In this document: in pieces, positions 1-64,000 of the stretch
Layout: each line of letters opens with the position of its first letter
Numbering within the stretch: position 1 is the stretch's first letter
Assembly: GCA_030748895.1 (NCBI GenBank)
Contig: JASMLC010000002.1
Span: forward strand, 1-64,000
Length of the DNA stretch: 64,000 bases
From: Candidatus Poseidoniia archaeon
GTDB taxonomy: Archaea; Thermoplasmatota; Poseidoniia; MGIII; CG-Epi1
Reading direction: 5' to 3'
The notes under the pieces: model-generated
What the model saw: only the letters and a program-made list of their open reading frames with translations
Database searches by the model: none
Told to the model about the DNA's origin: nothing
Made by a program: the position numbers and the translations under genes

Positions 1-62
1 GCCATTGCAAGGGTTGCGGGCGCTGCGAGCGTGACGGGGGCGCGTCCCCTGCTCCCACCTAA
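1..62 (+). CDS. C-terminal end of an unidentified Cys-rich protein (partial)
   Basis: The third forward frame is open from the window edge to a TAA at 60-62 and encodes a short tail with a CxxCxxC pattern (CKGCGRC), which could bind zinc or an iron-sulfur cluster. The stop overlaps the stop of the convergent thioesterase gene in a shared CTAA, as at other convergent junctions in this window. Only 19 codons are visible. Frame 1 also stays open across this stretch, so the assignment is tentative and no function can be given. Confidence 0.3.
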   Translation, partial: HCKGCGRCERDGGASPAPT

Positions 63-448
63 TCCTGCGGGCGGCTGAGCGGGATCGGCTGGCAGTCGTC
101 GCCGATGGCGACCATCGTGACGCGCGCCTCGGTCACCGGGATGAACTTGCCGCTCTCGGCGAACTGCCGCTGCGCCATGACGTTCACATCGACGCTGACC
201 GAGCTCGTCCCGACGCGGTGCGTGGTGCAGTAGTAGGAAACGAGGTCGCCGACGAGGACCGGCTGCTTGAACTCGACCGAGTCCATCGCGATCGTCACGA
301 CTATCCCCACGTGGTGCCGGTGCGCCTCGATCGCGGCGGCCTGGTCAATCTGGCTCAGGATTACCCCGCCGAAGATGGTGCCGAAGGCGTTGGTGTCTTT
401 TGGCATCATCAGCACGCGGATTACCGGCTGCCCCTCTCCATCGCTCAT
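59..448 (-). CDS. Hotdog-fold acyl-CoA thioesterase (YciA/BACH-like)
   Basis: The 129-residue protein fits the single hotdog-domain acyl-CoA hydrolases that release free acid and CoA from acyl-CoA in the cytoplasm. It has the family pattern of an N-terminal strand followed by NAFGTIFGGVILSQID, where the helix contains the usual GG and the catalytic Asp, and later the VEFKQPVLVGDLV segment. Length is normal for YciA-like proteins. The ATG at 448 lies about 24 nt from a TATA-like box at 468-476 with no SD sequence, consistent with a leaderless transcript. The chain-length preference cannot be read from sequence. Confidence 0.85.
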   Translation of the reverse strand: MSDGEGQPVIRVLMMPKDTNAFGTIFGGVILSQIDQAAAIEAHRHHVGIVVTIAMDSVEFKQPVLVGDLVSYYCTTHRVGTSSVSVDVNVMAQRQFAESGKFIPVTEARVTMVAIGDDCQPIPLSRPQD

Positions 449-467
449 GGGCGGCGAACGGCGCGGT

Positions 468-476
468 GCTTAAAGC
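468..476 (-). promoter_or_regulatory. TATA-like box for the thioesterase gene
   Basis: GCTTTAAGC on the minus strand, centred about 24 nt from the ATG at 448, which is the leaderless spacing seen repeatedly in this window. Confidence 0.5.
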
Positions 477-489
477 CGAACCGTGCCGC

Positions 490-497
490 CAAATAGC
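490..497 (+). promoter_or_regulatory. TATA-like box for the isoaspartyl peptidase gene
   Basis: CAAATAGC is centred about 24 nt before the ATG at 517 and supports that start over the longer open frame from 400. Confidence 0.4.
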
Positions 498-516
498 GCC
501 TCCTTCTGCGCCGCGC

Positions 517-1281
517 ATGCGCATCGTGGTCCACGGCGGCGCCGGCCATTCGCCGGAGGAGCAGGATGGCGTTGACGCCGCTGCCGAGGTCGGCTGGGAG
601 CTGCTCGCCGGCGGCGCTGACGCGGTCAGCGCTGCGATCGCCGCGGTCGTTGCGCTCGAGGACGACCCGCGCTTCAACGCCGGCACCGGCTCCTGCCTGC
701 GCGCCGACGGCTCGGTGCAGGTCGACGCGGCGGTGGCGTGCAGTGACGGCCGGCTGGGGACGGTCGCCGCTGTCGAAGATATCGCCAACCCGGTCCGCGT
801 CGCGCGGCTGGTCATGGACGAGGAGTTCGACACGCTCGCCGGCAGTGGCGCGCGAGCGTACGCGCAGACCCATGGTATCACGCCGGCGCCGGTCACCGGC
901 TCGCAGAGGAAATCGGCGACCGACACAGTCGGCGCTGTCGCGCTCGACGCCGAAGGCGTCTTCGCGGTGGCATCTTCGACCGGCGGCGTCAGCGGCCGCC
1001 CGGTGGGGCGCGTCGGCGATACGCCGCACTGGGGTGGCGGGCTCTGGACCGACGCGGGAATCGGGATTGCGGCGACCGGCATCGGCGAGGCGATTTCGCG
1101 CCGGCTGCTCTGCTTCCGCGTCGCGCAGAAGATGGCCAACGGCCTTTCGCTCGCCGAGGCGCTCGCGTGGGGCGTCGCGCTCTATCCCGCCGACGTGGAA
1201 ATCGGGCTGATTGCGCTCTCCGAGGGTGAGGGCGTCGGAATCTCCAATGCGAGCATGCCGTGGGCGTTGCGGCAGGACTAA
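517..1281 (+). CDS. Isoaspartyl peptidase / plant-type L-asparaginase (Ntn hydrolase)
   Basis: This family hydrolyses isoaspartyl peptides and L-asparagine after autocleavage into alpha and beta chains. The N-terminal MRIVVHGGAG is the hallmark of the alpha chain. Cleavage is expected before Thr137 in the segment ATDTVGAVALD, whose Thr becomes the N-terminal nucleophile of the beta chain, and GGG and ATGIGE motifs follow. At 254 residues it is shorter than the roughly 310-320 of bacterial enzymes. The frame is open upstream to 400, but that would overlap the divergent thioesterase; ATG 517 begins exactly at the conserved strand. Confidence 0.85.
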   Translation: MRIVVHGGAGHSPEEQDGVDAAAEVGWELLAGGADAVSAAIAAVVALEDDPRFNAGTGSCLRADGSVQVDAAVACSDGRLGTVAAVEDIANPVRVARLVMDEEFDTLAGSGARAYAQTHGITPAPVTGSQRKSATDTVGAVALDAEGVFAVASSTGGVSGRPVGRVGDTPHWGGGLWTDAGIGIAATGIGEAISRRLLCFRVAQKMANGLSLAEALAWGVALYPADVEIGLIALSEGEGVGISNASMPWALRQD

Positions 1282-1282
1282 G

Positions 1283-1290
1283 TCTTTAAT
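1283..1290 (+). promoter_or_regulatory. TATA-like box for the LVIVD-like secreted protein
   Basis: TCTTTAAT is centred about 26 nt upstream of the ATG at 1313, just after the preceding stop codon. Confidence 0.45.
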
Positions 1291-1312
1291 CACCGGTATT
1301 GTGGCCCGCGGC

Positions 1313-3271
1313 ATGGAACTGACTCGGGAGCAGCAGCGTATAGCAGCGATTGCGATAGCGGGCCTGCTGACAGTTTCGCTGGCGTCTTTTGCCATCTTCA
1401 GCTTCAATGATAGTGATGACGATGGCAGCAGCCACTGGTCAGCTAACTGGGTTGACCCAGTCACAGAAATCACCGGTCCGGGAAACCACAACCACACCAA
1501 CCTGTCCGAGCATTTCCTGGCGACCGACAACATGACCCTGATTGACTACCACAACCTCAACTGTGATGGGCAGTTGACTCCTCCTCCTGACCCAGAAAAT
1601 GCATGGGTGGGTCGCCCTTGTGACAGTGGGTCCAAGAACACTGCACCGACTCCGGGTGACAACTCAGAGGTAACAATCGAGGGAGATTTCCCGGACTGCA
1701 TTGAAGGCTGTTACGCATATGTAGCGGCATACAACCAGTTCCACATTCTGGATATTCGTGAACCGAACAATGTCCAGCAACTCTCAACATATTACGCTGA
1801 TATCGCACGCATAATCGATATCAAGGTGACGCAGGACAACAATTGGGTACTCATCAACCACGAGCTGACTAACAGTGAACTTGATCCTATTCCAAACGGT
1901 ACTGAGGTTAATTCTGGTGCGAACCGCCTCGATCTGATTGATGTCAGCAACAAGCGTTATCCAGTCAAGCGGGCCGAATGGAACAACCCGCCCGCGGGCT
2001 TCCACAACCAGGATGTTCATGTCTACTGTGACTGGTCCAACGCGCCACCAACCCAGCAGGATGAATGCCATGTCTTCCTGTTCGGAGCGGATCCCTACCC
2101 GGAAATTCCCGGGGGCGGGTATTACAAGGGCACGCAAATTTTCTGGGCTTCTGACTTCGGCAGCATCATCCCTGGTACGGGCAAGAACGAATCCAATCGG
2201 CTGATTGAGCGGCATGGAGCATATTCCCCGGAACCTGGAACGACGTGTGGCGGAACAGTTTTCAATCATGACAACGTCATCCACCGCCATCCCATTACTG
2301 ACCAGCTCCTGCTCTATGCAGCATATTGGGATGCCGGCCTTCGAATCCTTGACGTGAGCTCTCCTCCACTAATCCCCGATCCGTGGGGTGAAACCACAGA
2401 CGGCGTCGGTTGGCCACAGGGTAATGAGGTGGGCAGATGGATGGGGTGCTCTTCAGCGAGCGAGGGATGGTATGGCCCTGAGGGTGGTGGTCATGCCGGT
2501 ATGACTGCTGAAGAGTGGACAAGTCCACCTGACGGTAACGGCAATATTCACTATGTTATCCCCTACGATCACCTGGTCTGCGAAGGTATCTACGCTGGCA
2601 GCCCGCAGCCGTGGCCTTCCAAGTGTGGTACTGGCTACGAGGACCCGAACTACGGTCTCAACTGGCGCCACTACACCCTCATTGCCCCTGAGTACGGCAG
2701 CAACGCCAACCACACTGGCTGGGTCTGGACGATTGACACGACCGACCCCGCCAAGCCGTTCCTGGTCTCAAAGTGGAGGCTGCCCGGCACTAGCATAAAA
2801 GTAGATGAGAACGGCAATGTCACTACGCATCCGCAGCACTACATCCCCGGCGGCTACATCTTCAGCCCGCACAACGGCGACACCGGGCTTGGCGGTAGCG
2901 TCTACTGGACGCACTACCACGGCGGCGCATGGGTTACCGACCATGGCGGTATCTGGAGCTCGATTGAGTGGGAGAACGGCAACCCCGAACCGGAGCTTGG
3001 ATGGCAGGCAATCACCAGCCTCGGTACAACCCACTCGCGTGCTTACTATCTCTCGCACGGGCCTGACTGGATTGACGACCCGGCCACTGAGCTGGAGTAC
3101 GACCTTGCTGACTGCTGGGCGTCATGCATTATTCCGTTCAACTGGGGGCTGCAGTTTGACCCGCGCGGCTACATCTACATCTCTGAGATGGTGAGCGGGC
3201 TCTACGTCGTGCAATACGACGATGACCGGCTACCGGGGTACCTGTTTCCGCCCCTCTATCCCGGCGCTTAA
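1313..3271 (+). CDS. Membrane-anchored extracellular LVIVD-repeat-like protein
   Basis: 652 residues with an N-terminal hydrophobic anchor at about 9-30 and an acidic linker, followed by a large extracellular region. Scattered repeats read FHILDIREPNNVQ, LRILDVSSPP and WTIDTTDPAKPFLVSKW; these resemble the strand pattern of LVIVD-repeat propellers, which are known as surface proteins. There are many Trp, Tyr, Asn and Gly residues and several Cys pairs that could form disulfides. The start at ATG 1313 matches a TATA box at 1283-1290. Base composition is somewhat AT-richer than the flanking genes. Ligand and function are unknown. Confidence 0.65.
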   Translation: MELTREQQRIAAIAIAGLLTVSLASFAIFSFNDSDDDGSSHWSANWVDPVTEITGPGNHNHTNLSEHFLATDNMTLIDYHNLNCDGQLTPPPDPENAWVGRPCDSGSKNTAPTPGDNSEVTIEGDFPDCIEGCYAYVAAYNQFHILDIREPNNVQQLSTYYADIARIIDIKVTQDNNWVLINHELTNSELDPIPNGTEVNSGANRLDLIDVSNKRYPVKRAEWNNPPAGFHNQDVHVYCDWSNAPPTQQDECHVFLFGADPYPEIPGGGYYKGTQIFWASDFGSIIPGTGKNESNRLIERHGAYSPEPGTTCGGTVFNHDNVIHRHPITDQLLLYAAYWDAGLRILDVSSPPLIPDPWGETTDGVGWPQGNEVGRWMGCSSASEGWYGPEGGGHAGMTAEEWTSPPDGNGNIHYVIPYDHLVCEGIYAGSPQPWPSKCGTGYEDPNYGLNWRHYTLIAPEYGSNANHTGWVWTIDTTDPAKPFLVSKWRLPGTSIKVDENGNVTTHPQHYIPGGYIFSPHNGDTGLGGSVYWTHYHGGAWVTDHGGIWSSIEWENGNPEPELGWQAITSLGTTHSRAYYLSHGPDWIDDPATELEYDLADCWASCIIPFNWGLQFDPRGYIYISEMVSGLYVVQYDDDRLPGYLFPPLYPGA

Positions 3272-3292
3272 CGGGGTCGAAGACAGTGCTAA

Positions 3293-3610
3293 CCGCTATT
3301 AGCGCACGCTGCTCGCCAGCCATGGAGCTGCAGGCAGGCACTCACAGACGATGCGTTGCTGGCACGCTTCACCACCGCTCGCGAGCGCAACCGTGGCCTT
3401 GGGATGGCAGGTGCGACAGCACAGGTCGGACAGGCGCTTGGCATCGCGCTGGGATACCTGATGATGGGCTTTTTCCTCGACAGCGGGATGGCCAACCTGG
3501 ACGCCTACCACTGGACCTACCGCGTCAACATCCTGTTCTGGGTAGCCGCCATCGGCTGTACCTGGTGGCTCTCGCAGAAGCTGCGTGGCGAACCGGGGCC
3601 AGAGGCATAA
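3293..3610 (+). pseudogene. Remnant of an MFS transporter
   Basis: An open stretch of about 105 codons without a convincing start encodes a loop-helix-helix segment (ARERNRGLGMAGATAQVGQ, then two hydrophobic helices and a short tail ending in EPGPEA). The pattern R-x-R-G-x-G followed by GQALGIALGYL is typical of the centre of a major facilitator domain. The other expected transmembrane helices are missing, and the upstream sequence belongs to the preceding gene. I read this as a decayed transporter. A very small real protein starting at TTG 3356 is possible. Confidence 0.45.
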
Positions 3611-3665
3611 GCTCCGGAGCAGAAACCCCGAGCCGCTAACTCAGTAGTTCTACTTCCCTAGGTAG

Positions 3666-4214
3666 CTAGCGACGCTCCAAGTCCTCTGTGAGGCGATTGT
3701 AACGCTCCTCGGAGATGTAATCATCCCGGTTCAATTTTTCCAGTTTTTCCTGCTCTTTTTGATCCGAGTCCCGAGTCGTGGCTTCCTGCCCGGCGTCCGG
3801 TGAGTTCACCCCCATCATTCTGGGAACAATCTCCGAGATTAATGCCTGTGTTTCGCTGAGGTCAAGTTCACCGTCGGCATCCGAATCGTATTTCGCGAAC
3901 AGCGCATCCGCGTCAAAGTCGCCGGGCCATCCCCCGTCCGATTTGGCCTGTTCGACCATCGTATCGTATTCCTCTTTCGACAGCTCCCCGTCACCATCAC
4001 TGTCCCTTTCTGCCATGACCGCTTTTGCCATCATATATGTCAAGAATCTGAGAACGCTGGTAGGATCATAAATCGCGTAGAGTACTAGTAAAATACAAAA
4101 TGACTGGGGAATTAGAAGAAAGACGGGGTCTTCACTAGTAATCCAGGATACGTATGTCCCAAGTAACACAATACAAAGAACAAAGGACAGTTCCCTGCGC
4201 GTGGGGTCTCTCAA
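3666..4214 (-). CDS. Two-EF-hand membrane protein
   Basis: With a TTG start at 4214 the protein has 182 residues, two hydrophobic helices near 9-26 and 31-50, then two canonical EF-hand loops, DSDGDGELSKEE at 71-82 and DSDADGELDLSE at 110-121, and a charged C-terminal tail. Both loops have acidic residues at positions 1, 3, 5 and 12, so Ca2+ binding is likely. The TTG overlaps the TGA of the upstream transporter gene (TTGA), which suggests coupling. The frame stays open to GTG 4286, but that would read 72 nt into the transporter. The gene is AT-richer than its neighbours. Confidence 0.7.
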   Translation of the reverse strand: MRDPTRRELSFVLCIVLLGTYVSWITSEDPVFLLIPQSFCILLVLYAIYDPTSVLRFLTYMMAKAVMAERDSDGDGELSKEEYDTMVEQAKSDGGWPGDFDADALFAKYDSDADGELDLSETQALISEIVPRMMGVNSPDAGQEATTRDSDQKEQEKLEKLNRDDYISEERYNRLTEDLERR

Positions 4215-5416
4215 GTTCCAACCACTAGGTCGAAGACCGCAATAATCGCCGCGGCGACCGCGACTGCACGAAGTGTCAGCAGCCACGCCTGCAGCTTCGC
4301 CTGCGCCGCCGTCTGCGGTTCGTCAATGGGACAGACGGCACCGCCAACCTCGCTCGTTGAAAAGGCGGCGTGGAAGACGCAGGTGCGGTCCCACGCCTCG
4401 AAAATACAGAGCCACCCGCCCGCCAGTGGCAGGAACAGCCCCCAGCTCCATGCTTCCGGCGCACCGGACTGGACCATCAATACCGCCCCGACGGCGGAGA
4501 ATGCCACCAGTCCCCATCCGAGTCGCTCGCGTCTCCGTACGCCCGTGTCATCGATGTTGGAGCACGGTGTCCCCTCGGCGCGTGCGTAGCGAACCACCAG
4601 CCCCAGCAGGATGAGTCCACCGCCGACGATGGTGCGCTGGTCGATGACAGCGCCCCATGCTAGCAGTACCCAGATTGGATTCAGCACCGGCTCGATAAGT
4701 GAAATCAGCGACGCCTCCTGCGCCTTGATGTGGCGCACGCCGTTGGCGAACAGCCCGTAGGCGAGCGCCATCTGTACCGTTCCGAGCGCCCCGACCCAGA
4801 CCCACTCTTCGCCCGCCAGCTGCCTCTCCTGTGTCAGTACGAACGGCAGCAGAACCAGTCCACTACAGACGAAGCAGAGAAACACAAGCCAGCCAGGATC
4901 TTCCTCTCGCAGGTAGCGCAGGCAGATGATTACGCCGGCATAGGTCACGCCCGCCCCGACCGCCAGCAGTGCACCGGTCGCTTGGGAGTTGCCGATAACG
5001 GCAGATCCAATCACGGCGACGCCCGCCAGCCCGCACGCTATGCCCGCGACGTTTGCGCGTTCAAGCCGCTCATTGAGCCAGAACGCGGAACCGAGCAGCA
5101 CCCAGAAGGGTGCCAGATATTGCAGGAAGATGACGTTGCCCGCGTCAGTCGACGAGGTCATCGCCTGCACGTACAGGAGATTCATCGCAGCGAAGAATCC
5201 GACCAGCGGCAACAGCCCCGGCCGCCAGCGTACCTGTTTCCAGTCGACGAAGAGCGCTATCCCGCCCGCGGCGAAGAACGACCGCCAGCACGCCACCAGC
5301 AGTCCGCGCGCCTCCGGGTCGATGGCCTGGATGGCTGGTGCCTTGAGGAAGAAGCCGGAGAGGCTCCAGCAGACCGCCGCGGCCACGACCAGCAGCCGCC
5401 CCCGAGTCAACAGCAC
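4211..5416 (-). CDS. EamA/DMT-family transporter with C-terminal membrane extension
   Basis: Ten predicted transmembrane helices in two EamA repeats occupy about residues 1-285, with family features such as NVIFLQYLAPFWVLLGSAFWLNE and SLIEPVLNPIWVLLAWG. This suggests a drug/metabolite exporter of the inner membrane. After about residue 290 there is an extra domain of about 110 residues with two or three further helices and clustered Cys/His (WLCIFEAWDRTCVFHAAF), which EamA proteins normally lack. The start is GTG 5416; a TATA-like GCTTTAACA lies at 5435-5443, inside the end of the thioredoxin gene. Substrate is unknown. Confidence 0.8.
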   Translation of the reverse strand: MLLTRGRLLVVAAAVCWSLSGFFLKAPAIQAIDPEARGLLVACWRSFFAAGGIALFVDWKQVRWRPGLLPLVGFFAAMNLLYVQAMTSSTDAGNVIFLQYLAPFWVLLGSAFWLNERLERANVAGIACGLAGVAVIGSAVIGNSQATGALLAVGAGVTYAGVIICLRYLREEDPGWLVFLCFVCSGLVLLPFVLTQERQLAGEEWVWVGALGTVQMALAYGLFANGVRHIKAQEASLISLIEPVLNPIWVLLAWGAVIDQRTIVGGGLILLGLVVRYARAEGTPCSNIDDTGVRRRERLGWGLVAFSAVGAVLMVQSGAPEAWSWGLFLPLAGGWLCIFEAWDRTCVFHAAFSTSEVGGAVCPIDEPQTAAQAKLQAWLLTLRAVAVAAAIIAVFDLVVGT

Positions 5417-5437
5417 GCGCGGGCAGACAGGGGGGTG

Positions 5438-5752
5438 TTAAAGCGCCGCCCGCAGAGCATCGATATCTGCTCCGTTAAGGCCCACGTGCCGTGTGCCGTC
5501 ACGACGCCATACGGCCACGCCGTCGCGGAACAGCACCATCGTCGGTACAACATTGAGCTCGAAATCGTCCCAGAGCGCGCTCTCTTCGTCGGTGACGTCG
5601 CCCATTGCCTTCTCCACTGAAAGCTCTGCTGTCTTGAACTCGGCCATGAAATCGCGGCAGTAGGGGCACCATTTGGCAGAGAAAGTGACCGCCAGCGTGC
5701 CATCGCGGGATAGCTTTGTACCATCAAAATCAGTGCCTGTGAGCCGTTCCAT
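5438..5752 (-). CDS. Thioredoxin-like protein with WCPYC active site
   Basis: 104 residues with the thioredoxin fold: WCPYC at 28-32, the cis-Pro segment VVPTMVLF near 68-75, and a C-terminal helix. The CPYC active site is the one typical of glutaredoxins, though the WCxxC and VPT context is thioredoxin-like, so it may reduce disulfides or exchange with small thiols in the cytoplasm. The ATG at 5752 is two bases past the HtpX stop, so the gene is probably cotranscribed with htpX. Confidence 0.85.
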   Translation of the reverse strand: MERLTGTDFDGTKLSRDGTLAVTFSAKWCPYCRDFMAEFKTAELSVEKAMGDVTDEESALWDDFELNVVPTMVLFRDGVAVWRRDGTRHVGLNGADIDALRAAL

Positions 5753-5754
5753 CC

Positions 5755-6603
5755 TTACAGCGCCTCGAGCGCGGCGATGCGCGCTTCCATTGGGGGGTGC
5801 GTCGAGAACATGCTCGAGAGCAGGTCGCCGCCGCGCAGCGGGTTGGCGATGCAGAGCGCCGCATGGGTCGGCGAGCCGACCTCCATCGGCCGGCGGGCGT
5901 TGCCATGCTCCAGCTTGCGCAGGGCGTTGACCAGCGCCCACGGCTTGTTGGTCAGCGCGGCAGCGGTCGCGTCCGCCTTGAACTCGCGCTGCCGCGAGAC
6001 CGCCGCCTGCAACAGGAACGCCGCCAATGGAGCGGTAATGATGACCAGAATCAGCAGCGCCGGGTGGACGTTGCGGCCGCGGCCGAAGAGTGAGTTCCAC
6101 CAGAGCATCCGCGCCGCGAAGGCAATCGCGCCCGCAATTGTCGCCGCGACAGCCATCACCAGCGTGTCACGGTTCTTGACGTGGCCCATCTCGTGCGCCA
6201 TCACGCCTTCCAGCTCGTCGCGGTCGAGCATCCGCAGCAGCCCCTCGGTCGCCGCCACCACCGCGTGCTGCGGCGAGCGACCGGTCGCGAACGCGTTCGG
6301 CGTCTGCGACGGGACGATGGCGACGCGCGGCATCGGCAGGCCGTTCATCTGCGCCACCTTCTTCACGACGCCGAAGAGCTGTGGCGCCTCGCGCTCGTCG
6401 ATGATGCGCGCGCGGTAGGCGCGCAGCACCAGCTTGTCGGACCAGAAGTAGCTGCCGATATTGATTAGCACCGCAATTATGAAGAACAGCGCCATCGCTC
6501 CTGTCGGTGAGGTGTCGTAATATGCTCCTGCAACGAGGCCGACGCCCATCATCAGCAGCGTCAGGAGCGTGAAGAGCAGCAGCAGCCGCAGGCGCGCCAT
6601 CAT
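5755..6603 (-). CDS. htpX: HtpX-family membrane zinc metalloprotease
   Basis: M48-family protease that degrades damaged or unfolded membrane proteins. It has two N-terminal membrane helices (about 5-27 and 34-54), the zinc motif HEMGH at 137-141 preceded by LEGVMA, further hydrophobic helices, and the third ligand in SRQREFKAD. Its 282 residues match the family. The start has tandem ATG codons at 6603 and 6600, with a TATA-like box at 6625-6633. It lies head to head with the Lon gene, so two membrane proteolysis genes share one intergenic region. Confidence 0.92.
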
Positions 6604-6624
6604 GGCCGCCCGCTCACTGCCCCG

Positions 6625-6633
6625 GATAAAAAC
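6625..6633 (-). promoter_or_regulatory. TATA-like box for htpX
   Basis: GTTTTTATC on the minus strand, centred about 26 nt from the ATG at 6603. Confidence 0.5.
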
Positions 6634-6652
6634 GTGCCGCCGCGACTCGAAA

Positions 6653-6662
6653 CCTATATATC
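6653..6662 (+). promoter_or_regulatory. TATA box for lonB
   Basis: CCTATATATC is centred about 28 nt before ATG 6685 with no SD sequence. It rules against the ATG-less extension from 6634 because the box lies inside that extension. Confidence 0.6.
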
Positions 6663-6684
6663 ACTCGACAGTGCACCGGGGCAG

Positions 6685-8640
6685 ATGGCGAAGAAGGCGA
6701 AGCCGCTGGCGGACCCGCGCAAGTGGGTCAAGAAGCTCGACCTCGAGGATACGAGCGACATCGCGGTGCCGAAGCAGCTGGTCGACCAGGTCATCGGGCA
6801 GGAGCCGGCGGTCGACATCATCCGCAAGGCGGCCGACCAGCGGCGCCACGTGATGCTCATCGGCGACCCCGGCACCGGCAAGTCGATGCTCGGCAACGCC
6901 ATGGCCGAGCTGCTGCCGCCGGAAGAATTGCAGGACGTGCTGGTCTACCACAACCCCGAGGACAACAACGAGCCGCGCGTGCGGGTCGTCCCGTCGGGCA
7001 AGGGCAAGGAAATCGTCGATGTCCAGAAGGCGCAGGCGATGCTCGAGCGCGAACGCAAGTCGAAGTCGCAGATGCTCATCGTCTTCACGATAGTCGCCTT
7101 CGGGATTCTCTGGTTCGCGACGACCGGCTTCAAGGAGCCGATGGTCATCTTCTACTCGCTCATCGCCGCCGCCTTCATCTTCATGGCGCTGCGCTACACC
7201 AACCAGCGGCAGGAGAACGCGCTGGTTCCCAAGGGGCTGGTGCTCCACGACCGCGACGACGGCGCGCCCTTCGTCGACGCTACCGCTTCGCACGCCGGAG
7301 CGCTGCTGGGCGACGTGCGGCACGACCCGTTCCAGTCGGGCGGTCTCGAGACGCCGGCGCACGACCGCGTCGAGGCGGGTGGGATTCACCGCGCGCACCG
7401 CGGCGTGCTTTTCTGCGATGAAATCAATTTGCTGCGGATGGAGTCGCAGCAGTCGCTGCTGACCGCCATCCAGGAGAAGGAGTTCCCCATCACCGGCCAG
7501 TCGGAGCGCTCCGCCGGTGCGATGACGAAAACGGAGCCGGTGCCGTGCGACTTCGTGCTGGTGGCGGCGGGCAACCTTGACGCTATCCAGGGCATGCACC
7601 CGGCGCTGCGCAGCCGCATCCGCGGCTACGGCTACGAGGTGTTCATGAATTCGACGATTCCCGACACGCAGGAGAACCGCGAGAAATACGTCCGCTTCAT
7701 CGCGCAGGAAGTCGCCAAGGACCAGAAAATCCCCCACTTCACGCGCGAGGCGATTGGCGAAGTGCTGGTCGAGGCGCAGCGGCGCGCCGGCCGCCAGAAG
7801 CATCTCTCGCTGCGGCTGCGCGAGCTGGGAGGGCTGGTACGCGTCGCGGGCGACATCGCGCGCGAGCTGGACGCCGAGACGGTCACGGCGGAGCACGTCG
7901 TGCGCGCCAAGCAGATTGCGCGACCGCTGGAGCAGCAGGTCGTCGACCGCTACGTCGAGCGCCGCCGCGACTACAAGACCTACATCACTGAAGGGGCGCA
8001 TGTGGGGATGGTCAACGGGCTGGCAGTGATGGGCGCCGACTCGGGGCTCTCGGAGATGTCGGGCATCCTGATGCCCATCGTGGCGGAGGTGACGCCGGCC
8101 GCGTCGCGCTCCGAGGGGCGCACCGTCGCGACCGGCAAGCTGGGAGAAATCGCCAAGGAGGCGGTGCAGAACGTCTCGGCGCTGGTCAAGAAATATACGG
8201 GAGAGGACATCTCGAAATACGATATCCACGTCCAGTTCGTCGGCGCCTACGAAGGCGTCGAAGGCGACAGCGCGTCGGTGAGCATCGCCGCCGCGGTCAT
8301 CTCCGCGCTGGAAGAGGCGGAGGTGGACCAGTCAATCGCGCTCACGGGGTCGCTCTCGGTGCGCGGGCAGGTGCTGCCAGTGGGCGGCGTCACCGCCAAG
8401 ATTGAGGCTGCCGCCGAGGTGGGCATCCGCAAGGTGCTCATCCCCGAGGCCAATATGCAGGACGTGCTGCTCGAGTCGCACTACCGCGACAAAATCGAGG
8501 TGGTTCCGGTCGCGACGCTCAAGGATGTGCTCGACAATATCCTCATCGCCGGCCCCGGCAAGGAAGGCCTTCTGGAGAAGCTGGCACTGGCGCGCTTCCT
8601 GCCCGGCAAACTGCCGGGCACTTTGCCGAGTGCAGCCTAG
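6685..8640 (+). CDS. lonB: Archaeal membrane-anchored ATP-dependent Lon protease (LonB)
   Basis: 651 residues. Walker A GDPGTGKS is at 60-67. Two transmembrane helices inserted in the AAA+ domain (about 130-147 and 152-169) are the hallmark of archaeal LonB. Walker B is LFCDEINLL, followed by a sensor and arginine-finger region and a C-terminal S16 protease domain with the catalytic Ser in GDSASVSIA and Lys in VTAKIEAA. LonB is the main membrane-associated quality-control protease of archaea and is normally essential. The start is chosen from the TATA box. The final TAG overlaps the stop of the convergent pantoate kinase gene. Confidence 0.96.
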
Positions 8641-9452
8641 AAGCGCCGCACTTCGCCGAACTGCTCCAGCTCGGCCGCGATGGGCTCAATATCTTCGTCG
8701 GTCACGACCACCGCGGTCCCGAGGTGCGCGACCGTTCCGACCGCGCCCATCGGCAGCTCTGCCAGCGCCGCGGCCGCTTCTGGCGGCATCAGCCCCGTGA
8801 GCTCACTGAAGAGCCGTCCCGCCTTGAGGAAGGCGCGCAACGTCGGCGCCGGCAGCGGGTGGGCGGTCGCGGCGCCGTTGATGATTTCGCGCCAGCCGTC
8901 GTCCCTGAGCACGTCGCCGGTGTTGCGCCCGTCGCCGCAGAGGCAGAGCGCCAGCGCGCCGTCGAGCGACGACGTCACGACGTCGCCGCCCACGCCCGGG
9001 CTGCGGCGCTGCACCAGCCGCGCGCCGGGGCCGTCGCGCAACGCCGCCGCCTGTGCCATCACGTCGCCGAGCCCCGTCGAGTGCTCGATTTCAGACTGGT
9101 GCGCGGCACGCGTCGCCTGCTCGAGGCCGACGCCCAGCTCGAGGCACGCCGCGAGCGCGGTCGCGCCCGACATCCCCATCCCGGCGCCGAGCGGCATTTC
9201 GCGCCGCAGCCAGAAGGTGAGCTTTTCGGGGCGGTCCAGCGCCAGCTCGACCGCGCGTCGCGTGACCGGGTCCTTCACCTTGCGTTTGCCTTCGTAGAAT
9301 GCGATACTGGTACGCTTCGCCGGCTGCCGCTCGAGCGCGGCATAGGCGCCCTGCGGCAGGCAGATGCCGAGGCCGGTCGAGCCGTGCAGCAGCGGGTCGT
9401 CGTCGGGGTGAATGTGGAACAGCAGGCTCAGGTGCGCCGGCGCGAAGCTCAT
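8637..9452 (-). CDS. Archaeal pantoate kinase (GHMP family)
   Basis: 271 residues beginning [16 protein letters not shown], followed by GSTGLGICL, both typical of archaeal pantoate kinase, which makes 4-phosphopantoate for the archaeal CoA pathway. The GHMP ATP-binding motif [14 protein letters not shown] lies near 85-98, and [11 protein letters not shown] follows. ATG 9452 overlaps the TGA of the upstream glycosyltransferase gene (ATGA), so the two are likely translated from one message. The partner phosphopantothenate synthetase is not in this window. Confidence 0.85.
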
Positions 9453-10549
9453 ACGAATCTCGCATAGAGTTCGAGCGTCCGCGTGACGGTGCGCTCCCAC
9501 GTGCGCTCGCGGAGTGCGAAAGCGTGCCCCGCCGCGCCAAGCCGCTCCATCAATCCCGGCGAGTCGAGCAGCCGCTTTACACCTGCGGCCATCTCGCCCG
9601 GTGGCGTCAGCAGTGCGTTCCCTGCGGTCGCTTCACGCACCGACGGCAGCGCGGTCGCCACGACGGGGAGGTGGCAGCCCATGTATTCGAAAATCTTCAG
9701 CGGCGAGAAGCCGTAGTCGCGCGTGGGGTAGGGCGCCAGCCCGAGGTCCGCTTCCGCCAGCAGCCGCGGCACGTCGGCGCGTTCCAGCCGGCCGATATGG
9801 TGCAGGTTAGGCAGCTCCGGCAGCGCCAGCCCGTAGCCGCCGCCAGCGATGACGACCGCCAGCTGCGGCAGCGCGCGCGCCAGCGCCAGCAGCTCGGCGG
9901 TTCCGTGCCACGGCCCCAGCGCTCCGACGAAGACCGCCAGCGGGCCGTCGAGGCCGAGCTGCTCGCGAATGCCGAGCGGCTCGGCTTCCTGCGTGAAGCG
10001 CCCTGACTCGTAGCCGTTCTGGATCGCTGCGAAGCCGGTCGCGTCGGGGTGCCAGTGCGCTGCCTGCTGCCGCAGCGTGCGGCTCACTGCAAAGCCACCG
10101 GTCGCCAGCGACACCTGCTCGCGGCACGACCGCCGCGCCGCTTCGAGGTAGGGCCAGGTCCGCGCCAGCCGGCTCGCCGTAGTCTCCGACCGCAGCCAGT
10201 TATCGTCAATCTGCAGTACCGACGGCACCCCCGCCCGCGCCGCCTCGCGGACGCCGGCCCCGGCGAAGAGGTAGCCGCGGTCGTGCACCAGGTCGAAGCC
10301 GCCCGCACCGAGCAGTTCGCGCACCCGCCCGGCGGCGAGCCGCGTGAATAGCAGTCGCTCTCCCGGCAGGCCACGGTCGGGCACCGGCTCGAGCTGCACG
10401 CCGTTCTCGCTGCGCGCGGTCCCGCAGCGGCAGAGCAGCGTCACCGCGACTCCCTGCGCTGCCAGCCCTTCGGCCAGCGCCAGCTGGTGCAGCGTCTGCC
10501 CCAGCGTGTCCGGCACTCGCACCGACGGCGCGACCATCAGCACCCGCAC
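9449..10549 (-). CDS. GT4-type glycosyltransferase
   Basis: GT-B fold with an N-terminal VRVLMVAPSVRVPDTLGQ and a C-terminal nucleotide-sugar half with FVGALGPWHGTAELL, GLAPYP and FSPLKIFEYMGCHLPVVAT, the E-x7-E type signature. It would transfer a sugar from an activated donor, probably for surface glycans given the adjacent flippase locus. I use GTG 10549 because a TATA-like box lies about 26 nt upstream. An in-frame ATG at 10609 would extend it by 20 residues of low-complexity sequence and overlap the divergent gene. Donor and acceptor are unknown. Confidence 0.82.
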   Translation of the reverse strand: MRVLMVAPSVRVPDTLGQTLHQLALAEGLAAQGVAVTLLCRCGTARSENGVQLEPVPDRGLPGERLLFTRLAAGRVRELLGAGGFDLVHDRGYLFAGAGVREAARAGVPSVLQIDDNWLRSETTASRLARTWPYLEAARRSCREQVSLATGGFAVSRTLRQQAAHWHPDATGFAAIQNGYESGRFTQEAEPLGIREQLGLDGPLAVFVGALGPWHGTAELLALARALPQLAVVIAGGGYGLALPELPNLHHIGRLERADVPRLLAEADLGLAPYPTRDYGFSPLKIFEYMGCHLPVVATALPSVREATAGNALLTPPGEMAAGVKRLLDSPGLMERLGAAGHAFALRERTWERTVTRTLELYARFV

Positions 10550-10571
10550 GTTGCCGGAGGCGGAGCGTCCG

Positions 10572-10579
10572 CTTTTAGG
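10572..10579. promoter_or_regulatory. Possible bidirectional TATA-like element
   Basis: CTTTTAGG lies about 24 nt before GTG 10599 on the plus strand and, read as CCTAAAAG, about 26 nt before GTG 10549 on the minus strand. It is the only A/T-rich motif in the 49-nt gap between the two glycosyltransferase genes. Confidence 0.4.
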
Positions 10580-10598
10580 GGTGTCGCCTTCGGCGAGC

Positions 10599-11699
10599 GT
10601 GGCGCGCATCGGGGTAATCTGCGACCGCGAATTCCTGAAACCGTTCGACCAGCGCGTCTGGAAGGAGGCGCGCACGCTGGCCGACGCGGGCTACGACGTG
10701 GAAATTTTAACGCCCCACACATGCAATGAGGTGCAGGTGGTGGATGGCCTTATGGTGCGCTGCGTCTCGACCGCCGGCCCGCCCGGGGCGACCGCGCTGC
10801 GGCTGCTGCGGCTGGCGCTGCGCGGGCGCTACGATGCGTTCCACTGCCACGAGCTGGACCCGCTACTCTACGCGCTGCTTCTGCGACCGCTGACCGGGAA
10901 GCCGGTGGTATGGGACTGCCACGAGTACATGGTGCCGATGAAGCGTGAGCTGCAGGGGCCGCTGGCAGCGCAACTGACGGCGCTTGCCCTCGAAGTGGCT
11001 GCGCCTCGTGCCAGCGCCATCGTCACGGTTGACAACAGGCTTGGCCGCCGTCTTGCCAGGTATGGCCGGATTCTGGTCCTGCCCAACTATCCCCGCCTGG
11101 CGAACTTTCCATCAGTTTCCAGTTCCAGACCGGACGGTCCCCCGGTGATGCTCTATGTCGGTAGCCTGACCGAGCGCCGTGGTATCTTGGTGATGCTGGA
11201 GGCGTTGCGCCTGCTCCGGAAGTCATTTGACGTCCGACTGATGATTGCCGGTGGATTCTATGACGATAATCTGGAACAGAAATGCCATACGTTCGACCGG
11301 GAGCATGACTTGCAGGTGGAGTGGCTCGGGTGGGTAGACCACCGGGAACTGGCCGGAGTGGTGTCGCAGGCTAGCCTGGGATTGTCCCTGCTCCAGCCCA
11401 CCGAGCGGTACCTGAAGGGACTGCCGACCAAGATTTTCGAATACCTGATTATGGGGCTCCCCGTCCTTTCGGCACGGGGACCGCTGCTGGACCGCCTGAT
11501 TGCGTTGTCTGCCGCCGGCCTGTCAATAGAGTCCACGAGTCCCGCGACTGTGGCGGCTGGTATGCGGGAGCTGCTGTCCCGGGATGACCTGGCAACAATG
11601 GCCTCGAAGGGTCAACACATCGCACGAAAACTATTCACCTGGGATGCACGACAGGGCAAGCTGCCTGAGCTCTACGCGCGACTGCTGCAAAGTTCGTGA
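10599..11699 (+). CDS. GT4-type glycosyltransferase
   Basis: 366 residues starting V-A-R-I-G-V-I-C at GTG 10599. N-terminal half: FDQRVWKEARTLADAGYDVEI and YDAFHCHELDPL, typical of GT4 enzymes. C-terminal half: MLYVGSLTERRGI, WLGWVDHREL and LPTKIFEYLIMGLPVLSA with the usual E-x7-E. The frame is open back to 10344, but that part is antisense to the divergent gene and is low-complexity. The 3' end overlaps the convergent glycosyltransferase by 28 nt. The second half is AT-richer than the first. Confidence 0.85.
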   Translation: MARIGVICDREFLKPFDQRVWKEARTLADAGYDVEILTPHTCNEVQVVDGLMVRCVSTAGPPGATALRLLRLALRGRYDAFHCHELDPLLYALLLRPLTGKPVVWDCHEYMVPMKRELQGPLAAQLTALALEVAAPRASAIVTVDNRLGRRLARYGRILVLPNYPRLANFPSVSSSRPDGPPVMLYVGSLTERRGILVMLEALRLLRKSFDVRLMIAGGFYDDNLEQKCHTFDREHDLQVEWLGWVDHRELAGVVSQASLGLSLLQPTERYLKGLPTKIFEYLIMGLPVLSARGPLLDRLIALSAAGLSIESTSPATVAAGMRELLSRDDLATMASKGQHIARKLFTWDARQGKLPELYARLLQSS

Positions 11700-12736
11700 T
11701 ACAGTGCTTCAACGGTTGCGGCCGCTTCGTCCCAGCGCCAGTTTGCGTCAACGAGCGGCGGCCCCTGCTCCAGCGCCTGTTGCGACAGCCCCCCTTCGGT
11801 GAGCGCGCGAACCAGTGCCTTCGCCAGCGCATCCGCATCACCAGGAGGAAACAGGAGCACCGGCGCGCTGGTAGACGCCCATTGATGGTTGGCCTTGATG
11901 TCGCTGGCAACCAGGACTGCCCCGGAAGCCATTGCTTCGAGAGCCGTCAGCGGGATGCTGTCGGAAAGGGCTGGAGTAACCACCGCCCTCGCCCGGCCCA
12001 TGAGATTTGCCAACTCATTTTCCGGCAAGAGACCGGGAAGGCTGACGTTTGGACCGGCATCTTCTAGCATCTCCGCAACTTCCTCCCGAAGTGGCCCGTT
12101 ACCAGCTAGGATGAATCGTGCCTCTGGGACCTCCCTGATGACCTCGGGAATGGCTCTTGCCAGGCAAAGAGGGTCGTAAACGTCCCGGAAACCACGGCTG
12201 AATAACACCAAGAGTTCCTTGCGACCCGGCTTGAACAAATCACAATCTACTCCAAATATGAGGGAAAGCAAACGTTTCTCGTCAATCTTCCATTTCCGCA
12301 GGTTCTCCACGAGAACCGGCGGAGCAATCACCCGGTCCGCCCTCAGAGCAGTTTTATGGACTATTCTCGACAGTAGCCATGATTCATCCGGAGCTAACAG
12401 GACGTCAGAGCCCAGAGCCGTGACCACCACAGGATGGTGGCCGGCCCTGACCGCATAATTTCCATGATTGACAAGATTGAACCCGTGCACGACTTGCGGA
12501 GCAAAATCATCCAGCATCCTTCGCAACCGGCCGGTGGTCCGGCGCACGGCACTTCCGAGGGTGAAGAGGTAGCGGCGGTCAAGCGGCGGCTCTGGACCAA
12601 AATGGGTTGCACCATCGCCCTCCACGAGCGAAAAGAGCGCCACTTCGTGGCCGTGACCCTTGAGCCACTCCACCCAGCGGATGGTATGGATGCTGCGGGC
12701 GCTGGACACCACGGCAATACGCAGCGAAGAAGTCAC
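11672..12736 (-). CDS. GT4-type glycosyltransferase
   Basis: 354 residues. It starts with SSLRIAVVSSARSIHTIRW and HGHEVALFSL, has the acceptor-domain VHGFNLVNHGNYA, a donor-domain RFILAGNGPLREE, and the signature SIPLTALEAMASGAVLVASD. The start is GTG 12736, about 24 nt from the TATA-like box at 12755-12765. It is part of the surface-glycan island and is transcribed away from the flippase gene, apparently from the same promoter element. Specificity is unknown. Confidence 0.85.
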   Translation of the reverse strand: MTSSLRIAVVSSARSIHTIRWVEWLKGHGHEVALFSLVEGDGATHFGPEPPLDRRYLFTLGSAVRRTTGRLRRMLDDFAPQVVHGFNLVNHGNYAVRAGHHPVVVTALGSDVLLAPDESWLLSRIVHKTALRADRVIAPPVLVENLRKWKIDEKRLLSLIFGVDCDLFKPGRKELLVLFSRGFRDVYDPLCLARAIPEVIREVPEARFILAGNGPLREEVAEMLEDAGPNVSLPGLLPENELANLMGRARAVVTPALSDSIPLTALEAMASGAVLVASDIKANHQWASTSAPVLLFPPGDADALAKALVRALTEGGLSQQALEQGPPLVDANWRWDEAAATVEALYHELCSSRA

Positions 12737-12754
12737 GCCAGTCCATTTCGGACA

Positions 12755-12765
12755 CCGTTATAGCC
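12755..12765. promoter_or_regulatory. Shared divergent TATA element between glycosyltransferase and flippase
   Basis: CCGTTATAGCC is centred about 24 nt from GTG 12736 (minus strand) and about 28 nt from ATG 12788 (plus strand). No other A/T-rich box lies in the 51-nt gap. Confidence 0.45.
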
Positions 12766-12787
12766 TGCTCCCCCCAGTATCTCAACC

Positions 12788-14245
12788 ATGCTGGCCCGCA
12801 AGGTGGCTGTTCTCATCTATGGTCGCGCCATCGCGTTTGGCCTGAGTCTGGCTATTCCAATCGCCCTGACACGCCTGCTCATAAGAGATGAATATGGCAC
12901 TTACCAGCAGCTGGTCCTGGTCTACGTCTCCATACAGGCGTTACTCCTGCTTGGAACGCCCCAGTCCCTGCAATATTTTTTCCCGCGTATGGAGGCCGCA
13001 GAACGGCCGCAGCTAATCCGACAGACCTGGGGATTGCTCGGACTGGCATCGCTGTTCGTCATCCTGCTCTTCGGGGCCGCCCAAGGGATGCTGGAAGTCT
13101 GGGAGCTCTCCCACCCGTTGAAACAGTATCTCCTCCTGCTGGGCGTTTACACCGGGTTGATGCTGCTGGTAACGCCATTCCAGAACCTGCTGGTGCTTGA
13201 AGACCGCGCCAAAGCAGCGATGTGGACCATGATTGGATTCAGCTTGCTGGACCTCGTTGTGCTCCCGCTCGCAGCGTGGCTGAATCCTAGCGCCATGGGG
13301 ATGATTCACGGAATCCTGATTACTGCCACGATTAAGGTCCTGACGGTCCTGGCATACATTTTCCCACGATACTTGCGCCATGGCGTTTCTGGTGCAGCCT
13401 TCATGCGCGAGCAGCTGGCCTATGGCATTCCAGTGGGGCTTACTGCCCTGGTCTATGTTATCAACCTGAACATCGACAAATATCTTGTGGGTATATTCTT
13501 CTCGACGACGATTTTTGCGGTTTATTACATTGGGTCGCTCTGGTTCCCCATTTTCGGCTGGATAACCCAGTCCGCAGCCCAGGTGGTGACGCCCAGAATG
13601 TCTGCTGCGCATAAAGAAGGGCGACTTTCGGATATCGAAAAACTCTATAGCGAAAGCGTGCATACGCTGGCACTGGTATTCCTGCCCTTCGCGGTGGGGC
13701 TGGCTATAATCGCCCAGCCGCTGATTGTTTTCCTGTTCACGGCCGACTATTCTGGTGCCGTGCCTGTCTTCATGATTTACCTGCTCCTGTTGCCAAGCCG
13801 CCCGTTCAGCCTGGGTTGGGTCCTCATGGCTAGTGGACAGACACACTTCCTTTTCCGGCTGGCCGCCTCCATGTCCATAATCAACGTAATCCTCAGTTAT
13901 ACTCTGTTAGTTACGCTGGAAGGCGATATGCGCCTCCTGGGGATTCCCGTTGCTACGGTAGTAGTAGCCTGGCTATCAACGATATTTGTCATGCGCCAGA
14001 CGGCTCGTACCCTGAAAATCCCTCTCTCCCGGCTCTGTCCCTGGAGGGCAATTGCTACTGCAACGCTGGTTTCGTTACTGGCTGGCGTACCCGCAGCATC
14101 ACTCTGGGTCATCGGTCTCAGGGACGAAATCCTGCTGGCTGGTGGCCTGATAGTTTACTGCCTTGCGTTCCTGTGGCTTGCCTCCCGGTTTGGTGTGCTG
14201 GATATCCGGGACCGCAAGACCTTTCAGGCCCTGTGGCCATTCTGA
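12788..14245 (+). CDS. Wzx-like polysaccharide/lipid-linked oligosaccharide flippase
   Basis: 485 residues with about 14 hydrophobic helices of the MOP/polysaccharide-export superfamily. It begins MLARKVAVLIYGRAIAF and has EYGTYQQLVLVY, which matches the conserved E-(Y/F)-G-x-(Y/F) after helix 2 of Wzx proteins, and INLNIDKYLVGIFF in the second half. It would flip a lipid-linked glycan or glycerol-phosphate polymer across the membrane. The next gene, a glycerophosphotransferase, follows after 42 nt on the same strand and is likely in the same operon. Confidence 0.85.
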   Translation: MLARKVAVLIYGRAIAFGLSLAIPIALTRLLIRDEYGTYQQLVLVYVSIQALLLLGTPQSLQYFFPRMEAAERPQLIRQTWGLLGLASLFVILLFGAAQGMLEVWELSHPLKQYLLLLGVYTGLMLLVTPFQNLLVLEDRAKAAMWTMIGFSLLDLVVLPLAAWLNPSAMGMIHGILITATIKVLTVLAYIFPRYLRHGVSGAAFMREQLAYGIPVGLTALVYVINLNIDKYLVGIFFSTTIFAVYYIGSLWFPIFGWITQSAAQVVTPRMSAAHKEGRLSDIEKLYSESVHTLALVFLPFAVGLAIIAQPLIVFLFTADYSGAVPVFMIYLLLLPSRPFSLGWVLMASGQTHFLFRLAASMSIINVILSYTLLVTLEGDMRLLGIPVATVVVAWLSTIFVMRQTARTLKIPLSRLCPWRAIATATLVSLLAGVPAASLWVIGLRDEILLAGGLIVYCLAFLWLASRFGVLDIRDRKTFQALWPF

Positions 14246-14287
14246 AAAAGCAGGATAAACAAGCGACAAAGGAGCGAGGAAGAAAAC

Positions 14288-15433
14288 TTGACCCCTCACC
14301 TGACATTTGAATTATTCCGCTATTTTCTGTTAATACTTGACCGTTTGTTTCCCAAGACTGAAAACCTGCTGCTCTTCCCGGTCCAAGACCGGCAGGAATT
14401 CCGTGATAACATTCGCTTCTTTCATGATTCAGCCTCCCGACACCCTGAATTTGAGTGTGTTATTCTCTGTTACCAGAAAGGAGGCTGGAATGGCGATGAG
14501 GCTATTTTCTTTCATAGTCTGGAGGGGTTGCTGGCCTGGTTGAGGGCCCGAATAATAATCATCCATCATGGCAGGGGTGACATACCATACTCGGATTCAA
14601 TGGATTTCCGGAGGCGGAAATTAATCAACCTATGGCATGGTATCCCGGTCAAGGGAATCGGGTATACTGCCAAGAATGAAGACGAACAAACACTCAAGCA
14701 GCAATTTAAGGTCCCTAGGGCCACAATCTGTAGCTCAGAACTGGACCAGCTGGCAATGCAGGCCTCCTTCAGGCTGCCGCGGCAGAGTGTCTGGACCACG
14801 GGCCTGCCCCGAAATGACATGTTGCTCCAGGCTGAGAATGACCTTGCCCCGGACCTTCGGGAAGAGTCTGCCTGGTTCGAGGCAAAGCTCCAGGGCCGGA
14901 AAATGGTCCTGTACCTGCCCACCTGGAGGGAAGAGCTTGAGGACTTCACAGAATTTACCAGAGAACAATGCCGCAAGCTGGGTGAAATGCTGGAACGACA
15001 TGATGCCGTATTTTGCGTGAAAAAACACCCGAATACACCGACCCTGGATTTTGATGGTATAGAGGTCCTTGATGTCTCTGATTCACCTTGCAGGGAGGTA
15101 GGTACCCTGCTCAGGCACGCCCACATCCTGGTAACCGATTATTCCAGTGCCTGGATTGACTACCTGTTGCTGGACCGCCCCGTTGTCAGCTACTGTTATG
15201 ACTTGGAATCTTATATAGAAAATCGAGGCCTGCTCTATGACTACGAGTCTATTTTCCCCGGAAGACTCAACCAGACTTTTGACTCCTTCCTGGCTGAATT
15301 ACAGAAGGCGTTGAATAATGGAACCCCTGACCGGCAGCAGGTTAGAGCGAAGCGCATTTTCCACAAGTATTGTGACGGGAATAATTCCCGGCGAGTTTGT
15401 GATTACCTGGCCAGCGAGCTCCGGGTTGCCTGA
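14288..15433 (+). CDS. CDP-glycerol glycerophosphotransferase-like protein (TagB/TagF family)
   Basis: 381 residues. The motif KLINLWHGIPVKGIGY contains the conserved His-Gly of the family, followed by TTGLPRND, MVLYLPTWRE, FCVKKHPN and TDYSSAWIDYLLLDRPV, all in the expected order for enzymes that transfer glycerol phosphate or ribitol phosphate from a CDP-alditol. The start is a TTG at 14288, 42 nt after the flippase stop; purine-rich GGAGCGAGGAAGA precedes it and may serve as a ribosome site. It is AT-richer than the core genes. The convergent neighbour is a TagD-like cytidylyltransferase, which could make the donor. Confidence 0.85.
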   Translation: MTPHLTFELFRYFLLILDRLFPKTENLLLFPVQDRQEFRDNIRFFHDSASRHPEFECVILCYQKGGWNGDEAIFFHSLEGLLAWLRARIIIIHHGRGDIPYSDSMDFRRRKLINLWHGIPVKGIGYTAKNEDEQTLKQQFKVPRATICSSELDQLAMQASFRLPRQSVWTTGLPRNDMLLQAENDLAPDLREESAWFEAKLQGRKMVLYLPTWREELEDFTEFTREQCRKLGEMLERHDAVFCVKKHPNTPTLDFDGIEVLDVSDSPCREVGTLLRHAHILVTDYSSAWIDYLLLDRPVVSYCYDLESYIENRGLLYDYESIFPGRLNQTFDSFLAELQKALNNGTPDRQQVRAKRIFHKYCDGNNSRRVCDYLASELRVA

Positions 15434-15436
15434 TAT

Positions 15437-15880
15437 TCAGTCCGTGTCCTCTCCGGGGGCTGACATTTCTCGCTCACGCAACTGGCTGCTACTGATGCCG
15501 GGAGTGTGGGGCAGCATGACTACCTGGATATTCCCTCGGTCGATTGCCGCCCGCCCCATGAAATCGATGTAGGGCTCCTTCTCCCAGTCGGTGCCGTGGA
15601 ACAGGTGTGTAACCCCGTATTCGCGATAGAATGGTTCATGGTCGTTGTTATCGACCAGCACTACATGCTGGGCGATATCCAGAGCCTCGACAGCGGCCAG
15701 TCGCCACTGCTCGTCATACCTGATCGTCTGGGCCTTGTAGCGGGATGCAAAGTTGTCTGCTACCACCGCTACGATGAGGGCATCGCATTCCCCTGATGCC
15801 CGACGAATTATGTTTACGTGCCCCTCATGACAGTAATCGAAGACCCCTGCCAGGTATCCTGTCCGCACGTAGTCAGCCAT
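15437..15880 (-). CDS. TagD-like glycerol-3-phosphate cytidylyltransferase
   Basis: 147 residues of the HxGH nucleotidyltransferase fold: GVFDYCHEGHVNII near 12-25, RYDEQWRLAAVEAL, GTDWEKEPY and MLPHTPGISSSQLRE. The last segment matches the RTEGISTT-type motif of TagD better than that of FAD synthetase RibL, which is the main alternative in archaea. It would make CDP-glycerol (or a related CDP-polyol) from CTP, supplying the adjacent TagF-like enzyme. ATG 15880 is about 25 nt from the TATA box at 15901-15909. Confidence 0.8.
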   Translation of the reverse strand: MADYVRTGYLAGVFDYCHEGHVNIIRRASGECDALIVAVVADNFASRYKAQTIRYDEQWRLAAVEALDIAQHVVLVDNNDHEPFYREYGVTHLFHGTDWEKEPYIDFMGRAAIDRGNIQVVMLPHTPGISSSQLREREMSAPGEDTD

Positions 15881-15900
15881 ACTGGTGGAAGCTGGAACTC

Positions 15901-15909
15901 GTTTATAGC
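15901..15909 (-). promoter_or_regulatory. TATA box for the TagD-like gene
   Basis: GCTATAAAC on the minus strand, centred about 25 nt before the ATG at 15880. Confidence 0.55.
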
Positions 15910-15917
15910 AGGGGCGG

Positions 15918-17429
15918 TCAGGCCAGCTCGCCGCGGATGAACATCAGGTAGCGCTGCTCCTCGTCGGCTTCCCAGGGGTGCTGCCCGAGGTTGTACTGGT
16001 AGGCGATGTTGAGGCTGCCGTCGGGGGCGATGACTGCTTCGAAGAAGTCGTGCAGCGGGTGCAGGTCGTCGGCCGCCGCCTCCGCCTCGCTGGAAGTGTG
16101 CAGTGGTTGCGGGTCGGCCTTGAGGAACTCCAGCTGCTCGCCCACTTGCAGGTCGTCGGCGATGGCGCCGTAGAGGTACCAGCGGTCGCCGGAGGTGTGC
16201 TCACCGTGGGTGCCGTTGCCCTCGTTTGCGTAGTAGGCGAAGCCGAGCCGGTTTTCGGCGCCGAGGTCGATGGTGGGGTAGAGGAAGACCGCCTCGCGCG
16301 GGGTGACGTCCCAGTATTCCCATGTCACGCCGTAGTCGTCGCTGCGGCTGAGGTAGAGCGTCCCGGCCGCCCGGCCCCCCTCCGGGGACTCCTGCCAGGC
16401 GACCATCACGGTGCCGTTCTCCCCCGCCGCTATCCACGGATAGCCTTCGGGGTGCGAGCCCTCCAGCGGGCCGATTGTGACCGGCTCGGCCCAGTTGGCG
16501 CCCCAGTCGTCCGAGACCCATACCTTGACTCCGCCGCTGCCGCCGTTGTTTGCCTCCTGTACGATGTAGACGTGGGGTCCATCGGTCTCGGCAGCGATGT
16601 GCGCCCAGCCTCCCTCGATGACCCGTCCCTGGTCGAAGACTACCTGATCGCCGACGGTCGTGCCGCGGTAGTACCAGTAGCGGCCGACGCCGCTGGTTCC
16701 GTCGGTGAGCGGGATGCCCGGCACCGAGACGCCGTTGTTACCGAGGTAATGCACGACGCCGTCGCCGTGCGCGGTGACCCACGGCCGGTCGTCGGCGGTG
16801 GTAGATTGCAGCCGCTGACTGTTGGCGTGCGCGTTGCCGCCGTCGTCCCAGATGTGCAGCCAGTTGTCCTCGAGCGTCGTGTCGACAAAGTATACTCGCC
16901 CGTTGGCATCGACGCCGATGTCGCCCTCGTCACCGGGATACTGCGAGCCGAAATCGGCCGTCCCCCAGTCGTTCGGTGGCCCCCACGTTTCGCCGCCATC
17001 CTGCGAGACGAAGAACCACGAGGCGTAGTAGTCCCACGAGGTCTGCGCGCCGCCCGGCCACGGGAAGCCGCAGACGAACGGCCCCGGCCCGGGTGCCCCT
17101 CCCTCGCCGCCGCCAGGCCCACCATTGGGGCCGGACCAGCGCAGGTCCTTGTGTGCAGTGTAGTAGAGGTTGCCCTGCTGGTCGACGGCAATGCTCGGCT
17201 CGTAGCCGATGGCGTATTCCGGGTAAATCTGGCCGTTATCCTCGTCAACGCACTCGGACGCGCGCGGCAGCCAGACCGGCTCGCCCCACGTAAGGTAGTC
17301 GCCGCCGGGACTCCCCGGGCCACCCGGCAGTGGCTCCGCTTCACGCTCGTGCGTCGCGACCCAGTAGCCGCTTCCGGCGAGCAATAGCGCGACCGCGATG
17401 GCGAAGCCTCGCTCGGCAAGCTCCTGCAT
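15918..17429 (-). CDS. Secreted BNR/sialidase-like beta-propeller protein
   Basis: 503 residues with an N-terminal hydrophobic segment (about 7-22) acting as signal or anchor, a Pro/Gly linker and a propeller region. Three Asp-box-like repeats are visible: SQDGGETWG, SDDWGANWA and SDDYGVTWEYW. Such repeats occur in sialidases but also in many non-catalytic propellers, and I see no complete set of sialidase catalytic residues. It probably acts outside the cell. ATG 17429 lies about 25 nt from a TATA-like TGTTAATAG at 17451-17459; the longer open frame to 17693 crosses this promoter. Confidence 0.7.
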   Translation of the reverse strand: MQELAERGFAIAVALLLAGSGYWVATHEREAEPLPGGPGSPGGDYLTWGEPVWLPRASECVDEDNGQIYPEYAIGYEPSIAVDQQGNLYYTAHKDLRWSGPNGGPGGGEGGAPGPGPFVCGFPWPGGAQTSWDYYASWFFVSQDGGETWGPPNDWGTADFGSQYPGDEGDIGVDANGRVYFVDTTLEDNWLHIWDDGGNAHANSQRLQSTTADDRPWVTAHGDGVVHYLGNNGVSVPGIPLTDGTSGVGRYWYYRGTTVGDQVVFDQGRVIEGGWAHIAAETDGPHVYIVQEANNGGSGGVKVWVSDDWGANWAEPVTIGPLEGSHPEGYPWIAAGENGTVMVAWQESPEGGRAAGTLYLSRSDDYGVTWEYWDVTPREAVFLYPTIDLGAENRLGFAYYANEGNGTHGEHTSGDRWYLYGAIADDLQVGEQLEFLKADPQPLHTSSEAEAAADDLHPLHDFFEAVIAPDGSLNIAYQYNLGQHPWEADEEQRYLMFIRGELA

Positions 17430-17450
17430 TATCTGCTTAGAATCCTGCCC

Positions 17451-17459
17451 GCTATTAAC
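17451..17459 (-). promoter_or_regulatory. TATA-like box for the BNR protein gene
   Basis: GTTAATAGC on the minus strand, centred about 25 nt before the ATG at 17429. Confidence 0.5.
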
Positions 17460-17480
17460 ACCTACTCTAAGGGAAGTAAC

Positions 17481-17489
17481 TTTATACGC
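17481..17489 (+). promoter_or_regulatory. TATA-like box upstream of the acidic Tudor-like protein
   Basis: TTTATACGC would place transcription start near 17510. The first in-frame ATG of the downstream gene is at 17578, so this gene would have a leader of about 65 nt, unlike most others here. Confidence 0.4.
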
Positions 17490-17577
17490 CTCAGGAGATG
17501 CCCGCCGCCCGTCCCACGCGTTCTCCCGGCGACGTACTGCCGGAGGGTGCTGGCTGGCGGCGGCAGAGCAGGCGCAC

Positions 17578-20016
17578 ATGGTACAACCCCAGCGATACGG
17601 CAGCATCCGCGAATTCCTCGACAATCTGCCGCGCCAGCCCTGCATCTGGCAGCCGGAGAACCAGAACATCTGCGTCACCTGCCTGCGCATCAACGAGCCG
17701 GTCGCGCGAGTCTGCTCGGTCTGGACTCAGGCACTCGGCGACGCGCCGCTGGAAGAGCTTGATTTCGAGGAGGAAATGCGCTCGCTCCCGGCGGTCGAGA
17801 AGGTCGCCGAAAGCCCCGCCACACCGGGGCTGGTCGAGATAGACGTCGTCGGCGACTGGGACATGGAGCCGGCCACGGCCGCCCCCGTCGCGGCAGAGCC
17901 GGTCGTGGCCGAGCCCGCTGCCGAGCCATCCATCGCGGTAGTCGATATTGATACGGTCTCGCCGACAGAGCCTGCGGCTGCCGAAGAGCCCGCTGCGGAA
18001 GAGGCGGAGCCGGCGGAAGCTGGAGACGCGGAGGAGGACGAGCCGGTTGAGGTCGAAGCTGTCGCAGCCGAGGCGGTTGAAGTGGTTGAAGACGACGATA
18101 CCGAGGCGGTCGCAGCCGCGGCAGCTCCCGTCGAGGAAAGCGAAGCTGGCGATGCTGAAGCTGGTGAAGATGCTGCGGTCCCGGAAGCGGTCGAAGTCGA
18201 AGCGGCGGAAGCCGACGAGGAAGTTGCGGAAGCCGCGCCGGCCGAGACCGACGCGGCTTCTGCCGACGCGCCGCCTGCGGGCACGTGGGGCAGCCGCCTG
18301 AAGTTCTGGGGCGGCGCTGCGGATGCCCCGGATGACGATACCGGTGACGAGCCTGTCGATGATACTGGCGAGCCTGCGGAGGATGCCGACGAACCCGCGC
18401 CTGCGGAAGATGCCGACGAACCCGCGCCTGCGGAGGAGGCCGACGAACCCGCGCCTGCGGAGGAGGCCGACGCCGAGGACGAATCCGAGGAGGAGCTGCC
18501 GACGGAGCCGGAGTCCGAAGCGCTACCCTCTGCCCCTTCGGACGCGCCGTTCGCCGTCGGTGAGGTGGTGAACCACGGCGTCTACGGTGGCGGCACGGTG
18601 CGCGAGTGCATCATGACCGGGAACCAGTGGTCGGTGCACATCGATTTCAACACTGGCCCCCGCACCATCCTGAGCCATTTCCTCGAAGGCAAAAGCGACG
18701 CTGAGGAGCTCGAACCGGCCGACGATTCGACTTGGGGTCGCGTCGGTGCTGGCCCGGAACCGGAGGACGCGCCCGAATCCCCGTCAGGCGACGATACGGT
18801 GGCCGGTGAGGACGAGGATGCTGGCGATGACGGCGATGAATCTCCGCCGGCCGCCGAACCCGTAGTGGAAGCTGCCGAGCCCGTAGAGGTGGAGGCAGTG
18901 GCTGTTGAAGCGGTCGCGGAGCCAGACGCGGAAGTCGCGCCGGTTGAAGTGGAGGCAGTAGAGGTCGCTGAGGAGGAAGCGGCTGAAGCGGAACCGGCCG
19001 AAGCCGAGTCGGTGGAGGCTGTGGCCGTCGAAGCGGTCGCGGAGCCCGAGCCCGAGCCGGAACCCGAGCCCGCCGTGGCCGAACCGATTGAAGTTGATGC
19101 GGAACCAGAGGCCGAAGCTGAGGAGGCTGAAGCCGTAACCGAGCCGGTCGTGGAGGAGGCGCCGGCCAACGATGCCGTCGAAGTTACTGAGGCGGAACCG
19201 GAGCCGGAGCCTGAGGCGAGCGAGGCCGAGCCCGAAGCGGCCGCTGACGCCGCTGCCGAGGTAGTCGAGGTTGAGGCTACTGATACTGCCGAGGCCGCCG
19301 ACGATGCTGTTGAAGCTGCCGAAACTGAAGTAGCCGAGCCGATTGAAGCCGAAGCGGAACCGCTCGCGGCCGAGCCCGAGCCCGAAACGCCCGAGCTCGA
19401 GGCGTCCGCGGAGGCAGCTTCCGGCGAGAATCCATTCCAGCCGGGAGTGGAGGTGCATCACGAGTTCTTCGGGACTGGCGTCGTGCAGGAGAGCCGGCCC
19501 AAGGACGAGCACTGGCGGCTCGAGGTGGAGTTCAGCGACGGGGCGCAGCGGACGCTGCTCTCGTCATTCGTCACGCTGCCCGGGGAAGAGGCCGACGCGG
19601 AAGCTGCCGAGCCGGAGACGCCGGTGACGGCGGAGGAGCCGGAGGAAGCAGAGCCCGCCGAGGTCGCGCCGACAGTGACAGAGGAAGCGGAAGCAGAGCC
19701 GGAGCCCGAGCCGGAGCCCGAGCCAGCGGAAGTTGAACCTGAACCCGAACCGGAGCCCGTAGTAGCTGCGCCTGCCGATGCCGAGCCGGTCGCGGAGGCG
19801 CCGACGCCCGTCGAGCCAGTAATCATCGAGGCCGAGATGGTTGACGAGCCTCCCGTCGCAACGCCGGTCATCGAGCCGCAGGCGGTTCCGGAGGCCGACG
19901 ACGAGGTGCCGCTGCTGGCGGAGCCGGTGGTGGTCGACTTGGGCGACCCCGGCGAGGAGAGCGACCCCGAGGTCTCGGCTGTCGGCTCGCTCGAGGCGAA
20001 GCGGCGCAAAGGGTAA
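17578..20016 (+). CDS. Large acidic low-complexity protein with two Tudor-like modules
   Basis: 812 residues. The N-terminus (about 1-60) has four Cys in CIWQPENQNICVTCLRI and VCSVW, possibly a zinc-binding site. The bulk is Glu/Ala/Pro/Val-rich and extremely acidic. Two related modules of about 50 residues stand out, FAVGEVVNHGVYGGGTVRE near 320-370 and FQPGVEVHHEFFGTGVVQE near 620-670, each ending in an aromatic F(or L)xxF pattern; both resemble the SH3/Tudor-like C-terminal domain of UvrD/PcrA helicases. That domain binds proteins such as RNA polymerase. The C-terminus is basic (AKRRKG). Function is unknown; the layout suggests a disordered scaffold carrying two binding modules. Confidence 0.7.
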   Translation: MVQPQRYGSIREFLDNLPRQPCIWQPENQNICVTCLRINEPVARVCSVWTQALGDAPLEELDFEEEMRSLPAVEKVAESPATPGLVEIDVVGDWDMEPATAAPVAAEPVVAEPAAEPSIAVVDIDTVSPTEPAAAEEPAAEEAEPAEAGDAEEDEPVEVEAVAAEAVEVVEDDDTEAVAAAAAPVEESEAGDAEAGEDAAVPEAVEVEAAEADEEVAEAAPAETDAASADAPPAGTWGSRLKFWGGAADAPDDDTGDEPVDDTGEPAEDADEPAPAEDADEPAPAEEADEPAPAEEADAEDESEEELPTEPESEALPSAPSDAPFAVGEVVNHGVYGGGTVRECIMTGNQWSVHIDFNTGPRTILSHFLEGKSDAEELEPADDSTWGRVGAGPEPEDAPESPSGDDTVAGEDEDAGDDGDESPPAAEPVVEAAEPVEVEAVAVEAVAEPDAEVAPVEVEAVEVAEEEAAEAEPAEAESVEAVAVEAVAEPEPEPEPEPAVAEPIEVDAEPEAEAEEAEAVTEPVVEEAPANDAVEVTEAEPEPEPEASEAEPEAAADAAAEVVEVEATDTAEAADDAVEAAETEVAEPIEAEAEPLAAEPEPETPELEASAEAASGENPFQPGVEVHHEFFGTGVVQESRPKDEHWRLEVEFSDGAQRTLLSSFVTLPGEEADAEAAEPETPVTAEEPEEAEPAEVAPTVTEEAEAEPEPEPEPEPAEVEPEPEPEPVVAAPADAEPVAEAPTPVEPVIIEAEMVDEPPVATPVIEPQAVPEADDEVPLLAEPVVVDLGDPGEESDPEVSAVGSLEAKRRKG
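18382..18471 (+). repeat. In-frame 27-bp tandem repeat
   Basis: Three nearly identical 27-bp units at 18382-18408, 18409-18435 and 18436-18462 plus a partial fourth encode DADEPAPAE-type nonapeptides within the acidic linker. The near-identity at the DNA level indicates recent slippage or unequal exchange. Confidence 0.85.
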
Positions 20017-20044
20017 ATCCCCTGCGCAGCCGTGCCGCGGCCGT

Positions 20045-20120
20045 AGCCCCGTAGTGTAGCGGTCCATCATACGTGGCTCTGGACCACGTGACCCTGGTTC
20101 AAATCCGGGCGGGGCTACCA
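20045..20120 (+). tRNA. tRNA-Gln (anticodon CTG)
   Basis: Acceptor AGCCCCG (20045-20051) pairs fully with CGGGGCT (20110-20116), discriminator A, and an encoded CCA at 20118-20120. The anticodon stem is CGTGG/CCACG with loop CTCTGGA, giving CTG. The T arm is CCTGG, TTCAAAT, CCGGG. No intron. A short T run (CTTTTG) follows and may terminate transcription. Confidence 0.95.
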
Positions 20121-20212
20121 CTTTTGCCCGTAACCTTGTGCTTAGTAAAATAGGAAATATTCGGCTTGCGAAGCTGGCGTTACCGTTTTTCACCGTGCTC
20201 TAGTAGCGCGCC

Positions 20213-20389
20213 ATGGACCCTTGGCGCTTGCTGTTCGGCGTGCTGCTGCTGGCGACGCTGGCGACCGGCTGGACTGCGTGGGTTGCGCGGCACGCCTGGC
20301 GGGACCGCGAGCGGACGCTGCGCTGGTCGGCCGCGTCGGGCGGCTGCGCGCTGGCGATGATGCTGATGGTGGCGCTGGAGAAGGTGTGA
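20213..20389 (+). CDS. 58-residue two-helix membrane protein
   Basis: MDPWRLLFGVLLLATLATGW is one hydrophobic helix; a basic loop (WVARHAWRDRERTLRW) and a second helix (GGCALAMMLMVALE) follow. Codon use is like that of the neighbours. The TGA at 20387-20389 overlaps the GTG of the next gene (GTGA), so it appears to head a tightly coupled string of small genes ending in dph2. No family is recognised. Confidence 0.6.
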   Translation: MDPWRLLFGVLLLATLATGWTAWVARHAWRDRERTLRWSAASGGCALAMMLMVALEKV

Positions 20390-20742
20390 GCGGTCCCGTT
20401 CCTTCGGCGGCGGTGCTGAACGCGCGGCCGCTGCGCAACGAGGAGAGTGCGAGCTGGGAGCTGGAGGATGGCTTGGCAGTCATCACCCACGCCAAGGAGT
20501 TCTCGCGGCTCGAAGGGTGGGTGCGCGACCGCATCGGCGGGCCGGGGGAGCTGCGGCGGCCGCTCGACCGCTTCACCACCTTCCTGTGGCTGAAGTGCGA
20601 CGGCGCGCACACGGTCGCCGGTCTGGTTGCGGCGCTCGAGGCGGAGTTTGGCGAGGAGGCGGCCCCCGCCGCGGAACGGGTGCAGAAGTGGCTGCAGCGG
20701 ATGCTCGAGCTGGGGCTGCTGCGGCTGGAGTCTGGAAAATGA
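20386..20742 (+). CDS. PqqD-like small protein
   Basis: 118 residues. From about residue 10 it reads NARPLRNEESASWELEDG, and later LDRFTTFLWLKCDGAHTV and AERVQKWLQRMLELGLLRL, the winged-helix pattern of PqqD-type peptide chaperones (RiPP recognition elements). Those normally hand a precursor peptide to a radical SAM enzyme, which is absent here. GTG 20386 overlaps the preceding stop, and its own TGA overlaps the next ATG, so it is translationally coupled on both sides. In this setting it may instead bind a membrane or zinc-ribbon partner. Confidence 0.6.
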   Translation: MSGPVPSAAVLNARPLRNEESASWELEDGLAVITHAKEFSRLEGWVRDRIGGPGELRRPLDRFTTFLWLKCDGAHTVAGLVAALEAEFGEEAAPAAERVQKWLQRMLELGLLRLESGK

Positions 20743-20879
20743 GGGTGCTGCGCTGCCCCGACTGCGGCTCGACCGATATTGACTACGAGGCGGGGCTGGT
20801 CACCGGCAGTAAATACCGCTGCCAGAAATGCGGTTACATGGGGGCGCTGGTAATCGAGGAGGAAATCCCGGATGGCTGA
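20739..20879 (+). CDS. 46-residue zinc-ribbon protein
   Basis: MRVLRCPDCGSTDIDYEAGL followed by KYRCQKCGYMGALVIEEE: two CxxC knuckles, CPDC and CQKC, 22 residues apart, form a complete zinc ribbon with almost nothing else. ATG 20739 overlaps the PqqD-like stop (ATGA), and its 3' end overlaps the dph2 start by 8 nt. Similar minimal ribbons occur widely in archaea without assigned function. Confidence 0.75.
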   Translation: MRVLRCPDCGSTDIDYEAGLVTGSKYRCQKCGYMGALVIEEEIPDG

Positions 20880-21876
20880 ACCGCGCTTCGATTGGGAGAG
20901 CGGCATCGACGCGCTGGCGCCGCATCTTTCCGGCGCGAAGCGCATCGGGCTGCAGGTTCCCGAGGGGCTGCGCCCGCGCGCGCCTGACATCGTAGCGCGG
21001 CTGGCGCAGCTGAGCGGCGCAGAGGTGCTGTTGTGGGGCGACCCCACCTTCGGCGCCTGCGACCTGGCCGACCGCCCGCTCTCGGAAGTGGGCGTCGACG
21101 CGCTGGTGCATCTCGGCCACCTGCCGATGCCGTATCACGCCGACTGCTATGCGGTGCCGGTGCACTTCGTCCCGGTGCAGCACATCGGCGCGCTCGTGCT
21201 CCCCCGCAAGGCCATCGCCCGACTGCACGAGCTGCTGCCAGAGGCCATCGGTGTCGTTACGACCGCGCAGCACTTGCACTTGCTCGGGGAGCTGCAGGAG
21301 CGGCTCGCCACGGCGGGCTTCGCGCCCGAGGTGGGCGAAGGCGGCCCGCGGCTAGCGGCGCCGGGGCAGCTGCTCGGCTGCAACTCGGCGGCGGCGCGCA
21401 CGCTTGACGTTCCCGGCTATCTCTATCTTGGCACCGGCATCTTCCACCCGCTGACCGTCGCGCTCTCGACCGGCAAGCCGGTGGTGTGCCTTGACCCGCA
21501 CAGCGGTGCGGTGACGGCGGCGGACGCCGATCGCTTCCTGCGGCAGCGCTACGCGGCGATTGTCGCGGGTGGGCGGGCGCAGCGCTGGGCGGTGATGTTC
21601 TCGACGCAAATCGGCCAGGAGCGGCTGGCGCTGGCGGAGCGCCTGGCGGGGGAGCTGCGCGACGCGGGCCACGAAGCGCTGCTCATCGGCGGCATCCACC
21701 AGTCCGAAGGCCAGCTCGCGGGGCTTGGCATCGGCGCGGCGGTGATTACCGCCTGCCCGCGGGTCGCCATCGAGGATGGCCCGACGTGGAGCATCCCACT
21801 ACTGACGGTGCCGGAGCTGCAAATCCTGCTCGGAAGGCGCGAGTCGGAGCCATATCCCTTCGATGAATTCCCGTAA
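20872..21876 (+). CDS. dph2: Diphthamide biosynthesis radical enzyme Dph2
   Basis: 334 residues. Archaeal Dph2 is a homodimeric [4Fe-4S] enzyme that generates a 3-amino-3-carboxypropyl radical from SAM and modifies a histidine of elongation factor 2. The three cluster cysteines are visible, one per domain: FGACDLAD near 60, LLGCNSAA near 170 and ITACPRVAIEDG near 290. It also has LQVPEGL and VHLGHLPMP. The start ATG 20872 lies within the end of the zinc-ribbon gene, which indicates coupling. Confidence 0.93.
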   Translation: MAEPRFDWESGIDALAPHLSGAKRIGLQVPEGLRPRAPDIVARLAQLSGAEVLLWGDPTFGACDLADRPLSEVGVDALVHLGHLPMPYHADCYAVPVHFVPVQHIGALVLPRKAIARLHELLPEAIGVVTTAQHLHLLGELQERLATAGFAPEVGEGGPRLAAPGQLLGCNSAAARTLDVPGYLYLGTGIFHPLTVALSTGKPVVCLDPHSGAVTAADADRFLRQRYAAIVAGGRAQRWAVMFSTQIGQERLALAERLAGELRDAGHEALLIGGIHQSEGQLAGLGIGAAVITACPRVAIEDGPTWSIPLLTVPELQILLGRRESEPYPFDEFP

Positions 21877-21883
21877 CGCCAAT

Positions 21884-21892
21884 CTCTTAAAG
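21884..21892 (+). promoter_or_regulatory. TATA-like box for the TBP gene
   Basis: TCTTAAAGT is centred about 27 nt before ATG 21915, downstream of the dph2 stop. Confidence 0.5.
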
Positions 21893-21914
21893 TGGGAGCA
21901 GGACTCGCCGGCCG

Positions 21915-22466
21915 ATGGCTGCGCTGCAAGTCGAGAACGTTATCGCCTCCTCGAGCCTCGGCAAGGAGGTTGAACTGGTGCGGCTCGGGAGCGAGCTGGA
22001 GCACGCCCAGTATACCCGCGGGCTGACTCCTTCCGTGATTGTTGACCTTGACGGCGACGGCGCTGGCGGGCGTACCGGACTGGTGTTCGGCAGCGGCAAG
22101 CTCTACGTCACGGGCGTCGAGGACCTGACTGCCGGCCGCGAGGCGGTCACGCAGCTCCGCAAGGCCATCAAGGCGCTTGACCCCAAGGTGAGCCTGCGCA
22201 AGGGCGTCAAGCTGGAGAATATGGTGACGCGCGCCGACTTGGGTACGACGCTCGACCTGGCCGCAATCGCGGCGGCTGTCCCCGCTGCCGACTACGACCC
22301 GGCCCGCTTCACGGGGGTGGTGATGCGGCTCGACGAACCTTCCGCCAGTTTCATCCTCTTCCGCTCCGGCATCGTGGTTGTAACCGACGTCAGCAGCGAA
22401 ACTCGTGCCCGCAGCGCACTGAAGGCGCTCAACAAGTTCCTGCATGCGGCGTCACTGATTGGGTAA
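21915..22466 (+). CDS. Divergent TATA-binding protein (TBP)
   Basis: 183 residues made of two TBP repeats. Repeat 2 is canonical: LENMVTRADLG, YDPARFTGVVMRL with Phe132, and LFRSGIVVVTD with Phe149. Repeat 1 is degenerate: VENVIASSSLG and LVFGSGKLYVTG with Phe58 are kept, but the segment matching FPGLVYR reads GLTPSVIVDL, so one of the four DNA-kinking phenylalanines is absent and a Gly/Asp-rich turn replaces the usual loop. It should bind TATA boxes with TFB, but DNA contact by the first repeat may differ. Confidence 0.85.
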   Translation: MAALQVENVIASSSLGKEVELVRLGSELEHAQYTRGLTPSVIVDLDGDGAGGRTGLVFGSGKLYVTGVEDLTAGREAVTQLRKAIKALDPKVSLRKGVKLENMVTRADLGTTLDLAAIAAAVPAADYDPARFTGVVMRLDEPSASFILFRSGIVVVTDVSSETRARSALKALNKFLHAASLIG

Positions 22467-22467
22467 A

Positions 22468-23412
22468 GTGGGTGGTAATGCTGGTGACACGCGAATCGCA
22501 CAGCTGGCCAGCGCCATTGAGCAGGCGGTCGCTTCCGCAACGAGCGGCCCCGCGACGGTCGCGTTTTCGGGTGGCGTCGACTCCTCGCTGGTCGCAATGC
22601 TGGCGTCGCGCCATGCCGAAGTGGAGCTGCTGGTGGTTGGCACGCCGGGCGCGCACGACCTCGCCGCGGCGGAGGAATCGGCAGCGCTGCTTAATTTAAA
22701 TATTCGTCGCCTTGAGATTTCTCCCACGCAAATGGTCGCCGCTAGCCAGGAACTGGCCGCGACGCTGAGGCTTTCGCAGCAGGAAGTCGAGTTCCTGCTC
22801 CCCTTCTGGCTGGTCGCCCGCGAGGCGACCCACCCGTGTCTGCTCTGCGGTCAGGGCGCCGACGAACTTTTTGGCGGCTACGACCGCTTCCGGCGCCCCG
22901 GCGCGACCCCCGACCTCGCCGTGGAGGTGGCAGACTTGCAGGCGCGGCTGACGCAGCGCGAAGAAATCATCACGCGCCACTTCGACCGCGAGGTGGCGTG
23001 CCCGTATCTCGACGCGCGCGTCATCGCCGCCGCTGAAGCGTTCCCGCAGGCGGAGCGCATCGCCGCGCCCGGCAAGGCGCCGTTGCGCGCGGCCGCCACA
23101 ACGCTGGGATTGCCGGCGCCAGTCGCGCAGCGGCCGAAGAAGGCAGCGCAATACGGCAGCGGCGCGCAGAAGGCGATTCGTGGCGCGCAGCAGCAGCGGC
23201 TGAGGCTGACGCTGCGCTTCTCCTCCGCGGCGGTCGCCGCGGCGGTCGCTGCCGCGACCGGTCCCGACAACGCGGGCTGGGTGACGCTCGAACGCGACGG
23301 CGCGACGCTTGCGGTGCGCATCGTCGCCGCCAGCGTCGGGAGCCTGCGCGAGGCGGCCGAGGACTTCCTGGCGTGCGCCTCGCTCGCCGCCCGCGTGGCC
23401 GAAAAGGACTAG
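22468..23412 (+). CDS. Asparagine-synthase-like ATP pyrophosphatase (synthase domain only)
   Basis: About 314 residues. PP-loop FSGGVDSSLVAM near 32-43 and LLCGQGADELFGGYDRF are diagnostic of the AsnB C-terminal domain. The glutaminase domain is missing, so the nitrogen source would be ammonia or a partner protein; alternatively it adenylates another substrate. A TTG at 22459 overlaps the TBP stop, while GTG 22468 lies just after it; I use the GTG. It is probably in one transcript with TBP. Many archaea carry stand-alone proteins of this type. Confidence 0.75.
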   Translation: MGGNAGDTRIAQLASAIEQAVASATSGPATVAFSGGVDSSLVAMLASRHAEVELLVVGTPGAHDLAAAEESAALLNLNIRRLEISPTQMVAASQELAATLRLSQQEVEFLLPFWLVAREATHPCLLCGQGADELFGGYDRFRRPGATPDLAVEVADLQARLTQREEIITRHFDREVACPYLDARVIAAAEAFPQAERIAAPGKAPLRAAATTLGLPAPVAQRPKKAAQYGSGAQKAIRGAQQQRLRLTLRFSSAAVAAAVAAATGPDNAGWVTLERDGATLAVRIVAASVGSLREAAEDFLACASLAARVAEKD

Positions 23413-23434
23413 GCGCGGCCGCTGCTGGGTCGCT

Positions 23435-23823
23435 ATGCAGGACCCCTACCCCGCGGGGCGACCGTTCCCGCCGCCCGTCGTGGCGTTGTCAGCGCTGGCC
23501 GCCGGCTTCGCGCTGGAGCACTACCAGCCGGCGCCGCTCGGGCTGGGGCTGGCCGGTTTCGCCGCTGGCGCGCTTATCGTCGGGGGCAGCGTGCTGCTGG
23601 CCATGTGGGCCGTGCTCACTTTCCGGCGAGCCGGAATCAGCGTCGATTTCCGCAGGGACACCCTCCAGCTGGTCGTCGCGACAGCGGCTGGTTCCTCGCG
23701 ACGGGCGCGGCGCTGGTGACAATCCTCGACCGCTTCACCATCCGGCGCGAGGAGGAGCTGCTGGTCGCGCTCTTCGGCGACGCCTACGAGCGCTACCGGC
23801 AGTGTGTGCGCCGCTGGCTCTGA
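23435..23823 (+). pseudogene. Frameshifted, internally deleted isoprenylcysteine methyltransferase-like gene
   Basis: The first frame from ATG 23435 encodes PPPVVALSALAAGFALEHY, two membrane helices and LTFRRAGISVDF, the usual N-terminal half of ICMT/phospholipid methyltransferase-like proteins, and runs to a stop at 23719. A different frame in 23690-23823 encodes DRFTIRREEELLVALFGDAY and RYRQCVRRWL, the family's C-terminus. The intervening SAM-binding segment (normally a SxxPxY-type region with a helix) is missing. A frameshift plus deletion therefore inactivates the gene unless the assembly is wrong here. Confidence 0.7.
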
Positions 23824-23836
23824 CTGCGCCGGCAAC

Positions 23837-23845
23837 GCCTAAACC
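23837..23845 (+). promoter_or_regulatory. TATA-like box for the MazG-like gene
   Basis: GCCTAAACC is centred about 24 nt before ATG 23865. Confidence 0.45.
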
Positions 23846-23864
23846 GCACCGCGGCTCGGGAGCC

Positions 23865-24197
23865 ATGTCGCAAAGCTTTGCGCAGATGCTCGATCGCGTG
23901 CGCGCCTTCCACGAGAAGCACGATTTTGCCGGGAACAACGGCCACGACATGGCGTACCGGCTGCTGCTGACGATGGAAGAGGTGGGCGAGCTGGCCGAGT
24001 GCATCACCAAGGGCAAGCCACAGGCGGACCGCGCGGAGGAGTTGGCCGACCTGCTTATCCTGACGTTCGGCCACGCCATCGCGATGGACGTGGACCTGGA
24101 GGCGGCGTTCGACGCCAAACTCGCCGAAGTCATGGAGCGCCCCGCTATCCGGGGCGATCTCGGCGTGCGGGTGACGCGTTATGAGCCTCCTGCCTGA
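23865..24197 (+). CDS. MazG-like nucleotide pyrophosphohydrolase
   Basis: 110 residues of the all-alpha NTP pyrophosphatase superfamily. LTMEEVGELAECI supplies the ExxE metal-binding pair, and RAEELADLLILTFGHA the second ExxD pair. Such enzymes hydrolyse NTPs to NMP and pyrophosphate and may clear non-canonical nucleotides. Length suits a single-domain MazG or dCTPase-like protein. The start at ATG 23865 is supported by the TATA box at 23837-23845. Confidence 0.82.
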   Translation: MSQSFAQMLDRVRAFHEKHDFAGNNGHDMAYRLLLTMEEVGELAECITKGKPQADRAEELADLLILTFGHAIAMDVDLEAAFDAKLAEVMERPAIRGDLGVRVTRYEPPA

Positions 24198-24209
24198 ATT
24201 CGGCAAACA

Positions 24210-24219
24210 CTAAATATTG
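24210..24219 (+). promoter_or_regulatory. TATA box for citrate synthase
   Basis: CTAAATATTG is centred about 24 nt before GTG 24238 and decides that start over the open frame from 24217. Confidence 0.55.
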
Positions 24220-24237
24220 CACTGCCGTACGCCGGCC

Positions 24238-25380
24238 GTGGCCTCCCGCAGCGAAGCTAGCACTGCCCTCCCCGAGCCGACCAAAGGTCTGTCGGGAATC
24301 GTCGCCGCCGACACGACGCTCAGTTTTATCGACGGCGAAAAGGGCCTCCTGAAATACTGCGGCTACGGCATCGACGACCTCGCCACCAGTTCCAGTTTCG
24401 AGGAGGTGGTCTGCCTGCTCTATGACCGCGGGCTCCCTTCGGCGGAGCGACTGGCTGACATGCGTGCACGCATCGGCGCCGCCCGTGTGCTGCCTCCCGA
24501 GGTGAAGCAGGTTATCGAGCAGCTCGCCGGGCGCACATCGCCGATGAGCACGCTGCGCACCGTCGTCTCGGCGCTGGGCCACTACGAGTCAAACGTGAAG
24601 CTGAAGGAGCTGCCGCCCAAGGCGCTGCGGCTGGTGGGGCAGATTGCGGCCGCGGTGGCGATGATTCACCGCCTGCGCGAAGGGCTGGCGCCAATCGAGG
24701 CCGACCCCGAACGGGGGCACGCGGCCGATTTCCTGCACATGCTGCTCGGCAGCGAACCGACCGAAACACAGGCTAAGGCGCTCGATCTCTACCTCATCCT
24801 GCTCGCCGACCACGGCTTCAACGCCTCCACCTTCTCCGGGCGCGTCACTGCCGGCACGCTGGCGAACCTCCACTCGGCGATTACCTCCTCGGTCGGGACG
24901 CTCAGCGGCCCACTGCATGGCGGCGCCAACGAGAAGGCGATGGAGATGATAATCAAAATCGGCTCGCCCGACGCCGCCGCCGAATGGGTGGTGGAGAAGA
25001 TTGCGGCGAAGCAGCGCATCATGGGCTTCGGCCACCGCGTCTACAAGGTTGATGACCCGCGCGCGCCGCACCTGAAGGCGTCGTCGCACGCGCTGTGGGA
25101 AGAGCGGGGCGACACGACGCTCTTCGACACCAGCGTCGCCATCGAGAAGGCGGTCAAGGCGGCGAAGCCGCTCATCACCAATGTCGACTTCTACTCAGCG
25201 ACACTGCTCTACGGGCTCGACATTCCTACGGACCTGTTCACGCCGCTCTTCGCGATGTCGCGTGTAGCTGGCTGGACCGCGCACGTGCTCGAGCAGTATG
25301 GCGACAACCGGCTGATTCGCCCCCGCGCGCGCTACGTCGGCAAGGCCGACCGCACTTACGTCCCGCTCAAACAGCGCTGA
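24238..25380 (+). CDS. gltA: Citrate synthase
   Basis: 380 residues, the size of archaeal and Gram-positive citrate synthases. It condenses acetyl-CoA and oxaloacetate at the entry of the TCA cycle. Catalytic features are present: His in GPLHGGANEKAMEM, His in GFGHRVYKVDDPRA, and Asp in TNVDFYSATLLYGLDIP. The N-terminus GLSGIVAADTTLSFIDGE is typical. A methylcitrate synthase activity cannot be excluded from sequence. The GTG start is chosen from the TATA spacing. Confidence 0.93.
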   Translation: MASRSEASTALPEPTKGLSGIVAADTTLSFIDGEKGLLKYCGYGIDDLATSSSFEEVVCLLYDRGLPSAERLADMRARIGAARVLPPEVKQVIEQLAGRTSPMSTLRTVVSALGHYESNVKLKELPPKALRLVGQIAAAVAMIHRLREGLAPIEADPERGHAADFLHMLLGSEPTETQAKALDLYLILLADHGFNASTFSGRVTAGTLANLHSAITSSVGTLSGPLHGGANEKAMEMIIKIGSPDAAAEWVVEKIAAKQRIMGFGHRVYKVDDPRAPHLKASSHALWEERGDTTLFDTSVAIEKAVKAAKPLITNVDFYSATLLYGLDIPTDLFTPLFAMSRVAGWTAHVLEQYGDNRLIRPRARYVGKADRTYVPLKQR

Positions 25381-25416
25381 ACCGCAAACGGTTTTGGCGG
25401 CCGCTGCTGCCCCAGC

Positions 25417-25989
25417 GTGGAAATCGACGCGGCGCGGGCGCACTTGCGGAGCGGGGGGCTGCTGGTCTACCCGACCGACACGCTGTGGGGGCTCGGCTGC
25501 GCTGCGCTTGACGGCGTAGCAGTCGCGCGACTGCTGCGCCTTAAAGCCCGCTCTTCGGATGGGCTGAGCGTGATGGTCGGTTCCTGCGACGAGCTCTGGG
25601 CGCTCGGCGAGCGGTCGCCCACCGCGGAGGCGCTCGCCGTGCGCTGGCTGCCGGGGCCGCTGACGCTGGTGCTGCCCGCAGTGTGTGCGCTGCCGGCCGG
25701 CGTCGGCCGCGACGGCACTGTCGGCCTGCGCGTTCCCGACCACTCCGTCGCGCTGGCGCTGGCGCGCAGGTTGCCGCTCGTGACGACCAGCGCCAACCGC
25801 CACGGCGAATCGCCCGCGGCAACGCTGGCAGGGGCGCGCGCGGCGCTGGGCGACGCCGCGCGCTATCTCGACGGCGCATCCCCGCAAGGCGAACCGTCGA
25901 CGGTCGTGCGCGTAACTGCCGACGGCTGTGAAGTGCTGCGCGCCGGTGCGATTTCCGAAGCGGAACTGGAGGCGTCGCTTGGAGGCTGA
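25417..25989 (+). CDS. Threonylcarbamoyl-AMP synthase (Sua5/YrdC domain)
   Basis: 190 residues comprising a YrdC domain alone. It makes threonylcarbamoyl-AMP from Thr, bicarbonate and ATP for the t6A37 modification of tRNAs. GGLLVYPTDTLWGLGC, LLRLKAR, WLPGPLTLVL, VGLRVPDH and TTSANRHGES follow in the family order. The start is GTG 25417. The C-terminal Sua5 domain is absent. The 3' end overlaps the MetAP start, so the two genes are likely cotranscribed. Confidence 0.9.
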   Translation: MEIDAARAHLRSGGLLVYPTDTLWGLGCAALDGVAVARLLRLKARSSDGLSVMVGSCDELWALGERSPTAEALAVRWLPGPLTLVLPAVCALPAGVGRDGTVGLRVPDHSVALALARRLPLVTTSANRHGESPAATLAGARAALGDAARYLDGASPQGEPSTVVRVTADGCEVLRAGAISEAELEASLGG

Positions 25990-26869
25990 CGAGCTGGTAA
26001 AATGGCGCCACGCCGGCGAGCTGGCGCGCGACGCGTTGCAATATGGGCGCAAGCTCATCGTCGACGGGGCGGACGTGCTGGCGGCGGTCACCCGGATTGA
26101 GGATTACGTGCGCCGCAATGATGGCGGGCTGGCGTTTCCGGTCAACATCGCCACCGACGAGGAGGCGGCGCACTGGACACCGTCGTCGCGCACCGCCCGC
26201 TGCTTCAAGGCGGGCGAACTGGTGAAGCTTGATGTCGGGGTCGAGATTGACGGCTACATCGGTGACAACGCGCTCACCGTCGAAATCGACGGCTCGCGGC
26301 ACGACGAACTGCGCGCGGCAGCGCTGAAAGGGCTGGAGCAGGTGATTGAGCTGGCGGCGCCCGGAGTTTCCACGGGATTGCTCGGCAGCGCCGTGCAGGA
26401 GACCATCGAGGCGAGCGGGCTGCGGCCGGTCGCCAACCTGACCGGCCACGGCATCAAGCGTTACGACCTGCACAGCGGGCTCTCGATTCCAAGCGTCGGC
26501 GGCCACCGCGGGACCGCGCTGCGCAAGGACGACGTGATTGCGGTCGAGCCGTTCGCGACCAACGGTGCCGGTCGCGTCGGCGGCAAGCGCAATTCCAATA
26601 TATACCATCTAGGCAGCCCCCGTCGCGTGCGCGACAGTGCGGCGGCAGAACTGCTCGAGCAGGTTCGCGGCGAATTTCACGGGCTCCCCTTCGCCGAACG
26701 CTGGCTGCACGCGTTCAGCGACGAGCCGCGCAAGCCGCTCCAGAGGCTGCTGCGCAGCGGCGCGGTGGGCTTCTACCCAGTGCTTGACGAACTGGGCCAC
26801 GGGATGGTGGCGCAGGCGGAGCACACGCTGCTCCTGACCAGTGGTGGCGTGGAGGTGCTGACGGCGTGA
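25979..26869 (+). CDS. map: Methionine aminopeptidase, type II (archaeal)
   Basis: Removes the initiator methionine from nascent proteins using two metal ions. Ligands are visible in order: LDVGVEIDGYIGDNAL (two Asp), NLTGHGIKRYDLH (His), AVEPFATNG (Glu) and QAEHTLLL (Glu). The insert of about 60 residues before the last Glu marks type II. A TTG start at 25979, overlapping the Sua5 gene by 11 nt, gives 296 residues, the usual size; the frame is open further up but reads low-complexity Arg-rich sequence. Its TGA overlaps the next GTG. Confidence 0.92.
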   Translation: MEADELVKWRHAGELARDALQYGRKLIVDGADVLAAVTRIEDYVRRNDGGLAFPVNIATDEEAAHWTPSSRTARCFKAGELVKLDVGVEIDGYIGDNALTVEIDGSRHDELRAAALKGLEQVIELAAPGVSTGLLGSAVQETIEASGLRPVANLTGHGIKRYDLHSGLSIPSVGGHRGTALRKDDVIAVEPFATNGAGRVGGKRNSNIYHLGSPRRVRDSAAAELLEQVRGEFHGLPFAERWLHAFSDEPRKPLQRLLRSGAVGFYPVLDELGHGMVAQAEHTLLLTSGGVEVLTA

Positions 26870-28665
26870 ATCTCTCGCTGCCTCCCGCGAGGCTGCAACG
26901 GATGGCCACTTCGCCGATGCTGCGGCTCAACATGCTGGCGGCGCTCACGGGCGCCGCGGTAGCGTGCCTGGCGTGGCTTTTCCTGCAGGCAATTGACGGC
27001 GTCCAGTGGCTATTCTACCGCGACGGTGGGTTTCTCGAGCATAATTATGGCGTCTGGATACTGCTGGTGCCGGCGGCCGGCGGGCTGGCGACGGGGCTGA
27101 TTATCAAGTACTACGCCCGCGAGGTGCGCGGTCACGGGGTGCCGGTGGTGATGGAAGCAGTGGCGGTGAACCGCGCCCGGCTCGGCACCCATGTCGCGCT
27201 TGCCAAGGGCGCCGCAGCAGCCATCTGCATCGGCACCGGCTTCTCGCTGGGGCGCATCGGCCCGCTAATCCTGATGGCCTCGACCTTCGGCTCCGAGGTG
27301 GGGCAGCGCATGGGGCTGAGCGTCGAGGAGACGCGCACCATGGTCGGCTGCGGGGCAGCAGCAGCGCTCACGACAGCGTTCAACGCGCCGCTCGCTGGAG
27401 TCATCTTCGCTATCGAACTAATCGTGACCGAGTTCCGCACTCGCTCATTCATTCCGCTGGTAGTGGCGACCGTCATTGCTACGGCGTTCGCGCGCACCAT
27501 CAAGGGCGATATTGCGGCGTTCGACAGCTTGCCACTATATAGCCTGAATTCGCAGCTCGAGTACCTGCTCTACCTCGTGCTGGGGCTGTTGGCAGGGCTG
27601 GCGGCAGCCGGCTTCATCAAGCTGCTCTTCGCCTTCGACCGCATGATGACGGCCCTGCACCAGCTGCCACTGCCGGCGCAGACCGCACTGGGTGGCCTGG
27701 CGGTGGGCGCCATTGCGCTGGCTTTCCCCGAAATCCTCGGCAACGGTTTCGACATCACCCACGGGATGTTGCAGGGGACCGCCGACACCTCCCGACTGCG
27801 CGGCCCCGACGGCTTGCTCACAATTGACAACATGGCGCTGCTGCTGGCGACCCTCTTTATCCTGAAGCTAATCGCCACCTCCATCTCGATTGGCAGCGGC
27901 GGCTCCGGCGGCGTCTTCACGCCTTCGCTGTTTCTCGGCGCCGCGCTTGGTGCCACTTTCGGGCTGGCGGTCGCGCCGCTCGGCTTCACCGCCCCGGCCG
28001 GCGCGTATGCGCTGGTGGGGATGGCCGCCTTCACCGCCGCGGCGACGCGTGGGACGCTGACTGCTATCGTGCTACTGTTCGAGATGACTGGCGTCTACGA
28101 CATTATCCTGCCACTGATGCTGGCGTGCGTCGTGGCGGACGCGGTCTGCTACGTAATTTCGGAGCACTCGATTTACACTGCCAAACTGGCGCAGCGCGGC
28201 GTCCACATTGACATGGGTGCCGAGCAGGACCTGATGCGCATGCTCACCATCGGGGAGGCAATGTCGGAGGAGGTGATGACGCTTGCGCCCGACACGCCAC
28301 TCGAGGTGGCCATCAGCCAGCTCGAGGATACGGGCCACATGTCGTTCCCGGTGCTGGAGCAGGGAAAGCTGGTCGGCATCATCACCTGGACTGACCTGCA
28401 TAACGCGGTCGTGAACCGCGACCGCCACCTGACAGTCGGCGACTACTGCGTCCGCGAAGTGCTGACTGTGACGCCCGACGACCCGTTGACGCGTGCGCTG
28501 GACCTGCTGGGGCAGAAGCAAATCAGCCACCTGCCGGTAGTTGACCCGCGCGATGCTACACAACTGGTGGGGCTGATTACCAAGGGCGATATCATCAAGG
28601 CCTACAACCAGCGGCGGCTGGTGCGGCGCAAGCTGAGCTGGGACCAGAAAGGTGAAAGCCTTTAA
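26866..28665 (+). CDS. ClC-family chloride channel with two CBS domains
   Basis: 599 residues: a ClC membrane domain at about 20-440 and paired CBS domains at about 460-590 that may sense nucleotides. Signature loops are GHGVP (89-93), GRIGP (129-133) and GSGGVFTPSLFLG. The gating glutamate of GREGP is replaced by Ile131, and the position of the internal proton glutamate (AGVIFAIEL) is Leu185. This points to a chloride channel and not an H+/Cl- exchanger. GTG 26866 overlaps the MetAP stop (GTGA). Confidence 0.9.
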   Translation: MNLSLPPARLQRMATSPMLRLNMLAALTGAAVACLAWLFLQAIDGVQWLFYRDGGFLEHNYGVWILLVPAAGGLATGLIIKYYAREVRGHGVPVVMEAVAVNRARLGTHVALAKGAAAAICIGTGFSLGRIGPLILMASTFGSEVGQRMGLSVEETRTMVGCGAAAALTTAFNAPLAGVIFAIELIVTEFRTRSFIPLVVATVIATAFARTIKGDIAAFDSLPLYSLNSQLEYLLYLVLGLLAGLAAAGFIKLLFAFDRMMTALHQLPLPAQTALGGLAVGAIALAFPEILGNGFDITHGMLQGTADTSRLRGPDGLLTIDNMALLLATLFILKLIATSISIGSGGSGGVFTPSLFLGAALGATFGLAVAPLGFTAPAGAYALVGMAAFTAAATRGTLTAIVLLFEMTGVYDIILPLMLACVVADAVCYVISEHSIYTAKLAQRGVHIDMGAEQDLMRMLTIGEAMSEEVMTLAPDTPLEVAISQLEDTGHMSFPVLEQGKLVGIITWTDLHNAVVNRDRHLTVGDYCVREVLTVTPDDPLTRALDLLGQKQISHLPVVDPRDATQLVGLITKGDIIKAYNQRRLVRRKLSWDQKGESL

Positions 28666-28819
28666 TTGGCGGGGTTCTGCGGCCGAGTGCCGTCAGAGAC
28701 CTCCGTCGAGGAAGAGCTGGTCGTGGGCCGTTCCCGTACCAACGGTGGAGCCCAGCGCTCACCTACGCTCTCCAACCTCGGGGTGCGGTTGCTGACGATA
28801 ATCAAACGGTACTGGTAAC

Positions 28820-29815
28820 ATGGGTCTGTTCGGACGAAAAAAGAAGAAGAAGGCGAAGAAGCCGGTGCTCGAGCCGGTTGCAGCAGCCGTAGCGCCAGCC
28901 GCGGCTCCGGTCGCGCAGGCGCAGCCCATCGTCGAGCTGGCGTCACCGCCGACCAACATCCAGCCTGACATGGTCATCGAGATGGACATGGACATCCAGC
29001 CGGCAGTCGTGGCCGCCCAGCCGGCGGTCGAACTCGCGCCAGCCGCGCAGCCCGCGGCGCCAGCCGGGCAATCGGCCGACTGGCACAAACGCAGCGAGAA
29101 GCCGCTGATGGATATTCACCGCCGCCTCGACAGCATGCTCGAGGAGGATTCGGCGTCGCTAGAGGAGCGCTACCACGAGCGATTCGGCGACAAGCTCCCC
29201 AAGTCGGTCGCGGGTAACGCACCGGCGAAGAAGGAAGAGCCGGCCGCCGAGGGGAAGAAAATCACCTTCAAGTCACGCTCCAGCATAAGTTTCAAGCCGC
29301 GCGCAGCGGCGGACCCCGAGCCAGCCACTGAACCGGAGGAAGAACCGGCTGCCGCGGAAGCGCCAGCCGCTGAAGATGCCCCGTCAGGCGACGCGTCGCC
29401 CGGCATCGGCTCGCGCATTGCGGGCGGCGCACGCAGCGCCGGCTCGCGCACCAGCGGCGCCATTGGCAGCGGCGCGTCCGCCGTCGGACGCGGAGCTCGC
29501 GCGACCAGCTCGGCAATCGGCAGCGGTGCACGCGCAACCGGCAGCGCCATCGGCAGTGGCGCACGCGCAACGGGTGCCGCCATCGGCAGCGGCGCCTCAA
29601 AGGTCGCCGGCCTCTTCCAGCGCGGCGATTCCGGCGACGCAAAGCCGGCGGCGAAGAAAGCAGCGCCGAAGAAGAAGGCAGCCGCGAAGAAAAAAGCGGC
29701 GAAACCTGATTATGGCGCGATGACCGGCGCCCAGCTCAAGGCGGAGCTGAAGAAGCAGGGACTGCCGGTCTCGGGCAAGAAGGCCGAGCTCCTCAAGCGG
29801 CTACAGAAAGCCTAG
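28820..29815 (+). CDS. SAP-domain protein with Lys/Ala-rich linker and glycine-rich 11-mer repeats
   Basis: 331 residues. It begins MGLFGRKKKKKAKK, continues with an Ala/Pro-rich acidic region, then an 11-residue repeat of the type AIGSGARATGS (about residues 210-260, three to four copies), a KKAAPKKKAAAKKKA linker, and a C-terminal SAP motif (MTGAQLKAELKKQGLPVSG). SAP motifs and Lys/Ala tails bind DNA, so a nucleoid protein is plausible. The regular glycine repeats could alternatively contact membranes. The stop TAG shares CTAG with the convergent GTPase gene. Confidence 0.7.
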   Translation: MGLFGRKKKKKAKKPVLEPVAAAVAPAAAPVAQAQPIVELASPPTNIQPDMVIEMDMDIQPAVVAAQPAVELAPAAQPAAPAGQSADWHKRSEKPLMDIHRRLDSMLEEDSASLEERYHERFGDKLPKSVAGNAPAKKEEPAAEGKKITFKSRSSISFKPRAAADPEPATEPEEEPAAAEAPAAEDAPSGDASPGIGSRIAGGARSAGSRTSGAIGSGASAVGRGARATSSAIGSGARATGSAIGSGARATGAAIGSGASKVAGLFQRGDSGDAKPAAKKAAPKKKAAAKKKAAKPDYGAMTGAQLKAELKKQGLPVSGKKAELLKRLQKA

Positions 29816-30897
29816 CGGTGAGTGATTATGCTCACCACGTCGCCATCAGCGACACGATGCCCGAGGCCGACAGTCTGTCCGGGAAACTTGGCTGACGGCC
29901 CGGTGACCAGCGCGTAGCGAAACTTGCGGCGGAAATCACGGTGCAGCGCCTGGCAGATTTCGGCTATGGTCGTCCCGCGCCGCACCACCAGCGGCTCCTC
30001 CATGTCGGCCGCCTGCCCCTGCGGTTTCATGAAGACCGAGATAAAGTCGAGCCGCGCATAAATCGCGTCACGCAAATCGTCGAGCCCCTCCCCCGTAGGC
30101 GGCGCAATCTCGATGGCGCCGGGGCAGAGTTCGCGCGCCCGCGCCAGCTGCTTTTTACTGGCGAGGTCGACCTTGGTCAGGACCGTCAGCGAAGGGACGT
30201 AGACGCGCGAGCCGGCGAGCAGGTCAATCAGGTCATCCAGCTCGATATATTCGCGCAGTACAATCTGTGCGTTGACCACCCCGTATTCGCGTGCAACCAC
30301 CTTGATGGCCTCATCCTCAAGCTCCTGCTCGACGGTCGAAATGACCTCGATACCGCCCTGCCCCATCCGCGCTATCGAGCCATTCGGCGGCCGCCCGTCA
30401 AGCCGCAGCCCGGCGTCCTCCAGCTCTTTCAGGATGACGTGCGGCGCCGACTCGCAGGCGTCGACAATGTGCAGCACCAGGTCGGCTGCGCGGATGACCG
30501 AGAGCACCTCGCGCCCCCGCCCGGCGCCCCGCGCAGCGCCCTCAATCAGCCCCGGCAGGTCAAGCAGCTGGATAATCGCGTCGCGATGCTTGAGCACGCC
30601 GGGAATCACGTCCAGCGTCGTGAACGCGTACGCCGCAGTCTCGCTCTCGGCGGCGGTCAGTGAGTTGAGCAGCGTCGACTTGCCGACGCTCGGCAGCCCC
30701 ACTAGCGCCACTGTTGCGTCGCCCGCCTTGCGAACGCTGTAGCCGCTCCCCTTCGGGCCGGACGATGCCGCGATGACCTGCTCGCGCAGCTGCGCCATCT
30801 TCGCCTTCAGCTTACCGATGTGGTGTTGCGTCGCCTTGTTGTACTTGGTGCTGGCGATTTCAGCCTCGATGTCGGCTATCTTCTCGGCGAGGGACAC
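29812..30897 (-). CDS. Drg-family GTP-binding protein (OBG-type, TGS domain)
   Basis: 361 residues. N-terminal helical hairpin with YNKATQHHIGKLKAKMAQLR, then G1 GLPSVGKST, G3 DLPGLIEGAARGAGRGRE, an inserted S5D2L-like region, G4 TKVD, and a C-terminal TGS domain (residues about 285-361). Drg proteins associate with ribosomes and act in translation. GTG 30897 opens exactly at the conserved SLAEKIADIEAEIAST; the frame remains open through the upstream tRNA gene, which is not coding. Read-through from the tRNA promoter is possible. Confidence 0.92.
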   Translation of the reverse strand: MSLAEKIADIEAEIASTKYNKATQHHIGKLKAKMAQLREQVIAASSGPKGSGYSVRKAGDATVALVGLPSVGKSTLLNSLTAAESETAAYAFTTLDVIPGVLKHRDAIIQLLDLPGLIEGAARGAGRGREVLSVIRAADLVLHIVDACESAPHVILKELEDAGLRLDGRPPNGSIARMGQGGIEVISTVEQELEDEAIKVVAREYGVVNAQIVLREYIELDDLIDLLAGSRVYVPSLTVLTKVDLASKKQLARARELCPGAIEIAPPTGEGLDDLRDAIYARLDFISVFMKPQGQAADMEEPLVVRRGTTIAEICQALHRDFRRKFRYALVTGPSAKFPGQTVGLGHRVADGDVVSIITHR

Positions 30898-30933
30898 GTG
30901 TCCAGTGGCAGAAATGGTGCGATAAGAAGCCGA

Positions 30934-31010
30934 TGGTGGGCCCGCGGAGGTTCGAACTCCGGACCTTCGCCGTGTGAAGGCGACGTCATAGCCAGCTAGA
31001 CCACGGGCCC
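30934..31010 (-). tRNA. tRNA-Val (anticodon CAC)
   Basis: Acceptor GGGCCCG pairs with CGGGCCC, discriminator A, encoded CCA (30934-30936). The anticodon stem is TCGCC/GGCGA with loop TTCACAC, giving CAC. The T arm is CGGAG, TTCGAAC, CTCCG. The D arm contains TAGCTGGCTA. It lies 36 nt upstream of the Drg gene on the same strand. Confidence 0.95.
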
Positions 31011-31032
31011 GCGGCGCGCACCGCAGGTGCAA

Positions 31033-31041
31033 CCTATTTGT
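31033..31041. promoter_or_regulatory. Shared divergent TATA element of tRNA-Val and the RNase P subunit gene
   Basis: CCTATTTGT, or ACAAATAGG on the minus strand, is centred about 26 nt from the tRNA 5' end at 31010 and about 25 nt from GTG 31061. Confidence 0.5.
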
Positions 31042-31060
31042 GGGTTGCGTTTCCCCGGTC

Positions 31061-31342
31061 GTGGTCGTCAAGGCAAAGCGGGGCCGTCGCCGCTACCTCC
31101 AGCTGCGCGTTACCCCGGCGGTGAGCCGCCGTCGGCTGGAGCGGCTGCTGGCGGGTCGCCTGGCGGAGTTCCGCGTGATTCGCTGTACGGAGGGCGAGGC
31201 GGTGGTGCGCGTGCCGCACACCGGCGCGGCCGCTGCCCGGGAGGCGCTCAACGGCGACCTCGGCGACGGCTTCGCTGGTGAGACGCTGGCGACGAGCGGC
31301 ACGCTGAAGGGATTGCAGCGGCGGCTCGCGGAGCGAAAGTAA
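31061..31342 (+). CDS. RNase P protein component 2 (Pop5-like)
   Basis: 93 residues. RGRRRYLQLRVTPAVSRR is the first strand-helix of archaeal Pop5, a central strand reads RCTEGEAVVRVPHTG, and the C-terminal TLATSGTLKGLQRRL carries the conserved SGT. Pop5 pairs with Rpp30 to activate the catalytic domain of RNase P RNA in 5' processing of tRNAs. GTG 31061 is set by the TATA spacing. Similarity is moderate, so the call rests on the overall pattern and size. The gene shares a promoter region with tRNA-Val. Confidence 0.65.
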   Translation: MVVKAKRGRRRYLQLRVTPAVSRRRLERLLAGRLAEFRVIRCTEGEAVVRVPHTGAAAAREALNGDLGDGFAGETLATSGTLKGLQRRLAERK

Positions 31343-31347
31343 TTAGC
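31339..31347 (+). promoter_or_regulatory. TATA-like box for the zinc-ribbon membrane protein
   Basis: GTAATTAGC is centred about 25 nt before ATG 31368 and overlaps the end of the RNase P gene. Confidence 0.4.
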
Positions 31348-31367
31348 CGCTGCCGGCTGGCCCGGTG

Positions 31368-31991
31368 ATGGAGGCGAGCGTAACCTGCCCCGAGTGCGGT
31401 GCAACGACCGAGGCGGAAATTGCTTCAGAGGGGCATTCCGAGTACGTCGGCTGCGGCGATTGCGGCCACCGCTTCCTGTGGGAACCGGCCGGTGGCGGCG
31501 GCACGGTTTCGGAGGAGCTGGACTGGGGTGACGGAGCGGCGGCGGGCGACTATGTCGCGCTCTACCCTTCGACCAGCCGGCCACAGATTGCGGGGCTGAT
31601 GTTGCTACTGGCGGCACTGGGACTGCTCACCAACGTAATCCTGCTGAACGGGACGCTGGGCGACCCCGGCAAGGTTGAGGGCGCGACCGTGAAAATGAAC
31701 GAAATCATGACCGATTCCGGCATGGGCTCATCGGAAGAATACGACGAGGATTTCGTCCGTTCGGTCCTGCGCGCCGCGATTGTCTGGGAGCTCTTCTGCA
31801 CCGTGCTGGCGACCGCCGGCGGAGTGCTGGTGCTGCTGCGGCAGAACTACACGCTGGTGCTGGTGGGCTGCGCGGCCGCCATCGTCGGTATGGGGCCGTT
31901 CATGCTCTCGACGCTCTTCGGCGCGATTGCGCTCTATCTGGCGCTGCAATCGCGCCCCGAATTCGGACTGATTGACGAAGAGAGCTGGTAG
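31368..31991 (+). CDS. Zinc-ribbon membrane protein
   Basis: 207 residues: an N-terminal ribbon with CPECGA and CGDCGH (CxxC pairs about 20 residues apart), a Gly/Glu linker, then three hydrophobic helices at about 65-85, 132-152 and 160-185. No catalytic motif is visible. The stop at 31989-31991 lies one base before the helicase GTG, so the two genes may form an operon. Function is unknown. Confidence 0.6.
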   Translation: MEASVTCPECGATTEAEIASEGHSEYVGCGDCGHRFLWEPAGGGGTVSEELDWGDGAAAGDYVALYPSTSRPQIAGLMLLLAALGLLTNVILLNGTLGDPGKVEGATVKMNEIMTDSGMGSSEEYDEDFVRSVLRAAIVWELFCTVLATAGGVLVLLRQNYTLVLVGCAAAIVGMGPFMLSTLFGAIALYLALQSRPEFGLIDEESW

Positions 31992-31992
31992 G

Positions 31993-34134
31993 GTGCTGCC
32001 CGCTATTCTGGAGCACTTCGGTATCGCTGAGCTTTACCCGCCGCAGGCGGAGGCAATACCGCTGGTCGAGCGCGGTGAGTCGCTGCTGCTGGCGGTGCCG
32101 ACCGCCGCCGGCAAGACGCTGGTCGCCTACCTCGCGCTGCTGCGCGCCGCGGCGGCAGGCCGCCGCGGCATGTACCTCGTCCCGCTGCGCGCGCTGGCGT
32201 GGGAGAAGGTCGAAGAGCTGCGCGCGCTCACCGCAGCGGTGCTGCCAGAGGCGCGCGTCGGGGTCAGCGTCGGCGACTACGACCGCACGCGCGGGCTGGG
32301 CGACTGCGATATCATCGTCGCGACCAGCGAGCGCGCCGACTCGCTGCTGCGCCACTCGCCCGAGTGGCTGCCGCAGGTGGGCTGCCTTGTCGCCGACGAG
32401 GTGCACCTGCTCAACGACTCGCGGCGCGGGCCGACGCTCGAGGTGACGCTGACGCGCTTCCGCGAACTGGTGCCCGACCTGCAGCTGGTGGCGCTCTCGG
32501 CGACGGTTTCCAACGCGGCCGAGATTGCCGACTGGCTCGGTGCGACGCTCGTGAGCAGCGATTTTCGGCCGGTGCCGCTGGCGCGCGGCATCTGCACCGA
32601 CACGCGGCTCGAGTGGGAAGCGGGCGCGCGGCAGGTGCTGCCGCGCGCCGGCGCCGAGGGGTTAGTGCAGCAGCGGCTGCCCGACCAGTCGCTGGTCTTC
32701 GTCTCGACGCGACGCGGGGCCGAAGCGCAGGCGAAGCGGCTGGCGCCGATCATTGAGCCGGCGCTCACGCCCGACGAGCGCGAGGCGCTGGCGGAAGTGG
32801 CTGACGCGCTGGAGACGGGCGCCGACGAGGCGACCAGCTTCGACCGCGGGCTGGCGCAGCTGTTGCGTCGCGGCGTCGCGTTCCACCACGCCGGGCTGAC
32901 GAACCGGCACCGCCAGCTCATCGAGGCGCAGTTCCGGGCGCGGCGGCTGAAGGCGCTGGTCGCGACGCCGACGCTCGCCGCCGGCGTCAACCTGCCGGCG
33001 CGGCGCGTTATCGTGCGTGACCTGAAGCGCTGGGAAGCTTCATTCCAGTCCAACCAGCCCTTGCCCGTACTCGAGGTATTGCAGATGCTCGGCCGGGCGG
33101 GGCGGCCGGGCTACGATGCCGAAGGCGAAGGCGTGCTGATGGCGAAGGACGTCGCGCAGGCCGAGGAGGCTGAGAGCGCCTACTTCCGCGGCGAGCCGGA
33201 GCCGGTGGTTTCGCGGCTGGGCGCCGAGCCGGCGCTGCGCACCCACCTGCTGGCGCTGATTGCGGCCGGCGCGGCGAGCGACCGCGAGGCGCTGCACAGC
33301 TTTCTCGACCGCACGCTCTTCGGCGCGCAGGGCGAGCTGTGGCGCACGCAGCACCGGCTCAACCGCGTGCTGGAGTTCCTGCGCGAGGAGGGGCTCATAA
33401 CGATGACCGGCGCCGAGCCGGGCGAGTTCGCCCCCGCCAGCGAGACGCAGCGCGAGGGATTCGCGGCGACCGATTTCGGCCGCCGCGTCGCGCAGCTCTA
33501 CGTCGACCCACTTACGGGCGTTACGATGCGCCGTGCGCTCGAATCGGGCGTCCCGCCCAACCCGCTCGGCCTACTGCACATGGTGGCGCGGACGCCCGAC
33601 ATCCACTCGCTCTACGTACGCAAGCAGGAGCTGGAGACCTACCTTGTGCGGATGATGAATGCCGAAGGCGAACTGATGCTCCCGACGCCCGAGGACCGGG
33701 TCGAAGTGGAGTTCTACCTGTGGGACCTGAAGACCGCGCTGCTGCTACAGGACTGGAGCGAGGAGATGCCCGAGGAGCAGCTACTCAAGCGCTACTCGAC
33801 CACGCCGGGCGACATCCGCGCCAAGGTGGACGTCGCCGAATGGCTGCTCTACGCTGCCTGCGAGCTGGCGCGACTGCTCGCGCCGGAGGCGGTCGCGGAG
33901 CTGGAGCAGCTGCGCACGCGCATTAGCCACGGGGTGCGGCGCGAGCTGCTGCCGCTGCTCGCGCTCCCCGGCGTCGGCCGTATCCGGGCGCGGGCGCTCT
34001 TCAACCACGGCTTCGCGGCGCCCGACGCGTTCGCCACCGCCACCGAGGCGGAGCTGGCGCGGGTGCCCGGCATCGGCCCGCGGCTGGCGGAGCAGCTGGC
34101 GGGGCGGCGCGAGCCGGAGCAGACAACGCTCTAA
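31993..34134 (+). CDS. Hel308-type superfamily 2 DNA helicase
   Basis: 713 residues. A Q-motif region YPPQAEAIPL, Walker A VPTAAGKT, DEVH box ADEVHLLND, motif III SATVSN, motif VI QMLGRAGRPGYD, a winged-helix and ratchet region, and a C-terminal helix-hairpin-helix (LPGVGRIRARALFNHGF) are in the Hel308 order. Hel308 unwinds lagging-strand DNA at stalled replication forks in archaea. GTG 31993 gives the standard N-terminus; the frame is open to TTG 31972 inside the previous gene. Confidence 0.92.
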   Translation: MLPAILEHFGIAELYPPQAEAIPLVERGESLLLAVPTAAGKTLVAYLALLRAAAAGRRGMYLVPLRALAWEKVEELRALTAAVLPEARVGVSVGDYDRTRGLGDCDIIVATSERADSLLRHSPEWLPQVGCLVADEVHLLNDSRRGPTLEVTLTRFRELVPDLQLVALSATVSNAAEIADWLGATLVSSDFRPVPLARGICTDTRLEWEAGARQVLPRAGAEGLVQQRLPDQSLVFVSTRRGAEAQAKRLAPIIEPALTPDEREALAEVADALETGADEATSFDRGLAQLLRRGVAFHHAGLTNRHRQLIEAQFRARRLKALVATPTLAAGVNLPARRVIVRDLKRWEASFQSNQPLPVLEVLQMLGRAGRPGYDAEGEGVLMAKDVAQAEEAESAYFRGEPEPVVSRLGAEPALRTHLLALIAAGAASDREALHSFLDRTLFGAQGELWRTQHRLNRVLEFLREEGLITMTGAEPGEFAPASETQREGFAATDFGRRVAQLYVDPLTGVTMRRALESGVPPNPLGLLHMVARTPDIHSLYVRKQELETYLVRMMNAEGELMLPTPEDRVEVEFYLWDLKTALLLQDWSEEMPEEQLLKRYSTTPGDIRAKVDVAEWLLYAACELARLLAPEAVAELEQLRTRISHGVRRELLPLLALPGVGRIRARALFNHGFAAPDAFATATEAELARVPGIGPRLAEQLAGRREPEQTTL

Positions 34135-34137
34135 AGG
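34130..34137 (+). promoter_or_regulatory. TATA-like box for the six-helix membrane protein
   Basis: TCTAAAGG overlaps the end of the helicase gene and is centred about 25 nt before ATG 34159. Confidence 0.4.
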
Positions 34138-34158
34138 GGGCGCAGCGTTCCGGTCGTG

Positions 34159-34926
34159 ATGGTACGGCTCATCGAGGACCAGCCCGACGCATTCACCTAT
34201 CGCGCCTTCGGTCGCCGCATCTTCTTCACCGGGCTGCTGGTCGCCGCAACCTACGTCGCCGCCGGGACCATCGTGCTACAGGAATCGGAGGCGATTATGC
34301 GCCAGACCGGGATGGATTCAGAGGGTATTGTGGGGCAGATTACCGGTGCGATGGTGTTCGTGATGATAGTCTTCGCGCCGCTCGCGTTGAGCATGTTCCT
34401 GCTAATCCGGCTGATTCGCCGCGCCTTCGGCCAGCTGGAAGTCGAGCAGGGGCTGCCGCTGACGATGCTGACCGCTTCGCGGCTGGCATTCATGGCTGCG
34501 ATTACGGTCGCCTTCGCCCCGCTGGGGCTGGCAATTGACGCTCCCGTGACGGCCATCAATTTCTATCAGGAGCGGTTCATGACCTGGTTTTTCACGCTGG
34601 TCGGCATCGGGCTGGCGCTAGTACTGCTGGCGCCAGTGCGGCAGCTGCAGCTGCGCACCGGCCGGCTGCTGTGGGTGCCGGCGCTGGCGGGGGCGTTCGC
34701 CGCCGGTTACCTGGTCTGGATGGCGCACTCGCCGGCGTGGGACATCTCGGTCTTCCAGCTCTCGCAGGAGAACCTTGACGCGGTCAAGGAGTTCCGCACC
34801 AGCTTCACCTTCACGATGCTCACCTGCGCAGCGGCGATTATGACCTGGAGCTGGACCATATCGCGCAACGCCAGCTCGATTCTGGTGCGCCAGAAAGCGC
34901 ACTTTTTCACGCAATTGGGCCGATGA
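34159..34926 (+). CDS. Six-helix membrane protein of unknown function
   Basis: 255 residues with hydrophobic helices near 16-36, 62-84, 97-124, 136-156, 171-192 and 212-232. The short cytoplasmic loops carry Arg/Lys (RLIRRAF). No recognisable transporter or enzyme motif. A GTG at 34156 directly precedes the ATG. The last four bases ATGA also start the RfcL gene, so the two are coupled even though no functional link is obvious. Confidence 0.7.
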   Translation: MVRLIEDQPDAFTYRAFGRRIFFTGLLVAATYVAAGTIVLQESEAIMRQTGMDSEGIVGQITGAMVFVMIVFAPLALSMFLLIRLIRRAFGQLEVEQGLPLTMLTASRLAFMAAITVAFAPLGLAIDAPVTAINFYQERFMTWFFTLVGIGLALVLLAPVRQLQLRTGRLLWVPALAGAFAAGYLVWMAHSPAWDISVFQLSQENLDAVKEFRTSFTFTMLTCAAAIMTWSWTISRNASSILVRQKAHFFTQLGR

Positions 34927-36404
34927 GCAACCTGCCCTGGAGTGAGAAGTACCGCCCCGCCACCCTGGCCGACGTCAAGGGCAACCCGCACGCGGTGGCG
35001 CAGCTGCGCGCGTGGGGTTCGGCGTGGGCGCGCGGCATCCCCGACCAGCGTGGCGTCATCCTGGCGGGGCCGGCCGGTTGCGGCAAGACCTCGGCCGCGC
35101 TGGCGTTAGCGGGTGAAATGGGGTGGGAAGTGGTTGAGCTGAACGCCTCCGACGCGCGGTCGGGGTCGGTCATCGAAGGCATCGCCCTCAGGGCGGGGCT
35201 CTTCGCGGGCTTCGCCACCGACGGCACCGCGCCGCGTACCAAGCTGATTCTGCTCGACGAAGCCGATAACCTCTACGAGCGGCCGGAGCAGTCGGCTGGC
35301 AAGGTGAAGGACTACAGTGACCGCGGCGGCCGCAAGGCGGTGATGCGCACGCTGCGCGAGACGCGGCAGCCGGTCATCCTGACGGTCAACGACCTCTACG
35401 CGCTGACGAAGGGCAGCGGCGGCGCGTTCCGGCGGCTGGCGCAGACCATCAAGTTCCAGCGGCTCTCCGCCGCAACCATCCGCGAAGTGCTGAACGCAGT
35501 CGCCGCCGCCGAAAACATCGAAATCGAGCCGGCGGTGGTCCAGCGGCTCGCCGCCAACGCGAGCGGCGACCTTCGCGGCGCGCTCAACGACTTGCAATCT
35601 TTGGCCGAGGGCGGGCTGACGGTCGACGACGAGCAGGTCGATGCGCTGGGCGTCCGCGATCGCGAGTCGGAGATGTTCGACACGCTGCGCGCCATCTTCG
35701 AAGGCGACGACTACGACGGCCCCCGCAAGGCGATTTTCGACCTGCATGAGCCGCCCGGCGAAGTCGCGACGTGGGTCAGCGACAACCTGCCGCTGATGTA
35801 CCGCCAGCCGAACGACCTCGAGCGCGCCTACCGCCGCGTCGCGCACGCCGACCTGCTGCTGGCGCGCACCCGTCGCCAGCAGAACTACGGCCTGTGGGGC
35901 TACGCCAGCGAGCTGCTGAGCAGCGGCGTCGCGCTCTCGCGCCGCCATCCCCCGTCGGGCGCGCGGCTGCAGTTCCCGTCGTGGATTCGCAAGATGGGCG
36001 CCTCGCGCGGCAGGCGGGCAGCACGCGACTCGCTCGCCGCCAAGATAGGCGCGGCGGCGCACATGTCCAAGCGGCAGGCGAAGCTGGAGCAGCTCGCCGT
36101 CGTGGCGGCGAGCTGCCACGGCGACGCCGAAAAAGCGGCGCGCATCGCCGGCAAGCTGGAGCTGACCGAAGGCGAACTGGCGCAGCTGCTCGGCACGACT
36201 CCCAAAGACCGTAAGCTGAAAGCCATAATGGAAGCGTCGCAGCCCTTCCGGCAGGAGCGCGAAGTCATCACGCTCAGGACGCGGCCGCCCGCGGCGAAGC
36301 GGACGGCCGCGGCCGCCACCGACGGCAGCGACGACGAAGCGGCGGAGCCGGCGCAGCCCGACGTGGCGGCCGATAAGGCGCAGAAGAGTTTGTTTGACTT
36401 CTAA
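34923..36404 (+). CDS. rfcL: Replication factor C large subunit
   Basis: 493 residues. The clamp loader opens the PCNA ring and places it at primer-template junctions. LPWSEKYRPATL is the conserved RFC start, Walker A is GPAGCGKTS near 42-50, Walker B LILLDEADN, followed by the RFC collar and a basic/acidic tail. The last residues QKSLFDF form a QxxLxxF PCNA-interacting peptide at the extreme C-terminus. ATG 34923 overlaps the upstream stop. The TAA overlaps the stop of the convergent dinB gene. Confidence 0.95.
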   Translation: MSNLPWSEKYRPATLADVKGNPHAVAQLRAWGSAWARGIPDQRGVILAGPAGCGKTSAALALAGEMGWEVVELNASDARSGSVIEGIALRAGLFAGFATDGTAPRTKLILLDEADNLYERPEQSAGKVKDYSDRGGRKAVMRTLRETRQPVILTVNDLYALTKGSGGAFRRLAQTIKFQRLSAATIREVLNAVAAAENIEIEPAVVQRLAANASGDLRGALNDLQSLAEGGLTVDDEQVDALGVRDRESEMFDTLRAIFEGDDYDGPRKAIFDLHEPPGEVATWVSDNLPLMYRQPNDLERAYRRVAHADLLLARTRRQQNYGLWGYASELLSSGVALSRRHPPSGARLQFPSWIRKMGASRGRRAARDSLAAKIGAAAHMSKRQAKLEQLAVVAASCHGDAEKAARIAGKLELTEGELAQLLGTTPKDRKLKAIMEASQPFRQEREVITLRTRPPAAKRTAAAATDGSDDEAAEPAQPDVAADKAQKSLFDF

Positions 36405-37453
36405 AACTCCCCCAGCCGCGTCTGCGCGCGCGTCCCGAGCCGGCTGACGCCGACGCCGAGCAGCCGCACCGGCTGCTCCGCCGCCCAGTTGCGGTCGAGC
36501 AGCGCGGTCGCGGCGCGCAGGATGTCGTTGGCGGCGGCGATTTCGCCGGGGAGCGTGCGCTGGCGGGTGATGGTCGTGAAGTCGGCCCAGCGCAGCTTCA
36601 GCGTCACCGTGCGCCCGGTGCGCCCGGAGCTGGCGAGCTCGCCGGCGACCTGCTCGCAGAGCGTGGCGAGCGCCGCCAGCAGCGGCTCGCGCTCTTCGAC
36701 GTCTTGCGCGAAGGTGCGCTCGGTCGAGATTTGCTTGCGCTCCCACGGGCTGGGGTCAACCGGCCGCGTGTCGCTGCCGCGCGCCAGTTCGTGCAGCACC
36801 GCGCCGTAGCTGCCGAAGGCGGGGAGCAGTGATTGCACGTCCGCTTCGGCCAGCTCCCCGCAGGTCTCGATGCCCAGCTCGGCCAGCGCGGCGCCGGTTT
36901 TCGGGCCGACGCCGTAAAGTCGCCTGACGGGGAGCGGCGCGAGAAACTGCGCCTCGCCGCCGGGCGGCACGATGGTGCAGCCTTCGGGCTTTTCGAAGTC
37001 GCTCGCGACCTTGGCGACCAGCTTGCATGTCGCGAGCCCAACCGACGCCGGCAGCTTGGTTTCGCTCGAAACGTACTTACGGAGCCGCGGCGCCAGTTTT
37101 TCTGGCGCCGCGGCCTCACCCAGGTCGACGAACGCCTCGTCGACCGATAGCGGCTCGAGCGGGCCGAACTCGGCCAGCCGCCGCATCACCTCGCGCGAGC
37201 AGCCCTCGATGCGCTCCCAGTCGGGCGCGGCGAACTTCAGTTCGGGGCAGCGGCGCGCCGCCTGCGTGGCGGGCATCGCTGAGCGGACGCCGTGCTGCCG
37301 CGCCTCGTAGCTGGCCGACGCGACGACGCCTCGCGTCCCCGGCTTGCCGCCGATGGCGAGCGGCAGGCCGCGGTCGCCGGGATGGTTGAGCAGGTGAACG
37401 TTGACGAAGAAGGCGTCCATGTCGAGATGCAGGATTGCACGCGGCCACTCCAT
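36401..37453 (-). CDS. dinB: Y-family DNA polymerase IV (DinB/Dpo4)
   Basis: 350 residues. Translesion polymerase with the catalytic carboxylates in HLDMDAFFV (8-16) and LSVDEAFVDL, the palm/fingers sequence YEARQHGVRSAMP, the thumb helix-hairpin-helix YGVGPKTGAALAELGI and a little-finger domain. The C-terminal QTRLGEF fits a PCNA-interacting QxxLxxF peptide. ATG 37453 gives the standard start; the in-frame ATG 37477 lies too close to the TATA element. It is placed tail to tail with the clamp-loader gene. Confidence 0.94.
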   Translation of the reverse strand: MEWPRAILHLDMDAFFVNVHLLNHPGDRGLPLAIGGKPGTRGVVASASYEARQHGVRSAMPATQAARRCPELKFAAPDWERIEGCSREVMRRLAEFGPLEPLSVDEAFVDLGEAAAPEKLAPRLRKYVSSETKLPASVGLATCKLVAKVASDFEKPEGCTIVPPGGEAQFLAPLPVRRLYGVGPKTGAALAELGIETCGELAEADVQSLLPAFGSYGAVLHELARGSDTRPVDPSPWERKQISTERTFAQDVEEREPLLAALATLCEQVAGELASSGRTGRTVTLKLRWADFTTITRQRTLPGEIAAANDILRAATALLDRNWAAEQPVRLLGVGVSRLGTRAQTRLGEF

Positions 37454-37478
37454 GGCGGGGGATGCGCGGCTGCGCATT

Positions 37479-37487
37479 ACCTTTAAC
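37479..37487. promoter_or_regulatory. Shared divergent TATA element of trpS and dinB
   Basis: ACCTTTAAC is centred about 25 nt before ATG 37509 (trpS). Read on the minus strand as GTTAAAGGT, it lies about 31 nt before ATG 37453 (dinB). No other candidate box lies in the 55-nt gap. Confidence 0.45.
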
Positions 37488-37508
37488 CCCCAGCACGGTC
37501 GCCAGCCA

Positions 37509-38807
37509 ATGGAACTGGACCCGTGGGCCAGCGACCGCATCAAGGACTACGCGCGGCTGCGCGACCAGTTCGGGCTCGGGACGCTGGCGCCCGACGCTAC
37601 GGGGCTGCCGGAAGGGCCGCTCTTCCGCCGCAGTATCGTCTTTGCGCACCGCGGCTGGGAGCTATTCGGCCGCGCGCTGGCTGACGGGAAACCGACGGCG
37701 CTGATGACCGGGCTGATGCCTTCGGGGAAGATGCATCTCGGCCACAAGATGCTGCTCGACCAGGTCATCGCCTACCAGCGGCTCGGCAGCGACATCTTCA
37801 TCGCGGTCGCCGACCTCGAAGCGGCGGCGACGCGCAACATCCCGCTCGACGCGTGTCGCGACTACGCCGTCGCGGAATACCTGCGCCACTACGTCGCGCT
37901 CGGCCTCGAGCCGTGCCAGTTCTACTACCAGTCGGAGCGGTTGCAGGTGCTGCGACTGGCGCACCAGCTTTCGCACCGCGTCAACTGGTCGAAACTGGAA
38001 GCGTTTTACGGCTTCAGCGGCACGACCAGCCTCGCGCACGCCAACGCGCCGCTGGTGCAGGCGGGCGACATCCTCCATCCGCAACTGCCGGAATTCGGCG
38101 GCCCGCGGCCGACGCTGGTGCCGGTCGGGGTCGACCAGGACCCACACCTGCGGCTAACGCGCGACCTCGCCGCGGCGGTGCGCAAGGTGCGCTGCCGGCA
38201 GGCGAAGGACGGCCGCATCGGCGCCTTCGCGACCGGCGACGACGAAACCGCGAAGCTGCTGAAGGACGCCGGCAAGCTCTGCGCCAGGATCGGCTTCAAA
38301 AAGCAGGAGCTGAACGTCGATTACGGCGCGCTCTACCTCGACGATGCCGGCGAAGCCGACGTGGCGCACATCGACGCCGCGCTGGCGTTCGTCGACGCCT
38401 CGCACGGCGGTTTCGGGTTCATGGCACCCTCGAGCACCTACCACCGGCTGATGCTCGGCCTCACCGGCGGCAAGATGGCGTCGTCCGAGCCGGACAGCGC
38501 TATCTTCCTCGCTGACTCGCCCGGCAACGCGCAACGCAAGGTGAAGCGGGCGCAGACCACCGGCGGCGCGACGGTCGAAGAGCATCGGAAAACGGGCGGC
38601 CGCCCGCTAGAATGCCCGGTATTCGAGCTATATGCTTACCATCTGATGGATGATGACGCGAAACTGAAGGAGATCCACGACGGCTGCGCCGACGGCAGCT
38701 GGTTCTGCGGCGAGTGCAAGACGCTCGCGGGTGACCTGCTGGGCGGCTTTCTCGAAGGCCACCAGTCGCGGCTGGTAGAAGCCGATACGGAACCGTTCAC
38801 AGTTTAA
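37509..38807 (+). CDS. trpS: Tryptophanyl-tRNA synthetase
   Basis: 432 residues, the archaeal/eukaryotic form of class I TrpRS. HIGH-type motif MPSGKMHLGH near 80-90, FIAVADLEA, VGVDQDPHLRLTRDLA and the KMSKS-type motif GGKMASSEPDSAI near 322-333 are all present. It charges tRNA-Trp with Trp using ATP. ATG 37509 lies about 25 nt from the TATA box and excludes the longer open frame from 37401, which is antisense to dinB. Confidence 0.95.
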   Translation: MELDPWASDRIKDYARLRDQFGLGTLAPDATGLPEGPLFRRSIVFAHRGWELFGRALADGKPTALMTGLMPSGKMHLGHKMLLDQVIAYQRLGSDIFIAVADLEAAATRNIPLDACRDYAVAEYLRHYVALGLEPCQFYYQSERLQVLRLAHQLSHRVNWSKLEAFYGFSGTTSLAHANAPLVQAGDILHPQLPEFGGPRPTLVPVGVDQDPHLRLTRDLAAAVRKVRCRQAKDGRIGAFATGDDETAKLLKDAGKLCARIGFKKQELNVDYGALYLDDAGEADVAHIDAALAFVDASHGGFGFMAPSSTYHRLMLGLTGGKMASSEPDSAIFLADSPGNAQRKVKRAQTTGGATVEEHRKTGGRPLECPVFELYAYHLMDDDAKLKEIHDGCADGSWFCGECKTLAGDLLGGFLEGHQSRLVEADTEPFTV

Positions 38808-38817
38808 ATATAGATCG

Positions 38818-39492
38818 TTAGAAATCCCAGCCGCGCTCCCCCGCCAGTTCGCGCCCCAGTACCGCAGGCATCTGCGCCAGCAGCGCCGCCTCCATCGCGG
38901 CCAGCGGGATGTCGTGGCCGAGCGCTGCCAGCGAAGTGTGCCGGCCCACCGGCAGGCCGCAGCCGGCGACCGCTTGCAACCGGTCGCCCGGCGTGGCAAG
39001 GTTGATATCAAAACCGTGGCGCGAGACCCACTGGCTGAACTGTAGTCCGATGCTGGCGACCTTGAAGCCGTCGAGCCAGACTCCCATCATGGCTGGATTG
39101 CGCCCGGCGGCAATGCCAAATGTCGCAAGTGCCCGCAGAATCCATTCCTCGATGAGCGTGATTACCGTGCGAATCGACTCCTCGCGCCAGCGGAAGACCG
39201 GATATCCCACCAGTTGTCCCGGCCCGTGCCAGGTGATGCCGCCGCCGCGGTCCACCTCGCGCGACGCGTAGCCGTCCGGCGCCGCGATGCCGTCCACCTT
39301 CGCACGCCGCCCGACGGTGATGACCTCGGGGTGCTCGACGAATATCAGCGTGTCCGGTATCTCCCTCGCAATGCGTTGCGCCTGCAACTTCTGCATCGCC
39401 GTGTCGACCGTAGCGTGGCTGCGCTGGCCAGCGCGCAGCAGCGTCACGGGCGCCAGCCGCGCCCGCGTTTCCAGCGCGGCGACCTCACTCAT
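38818..39492 (-). CDS. lipB: Lipoyl(octanoyl) transferase LipB
   Basis: 224 residues. Moves octanoyl from acyl carrier protein to the lipoyl-domain lysine. The motifs are VEHPEVITVGRRA, DRGGGITWHGPGQLVGYPVF, KVASIGLQFSQWVSRHGF (with the catalytic Lys) and VAGCGLP (catalytic Cys), all as in bacterial LipB. ATG 39492 overlaps the stop of the E3 gene (ATGA), placing it last in the dehydrogenase operon. Most archaea use LplA-type ligases instead, so this bacterial route is notable. Confidence 0.93.
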   Translation of the reverse strand: MSEVAALETRARLAPVTLLRAGQRSHATVDTAMQKLQAQRIAREIPDTLIFVEHPEVITVGRRAKVDGIAAPDGYASREVDRGGGITWHGPGQLVGYPVFRWREESIRTVITLIEEWILRALATFGIAAGRNPAMMGVWLDGFKVASIGLQFSQWVSRHGFDINLATPGDRLQAVAGCGLPVGRHTSLAALGHDIPLAAMEAALLAQMPAVLGRELAGERGWDF

Positions 39493-40901
39493 TTGGCGAT
39501 GTGGATTGCGTGCCCCAGCCCCGCCAGCGCCGCCTCGGCGAACGCCTCGGTCAGCGTGGGGTGGACGTGGATGGTCCCGGCAATGTCCTCCAGCCGCGCA
39601 CCCATCTCGAGCGCGTGCGCAAATTCCCCGCTCAGCTCCGCAACGTGTGCGCCGACAGCGTGGATTCCGACGATAACGTTGTCGTCGCGCCGGGCGGTGA
39701 TGCGCACGAAGCCGCCGTCAGCGCCCGCCTGCATTGCCAGTGCGCGTCCGCTGGCGCCGAAGGGGAACTTGCCGACGGTCGTGGCGATGCCGGCCTCCTC
39801 CGCCTCGGCGGGCGTCAGCCCGACGCCGACGATTTCGGGTTCGGTGAAGCAGACTGCCGGGATAGCGACCGGGTCGAATTCGCGACGGTGGCCAGCGATG
39901 ATTTCAGCGACCATTTCGCCCTGCGCCGACGCCTTGTGCGCCAGCATCGGCTCACCGACAAGGTCGCCGATGGCCCAGACGTTGCGCATCGACGTGCGGC
40001 ACTGCTTGTCAACCTTGACGAACGGGCCGTCCATATCGACCGCCATCTCCTCCAGCCCCCAGCTTTCGGTGCAGGGGCGGCGGCCGACGGTAACCAGCAC
40101 GCGGTCGCCCTTCGCCTTCTGCGGCTTCCCGTCAGAGTCGGTGAATTCGACCGTCGTCGTCTTGCCGCGCGTCTTTGCCGCCGTCGCCTTCGCACCGAGA
40201 TGCACCGGCACCTTGTGCTTGCGCAGCCACATCGAAATCGGCCGTAGCAGTTCAGCGTCGTAGAGCGGCAGGATGCGGTCCAGCGCCTCAATGAATTCGA
40301 CTTCGCAACCGAGCTTGCGGTATGCAATCCCCAGCTCAAGGCCGATGTAGCCGGCGCCGATTATCACCAGCTTGCGCGGCAGCTCCGCCAGTTCGAGCGC
40401 CTCCGTGGAAGAGATAATATTGCCGCCGAACGGCATGAAGGGCAGCTCGGTCGCCCGGGAGCCCGTGGCCAGGATAACATGCTCCGCTGTTATTTCCACG
40501 CTGCCTTCTGACGTTTCTACATCACAAGTTTTTCCGTCGCGGAAAGTTGCCCATCCCCTCACTAGTTCGACGCCCGCTTTCTTCAGCAGTCCTTCGACGC
40601 CGCTGTTGAGCTTATCGACTATCGATTCCTTCCACGCCACTAGCTGCCCCATGTTCAGCAGCGGGCCGTCGGGGAGCGAAATCCCCATCTCGCCCGCGCC
40701 GGCGTGCGCGCCCAGCTCCTCGAAGCGGCTCGCAGCGTGGATTACCGCCTTCGACGGGATGCAGCCGCGAATCAGGCAGGTGCCGCCGGCGCGGTCGCCC
40801 TCGACAACAATTGTGTCGAGCCCGAGCTGCCCGGCGCGGATGGCGGCGACATAGCCTCCCGGTCCGGCGCCGACTACCAGCACCTTGCATTTGCGTTCCA
40901 T
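39489..40901 (-). CDS. lpdA: Dihydrolipoamide dehydrogenase (E3)
   Basis: 470 residues. FAD-binding GAGPGGYVAAIRAGQLG at the N-terminus, redox-active disulfide in GGTCLIRGCIPSK near 40-52, NAD-binding VIIGAGYIGLELG near 178-190, and the C-terminal dimer motif TIHVHPTLTEAF with the catalytic His-Glu. It reoxidises the dihydrolipoyl group of E2 with NAD+. It lies two bases downstream of the E2 stop. Confidence 0.96.
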   Translation of the reverse strand: MERKCKVLVVGAGPGGYVAAIRAGQLGLDTIVVEGDRAGGTCLIRGCIPSKAVIHAASRFEELGAHAGAGEMGISLPDGPLLNMGQLVAWKESIVDKLNSGVEGLLKKAGVELVRGWATFRDGKTCDVETSEGSVEITAEHVILATGSRATELPFMPFGGNIISSTEALELAELPRKLVIIGAGYIGLELGIAYRKLGCEVEFIEALDRILPLYDAELLRPISMWLRKHKVPVHLGAKATAAKTRGKTTTVEFTDSDGKPQKAKGDRVLVTVGRRPCTESWGLEEMAVDMDGPFVKVDKQCRTSMRNVWAIGDLVGEPMLAHKASAQGEMVAEIIAGHRREFDPVAIPAVCFTEPEIVGVGLTPAEAEEAGIATTVGKFPFGASGRALAMQAGADGGFVRITARRDDNVIVGIHAVGAHVAELSGEFAHALEMGARLEDIAGTIHVHPTLTEAFAEAALAGLGHAIHIAK

Positions 40902-40903
40902 GA

Positions 40904-42136
40904 TTAGATAAAAATGGTCGCCGGATGTTCCAGCATCTGTTTCAGCGTCTGCATCATCCGGGCGCCGTCATAGCCGTCGACGACGCGGTGGTCGAACGAC
41001 CCCGAGAGATTCATCATGCGCCGCACGACGATGTTGCCGTCGCGCACGACCGCTCGCTCCTCGGCCTTGTGGACGCCGATAATCGCTACCTCGGGGTGGT
41101 TGATAATTGGCGTCGCACCCAGCCCGCCAAGTGCACCCAGGCTGGTAATCGTAATCGTCGAGCCCGAAAGTTCCTCGGATGTGGCAGTCTTGTCGCGCGC
41201 CGCCTGCGAGACGCGCCGCATTTCATTGGCGCAGTCCCAGACGTCGCGTGCCTCGGCGTGCCGCACCACCGGCACCATCAGCCCGCCGTCGGTCTGCGTC
41301 GCGATGCCGGCGTGTACCGCCTCGTGCTGGACGACAGTATTTCGTTCCTCTTCATAGAGTGCATTGCACTCTGGGTGTTGCTGCAGTGTCCTGACCAGTG
41401 CTTGCATCAGGAACGGCAGGTAGGTCAGCTTGGGCATATCTCCACTACGCTTCGCGTTGAGGTGCTGTCGCAGCGACTCCAGTTCAGTAATGTCCACTTC
41501 TTCCAGATAGCTGAAGTGCGGGATGCGCGACTTCGACGCGGCCATTTTGGCGGCAATCTTGCGCCGCAGCCCGATAACCGGGATTTCGGTCGTGCCGGTC
41601 CGCTTCTGTCCGCGCTGGCCCCCCATCAGGCGACCTCCCGATTGCAGGAACGCGTCCAGGTCGTTGTGCGAGATTCGCCCCGCCGGCCCGCTGCCGGGCA
41701 CTCCCGCCAGCTCGACGCCCGCCTCGCGCGCCCTCCGCCGCACCGCGGGCGACGCGAGCGGCCGCTTGCCCGTCGCGGTCGGTGCGGCCGCGGGCGCTGC
41801 CGGTGCCGGAACGGGAGCCGGCGTGTCGGCTGGCGCGGGTTCAGGGGCCGGCTCGGGCTCCGGTTCAGGCTTCGGCTCGGCTTCCTCGCCCTTGCCCTCG
41901 ACGTCGAACACAATCAGCTCGGCGCCGACCGGGACCATGTCGCCCGGCTTGCCGGTCGTCGAGAGCACCTTGCCGCTGACGGGCGACGGAATCGCGACGG
42001 TCGCCTTGTCGGTCATCAAATCCACCAGCGGCTGGTCCTCGGCGACCGTCTCGCCCTTCCTGACTTTCCAGTCGACAATCTCGCCTTCGACGATGCCTTC
42101 GCCGACATCCGGCAGCTTGAAAACGTATTTACCCAT
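40904..42136 (-). CDS. Dihydrolipoamide acyltransferase (E2) of a 2-oxoacid dehydrogenase complex
   Basis: 410 residues. A lipoyl domain at 1-80 has Lys44 in LMTDKATVAI as the attachment site. A Pro/Glu/Ala hinge follows, then a peripheral-subunit-binding domain at about 125-165 (LASPAVRRRAREAGVEL) and a catalytic domain with SGSFDHRVVDGYDGA carrying the HxxxDG motif. It transfers the acyl group to CoA. The chemistry (pyruvate or branched-chain) cannot be fixed from sequence alone. The start ATG 42136 is one base after the E1-beta stop. Confidence 0.93.
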   Translation of the reverse strand: MGKYVFKLPDVGEGIVEGEIVDWKVRKGETVAEDQPLVDLMTDKATVAIPSPVSGKVLSTTGKPGDMVPVGAELIVFDVEGKGEEAEPKPEPEPEPAPEPAPADTPAPVPAPAAPAAAPTATGKRPLASPAVRRRAREAGVELAGVPGSGPAGRISHNDLDAFLQSGGRLMGGQRGQKRTGTTEIPVIGLRRKIAAKMAASKSRIPHFSYLEEVDITELESLRQHLNAKRSGDMPKLTYLPFLMQALVRTLQQHPECNALYEEERNTVVQHEAVHAGIATQTDGGLMVPVVRHAEARDVWDCANEMRRVSQAARDKTATSEELSGSTITITSLGALGGLGATPIINHPEVAIIGVHKAEERAVVRDGNIVVRRMMNLSGSFDHRVVDGYDGARMMQTLKQMLEHPATIFI

Positions 42137-42137
42137 T

Positions 42138-43154
42138 TCAGTTATTCTCCATCGTCCGCGCAATCGCTTCCATCACTCGCTCCTGGCTGGGGAAGTACTC
42201 CCATTCCAGCGTGTGGGGAAAAGGAGTGTCCCACCCCGTGACGCGCTCTACCGGCGCCTCAAGGTGCCAGAAACACTCCTCCATCAGCAGCGCCGCCAGC
42301 TCGCCCCCGTAGCCGCTCGTCCGCGGCGCCTCGTGGACGATGACGCAGCGGCCGGTCTTCTGGACGCTGCCGACAATCGCCTCCAGGTCGAGCGGCAGCA
42401 GCGAGCGCAGGTCGATGACCTCGCAGCTCGCCGGGGAGCGTACAGCGGCCGCCTGCGCGACATGCACCATTGTGCCCCACGCCAGTAGCGTCACGTCGCT
42501 GCCCTCGGCGACGACGTTCGCCTCGCCTAGCGGGATGCGGTAGTGCTCCTCGGGGACTTCGCCTTCCGGGTGGGAGTCCCACTTCTTGGCGGCGGCAGTG
42601 TGGTCGCCGTCGAACGGCCCGTTGTAGAGCCGCTTCGGCTCGAAGAAAATAACCGGGTCGTCGTCCTCGACCGCTGTCGTCAGTAGTCCCTTGGCGTCGT
42701 AGGGATTCGACACGACGACCACCTTCAGCCCCGGTGTATGGGTGAAGTAGACCTCGGGGCTCTGCGAGTGGTAGTGGCCGCCGCGGATGCCGCCCCCGCA
42801 CGGCGTGCGGATGGTGACCGGCGCCCAGTATTCGCCGCCCGAGCGGTAGCGCAGCTTCGCCAGCTCGTTGGTAATCTGGTCGAAGGCGGGGAAGATGTAG
42901 TCGGAAAACTGGATTTCCGCGACGGGGCGCAGCCCGTTGATGCCCATGCCGATGGCGATGGACGCGATGCCGCCCTCGGAGAGCGGGGTGTCGAAGACGC
43001 GGTGCAGTCCGTGCTTAGCCTGAAGGCCGTCGGTGCAGCGGAAGACGCCGCCGAAGTAGCCGACGTCCTCGCCGAAAATCACGATTTTCTCATCGCGCTC
43101 GAGCAACGTGTCGAGTGCGCTGTTAACCGCCTGGACCATATTCATCTGCGCCAT
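42138..43154 (-). CDS. 2-oxoacid dehydrogenase E1 component, beta subunit
   Basis: 338 residues. Transketolase-like: QAVNSALDTLLERD, FGEDVGYFGGVFR, the phosphate-loop region FDTPLSEGGIASIAIGMG and a C-terminal domain with VERVTGWDTPFPHTLE. It forms a heterotetramer with E1-alpha and binds thiamine diphosphate at the interface. The start immediately follows the E1-alpha stop with no gap. Closest in pattern to branched-chain or acetoin/pyruvate E1-beta proteins. Confidence 0.93.
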   Translation of the reverse strand: MAQMNMVQAVNSALDTLLERDEKIVIFGEDVGYFGGVFRCTDGLQAKHGLHRVFDTPLSEGGIASIAIGMGINGLRPVAEIQFSDYIFPAFDQITNELAKLRYRSGGEYWAPVTIRTPCGGGIRGGHYHSQSPEVYFTHTPGLKVVVVSNPYDAKGLLTTAVEDDDPVIFFEPKRLYNGPFDGDHTAAAKKWDSHPEGEVPEEHYRIPLGEANVVAEGSDVTLLAWGTMVHVAQAAAVRSPASCEVIDLRSLLPLDLEAIVGSVQKTGRCVIVHEAPRTSGYGGELAALLMEECFWHLEAPVERVTGWDTPFPHTLEWEYFPSQERVMEAIARTMENN

Positions 43155-44381
43155 TCAGACCCCCAGCTGCTGCCGCTGCTTGCGCAGGTGCGGCAGTTCT
43201 TTTTTATAGACATCTTCGAAAAGCGTGCTCGCCGGCGGACAGGGCCCCGCGTCGAGCGTGCCGTACTCTTCCGCCTTCTTGTAGGACTTGACGACCAGTT
43301 CGTCCAGCTCCTTTTCGAGCGCTTTATGGCGCTTATCGTCCCACTCGCCAATGGCCACAAGGTGGGCCTTCAGCCGCTCGACGGGGTCGCCCAGCGGCCA
43401 CGATTCCCACTCATTTTTCGGCCGGTAGCGCGTCGGGTCGTCGCTGGTCGAGTGCGCCTCGCCGCGGTAGGTCAGGACCTCGATGAAGGTCGCGCCATCG
43501 CCGTTCCGCGCGCGCTCGGCAGCCCATTGCGTCACGCCGTAGAGCGCAAGGAAGTCGTTTCCGTCCACTCTTATGGATGGCAAGTCATACGCGATGCCGC
43601 GCGCCGCGAAGGTGGCGCCGCCGGTCGAGATATTCATGTGGGTCGAGATGGCCCACTGGTTGTTGACCACGTTCAGGATTACTGGCGCGCGGTAGACTGC
43701 GGCGAAGTTGATGGCGTAGTGAAAATCACCCTCGGCGGCGGTGCCGTCGCCCAGCCACGAAATGGCGACGCTATCTTCGCCGCGGTAGGCAAATGCCATC
43801 GCGGCGCCGACCGCCTGCGGGAATTGCGTTCCCACCGGACTCGATATGGAGACGAAATTCCCCTCGCGCCAGGAGTAGTGGACCGGCATCTGCCGCCCTT
43901 TGGTGTTGTCGCGCCGGTTCGAGATGCAGTGGCACATCATGTCGACCAGGTCGCGGCCGCGCACCAGCTGCAGCCCCGGCTGGCGGTAGCTCGGGAACAG
44001 GATGTCGTCGTTGCGCAGCGCCATCCCCTGCGCAATCGCCACGGCCTCCTCGCCCAGGGATTTCATGTAGAACGAGAGCTTGCCGGTGCGCTGGAGCGTC
44101 TGCATGCGGTCGTCGTAGATGCGCAGCAGCAGCATGTGTCGCAGCCCGGTGCGGAGCACCCCGGGCTCGAGCCCGGGGTCCCAGTCACCGACCGCGCGGT
44201 GCTTGTCGTCGAGCACGCGCACCAGCGAGAACGCCAGCTCGCGCATATCGGCCGCGTCGCCGTCGATCGCTGGCTTCGGCGCTTCGCCCGCCTTGGAAAG
44301 CTTGAGCTGGCTGAAGTCGGGCTGCTCGCCCGGCCGCGCCGGCGGTTCCGGCACGTGCAGCGTCTTTTTCTTCCGACTCAT
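43155..44381 (-). CDS. 2-oxoacid dehydrogenase E1 component, alpha subunit
   Basis: 408 residues. The ThDP/Mg motif is WLGDGTAAEGDFHYAINFAA ending in NN; also present are KSLGEEAVAIAQGMAL and the phosphorylation-loop-like region SISSPVGTQFPQAVG. It decarboxylates the 2-oxoacid and passes the acyl group to E2. It begins with a basic MSRKKKT. It is the first gene of the E1a-E1b-E2-E3-LipB operon; ATG 44381 lies about 23 nt from a strong TATA box. Confidence 0.93.
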   Translation of the reverse strand: MSRKKKTLHVPEPPARPGEQPDFSQLKLSKAGEAPKPAIDGDAADMRELAFSLVRVLDDKHRAVGDWDPGLEPGVLRTGLRHMLLLRIYDDRMQTLQRTGKLSFYMKSLGEEAVAIAQGMALRNDDILFPSYRQPGLQLVRGRDLVDMMCHCISNRRDNTKGRQMPVHYSWREGNFVSISSPVGTQFPQAVGAAMAFAYRGEDSVAISWLGDGTAAEGDFHYAINFAAVYRAPVILNVVNNQWAISTHMNISTGGATFAARGIAYDLPSIRVDGNDFLALYGVTQWAAERARNGDGATFIEVLTYRGEAHSTSDDPTRYRPKNEWESWPLGDPVERLKAHLVAIGEWDDKRHKALEKELDELVVKSYKKAEEYGTLDAGPCPPASTLFEDVYKKELPHLRKQRQQLGV

Positions 44382-44396
44382 CCCATCGCATAGATT

Positions 44397-44407
44397 GCAT
44401 TATATAA
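44397..44407 (-). promoter_or_regulatory. TATA box of the E1-E2-E3-lipB operon
   Basis: The alternating ATTATATAAT at 44398-44407 is the most A/T-rich promoter element in the window and lies about 23 nt before ATG 44381. Confidence 0.6.
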
Positions 44408-44410
44408 TAC

Positions 44411-44739
44411 AATAAAACAGTATGTCTATCACTCTTCCGAACGGCGTCGCCACAACGCTCGTTTCCATTTTTCGAGTTTAGACTGTAAAGCGCAGTATCC
44501 GCTCCAATATCCGTCGTGCGATATACCGCATCACTATCATCAAAAATGTTCATGCCCAGATTCCAGCATGTCCTTCTGTATCTCCTCTTTTGTAGATAAT
44601 TCCGAATCAAATATTGTTTGGTATAATTCCCAATCAGTTTTATTGGATATTTTACTGAATATCCCGCCCGTCGCCTCGGAGGGTTTTGTTTGGCGCGTCG
44701 GGGTTGCAGTGCCGGGTGGGTTTAGGGTTTTCTCGGAGA
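44411..44739. other. AT-rich intergenic region without a convincing gene
   Basis: About 330 bases between the E1-alpha promoter and the KorC stop, visibly AT-richer than both flanks except for the last 60 bases. A minus-strand frame is open from 44610 but runs out of frame into E1-alpha and has no family signature, and a plus-strand ORF at 44568-44798 runs across the end of korC. A short inverted repeat GGAGA/TCTCC (44735-44748) straddles the korC stop codon. The region may hold regulatory sequence or a decayed gene. Confidence 0.4.
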
Positions 44740-45330
44740 TCAGTCTCCCTGAGCTTTCCGGGCCGCCTCTGCCCCCAGCCGGACGGCCTCCATATTGATG
44801 GGGATGGCGGCAGCCTTGGACTTGAAAGCCTGCCTGACGGCCTTCTCAACTTCCGGGCTGCCCGGGTTCTCCCCCCGGAGCACTAGCAATGCCCCGTACG
44901 CCACTGCGTTCTGGACGACGGTTGCATCACGCAGGTTTCCCCGTAACTTGGCATACTCGGGGGCGTTCAAGTCCGCAGCGATGTCGGTGAGGGGGATGTT
45001 CACAATCCGGATATCATCCCGGGTTGCCTCCCGGACTGCCAGAGAGGAGTTGCGGAGCAGTATTCCGCCCGGCACCAGTACTTCCTCGAAGTCCATCGAC
45101 GGCTCGTTCATGACGACCAGCAGGTCGGTTGCCTCGGCAATGGGTGAGTCGAGGGGGCGGTCATCGGTGAGGACGTAGCAGCGCACCTTGCCTCCCCGTG
45201 TTTCGGGGCCGTATGACGGGGTGTAGGCCACCCGCTTTCCCTGTTGTAGGGCGAGGTATGCGCAGAGGTTGCCAAGTTCCAGGACCCCCTGCCCGCCATG
45301 GCCAGCAATAAACATCTCGAAGTGGCCCAC
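44740..45330 (-). CDS. korC: 2-oxoacid:ferredoxin oxidoreductase, gamma subunit
   Basis: 196 residues. FIAGHGGQGVLELGN at the N-terminus, SYGPETRGGKVRC and the PLTDIAADL segment are typical of the KorC/PorG gamma domain. It completes a four-subunit enzyme that oxidises a 2-oxoacid to acyl-CoA with ferredoxin as acceptor. GTG 45330 lies two bases from the KorB stop. It is the last gene of the lipA-korDABC run. Confidence 0.9.
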   Translation of the reverse strand: MGHFEMFIAGHGGQGVLELGNLCAYLALQQGKRVAYTPSYGPETRGGKVRCYVLTDDRPLDSPIAEATDLLVVMNEPSMDFEEVLVPGGILLRNSSLAVREATRDDIRIVNIPLTDIAADLNAPEYAKLRGNLRDATVVQNAVAYGALLVLRGENPGSPEVEKAVRQAFKSKAAAIPINMEAVRLGAEAARKAQGD

Positions 45331-45332
45331 CC

Positions 45333-46262
45333 TCAGCCCTCCTCACGGGGGTGGGTCGCGGGACGCGGGTCAACCGTCTTCCCGGAGACCCCCAGGCGGT
45401 CGACGAAGAGCCCTACCGGGAAGGCCGGGAGCATGACTTCGTGGGCGTGGACCTTGCTCTCCAGCACCTTCATTCCCCAGTTGATATTGCAGGTTGAGAT
45501 GAACTCGACGAAGGCGAAGCCCCCCCGCTCCTGCACCTCGAACGCTTCCCGTACCGCCTTCTCCGCCTTGATTGCCGGCCGGGCGATGAATCCCCGCGCC
45601 TCTCCCCGGGGAGTCTCCTGGTCGACTTCCTTGCGCGGAGGGGCTATGGTGATAGAGGCACGCCGGACGTATGCTGCACCTGGCGTCTGGCTGACGAGGG
45701 CGCAGGTGTCAACAGGATGGCCGTGCAGGTCGATAGTGCGCCCCTCCGGCGATGTGCTGGTCTTGCTCCCGATGGGGGTGGTTGGTGCTATCTGGCCCCC
45801 TGTCATCCCGTAGATTCCGTTGTTGACCATGAATATAGTAATCGCCTCACCGCGGTGGGCTGCCTGGAGGGTTTCGGAGAGCCCGATGGCAGCCGCGTCC
45901 CCATCACCCTGGACCATGAAGATGGTGTGGTCAGGTAACAGGCGCTTGATGCCGGTGGCGACCGCTGGGCTGCGGCCGTGAGCAGCCTGTATGGCGTCGA
46001 TGTCGAGGTAGTCGTAGGCGAGAACGCTGCAACCAACACTGACTATCATGATAGAACGGTCCAGTTCACCCCGCCGGACAATCTCGTTACCGATGGCGCG
46101 GGTCAGCGTCCCATGTTCACAACCGGGGCAGTAGTGGGTCTTGAAAGGCTGCACGATGCCCTGGTCCGGGCCGTGCCTCGCTGTGAAGCCGGCTGGTGGC
46201 TCCGGGGTCGGGAGTGAACCGGAAGGGTCGTGGGTGAAGCCGGAATAGGCGTAGTCGGCCAT
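45333..46262 (-). CDS. korB: 2-oxoacid:ferredoxin oxidoreductase, beta subunit
   Basis: 309 residues. The cluster/ThDP region YCPGCEHGTLTRAIGNEI, GCSVLAYDYLDID, the ThDP-Mg motif GDGDAAAIGLSETLQAA ending in NNGIYGMTGGQ, and FVEFISTCNINWGM are the standard KorB features. The natural substrate is probably 2-oxoglutarate or a related 2-oxoacid; sequence alone does not decide. It lies 41 bases downstream of KorA. Confidence 0.92.
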   Translation of the reverse strand: MADYAYSGFTHDPSGSLPTPEPPAGFTARHGPDQGIVQPFKTHYCPGCEHGTLTRAIGNEIVRRGELDRSIMIVSVGCSVLAYDYLDIDAIQAAHGRSPAVATGIKRLLPDHTIFMVQGDGDAAAIGLSETLQAAHRGEAITIFMVNNGIYGMTGGQIAPTTPIGSKTSTSPEGRTIDLHGHPVDTCALVSQTPGAAYVRRASITIAPPRKEVDQETPRGEARGFIARPAIKAEKAVREAFEVQERGGFAFVEFISTCNINWGMKVLESKVHAHEVMLPAFPVGLFVDRLGVSGKTVDPRPATHPREEG

Positions 46263-46303
46263 CGAGAGGCCACTCGCCAGTCGATTAGTGTGAGGGTCCT
46301 GGC

Positions 46304-47440
46304 TCAGGCGAGCACCTCCTTCACCCTGGCGATAATCTCGTTCTGGGTTGGCATGATTCCTCCCGTACGGTTGACAGCCTCCATCCTCACACCGGGGTTG
46401 CTCGCGCGCAGGGCGTACTGAACGTCATGAAACATCTGGCCGTGGCTCAGCTCAACCGTGACGGCGGCCGTGAGCCCGGGGGCGAGGTCCGCCAAGGCCT
46501 TGGCCGGGAAGGGGGAGATAGTCGCCGGACGGAGGAGCCCGACAGGGAGACCCTCACCCCGCATTCTAGTGACGGCGGCCCGCGAGATGCGGGCAGTGAT
46601 GCCATAGGCGACAATCAGGACCTCGGCATCCTCCACTTCGACCTCCTCCCAGAGCGCCTCGCACTTCTCGATACGCTTCCAGCGGTCATGGAGGGTGGCA
46701 GAATGGCGGTTGAAAACATCCTCGTCCAGGAACAGGCTGTTAATGACCCGACGCGCCCCATCCTTCCTCTGGTCCCGATGCCCTACAGCCCACTCCGTAG
46801 CCTGGAGGTCGAACTCCCAGTGGTCCTCCTCCGGGTTCAGGGTGCCACACCCCTTATTGAGCTGGGAGATAATGTCAAGGTCCGGCTGGACATCTTCCTT
46901 GAACTGGCCCGTGAAGGCGTCGAAGACCAGTAGGACCGGCGTGCGATACCGGAAGGCTGTGTCGAAAGCTACGCCAGGGAAGGAGAGAATCTCCTGCACG
47001 CTTGCCGGGGCATAGACTGGCAATCGGTATCCACCGTGGCCTCCGCCCCGCGTGACCTGCCAGTAGTCACTCTGTTCAGCCCCCAGGTTGCCAAGTCCGG
47101 GGCCGCCGCGGTTGACGTTGCCCACGACGAAAGGGAGCATCATACCCACGCCATAGCTGATGCCCTCCTGCTTGAGGCTGAATCCGGGTGAGGCGGTGAA
47201 GGTCATCGCCCGCATCCCGGCACTGGCAGATCCGAGCACCATGTTGATGGCCTCAAGTTCGCTTGATGCCTGCAGGTAGACCTTGTAGTCGGGCCAGCGC
47301 CCGGTGTGAATCTCCGCCGCCATGGTCTCGGCGACTTCGGTCGACGGGGTGATGGGATAGCCGAAGTAGGCATTAAGCCCCGCCCTCAGGGCGCCGATGG
47401 CGATAGCTTCGTTCCCTTTCATGAAAGCCAGCCCGGTCAT
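46304..47440 (-). CDS. korA: 2-oxoacid:ferredoxin oxidoreductase, alpha subunit
   Basis: 378 residues from ATG 47440. MKGNEAIAIGALRAGLNAYF, GYPITPSTEVAETMA and TASPGFSLKQEGISYG are the KorA pyrimidine-domain signatures; ATRISRAAV-like and PATISPFPAKALADL mark the C-terminal domain. The ATG overlaps the KorD stop (ATGA). The longer open frame upstream is antisense-like, low-complexity and unnecessary. Confidence 0.93.
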   Translation of the reverse strand: MTGLAFMKGNEAIAIGALRAGLNAYFGYPITPSTEVAETMAAEIHTGRWPDYKVYLQASSELEAINMVLGSASAGMRAMTFTASPGFSLKQEGISYGVGMMLPFVVGNVNRGGPGLGNLGAEQSDYWQVTRGGGHGGYRLPVYAPASVQEILSFPGVAFDTAFRYRTPVLLVFDAFTGQFKEDVQPDLDIISQLNKGCGTLNPEEDHWEFDLQATEWAVGHRDQRKDGARRVINSLFLDEDVFNRHSATLHDRWKRIEKCEALWEEVEVEDAEVLIVAYGITARISRAAVTRMRGEGLPVGLLRPATISPFPAKALADLAPGLTAAVTVELSHGQMFHDVQYALRASNPGVRMEAVNRTGGIMPTQNEIIARVKEVLA

Positions 47441-47712
47441 GTCGCCAGCTCCCTCTCCCAGACCGCGATGATGGCTGCGTCGGGGCAGACCCTGTAGCAT
47501 AATCCGCAACCGGTGCAGGTTCCTTCAAGCCCCTCCCATGAGTAGGCCACGGGGTTGTGCCCACCGGGTGTGAGGCGCTCTTTGTCGAGCAGGAGGTTGC
47601 CTCGCGGGCAGACCGAGACACAGATGGCACACCCCTTGCAAGTCACCTCGTTCACCTCCACCAGGAATCTCGCTTCGGCGGGAAGCTCCGAGGGACCGGC
47701 GATTCCGGACAT
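47437..47712 (-). CDS. korD: 2-oxoacid:ferredoxin oxidoreductase, ferredoxin-like delta subunit
   Basis: 91 residues with two [4Fe-4S] motifs, CKGCAICVSVCPRG and CTGCGLCYRVCPDA, which pass electrons from the catalytic subunits to ferredoxin. ATG 47712 follows the LipA stop by seven bases; the frame is open upstream into lipA but that part lacks ferredoxin features. It is the first Kor gene of the operon. Confidence 0.92.
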   Translation of the reverse strand: MSGIAGPSELPAEARFLVEVNEVTCKGCAICVSVCPRGNLLLDKERLTPGGHNPVAYSWEGLEGTCTGCGLCYRVCPDAAIIAVWERELAT

Positions 47713-47719
47713 GACAGCG

Positions 47720-48703
47720 TCACCGACGGGGCGTTGAATACACTTTGCCTCTGGATGCTGGAGAGTTTCCCTGAGCAGCAGCACTGGGTTGCCCCCCTCC
47801 CTCGCCGGCTCCCGCCGCCAGCAGCGATTCGGCGCGGTAAGATGAGCGCACCAGCGGCCCCGACGCAATCGCGCGGAAGCCCAGCTCGCGGGCGGTGCGC
47901 GCCAGCGCGTCAAACCGCTCGGGCGTCACAAACTCGCGCACGGGGTGGTAACCCGGCCCCGGCGCGAGGTACTGGCCGAGCGTCAGCAGTTCCACGCCGA
48001 CGTCGCGCAGTGCGCCGAACGCCGAGAGAAGCTCCGCTTCGGTCTCGCCCAGTCCGAGCATGATGCTCGATTTGGTCGCCAGCTCCGGGCGCAATTCCTT
48101 TGCCGTCTCGAGGATGCGCAGCGACTGCGCGAAGCTGGCGCGGGGGTCACGCACCTCCGGCGTCAGCCGCTCGACAGTCTCGACGTTATGCGCGAACACT
48201 TGCAGTGGCGCGCCATCAAGTAGTTCTGCCAGCGCCGCTTCGTTTCCCGCCAGATCGCTACAGAGGAGTTCGAGGCCAACATGCGGCGCCAGTGCGTGAA
48301 CTGCGTCGAGACAGGCGCGGTAGTGGCTCGCTCCCCCGTCGGGGAGGTCGTCACGGTTGACGACCGTTATGACTGTGTAGCTGAGCCCCATGGCGGCAAT
48401 GGCGTCCGCCAGATACTGTGGCTCATGCGCGTCGGGTGCTTCTGGTGCGCGGAGTGTCTCAACCGCACAGAAACGGCATCCTCGAGTGCACTCCCTGCCG
48501 GCGACCATGAAGGTGGCGGTGCCGCGCCCCCAGCATTCGTGGATGTTGGGGCAGTGTGCCTCCTCGCAGACGGTGTGCAGCGCGTTGTCGGCGATTTGGC
48601 CGGTGGTCGCGCGGTAGCGCTGTATCGCGTCGCCTGTCGGCAGCTCGACGCGGAACCATTCGGGCAGCCTCGTTCGTGTGCGCGTGGACAAGGGAGCCGG
48701 CAT
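47720..48703 (-). CDS. lipA: Lipoyl synthase LipA
   Basis: 327 residues. Radical SAM enzyme that inserts two sulfurs into octanoyl-lysine. Auxiliary cluster cysteines are in CEEAHCPNIHEC, the radical SAM cluster in CTRGCRFC, and the serine-ligand motif RSSY near the C-terminus. A Gly/Ser/Ala-rich tail of about 35 residues extends past the RSSY. It stands at the head of the Kor operon, although Kor needs no lipoate; its client is the nearby E2. ATG 48703, with A/T-rich boxes at 48714-48729. Confidence 0.95.
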   Translation of the reverse strand: MPAPLSTRTRTRLPEWFRVELPTGDAIQRYRATTGQIADNALHTVCEEAHCPNIHECWGRGTATFMVAGRECTRGCRFCAVETLRAPEAPDAHEPQYLADAIAAMGLSYTVITVVNRDDLPDGGASHYRACLDAVHALAPHVGLELLCSDLAGNEAALAELLDGAPLQVFAHNVETVERLTPEVRDPRASFAQSLRILETAKELRPELATKSSIMLGLGETEAELLSAFGALRDVGVELLTLGQYLAPGPGYHPVREFVTPERFDALARTARELGFRAIASGPLVRSSYRAESLLAAGAGEGGGQPSAAAQGNSPASRGKVYSTPRR

Positions 48704-48759
48704 CAGTCGTGCGGTTTAATGCTAATGGCCGTGCAACGGCGGTGCGCGGCTTACGGCCG

Positions 48760-50172
48760 TCAGTGGCGCCACATAGGCAGCGCGGCGTCGTAGCCGGCGA
48801 GCGGGACGCCGGTCAGTGCGGCCGCCTCCTGGTCGAGCGCACGCAGGTGGGCCGGCTGCAGGTCGCTGGCGCTGCCGGCGCCCAGTGCGCCCATCGCGTG
48901 CGCCAGCTGGTCGCCCAGCTTGCCGAGCTTGTTGAGCGTGACCTTGCCGGTCAGCACCGCCCCCGCGCCGCCGAGCGCCAGCAGCTTGAGCAGGTCGTTC
49001 GCGCTCGCCCTGGGCAGTTCGGGCAGCACCGGCAGTCCGCTGCCGCGCGCCGCCGCGAGCGCTGCCTCGTGCGGGACGCTCCCCGGCGCCAGGATGACGC
49101 CGTCGGGCGCCGCGCTGCGCAGCGCGCCCATGTCGCCGCTAAGGTCGCCGGCGGGGAGCCGCACCAGCACCGGCACGCGGTTGCACGCGTCCTGTCGCAC
49201 CAGCTCGACCACCTGCGCCAAGTCGTCGGGCCGCTCCATGTCGAGCCGCCGCGGCAGGCTCCCGGCGCAAAGGTCGATGACCGCCAGGTTGCACTTCTCG
49301 AAGCTCGGGGCTTTCGCGCCGACCAGCCACGTCGCCATTTGCGGCGCGTGGTCGCCCTCCCACAGCAATGGAATCGTCAGGTTCAGCGGCTCGCCGGTCC
49401 CGGGGCCGAGCACCAGTCCGGGGCTGACGCGGTCAAGCCCGGGGCGGCGCGGCCGCCGCTTCAGCACCGCCGGCACCAGCCGCAGCCGCGACAGCAGCTC
49501 CGGCGGCTCCTCCGCATCCGCCTTCAGCGGCGCGGCGACCGCCGCGCCGCTGACGCGCTGGAACTCCAGCCCGTGCGGGTCGATGCCGTGCTCCTGCAGC
49601 AGCCGCTGGACCGCCTTGCGCTCGGCGGGCGCGGCGGGCTTTGCTCCCGCCGCAGGCGGCACAAAATTGCCGGCGATGAACAGCTTGCCGCCCGCCATGT
49701 AGCGCGCCACGTCGCCGCCGACGTCGCCCGCCACTACGACGGTGCCGCCCTGCATCCCGGCGCCGAGCGCCCCCTCGACGTCGCCCGCGACCAGCAGCTC
49801 GCCGTCGAGCATCCCCGCCGCAGCGCCGCCCCGTACCGAGCCCTGCACCACCAGCGTCCCGCCCGCCAGCCCGTGGCCGGCGCCGCTGCCGGCGGAGCCG
49901 TTGACGATGATTTCGCCACTGCGCATCGAGTTGCCGGTGAAACGCCCCGCGCCGCCGTTGAGTATCAGCTGCGCGCCGCGGTTCAGCCCGCCAAAGTTGT
50001 CGCCGCCGGTGCCGTCGAACGTCGCCGTCTTGCCTTTGGGGAAGCCGACCGCGATGCACGCCAGCGGCTCGAGCCGCTTGGCGGCGACGGTGTCGCTCTC
50101 CGCCAGCCGCTCCAGCAGTCGCGAATTGATGTCGCCCGGCGTCGGGTCCCAGACCTCCTCCTCGTCCGCCAT
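48760..50172 (-). CDS. Rearranged glutamate-synthase-like protein: GXGXG domain fused to an FMN-barrel-like domain
   Basis: 470 residues from ATG 50172. Residues about 20-200 form the right-handed GXGXG beta-helix of the GltB C-terminus, with repeats such as GGDNFGG, AGSGAGHGLAGGTLVVQG and GDVGGDVARYMAGGKLFIAG. Residues about 250-470 resemble the FMN-binding synthase barrel (LTIPLLWEGDHAPQMATWL, GAGAVLTGKVTLNKLG, AGSASDLQPAHLRALD). The usual order is barrel first, and the glutaminase domain and the 3Fe-4S cysteines are missing. It may not make glutamate. A TATA box lies at 50192-50200. Confidence 0.7.
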   Translation of the reverse strand: MADEEEVWDPTPGDINSRLLERLAESDTVAAKRLEPLACIAVGFPKGKTATFDGTGGDNFGGLNRGAQLILNGGAGRFTGNSMRSGEIIVNGSAGSGAGHGLAGGTLVVQGSVRGGAAAGMLDGELLVAGDVEGALGAGMQGGTVVVAGDVGGDVARYMAGGKLFIAGNFVPPAAGAKPAAPAERKAVQRLLQEHGIDPHGLEFQRVSGAAVAAPLKADAEEPPELLSRLRLVPAVLKRRPRRPGLDRVSPGLVLGPGTGEPLNLTIPLLWEGDHAPQMATWLVGAKAPSFEKCNLAVIDLCAGSLPRRLDMERPDDLAQVVELVRQDACNRVPVLVRLPAGDLSGDMGALRSAAPDGVILAPGSVPHEAALAAARGSGLPVLPELPRASANDLLKLLALGGAGAVLTGKVTLNKLGKLGDQLAHAMGALGAGSASDLQPAHLRALDQEAAALTGVPLAGYDAALPMWRH

Positions 50173-50191
50173 CACCACGGCATCTGCGGTG

Positions 50192-50200
50192 GTATTTAGG
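50192..50200 (-). promoter_or_regulatory. TATA box for the GXGXG-fusion gene
   Basis: CCTAAATAC on the minus strand, centred about 24 nt before ATG 50172 and ruling out the longer open frame to 50805. Confidence 0.55.
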
Positions 50201-50203
50201 TGG

Positions 50204-51187
50204 TTAGTGTCCCCGCGTGACCATGTATTCGAGCAGCGCCTCGAAGAGCTGCCGCGGCTCGCCTTGCGGGTATTTCGCGAGCGTGTTGCGGACGCCCTGT
50301 AAGTAGCTGTTCGCCCGCTCGTGGCACGCCGCCAGCGCGCCGCTGCGCTCCATGATGGCGACCGCCTCCGCCACGTCGGCGTCGCTGCTGTCGCCGTCGT
50401 CGAGGATGGCGGCGAGCCGTGCGCGGTCGTCGGGCGCGGCGCGGTCCAGCGCCTCGATGACGAGCAGCGTGCGCTTGCCCTGCCGGATGTCGGAGCCGGA
50501 CGGCTTGCCCAGGGCTTCCGCCGGGGCGGTCGCGTCGAGGTAATCGTCCCATATCTGGAAGCCGAGGCCGACCTCGATCGCCATCTGTCGCAGCTCCCCC
50601 GCCTCGCGCGCCTCGGCGCCACCGAGGCGCGCGCCGCCATACGCGGCGGAGCCGAACAGGATTGACGTTTTGAGCCGCACCATCTCGAGGTACTCGGCCG
50701 GCGCGACCGTTTCGCGTTCCTCGAAGTCGAGGTCCATCTGCTGCCCCTCGCCGATTTCCCGCACGGTAATCGCCAGATGGCGCACCAGCTCGGCGCGCAG
50801 CGCATCGCTGCAATCGCTGTCGGTCACCATCTCGAACGCGTAGGCGAAGAGTGCGTCGCCCGCGTTAATCGCCGCCGCGACGCCGAACTCGGCGTGCGCC
50901 GATGCGACGCCGTGCCGCAGTTCGTCCTCGTCCATCACGTCGTCGTGGACCAGCGTAAAGTTGTGGACCGCCTCGAGCGCGGCGGCGTACGGCACCGCTT
51001 TCGCCGATTCGCCGCCGACCAGCTCGCACGCCAGCAGCGCCATCACCGGCCGCAGCCGCTTGCCGCCCGCGAGCGGGATGTGCGCCATCGCGCGGTAGAG
51101 CTTCTCGGGCTCGCGCACGCGCAGGTATTCGCGCAGCGCCGCCTCGACCGGCGCCGCCCGCGCAGCGAGCGCCGCCTTCAGTTCCAT
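50204..51187 (-). CDS. idsA: Geranylgeranyl/farnesyl diphosphate synthase
   Basis: 327 residues. First Asp-rich motif DDVMD (82-86) and second DDYLD, with GGKRLRP near 41-47. It elongates DMAPP with IPP for archaeal ether lipids. Phe77 sits five residues before the first motif, as in Sulfolobus GGPP synthase, which suits a C20 product. ATG 51187 overlaps the end of the IPP isomerase gene by 10 nt, so the two isoprenoid genes are coupled. Confidence 0.93.
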   Translation of the reverse strand: MELKAALAARAAPVEAALREYLRVREPEKLYRAMAHIPLAGGKRLRPVMALLACELVGGESAKAVPYAAALEAVHNFTLVHDDVMDEDELRHGVASAHAEFGVAAAINAGDALFAYAFEMVTDSDCSDALRAELVRHLAITVREIGEGQQMDLDFEERETVAPAEYLEMVRLKTSILFGSAAYGGARLGGAEAREAGELRQMAIEVGLGFQIWDDYLDATAPAEALGKPSGSDIRQGKRTLLVIEALDRAAPDDRARLAAILDDGDSSDADVAEAVAIMERSGALAACHERANSYLQGVRNTLAKYPQGEPRQLFEALLEYMVTRGH

Positions 51188-51849
51188 GCCACCTCGCCCA
51201 TGTTGTGGATTTCGCCGTCGGCCATCCCCGCCAGGCCATCAAGGTCGGCCCACCACGCCGGCAGCAGCCGCTCGGCAATCAGTCGGAACCACGGGCCGAT
51301 GGCTTCGCTGTCGAGCAGTTCGCGCAGCTCGGCCTCGGTCACCCAGCGCGCCTCGGCAATCTCGTTGGGGTTCGGCCGCGCCGTGACATCGGCGCGCAGG
51401 CAGATGACGTGGTCCAGCTCGTGCTCGACCCACTCCGCGTCGGCGCGGGCGCGGTAGAGCATGCGGGTCATGAAGACCATCCGCTCGAGCGGCGCTTCGG
51501 CCGGCGGAACGCCCAGCTCCTGCTCCAGCTTGCGCTGCGCGGCGCGCTTGACGCCCAGCGCGTCGCGCTCCTCGAGCTCCGCCTCGCGGTGCAATGGGTG
51601 GCTGCAGCAGCTGTTGGCCCAGACGCCGGGAAAGGTGATTTTCCCCGGCGACCGCTGCTGGAGCAGCAGACGCTCGCGCGAGTCGAAAATCAGCAGGCTG
51701 AAGGCGCGGTGCAGCTGCCCCGAACCGTGGTGGCACTCGACCTTGCTCGCGCTGCCGATAACGCTGTCGCGCTCGTCGACGAGGATGCACTCCTCGGCCA
51801 TCAGCGCGACCTGTTCTGCGTCGTGCCCCGCGAGCGGCTCCGCCTCCAT
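51178..51849 (-). CDS. idi: Isopentenyl-diphosphate delta-isomerase, type I (Nudix)
   Basis: 223 residues. Interconverts IPP and DMAPP. The metal/catalytic features of type I are visible: SKVECHHGSGQLHRAFSLL, the catalytic Cys in WANSCCSHPL, and EHELDHVI with the catalytic Glu. Many archaea use the unrelated FMN-dependent type II enzyme. ATG 51849 lies about 25 nt from the TATA box at 51870-51878; it heads the idi-idsA operon. Confidence 0.93.
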   Translation of the reverse strand: MEAEPLAGHDAEQVALMAEECILVDERDSVIGSASKVECHHGSGQLHRAFSLLIFDSRERLLLQQRSPGKITFPGVWANSCCSHPLHREAELEERDALGVKRAAQRKLEQELGVPPAEAPLERMVFMTRMLYRARADAEWVEHELDHVICLRADVTARPNPNEIAEARWVTEAELRELLDSEAIGPWFRLIAERLLPAWWADLDGLAGMADGEIHNMGEVAWN

Positions 51850-51869
51850 ACTGGCCGGCAGGTGGCGCC

Positions 51870-51878
51870 GCTATAAAG
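51870..51878 (-). promoter_or_regulatory. TATA box for idi-idsA
   Basis: CTTTATAGC on the minus strand, centred about 25 nt before ATG 51849. Confidence 0.6.
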
Positions 51879-51897
51879 GCAGTCGGCGGCCCAACCG

Positions 51898-51906
51898 CTA
51901 TAATGC
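51898..51906 (+). promoter_or_regulatory. TATA box for the ALDH7-like gene
   Basis: GCTATAATG is centred about 24 nt before ATG 51926. Unlike other divergent pairs here, idi and this gene have separate boxes. Confidence 0.6.
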
Positions 51907-51925
51907 AGTCGCGAATGCGCCGCGC

Positions 51926-53440
51926 ATGGGCAGGCTCGACTTCCTCGCCGACCTCGGCCTCGAGGCCGAGAACGCGGGCGGCTACGCTACCGAATGGTGC
52001 GGCGCCGGCGCGCTGCTCGAGTCGGTCGCGCCGGCCGACGAGTCGCTCATCGCCTCCGTGCGACAGTGCGACGCGGGCGACTACGAGACCATCATGGCCA
52101 ACGCTGCCCGCGCCTTCGCCTGCTGGCGGCTCGAACCAGCGCCAGCCCGGGGCGAAGTGGTGCGGCAGCTGGGCAACGAGCTGCGGAAGTACAAGGTGGC
52201 GCTCGGCAAGCTGATTGCGTGGGAGATGGGCAAAATCCAGGCCGAAGGCGAAGGCGAAGTGCAGGAGATGATTGACATCGCCGATTTTGCGGTCGGCCTC
52301 AGCCGGCAGCTCTACGGCAAGACCATGCACTCCGAACGGCCGCGCCACCGCATGTATGAGCAGTGGCATCCGCTCGGCATTGTCGGCGTCATAACGGCGT
52401 TCAACTTCCCCGGCGCGGTCTGGGCCTGGAACGCGATGATTGCCGCCGTCTGTGGCGACGTGATGGTCTGGAAACCATCCTCAAAGACGCCGCTCACCTC
52501 CATCGCCATCCAGCACATCGTCAACCGCGTCCTCGAGCCGCTCGGCTGGAACGGCGTCATGTCGCTGCTGGTTGGCTCGAGCCGCGACGTCGGCGAACTG
52601 CTGATTCACGACCGACGTGCGCCGCTGATTTCGGCTACCGGCTCCTGCCACATGGGACGCAAGGTGGGCGGCGCGGTCGCGCAGCGGCTCGGCCGCTCGC
52701 TGCTCGAGCTGGGGGGCAACAACGGCATCATCGCGCTCGCGGACGCCGACCCGGAGCTGCTGCTGCGCGGCGTCCTGTTCGGCGCGGTCGGCACCGCCGG
52801 CCAGCGCTGCACCAGCACGCGACGCCTCTTCCTGCACCGCGACATCGCCGGCGACATCACCGAGCGGCTGGTCAGGGCCTACGGACAGGTGGACATCGGC
52901 GACCCGCTCGACCCCGCGACGCTGATGGGGCCGCTGGTCGACGGCGGCGCGGTCGAGACCTACCGCGCCGCGCTGGAGACCATCCGCGAGCAGGGCGGCG
53001 AAATCCTGTGCGGCGGCAACGTGTTCGACCGCCCCGGCTGCTACGTCGAGCCGACGATTGTGCGCGCGACGCCCGACATGGAAATCGTGCGCGACGAGAC
53101 CTTCGCGCCCATTCTCTACCTGTTCGAGTTCGACGAACTCGACGAAGCCCTCACGATGCACAACTCGGTCGACCAGGGGCTCTCGTCGTCGATATTCACC
53201 CGCGATATGCAGTCGGTCGAGCGCTTCCTGTCGGCCGCCGGCAGCGATTGCGGCATCGCCAACGTCAACATCGGCACGAGCGGCGCCGAAATCGGCGGCG
53301 CGTTCGGCGGCGAGAAGGATACCGGCGGCGGCCGCGAAGCGGGCTCCGACTCGTGGAAGGTCTACATGCGCCGGCAGACCAACACGCTCAACTGGAGCGA
53401 CGAGCTGCCGCTGGCGCAAGGGATTCAGTTCGGCGACTAA
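51926..53440 (+). CDS. Aldehyde dehydrogenase, ALDH7/piperideine-6-carboxylate dehydrogenase-like
   Basis: 504 residues. MYEQWHPLGIVGVITAFNFP, the cofactor region WKPSSKTPLTSIA, catalytic Glu in LLELGGNNGIIA and catalytic Cys in GTAGQRCTSTRRLFLH, then SGAEIGGAFGGEKDTGGGRE. The NFP and GQRCTSTRR context is that of alpha-aminoadipic semialdehyde dehydrogenases, so a role in lysine breakdown is likely but not certain. The start is set by the TATA box. Its TAA shares CTAA with the convergent gene. Confidence 0.88.
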   Translation: MGRLDFLADLGLEAENAGGYATEWCGAGALLESVAPADESLIASVRQCDAGDYETIMANAARAFACWRLEPAPARGEVVRQLGNELRKYKVALGKLIAWEMGKIQAEGEGEVQEMIDIADFAVGLSRQLYGKTMHSERPRHRMYEQWHPLGIVGVITAFNFPGAVWAWNAMIAAVCGDVMVWKPSSKTPLTSIAIQHIVNRVLEPLGWNGVMSLLVGSSRDVGELLIHDRRAPLISATGSCHMGRKVGGAVAQRLGRSLLELGGNNGIIALADADPELLLRGVLFGAVGTAGQRCTSTRRLFLHRDIAGDITERLVRAYGQVDIGDPLDPATLMGPLVDGGAVETYRAALETIREQGGEILCGGNVFDRPGCYVEPTIVRATPDMEIVRDETFAPILYLFEFDELDEALTMHNSVDQGLSSSIFTRDMQSVERFLSAAGSDCGIANVNIGTSGAEIGGAFGGEKDTGGGREAGSDSWKVYMRRQTNTLNWSDELPLAQGIQFGD

Positions 53441-55140
53441 ATCGCATAACACTCCGTCAGTGGAATCATGTCAAACAGCTCGACCCAGTTGCGCGGGTCG
53501 GTTGAATTGGTCGGGTTCGGGAAGAGTTCCTCGGCGAACTCTCCGCCTTCGTTCCAGATATCCTTGGCGAAGTCGGGCGCCTCGTCGGGGAGCGGCGGAA
53601 TGCCCGTATTGGGCTCCTCGCTCGATATCATGGCGATGCCCATCGCGACGACCAGCAGGTTCAGCTCGGGAACCTTCCACGCCTCGCCGATGTAGCGCGA
53701 CTCGGCGCCCTCCGTGAAGTTGTAGGCGATGTCGCCGACGCCTTCGCGCCACGCGGCGGCGGTGCCGTTGTAGACAATATATTGGGTTTGGTAGCCCTGC
53801 GCGGTGGTGCGGCTGCCGTTGAGCACCTGCGCGGTCAGGTTGATGTTCTCCTCCAGCGCCATTTCGTGGAACTGCTTTTCAATCTCGTCCAGCAGGTTCG
53901 CTTCCTTCAGGTTGAATGGCATCTTGATGGCCGCCAGCACCAGAAACGCCGGATAGCCGTCCTGCTCGCCCTCCGCGTCCTCGCCGTCGTCCATGTAGAA
54001 GCTGATGCGCACGTCGACCAGCCCCAGCCCGAACGACTCCTCCTGCTGGAACGCGCTGACCCAGCCGTTGCCGGAGTCGCCCTGCACCGCGGAGTGCGGC
54101 AGCGACGCGCTGGCGCCGTTGTAGAGCGGCGCCAGCGCCAGCGCCGGAATTACCAACAGCAGCCCGATGAAGACCGCTGCGACCGACCGCAGGGCGATGC
54201 GCCAGCGCGGTCCCGGCAGGCCCGCCGCCACTTTGCCGGCGAGCGCGACGATGGCTGCGAGTGCGAACAGGAACAGGAACGGCCGCAGGTTCGCTATCCA
54301 GAGCGCCCACAGGAAGCCGAGCGCCAGCAGTCCTACGGCACTCCAGCCGCCCACATCGGCGGCGCGCCACTTGCGGCCGAGCGCCCAGAACTCCCAGCGC
54401 GCCGGGAGCACCGGCATCCGCAGCTTGCGCAGGCTCCAGTACCAGCCCCGCTCGAGCCAGCCCGGTTTTGGTTGCCGCTCGGCGAGCTGGTTGCGGGTGC
54501 GGCGGTTCCACCAGCGCCAGTAGTTGCCAGCGGCGGAGAGCAGCGACAGCAGCACCCAGAAGCCGGGGCTGCCGCCGAAGGTGCCGGCGTACCACGCAAT
54601 CCAAGCTCCTGCGACCGAGAAGTGGCCCCATCGCCGCGGGCCCGATTCATTTTCGCCCCAGTCGGCCGCCTCCCCGTCGGGGCCGAGCAGCAGCTGCCGC
54701 TGCTCGTGCTCCATCTCTGCGTCGGCTATGGCGCGCTCGCCTTCGGGGGTCAGCGCCATCACGGTGTTGAGTCGCAGGTTGTCGACCAGGTCGTCGAGCA
54801 CCTCCGGCTCGGCGAAGAGCAGCCAGCGGCGTGACGGGGTGCCGACGACCAGTGCCTCGGTGCGGATGTAATACCAGAGCGCAATCAGGAACGGCGACGC
54901 GAGCCATCCCAGCCATGGAATCAGGCAGAGCAGCAGCCACGCCGGCGAGAAGCGGGGCCGCAGCCCGCGCGAAAGGTAGTCGATGCGGCTGGTGTCGATA
55001 TCCCACAATTCGTCGCGCGAGCCGATGAAGAGCCGGCGGCTGGTCAGGAACGCAGACCAGCCGCGGCGGCGGTCAACCTTCAGCGCCGGATATTCCTTCA
55101 GGAACTCCTCGCCCGGCAGGAATCGTTCTTGCAGGTCCAC
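53437..55140 (-). CDS. Membrane protein with N-terminal PH-like domain
   Basis: 567 residues. Residues about 1-60 (FLPGEEFLKEYPALKVDRRR, AFLTSRRLFIGSRDELWDID) look like a bacterial PH-type lipid/membrane domain, followed by two helices at about 65-92, a soluble acidic loop, three to four more helices at about 175-330, and a C-terminal ectodomain of about 220 residues. Trp content is high. No enzyme motif is visible. GTG 55140 lies about 25 nt from the TATA box at 55161-55169. Function unknown. Confidence 0.65.
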   Translation of the reverse strand: MDLQERFLPGEEFLKEYPALKVDRRRGWSAFLTSRRLFIGSRDELWDIDTSRIDYLSRGLRPRFSPAWLLLCLIPWLGWLASPFLIALWYYIRTEALVVGTPSRRWLLFAEPEVLDDLVDNLRLNTVMALTPEGERAIADAEMEHEQRQLLLGPDGEAADWGENESGPRRWGHFSVAGAWIAWYAGTFGGSPGFWVLLSLLSAAGNYWRWWNRRTRNQLAERQPKPGWLERGWYWSLRKLRMPVLPARWEFWALGRKWRAADVGGWSAVGLLALGFLWALWIANLRPFLFLFALAAIVALAGKVAAGLPGPRWRIALRSVAAVFIGLLLVIPALALAPLYNGASASLPHSAVQGDSGNGWVSAFQQEESFGLGLVDVRISFYMDDGEDAEGEQDGYPAFLVLAAIKMPFNLKEANLLDEIEKQFHEMALEENINLTAQVLNGSRTTAQGYQTQYIVYNGTAAAWREGVGDIAYNFTEGAESRYIGEAWKVPELNLLVVAMGIAMISSEEPNTGIPPLPDEAPDFAKDIWNEGGEFAEELFPNPTNSTDPRNWVELFDMIPLTECYAI

Positions 55141-55160
55141 GACGCCGGAGAGACACAGAG

Positions 55161-55169
55161 TTATTTAGG
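55161..55169 (-). promoter_or_regulatory. TATA box for the PH-like membrane protein
   Basis: CCTAAATAA on the minus strand, centred about 25 nt before GTG 55140. Confidence 0.55.
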
Positions 55170-55228
55170 TTCGCAGTCGCGTGCCGCTCTACGCGAGTCG
55201 TAAGCTGGGGATCATTGTCAGGGGCTAA

Positions 55229-55237
55229 ACTTAAGTA
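55229..55237 (+). promoter_or_regulatory. TATA-like box for the DUF4234-like gene
   Basis: ACTTAAGTA is centred about 28 nt before ATG 55261. Confidence 0.4.
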
Positions 55238-55260
55238 ATCAGTCACTCTGTGAGGCTTCC

Positions 55261-55713
55261 ATGACACCTCCCGTAGCACCCCCGCTACCGCCTCCACAGC
55301 AACAGATGGAGCCACCACCAGTGGCATATCAAGCGCCGGGAAGCGTGATGCAGTATGGCACTCCAAGAAAACCTGTGATGGTTATACTTTACAGTATATT
55401 AACGCTGGGCATTTATAGCTTATATTGGAATTATCAAATTGCAGAAGAAAACAAGAATGTGGCGGGAGTAGGCCCTGGTGGTTTGGTGCATCTGTTACTG
55501 ATGTTCATACCTTTCGCAAATATATACAGAGTAATCATGATAACTGCTGAAACCGGGGAAATGCAAGCACTAAATGGCATGCCAAAAACCGTCTCGGGAT
55601 TAACCTTTTTCTGGATTTTTTTACCATTACTGGGAGGTTTTGTACGGCTCTTTAAGTTACAAAACGCAGTAAACAGTGTATGGTATTTGAAAGGTGCTCC
55701 AAAAACATTCTAA
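55261..55713 (+). CDS. DUF4234-like membrane protein
   Basis: 150 residues: a Pro/Gln-rich N-terminus of about 35 residues, then KPVMVILYSILTLGIYSLYW, the signature of DUF4234, and two further hydrophobic helices at about 72-96 and 118-135. Family function is not known. The gene is markedly AT-richer than both neighbours, uses A/T-ending codons, and is isolated by short intergenic spacers. That is consistent with recent acquisition. Confidence 0.75.
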   Translation: MTPPVAPPLPPPQQQMEPPPVAYQAPGSVMQYGTPRKPVMVILYSILTLGIYSLYWNYQIAEENKNVAGVGPGGLVHLLLMFIPFANIYRVIMITAETGEMQALNGMPKTVSGLTFFWIFLPLLGGFVRLFKLQNAVNSVWYLKGAPKTF

Positions 55714-55752
55714 CACCCTGATAATTTAGCAAAAAAGGACTGATTAAGAAAA

Positions 55753-55770
55753 TCGCACCACATGGTGCGA
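55753..55770. repeat. Perfect 8-bp inverted repeat upstream of the prepilin-type peptidase gene
   Basis: TCGCACCA, two bases, TGGTGCGA. The right arm abuts the TATA box at 55769-55778. The position suits a repressor or activator site. A terminator hairpin for the preceding gene is less likely because no T run follows. Confidence 0.55.
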
Positions 55771-55778
55771 TATTTAAC
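55769..55778 (+). promoter_or_regulatory. TATA box for the prepilin-type peptidase
   Basis: GATATTTAAC is centred about 25 nt before GTG 55798. Confidence 0.55.
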
Positions 55779-55797
55779 TCCCCCTTGCTCCCGCACC

Positions 55798-56709
55798 GTG
55801 GAACCGCTCGACGGGATACGGCTCGCGATTGGCGCCGCGGCACTCGGCTACGGCGCCTGGAGCGACTGGCAGACGCGGCGCGTCCCCGACCGCACCTGGC
55901 AGATTGCCGGCGGGGCCGGGCTGGCGCTGCTGGCGGCCGAGCTGTGGCAGGCGCAGGCGAGCCCGGGGACGTGGGGGCTGGCGGTCGCCCTCGGCGTGCT
56001 GTTCTGGTATTCGCAGGTTGACGACGACGCCATCGCCGGCCGCGAGCTGGCGGCGTGGCGCGCGGCGCAGCTGGCGGGCGTCGCCGGGATGGGCTATTTC
56101 GCGCTCTTCGAAGGCTGGGACGCGCTGCTCGCGAGCGCTCAAGCGGTCGATTTGGTCGCGGCGCTGGCGCTGATGGCGATGATGTACGGCTGGTACTACT
56201 ACGGCCCGACCATTGGGGGAGCAGACGTCAAGGCGCTGCTGACGGTGGCGGTGCTGGTGCCGTTCGCCCCCGACGCCGGCGCGACGCTGCACGCCTTCGG
56301 CGAACAGGGCTTCCCGTTCCCGTGGGTCGTATTCATGAATTCACTACTGCTCTACCTCGCCATCCCGGTCGGGCTGCTGGCGTGGAATATTGCACATGGT
56401 GACCTGGAAAAGCCGTGGCTGCAGGCACTGCTCGGCGTCCGCATGCCGCTCGCGCAGGCGCGCGACAGCCACGTCTGGCCGATGACGCGCGTCGTCGGCG
56501 GCCGCACCGTGCTGGCGCCGATGGTGCGCCGCGGGCTGGACCTCCCGGCTGAGTGGGACGCGCTCGACGTTGCGGACATTGAGCGCCCATGGGTCAGCCT
56601 GAAGATTCCCTACATCATCCCGCTCTTCGGCGCGTTCCTGCTCGCTGCGTTCGTCGGCGACCTCTTCTCGGAGTTGCTGGTCGCGCCGCTCGGCGAGCTA
56701 TTCCAGTAG
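55798..56709 (+). CDS. A24-type prepilin/prearchaellin peptidase-like membrane protein
   Basis: 303 residues. It has the two aspartate sites of A24 peptidases: AWSDWQTRRVPD near 20-31 and GGADVKALL (GxxD-type) near 140-148, set among about eight hydrophobic helices. Such enzymes remove class III signal peptides from pilin and archaellin precursors at the membrane. It is longer than bacterial PilD cores, like some archaeal members. GTG 55798 is set by the TATA spacing; the palindrome at 55753-55770 may regulate it. Confidence 0.8.
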   Translation: MEPLDGIRLAIGAAALGYGAWSDWQTRRVPDRTWQIAGGAGLALLAAELWQAQASPGTWGLAVALGVLFWYSQVDDDAIAGRELAAWRAAQLAGVAGMGYFALFEGWDALLASAQAVDLVAALALMAMMYGWYYYGPTIGGADVKALLTVAVLVPFAPDAGATLHAFGEQGFPFPWVVFMNSLLLYLAIPVGLLAWNIAHGDLEKPWLQALLGVRMPLAQARDSHVWPMTRVVGGRTVLAPMVRRGLDLPAEWDALDVADIERPWVSLKIPYIIPLFGAFLLAAFVGDLFSELLVAPLGELFQ

Positions 56710-57294
56710 CGCCGCCAGCTCCGCCAGCACCATCGCGGTCGCACCCCACACCTTCTCGTCGCCGAGCGCGAAATAGGGGATGGCGACCGGGCGGCCGCCG
56801 AACTCGCGCGGCTCGCTGCACCGCAAGGCGCCGTCGCGCAGCGCCGCCAGCGGGACGCTGAAGAGCGACGCCACTTCGCGCTGGTCGAGCCGCCACACCG
56901 GCTCGCCCGCCAGCGTCGCGACGACCGGCGTGACCCGGAAGCGTGAGACCGGGATGGGGAGCGGCGACAGCCGCCCCAGCAGTTCCGCATCGGCTGGCGC
57001 AAGGCCGGTTTCCTCGTGCGCCTCGCGCAGCGCGCCCGCCTCCGGGCTTTCGCCTTTTTGCAGCGCGCCGCCCGGCAGCGCCACCTGCCCGGCGTGGATG
57101 CCGCCGTCGTCGGTGCGTACAATCAGCGGCAGCCGCCAAGCCCCGTCGCGCGGGAAGAGCGCCAGCAGTACCGCCGCGTCGCGGTAGCCTGCCATATCGG
57201 GGGGAAACGCGCGATTGCCCGGCGCCATATCGCGCCACGCGGCGACCCCCGGTAGCGGGGTGGCGAGCCGGGCGCGCAGCGCAGCCGGTTTCAC
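56698..57294 (-). CDS. Nudix hydrolase, CoA pyrophosphatase-like
   Basis: 198 residues. The Nudix box GGALQKGESPEAGALREAHE continues into ETGL and fits Gx5Ex7REUXEEXGU. The upstream AVLLALFPRDG and downstream LPIPVSRFRVTPVVATL match the NudL/CoAse group, which hydrolyses CoA to 4-phosphopantetheine and 3',5'-ADP. GTG 57294 overlaps the TGA of the dipeptidase gene (GTGA). The 3' end overlaps the convergent peptidase gene by 12 nt. Confidence 0.85.
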   Translation of the reverse strand: MKPAALRARLATPLPGVAAWRDMAPGNRAFPPDMAGYRDAAVLLALFPRDGAWRLPLIVRTDDGGIHAGQVALPGGALQKGESPEAGALREAHEETGLAPADAELLGRLSPLPIPVSRFRVTPVVATLAGEPVWRLDQREVASLFSVPLAALRDGALRCSEPREFGGRPVAIPYFALGDEKVWGATAMVLAELAALLE

Positions 57295-58754
57295 GCTTCG
57301 GCCATGTCTGCCAGCAGCGCCAGCAGCAGGTTCCAGAACTTGGCGACGGTGGGAATCTCGACCCGCTCGTCGGGCGAGTGGGCGCCGGTAATCGTCGGGC
57401 CGAACGAGACCATGTCCATCCCCGGGACGCGCTCGCCGATGACGCCGCACTCGAGCCCGGCGTGAATTGCCCCGACTTCGGGCTCCTCGCCCAGCTGCTC
57501 GGCGTAGATGCGCTTCAGCCGCTTCAGCACCGGCGAATCGGGGTCGGGCTGCCAGCCGGGGTAGCTGCTGCTCCGCGTCGCGCTCGCGCCGCAGAGCGCC
57601 GCGATGGTTGCGATGCGTCCGCGTACGTCCTCCAGCGCCTCCATGATGGATGAGCGTGACGAGCAGACGATGCGGTAGCTGTCCCCGTCGGCAGTCACCG
57701 ACGCCAGGTTGTTCGACGTCTCGACCAGTCCGGGGATGGCGTGCGAATACTTCAGCACGCCGTGCGGCAGCGCCCGCAGCAGCCCCAGCAGGCTGTCCTG
57801 CGCGCCGGCGGAGAGACACTCCGCCGGCGCGTCGTCCAGCCCTGAAAGCGTGACGCGCAGCCCCGTCTCGAGCGTGCCGAACTCGGCCTGTAGCGCCGCG
57901 GTGCGGGCGCCGACCGCAATCTGCGCGTCGGCCATCGTCGCCGGCGGCAGCAGCAGGGTTGCGAACGCCTCGCGCGGAATCGCATTGGTCTTGTCGCCCC
58001 CTCGGACCGAGACGAGCCGCGCGCCTATTGTGGCGAGCGGCTCGAGCAGCGACGCCAGCAGCACGATGGCGTTAGCGCGGTATTCGTGGATGTTGACCCC
58101 CGAATGACCACCCATCAGTCCCTCGACCGAAAGCTGGAAGCTCAGGTAATCGCCAGGCGACGCCTTGAAGCCAATGGGCAGCGTCAGTTCGCTGTCGCCG
58201 CCGCCCGCGCAGCCGATGCAGATGGCCCCCCACTCCTCGGTATCAAGGTTCAGCAGCGTCCGCCCCTGCAGCAGCGCACCGTCGAGCGCGAACGCCCCCG
58301 TCAGCCCGGTCTCCTCGTCGACGGTGAACAAGCACTCCAAAGGCGGCAGCCGCGCATTGGCCGCCATCTCGAGCAGCGCCAGCGCGGTCGCGACGCCGAT
58401 GCCGTTGTCCGCCCCCAAGGTAGTCCCGTCGGCGGTGAGCCAGTCACCGTCGCGCAGTAGTCGGATGGGGTCGCAGTTGAAATCGTGCTCGACGTCGGAA
58501 TTCTTCTCGCAGACCATGTCGACGTGCGACTGGATGACGACCGTCGGCGCCGACTCGCCGCCGCCGCTGCCGGGGCGACGCACGCCGATATTGCCCACCT
58601 CATCCTGTTGCCACTCAAGGCTGCGTGTGTCGGCAAACTCCTTCAGCCACGCCAGCACCTGCTCTTCCTGCTTTGACGGGCGCGGGATGCGGCTCAGCGC
58701 CGCGAAATTATCCCACAGCGCGGCCGGCTCCAGTCCCGAGATGGCGCTTGCCAT
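57291..58754 (-). CDS. pepD: M20 family aminoacyl-histidine dipeptidase (PepD-like)
   Basis: 487 residues. Zinc ligands are in VIQSHVDMVCEKN (His, Asp), TLGADNGIGVA (bridging Asp), TVDEETGLTGA (Glu pair) and the lid region MGGHSGVNIHEYRANAI. C-terminal GAIHAGLECGVIGE and SFGPTITGAHSPDERVE are typical of PepD. It cleaves Xaa-His and other dipeptides in the cytoplasm. ATG 58754, with a TATA box at 58773-58782. Confidence 0.93.
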   Translation of the reverse strand: MASAISGLEPAALWDNFAALSRIPRPSKQEEQVLAWLKEFADTRSLEWQQDEVGNIGVRRPGSGGGESAPTVVIQSHVDMVCEKNSDVEHDFNCDPIRLLRDGDWLTADGTTLGADNGIGVATALALLEMAANARLPPLECLFTVDEETGLTGAFALDGALLQGRTLLNLDTEEWGAICIGCAGGGDSELTLPIGFKASPGDYLSFQLSVEGLMGGHSGVNIHEYRANAIVLLASLLEPLATIGARLVSVRGGDKTNAIPREAFATLLLPPATMADAQIAVGARTAALQAEFGTLETGLRVTLSGLDDAPAECLSAGAQDSLLGLLRALPHGVLKYSHAIPGLVETSNNLASVTADGDSYRIVCSSRSSIMEALEDVRGRIATIAALCGASATRSSSYPGWQPDPDSPVLKRLKRIYAEQLGEEPEVGAIHAGLECGVIGERVPGMDMVSFGPTITGAHSPDERVEIPTVAKFWNLLLALLADMAEA

Positions 58755-58772
58755 GCTTGCCCACGGTGCGCC

Positions 58773-58782
58773 GACTTTAAGC
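58773..58782 (-). promoter_or_regulatory. TATA-like box for pepD
   Basis: GCTTAAAGTC on the minus strand, centred about 23 nt before ATG 58754. Confidence 0.45.
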
Positions 58783-58790
58783 CCGCTCCG

Positions 58791-60203
58791 TCAGCCGAGC
58801 CGCGCCAGCTCATCCCACAGCGCCGCGCTGGTGCGGATGCCGCCGTAAAGGCAGTCGAGCCGGAAGTGCTCGTTGGGCGAGTGCGGCATGTCCTCCGCCA
58901 GCGCGAAGCCGATGAGCAGCGGCTGCGCCCCCAGCACCGACTGGAAGTCGGCGACGACCGGAATAGTGCCGCCTTCGCGGATGAACGCCGGTTCCGCCCC
59001 GAAGCCGGTGCGCAGCGCGTGCATCGCCGCCTGCACTCCGGGCGAGTCGGTCGGCGTCAATACGGCGGGCGCGCCGGCGAAAACCCGGAGCGTCCAGCGC
59101 ACGCCGACCGGCAGCCGTTCCGCGCACGCCCGGCGCAGCGCCGCCTCAATCGCGGCTGGCTCCTGTCGCGGCACCAGCCGGCAGGAGAGCTTGGCGGAAG
59201 CGCGGGCGGGCAGCACCGTCTTGGCTCCCTCGCCGGTGTAGCCGCCCCAGATGCCGTTCACCTCGAGCGTGGGCCGTGCCCAGCGCCGCTCGAGCGTCGT
59301 GTAGCCCTCCTCGCCGGCGAGAGTGGGGGCGCCCAGACCTTTTAAATATTCGTCGTCAGAAAATTCGAGCGCCGCCAGCGCCTCGCGTTCCGCCGTCTCG
59401 AGTGGCGTGACGTCATCGTAGAAGCGGGGCAGGTTGACGCTGCCGTCCGGGTTATGCAGCGTCGCGATGAACTCCGCCAGCGCGGTGGCGGGGTTCGGCA
59501 CCGCACCGCCGTGCGTCCCCGAATGCAGGTCGGCACTGGCCGCGGAGATATCGAGCTGGAAGTATGCCAGCCCGCGCAGCCCGTATGAGACGGCCGGCAT
59601 CCCGGGCGCGAGCATCGGGCCGTCACTCACCACGCCCCATTCGGCACGCAGCTCGTCAGCATGGGTCGCGACGAATTCGCCCAGCGACGGGGAGCCGATT
59701 TCCTCCTCGCCCTCGATGAGCAGCCGCAGGTTCACCGGCGGTCCACCGGCGACCTCGAACCAGCCGCGCAGCGCCGCCAGGTGCGCAAAGAGCTGGCCCT
59801 TGTTGTCGCTCGCGCCTCGGCCGTAGAGCGCGCCGTCGCGCACCGGTTCGGCGTTCCCGCCGACCGCTTTGCCGCTGCCCCAGTTGTCGATGAACGGCGG
59901 GCTTTCCCACAGCTCGAGTGGCTCGGGTGGCTGGACATCGTAGTGGCCGTAGAGCAATACGGTCGGCGCCCTGGCACCGGCGTCGTGGCGTGCGATGATG
60001 GCGGGATGCCCCGCCGTCGGGTGGATTTCGGTCTCGAGCCCCATCGCGTGGCAGTAGTCGGCGGCCCAGTCGCACGCGCGCTGCAGGTCGCCGGCGTGCT
60101 GTGCCTGCGCCGAGATGGACGGAATCGCAGTCCATTCGACCAGCTCCGCAAGATGCTGCTCGCGCCGCTGCTCGAGCAGCTCCAGGATTTCCGGCAGTGC
60201 CAT
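58791..60203 (-). CDS. M20 family dipeptidase (ArgE/DapE/CPG2 group)
   Basis: 470 residues. The motifs are VLLYGHYDVQPPEPLELWES (His, Asp), YGRGASDNKGQLFAHLAA, IEGEEEIGSPSLGEF (Glu pair), a dimerisation lid with SADLHSGTHGGAV, and MPHSPNEHFRLDCL at the end. These match broad-specificity M20 dipeptidases acting on imported or internal dipeptides. Its stop is 36 nt upstream of the pepD ATG on the same strand, so both peptidases could be expressed together. ATG 60203. Confidence 0.93.
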   Translation of the reverse strand: MALPEILELLEQRREQHLAELVEWTAIPSISAQAQHAGDLQRACDWAADYCHAMGLETEIHPTAGHPAIIARHDAGARAPTVLLYGHYDVQPPEPLELWESPPFIDNWGSGKAVGGNAEPVRDGALYGRGASDNKGQLFAHLAALRGWFEVAGGPPVNLRLLIEGEEEIGSPSLGEFVATHADELRAEWGVVSDGPMLAPGMPAVSYGLRGLAYFQLDISAASADLHSGTHGGAVPNPATALAEFIATLHNPDGSVNLPRFYDDVTPLETAEREALAALEFSDDEYLKGLGAPTLAGEEGYTTLERRWARPTLEVNGIWGGYTGEGAKTVLPARASAKLSCRLVPRQEPAAIEAALRRACAERLPVGVRWTLRVFAGAPAVLTPTDSPGVQAAMHALRTGFGAEPAFIREGGTIPVVADFQSVLGAQPLLIGFALAEDMPHSPNEHFRLDCLYGGIRTSAALWDELARLG

Positions 60204-60223
60204 GTCCTTCTAGGGCGCCGGGG

Positions 60224-60231
60224 GCTTAAGT
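60224..60231 (-). promoter_or_regulatory. TATA-like box for the M20 dipeptidase gene
   Basis: ACTTAAGC on the minus strand, centred about 24 nt before ATG 60203. Confidence 0.4.
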
Positions 60232-60383
60232 GGACTCAGCCGCCGCCGCGCTGCTCGCGAGTGCGACGCAGTTCGGCGAGCAGGCGCTGGTCACCGCCGG
60301 GAGCCGCAGGTGGCCTAGCGAGGACGCGGTTGCGTACCGTCGCTGCCGGACGGGTTTCTCGAGTACCGCTACGAGCGAGTCAC
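60232..60383 (+). pseudogene. Short coding-like remnant between the M20 and thioredoxin-CcdA genes
   Basis: About 150 bases of high-GC, codon-biased sequence. One frame from GTG 60230 reads VDSAAAALLASATQFGEQAL and on; another frame further down ends LPDGFLEYRYERVT and a TAG. The switch of frame looks like the end of a broken gene. No family is recognised, and an ordinary spacer is possible. Confidence 0.25.
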
Positions 60384-61799
60384 CTAGAGCAGATTAGTCT
60401 TGACGTAATACCAGATGAGGTAAAGCCCGACAATCACCATCACAGACCCACCCACCTTGTGAATCTGGTGAGTCGAGGCGCGCAGCCGGTTGACAATAGT
60501 GTCCTCTGACGAAGCAACTAGGAGAGTAACCACGACCATCAGGGCGGCTGCTGAAAATGAATACAGGCCAAAAACCAGTAAAGCACCAAGAAAGGTGTAT
60601 TTCATACTGGCTAATATCAAGGCGATGAAGACCGGTGCTGTACATCCTGCAGACGCAGAGCCATACCCCACACCATACCAGTACTGGCCTATCAATTCGC
60701 TATCCTGGCTCTGCGCAAAGCTGAAATCGCTTCCGGTTACTTTGCCAATCCCTCTCTCTGCCACAGCCGTAGGATAGCCCTGAGTAATCCTGGCCACCTT
60801 GGCCGTTATTGAACCGGAAATCTTCCGCATTGGTTGTAATACAGGTTCTAGGCTATAATCAAGCAGCATTGAGAGGCCAAGTGCAAAAACAGAAACTCCT
60901 ACCACCAACTCAAGAAACGGCACAAAATCTGCGAGCAGATGTGCGAAGGGAACTACCAGAATTGCCAACAGAAGGAAAACGGACATTATGCCAGCTGCAG
61001 CTGCTAAGCCCGCAGGTAGTGCGTCGCGGGCAGTCTGTTCAGTCAGACTACCGCTCCCTGTTTTTTTGTTGGTGAGATAGAAAGAAACGTAACCGGGAAG
61101 TAAAGGAAATGAACATGGGGAAAAGAACGCTAGAACACCGGCTCCGATGGCCATTAGAAAGACGGAACTCTCCTTAATCTTTACTAGGTCACCTTGACCA
61201 GCCAGGGCCTTGTCGACTTCCAATTTCAAATCATTCTTCTCCAGCAAACCCAGATGTGAAAAAGTAACTCTTCCCTGCTGGTCGATAACCAGCACCTTGG
61301 GAATCATCTGGGCACTGTACTTGATGAGAACATCATCGACTCCTGCAACCCATTTTCCTTCATCGTTATAGCTCCCATCAGTAGCATGAATCCAGTTGTA
61401 TCCTTCATCCACCTGAATATCCTTCAGGATGTCAATCTCGTCACCTGCCACGCTGACGGAAATAATCACTACATTGTTGTTATCTTTGTACTCCTCATCG
61501 TAAAGCGGTTTCAGAGTATCGGTCGCCAATTCTCCGCAAGGCCCGCACCACTCAGCCATTAAGTCCAGAATAATGACCTTTCCACGGTAGTCAGAGAGCG
61601 ATATTTCCCTTGAGGTTTCCTCTTTTCCATCAACATATCCTGTTGTTGTAACAGTGAATTCTGGAGCTTTCTCACTACCTCCCAGTAGGGCCAGACCGAG
61701 AGTACCTGTAATCAATAGCGTGACTATTCCCGCAGTTACTAGCACGCGGTTCCGGCTAACGCGTTCTACGAGCACATCCCAGTTAGTCTTCTGCGCCAT
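60384..61799 (-). CDS. Thioredoxin-CcdA fusion (DsbD-like thiol:disulfide transporter)
   Basis: 471 residues. An N-terminal anchor at about 20-40 is followed by an external TlpA/thioredoxin domain with WCGPC (Cys85, Cys88) and a VPK-like cis-Pro (MIPKVLVID), then a CcdA domain from about 215 with six or more helices and the redox cysteines in FFSPCSFPLLPGY and SAGCTAPVF. It would carry reducing power from cytoplasmic thioredoxin to the cell exterior. The domain order is the reverse of DsbD. The gene is AT-richer than its neighbours. Its start is nine bases after the preceding secreted-protein gene. Confidence 0.88.
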   Translation of the reverse strand: MAQKTNWDVLVERVSRNRVLVTAGIVTLLITGTLGLALLGGSEKAPEFTVTTTGYVDGKEETSREISLSDYRGKVIILDLMAEWCGPCGELATDTLKPLYDEEYKDNNNVVIISVSVAGDEIDILKDIQVDEGYNWIHATDGSYNDEGKWVAGVDDVLIKYSAQMIPKVLVIDQQGRVTFSHLGLLEKNDLKLEVDKALAGQGDLVKIKESSVFLMAIGAGVLAFFSPCSFPLLPGYVSFYLTNKKTGSGSLTEQTARDALPAGLAAAAGIMSVFLLLAILVVPFAHLLADFVPFLELVVGVSVFALGLSMLLDYSLEPVLQPMRKISGSITAKVARITQGYPTAVAERGIGKVTGSDFSFAQSQDSELIGQYWYGVGYGSASAGCTAPVFIALILASMKYTFLGALLVFGLYSFSAAALMVVVTLLVASSEDTIVNRLRASTHQIHKVGGSVMVIVGLYLIWYYVKTNLL

Positions 61800-61808
61800 A
61801 TCCAGTCC

Positions 61809-63140
61809 CTAAACGCGGCGCCGCAGAGAAATTCCTGTCAGTGCAAGGAGCGCCAGCGCGATGCCAGGCCCTGGAAGTGCTTCCTCGGTGTCGTCGCTGC
61901 CACCGGTACCTTCGACCTGCCGCGCGTCGGTAGCAGCGAAACCGCCCTTGCCATCAACTAGCAGGATGCGGTACCAGACCGGGTCACCCGCGGCAAATTC
62001 GACTACCGCAGTCCCATGGTCGCCCTCCAGCGCCATCGGGGCGACGCCCCACTTTCCGTCGTCGTAGGTTCCGTTCCGGAAGTTGTAGATAACGTAGGCC
62101 GAGCCAATACCGTCCTCATCAGCCAGAGTGGCGCTGATGACCGCCTGGCTGCCTTCGAGCCGGTCATCGTATTCCGTCACGGTTGGTGGCTCGTTCTGTT
62201 CATCATACGCAGTCGAGCGTGGCGTTGCCGAGTTGATGGCACGAGGTGTGTCAGCGGCATTACTGGTCTTGCTAGAGTGCCGTGAGTTATCATTCAGGTC
62301 GTAAACAACTGCCACTACCTCGGTCTTGGCGGGATTGATAGGCGTCGGGATGGGATGTGCCCCCTCCTGCGGGTTTCCGTCCCTGTCCTCATGGCCATCA
62401 ACGTAGTCAATTATGTCCGGAATGACCCATTCCACCTCGGTTGACCATTCCTCTCCCGGCTGCATCGTTCCGGGGCGTTCGTCGTGCAACGCGGTCTCGC
62501 GGTGGGTGTTGTGCTGCATTACCTCCTTGCCCTCCTCCGAGCTCCACGCCATGATGTCATCCTCGACTACGAATAGGTAGACTGCCGGTTCAAGCTCGTC
62601 CGGGTCGATGAACGGATCGTGGAGACCGCCATCGCCGAGGTAGGTGAGGTTGACGCGGAAGACAAAGCGGTCTTCGCGGAATTCCTGCCACACCCGCAGC
62701 TCGGTCGGCTTGACCTCTCTCTCACCGCTGTCGGTGTAGTGGTCCAGGTAGGTTTCGTAAGTTCCGTCGCCGCCGCCTAGCTCCTCGATATAGCCGCCGT
62801 CGAACTGTGCGTCGGGAGTGCCCTGCACTACGTAGTGCTCGTAGCGCTGCTTGGCTTCCTTGCTCGCGAACTCGTCATCTGCGTAAGCACCATTGCGCTG
62901 GTGAAACGACACGTACGTCCATGGCACCTCTGGCTCGTTACGGTAGTCAGTCCAGAGCCTCCCCACGTCAGGGTCAATCGACATGCAGGGGGGGCACCCC
63001 AAGCTGGTGAAGTGCTCCATGACGGGGCGATGGGTCCACCCGGCCGGAACGGTTTCCTGCGGTTCCGCAACGGGCGCCGCAACCGACGGCAGTGTCAGCA
63101 ACAACCCGAACAGTAGTGTCAGCACCAGCTTTGCATACAC
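61809..63140 (-). CDS. Secreted thioredoxin-like protein with C-terminal sorting tail
   Basis: 443 residues. Signal peptide (KLVLTLLFGLLLTLPSVAA), then a thioredoxin-like domain with SLGCPPCMSIDP near 47-58 and VSFHQRNGAYADDEF, a long acidic beta-rich region, and a C-terminal tripartite tail: acidic linker, PGPG, hydrophobic helix, RRRV. That tail resembles PGF-CTERM archaeosortase substrates, with PGPG in place of PGF. The next gene downstream encodes a thioredoxin-CcdA fusion, a plausible electron donor. GTG 63140 is the best start available. Confidence 0.75.
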   Translation of the reverse strand: MYAKLVLTLLFGLLLTLPSVAAPVAEPQETVPAGWTHRPVMEHFTSLGCPPCMSIDPDVGRLWTDYRNEPEVPWTYVSFHQRNGAYADDEFASKEAKQRYEHYVVQGTPDAQFDGGYIEELGGGDGTYETYLDHYTDSGEREVKPTELRVWQEFREDRFVFRVNLTYLGDGGLHDPFIDPDELEPAVYLFVVEDDIMAWSSEEGKEVMQHNTHRETALHDERPGTMQPGEEWSTEVEWVIPDIIDYVDGHEDRDGNPQEGAHPIPTPINPAKTEVVAVVYDLNDNSRHSSKTSNAADTPRAINSATPRSTAYDEQNEPPTVTEYDDRLEGSQAVISATLADEDGIGSAYVIYNFRNGTYDDGKWGVAPMALEGDHGTAVVEFAAGDPVWYRILLVDGKGGFAATDARQVEGTGGSDDTEEALPGPGIALALLALTGISLRRRV

Positions 63141-63172
63141 TTTTCAGCATGTGGTTGGGGGCTATTTGACGC

Positions 63173-64000
63173 TTACGCAGGGCGTCGCGCCCAGACTACG
63201 AACAGTGTACCGCCGAGAACCCCCCCCGTCGCCACGCCACTTATCAGTAGCCACGGCAGCGCCCCATCAGTAACAACTGGGCGCCCCCCTCCGTCGCTGC
63301 CGACAAACATCTGCACATCCGATCTCCCGGAAGTGCCGTTACCATCGACGTAGAGCACCTGGTAGTAGATATTGTCATCACTCTGGTAGGGGAAGGTCGC
63401 AGTGCCGGTCGCGTCAGCGTAGGCGTAGCAGACGCCGTCATCGTCGCACACCTCCTCGCCCACAATCTTGAGCTCGGCTATTTGCCACTCGCCAGTGTAG
63501 TTTTGGCTATCATAGTTGTAGACCGCGAACGAGGTGCCGATGCCCTCCTCGGCCTCGAACTCCACCTCGAGTTGTGCGCCAGCTTCGGTGAAGAGTTCGC
63601 GCTGCCGTTCGATCTCGGGCACGTCGCGCTCAGGATTATCGTAAATAGTGCTCTGCGGCGACGCCGACTGGATTGAGCGCGGGGTAGGGTAGGTGTCGTC
63701 GCTCGGATCGTCGTTCTTGCCGCCCGACTCGGTGTCATCCCGGTCAAAGACCGCTGCAATCGGGGTAATCCGGCCGGGGTTGATGGGAATCTTGATGGGT
63801 CCCTCGACGCCATCGGCGTCAACTTGCGTTGTCGGCACCTTCCAGACAGCTTCGTAGGTGGCTGCCTCATCCTTCTGCAGGGTGAATTCCTCACCCTCAA
63901 TGGCATATCCGCGGAACACTCGCATGTTAACCCAGTCCTGCTCCAGGTACGAGGACCAGGCAGTAACATCATCTTCAACCATGAAGACATAGAGCGTACC
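63173..64000 (-). CDS. Secreted paralogue of the preceding protein (5' end beyond window)
   Basis: The frame is open to the window edge, so the N-terminal half is missing. The visible part aligns with the neighbour: VEDDVTAWSS against VEDDIMAWSS, IPINPGRITPIAAVFDRDD against TPINPAKTEVVAVVYDLND, and YPTPRSIQSASPQSTIYDN against TPRAINSATPRSTAYDE. The C-terminus ends in a hydrophobic helix and WARRPA but lacks a clear PGF motif. A possible internal disulfide lies in EEVCDDDGVCYA. The pair is a tandem duplication. Confidence 0.75.
   Translation of the reverse strand, partial: GTLYVFMVEDDVTAWSSYLEQDWVNMRVFRGYAIEGEEFTLQKDEAATYEAVWKVPTTQVDADGVEGPIKIPINPGRITPIAAVFDRDDTESGGKNDDPSDDTYPTPRSIQSASPQSTIYDNPERDVPEIERQRELFTEAGAQLEVEFEAEEGIGTSFAVYNYDSQNYTGEWQIAELKIVGEEVCDDDGVCYAYADATGTATFPYQSDDNIYYQVLYVDGNGTSGRSDVQMFVGSDGGGRPVVTDGALPWLLISGVATGGVLGGTLFVVWARRPA

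Follow-up and report, generated by a model that had tools for sequence, protein, structure and literature searches.

Teichoic-like glycans that carry phosphate characterise the envelopes of bacteria, and the characterised members of the PF04464 family mostly transfer glycerol or ribitol phosphate. In the wall teichoic acid pathway, the cytidylyltransferase TagD/TarD uses glycerol-3-phosphate and export takes place via the ABC exporter TagGH. The polymerases TagF and TarL have an extra N-terminal domain and measure 560-730 aa, whereas single-domain PF04464 glycerophosphotransferases (TagB/TarB, TarF and the Cps7A-type capsule transition transferases) have ~380 aa and a GT-B fold. In archaea, teichoic-acid-gene homologues and high wall phosphate have been reported in Methanobrevibacter ruminantium (PMC2812497), whose PF04464-type genes are proposed makers of a wall glycopolymer (PMC2812497, PMC5816558). 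It is fair to say, as an earlier note on the present DNA did, that such polymers are poorly described in archaea, but there is a precedent.

The window, a stretch of 64,000 nucleotides, belongs to an uncultured marine group III (MGIII) archaeon of the ocean. Like M. ruminantium it has a PF04464-type gene, although the latter is a methanogen with a pseudomurein wall. The locus comprises the following features:

9449-10675, minus strand: GT4 glycosyltransferase, resident of the site (PF13439, 9e-14)
10344-11699 (open reading frame), plus strand: GT4 glycosyltransferase, resident of the site, start uncertain (PF13692, 1e-15)
11672-12736, minus strand: GT4 glycosyltransferase, member of the cassette (PF13692, 5e-21)
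12788-14245, plus strand: predicted lipid-linked oligosaccharide flippase of the Wzx/MurJ superfamily (PF13440, PF03023, 13 hydrophobic segments)
14288-15433, plus strand: predicted TagF/TagB/TarF-like GT-B CDP-polyol:glycan phosphotransferase (PF04464; 381 aa, TTG start)
15437-15880, minus strand: CTP-dependent cytidylyltransferase, divergent TagD-like, putative maker of a CDP-polyol (PF01467, folds, tree)

The earlier note had grouped the flippase, TagF/TagB-like and TagD-like genes, and all three open reading frames are indeed there, the TagD-like and TagF-like genes meeting end to end on opposite strands. It had also named three GT4 neighbours; all three adjoin, but only the one at 11672-12736 is part of the conserved set, the other two being found in relatives that lack the cassette. 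The sequences support the view that this archaeon has, as one set, a phosphotransferase for a CDP-activated polyol together with a cytidylyltransferase and a flippase. We consider it probable that this mobile cassette of four genes, gained by horizontal transfer, serves to make and export a surface glycan that is lipid-linked and bears phosphodiester-linked polyol phosphate.

The TagF-like protein matches PF04464 with 184.8 bits (curated cut-off 22.1). Its structure model (pLDDT 92.6) has TarL and TagF as best folds, and H117 aligns with the histidine mutated in the solved TagF H444N and TarL H300N. Residues H117, K122, P211-T212-x-R214, H247, D284, S286, S287 and D305 are invariant across 26 homologues, so that the His and Asp residues of the family (H117, H247, D284, D305) are kept. 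With the single-domain PF04464 enzymes it shares the WHG/PTxR/H/DYSS motifs and the location in a surface-glycan cluster together with a cytidylyltransferase partner. However, unlike them, it is archaeal, is accompanied by a Wzx-type flippase, and falls far under the cut-offs of the NCBIfam equivalogs TarF (82.1 bits against 550), TarB (45.1 against 500) and TarL (88.3 against 1000). In the tree its branch nests among bacterial sequences, and bacterial PF04464 relatives often adjoin cytidylyltransferases.

Concerning the flippase, the profile matches (PF13440, 6e-14, 52.4 bits against a cut-off of 23; PF03023, 1.5e-10) and 13 hydrophobic segments agree with a Wzx/MurJ-type protein, defined by a polysaccharide flippase profile and ~12-14 transmembrane helices. 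This is a different solution from the TagGH exporter of wall teichoic acid. Orthologues exist in both MGIII genera, also in genomes without the Tag pair.

The 147-aa cytidylyltransferase matches PF01467 (5e-12) and contains H18-E-G-H21, G96-T-D98-W99 and H125-T-P-G-I-S-S-S, including the HEGH and PHTPGISSS segments previously pointed out. Its model (pLDDT 88) gives TarD (2b7l), the Fom1 CyTase domain (5x3d) and TagD (1coz) as best folds. It shares with TagD/TarD the HxGH, GxDW and GISS/T regions and the fold (TMt ~0.85), but differs in having His for Arg113, no RYVDEVI motif, and additional residues separating DWE from the last strand. The RTxGISTT segment of TagD, whose Arg113 is essential (PMC8262930), reads HTPGISSS here, with a His invariant in the five MGIII copies, and in the alignment LDIAQHVVLV stands in place of the RYVDEVI dimer motif. 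The score against the glycerol-3-phosphate cytidylyltransferase equivalog TIGR01518 is 50.7 bits, below the cut-off of 165.4, and in the tree the protein lies outside the TagD clade (99/98), although the AU test for a TagD placement gives p 0.21. The proposal that the protein is TagD rather than RibL thus holds in its second half, the protein being distinct from RibL, but not in its first. Given the TIGR01518 shortfall, the missing Arg and RYVDEVI and the position outside the TagD clade, we infer glycerol as its substrate rather than read it from the protein.

Two other cytidylyltransferases are informative. The Fom1 CyTase domain is as close in fold to the MGIII protein as TagD (E 6.5e-9, TMt 0.84) and has a similar PYTPGISS-like motif; however, it is fused to PepM, was solved with HEP-CMP, and belongs to a different clade. 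Among its relatives in the tree, those with the best support (97/92) are of the type annotated as "adenylyltransferase/cytidyltransferase family protein" in bacterial exopolysaccharide clusters, and the MGIII protein appears to group, weakly, with this exopolysaccharide-linked sister clade. Members on plasmids of L. plantarum and C. futsaii, which are outside the tree, adjoin CDP-glycerol glycerophosphotransferase genes, and one also a flippase. Identity of this family to the MGIII protein is ~30-38%, some relatives are paired with LicD, and we found no characterised member.

The TagF-like and TagD-like genes are present in the same five of 21 MGIII genomes, never apart, and are either adjacent or separated by one gene. 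In a second, AT-rich genus (genome G014), a compact operon of overlapping or abutting genes at another site has the order cytidylyltransferase-GT4-phosphotransferase-flippase; the GT4 gene of this operon (L033:9356-10408), flanked by the TagD-like and TagF-like genes, is a homologue (42%) of that at 11672-12736. In G001 the latter also forms a pair with the flippase gene. The same gene set is therefore conserved in related genomes, and the exact co-occurrence, together with dN/dS of 0.05-0.38 among orthologues, indicates that it is not due to chance.

The low GC noted earlier for the polymerase and flippase genes is borne out by GC3, which is 0.59-0.68 in the four cassette genes against 0.77-0.89 in their neighbours. 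AT-richness alone is nevertheless weak evidence for the transfer that had been deduced from it, since the cassette likewise exceeds its surroundings in AT content in the genus whose genes mostly have 32-41% GC. Transfer from bacteria is still likely, judging from the TagF-like tree and from comparison of the same site across relatives. A viral origin was considered and rejected: no cytidylyltransferase relative was confirmed in viral contigs, and phage matches are distant (30-34%) and unannotated.

In the pathway that we propose, the cytidylyltransferase would convert CTP and a small phosphorylated alcohol into CDP-X. The TagF/TarF-like enzyme, as its conserved active site suggests, would then move X-phosphate, as a single unit or short chain, from CDP-X to an acceptor glycan that the GT4 enzymes would have assembled on a lipid of the membrane, and the Wzx-type protein, to judge from its family, would flip the product outward for attachment to a surface protein or lipid. 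X is most likely glycerol. As to its supply, the genome encodes the archaeal sn-glycerol-1-phosphate dehydrogenase G1PDH (437.9 bits, cut-off 413), while GpsA, FGGY glycerol kinase and GlpA/D, which would supply sn-glycerol-3-phosphate as for wall teichoic acid, were undetected in all 21 MGIII genomes. Since G1PDH is the only source of glycerol phosphate seen, the unit, if glycerol phosphate, would be sn-1, whereas the wall teichoic acid of bacteria contains its mirror image. It is known that bacterial Cps3B/Cps7B accept both Gro1P and Gro3P, and that Cps7D makes polymer from CDP-1-Gro in vitro (PMC8262930). We tentatively suggest, as a possible but rather doubtful refinement, that the MGIII surface glycan carries phosphodiester-linked sn-glycerol-1-phosphate derived from CDP-sn-1-glycerol, the change from Arg to His having adapted the cytidylyltransferase to the archaeal enantiomer.

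The earlier note had proposed a CDP-glycerol-derived surface polymer. Its set of phosphotransferase, cytidylyltransferase and flippase stands, but glycerol is something we infer, and a single-domain PF04464 protein of TarF/TagB size gives no sign of polymerisation. A true teichoic-acid-like poly(glycerol phosphate), with the TagF-like protein as processive polymerase, would fit the PF04464 family, the TagF/TarL fold, and the presence of a cytidylyltransferase and flippase in the set. Such a product is nonetheless improbable: the protein matches just the C-terminal part of TarL/TagF, consisting of a single catalytic domain of 381 aa that lacks their extra N-terminal domain; it is encoded by the only PF04464 gene in the genome, and there is thus no separate primase and polymerase; and there is no TagGH-type ABC exporter among the cassette genes. 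The same architecture may instead use a CDP-activated group other than glycerol phosphate, such as a phosphonate, phosphocholine/phosphoethanolamine or another phospho-alcohol decorating the glycan. Indeed, with Arg113 replaced by His, RYVDEVI lost and a position outside the TagD clade, the alcohol may not be glycerol, and the PxTPGISS segment is Fom1-like. Moreover, related archaeal cytidylyltransferases adjoin LicD-family transferases (L147, L151), and G106 has a TagF-like gene ~3 kb away from a hydroxyethylphosphonate-type locus made up of a Cyt-PepM fusion and of genes for what are probably a decarboxylase and an Fe-alcohol dehydrogenase. However, the partner here is PF04464 and not LicD, and none of the 21 MGIII genomes gave a PEP mutase (PepM) match over the cut-off, so that the known route to a home-made phosphonate is missing. 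A phosphonate is therefore disfavoured, although the resemblance to Fom1 in fold and motif keeps it as a lesser alternative, and a non-glycerol group as a whole seems to us unlikely.

A further possibility is a housekeeping role for the cytidylyltransferase, as RibL (FAD synthetase) or as some other nucleotidyltransferase, with an accidental position beside the TagF-like gene. It deserves mention, as small HxGH nucleotidyltransferases are hard to distinguish and the AU tests of its tree positions give p 0.18-0.36, values that reject none of them, with p 0.18 for a clade of MGIII and RibL. However, RibL forms its own clade (100/100), from which the best tree splits the MGIII protein (96/89), and the genome has a separate RibL (L031:1216-1653) beside a RibB-like gene, with orthologues of at least 61% identity in the other MGIII loci examined. 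The TagD-like gene is also missing wherever the TagF-like gene is missing. We accordingly reject RibL on the tree and the separate copy, and regard an accidental neighbour as very improbable.

A conserved, transferred cassette for a putative polyol-phosphate glycan in planktonic archaea bears on the surface that MGIII shows to viruses and grazers, and on its spending of scarce phosphate. Marine group II, the sister order, has been reported to have the reverse of an sn-glycerol-1-phosphate-only route (PMC6461757), whereas MGIII apparently has this route only, so that the cassette offers a direct way to learn whether CDP-glycerol chemistry works on the archaeal enantiomer in the cell. If true, the sn-1-glycerol reading would represent teichoic-acid-like chemistry of the archaeal hand.

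As for the resident glycosyltransferases, the GT4 gene at 9449-10675 is conserved at the site in two relatives (G003, G010), and that at 10344-11699, which possibly contributes to the same glycan as the cassette, is found at the same site without the cassette in four (G003, G010, G016, G020).

The window covers the first 64 kb of one contig of a 1.41 Mb assembly (97% complete). Marine MAGs labelled 'Euryarchaeota archaeon' and an 'uncultured marine group III euryarchaeote' (loci L037-L040) are its closest named relatives, which places the host in marine group III (MGIII). The three ORFs proposed in the earlier note lie where it had put them, together with a GT4 gene divergent from that of the flippase and counted as part of the set:

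11672-12736, minus strand: GT4
12788-14245, plus strand: Wzx/MurJ-type flippase
14288-15433, plus strand: PF04464 (TagF/TagB-like) protein
15437-15880, minus strand, facing the PF04464 gene: CTP_transf_like protein (cytidylyltransferase)

Adjoining the cassette is a putative exported BNR-repeat-like protein (15918-17393), which has homologues (41-43%) at the corresponding position of cassette-free genus 2 genomes, followed by a very long, highly acidic, low-complexity ORF (17398-20016; E/A/V/P-rich), of which relatives keep only short segments.

The gene set is conserved in relatives. Among 21 family genomes, some of them incomplete, the PF04464 protein is present in five (G000, G017 and G019 in genus 1; G004 and G014 in genus 2), and close cytidylyltransferase homologues (at least 60%) occur in exactly the same five. 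In G019 the PF04464 gene is broken across two frames (L036 6140-7283), so either the assembly is wrong there or the copy has decayed. In G014 (L033), four genes overlap or abut on a single strand, in this order:

8935-9387: cytidylyltransferase
9356-10408: GT4
10398-11546: TagF-like
11548-13017: flippase

In G004, a flavodoxin gene alone separates the Tag-like pair (PF04464 and cytidylyltransferase genes). Both genus 2 pairs occupy one common chromosomal site, flanked by the same DsrE-like and iron-repressor-like genes, unlike the genus 1 cassette, which lies between a resident GT4 and the BNR-repeat protein. This latter site is itself assembled in G016, G020, G003 and G010, despite the incompleteness of some genomes; it holds only a flippase orthologue (48-51%) in the first two, and no flippase in the last two, which belong to genus 2. 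As G001 has flippase and GT4 and lacks the pair, presence/absence and site comparison indicate that flippase and GT4 are separable from the Tag-like pair, itself gained or lost as a unit. Values of dN/dS between closely related genomes (0.05-0.38) indicate purifying selection on the cassette genes. Beside the genus 2 site (L033:6532-7719, L034:699-1871, L185:6259-8367) we observed a lipoprotein matching Pfam PhnD/Phosphonate-bd (and Transferrin), with ABC transporter-like genes nearby, which also occurs without the Tag pair.

The PF04464 protein keeps the family His/Asp residues: H117 aligns with the His mutated in TagF H444N and TarL H300N in solved chains, and H117, G118, K122, P211, T212, R214, H247, D284, S286, S287 and D305 are invariant in 26 homologues. 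Its model (pLDDT 92.6) best matches the folds of TarL with CDP-ribitol and of TagF. With one domain of 381 aa it resembles TarF/TagB-type enzymes in size, and on the equivalog models for TarF, TarB and TarL it scores far under the cut-offs. A tree of 58 proteins shows MGIII as one clade within a bacterial group (98% SH-aLRT) and apart from the PF04464 proteins of other Thermoplasmatota. Sampling tilts the tree towards this placement, as retrieval of the bacterial sequences used the MGIII alignment; the separation from sister-class archaea is clear despite this bias. Tree and site comparison together support acquisition from bacteria.

The claimed match of the cytidylyltransferase to TagD is not supported in full. 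HxGH is kept; however, the protein scores 50.7 bits against a cut-off of 165.4 for the glycerol-3-phosphate (G3P) cytidylyltransferase equivalog, RYVDEVI is lost, additional residues follow DWE, and the RTxGISTT position, which contains the essential Arg113 of TagD (PMC8262930), reads HTPGISSS, with the His invariant in five MGIII copies. Nor is it likely to be the archaeal FAD synthetase RibL, of which the host has a separate copy: RibL, TagD and PepM-linked domains form one clade each, and MGIII falls outside all three, on a long branch with the 'adenylyltransferase/cytidyltransferase family' (support 97/92). This placement is favoured rather than proven, since the alternatives survive AU testing (p 0.18-0.36). 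Plasmid-borne relatives under that annotation adjoin LicD or, in exopolysaccharide clusters, CDP-glycerol glycerophosphotransferase genes. By fold, TarD, Fom1 CyTase, HldC and TagD match about equally. Cytidylyltransferase relatives also lie beside LicD-family and flippase genes (L147, L151), including in the MGIII genome G001, which suggests an alternative phosphoalcohol-transfer module.

Concerning the alcohol, characterised PF04464 enzymes mostly transfer glycerol or ribitol phosphate (PMC11666461), and no PEP mutase exceeded the cut-off in the family genomes. The archaeal sn-glycerol-1-phosphate (G1P) dehydrogenase is present in the host (437.9 bits, cut-off 413) and in 12 of the 21 family genomes, and GpsA, FGGY kinases and GlpA/D were undetected in all 21; therefore the alcohol, if glycerol, should be G1P, unless lipid degradation or some enzyme that escaped recognition supplies G3P. 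The reverse inventory has been reported in the sister order Poseidoniales (PMC6461757). Bacterial homologues take both glycerol-phosphate hands in vitro (PMC8262930), and bacteria make glycerol-1-phosphate polymers, namely lipoteichoic acid, by another route (PMC7086022).

As to the 'glycerol-phosphate polymer' of the earlier note, the data strongly support, as architecture, a transferred cassette for a surface glycan that carries phosphodiester decoration and is exported by a flippase, and moderately support glycerol chemistry; a long polymer is weakly supported, the PF04464 protein being a single 381-aa domain. This kind of system is already known, as teichoic acid gene homologues have been noted in an archaeon (PMC2812497). 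We found no description of such a cassette in MGIII in the literature searched, which left out most subscription journals; new are the finding of so divergent a cytidylyltransferase in a G1P-only host and that of the module at different sites in the two MGIII genera.

Elsewhere in Thermoplasmatota, a TagF-like gene of genome G106 has as near neighbours a Cyt-PepM fusion (PEP mutase, 413 bits) and the genes of a probable phosphonopyruvate decarboxylase and a probable iron alcohol dehydrogenase (L152 7057-14573), which together may be an archaeal phosphonate-glycan locus. In same-class archaeal genomes (family f3; L150, L155, L156, L157), a TagF-like gene at a common site is partnered by a sugar-nucleotidyltransferase-like gene in three cases and by TagD-like and asparagine-synthase genes in L150; cytidylyltransferase partners thus appear to swap.
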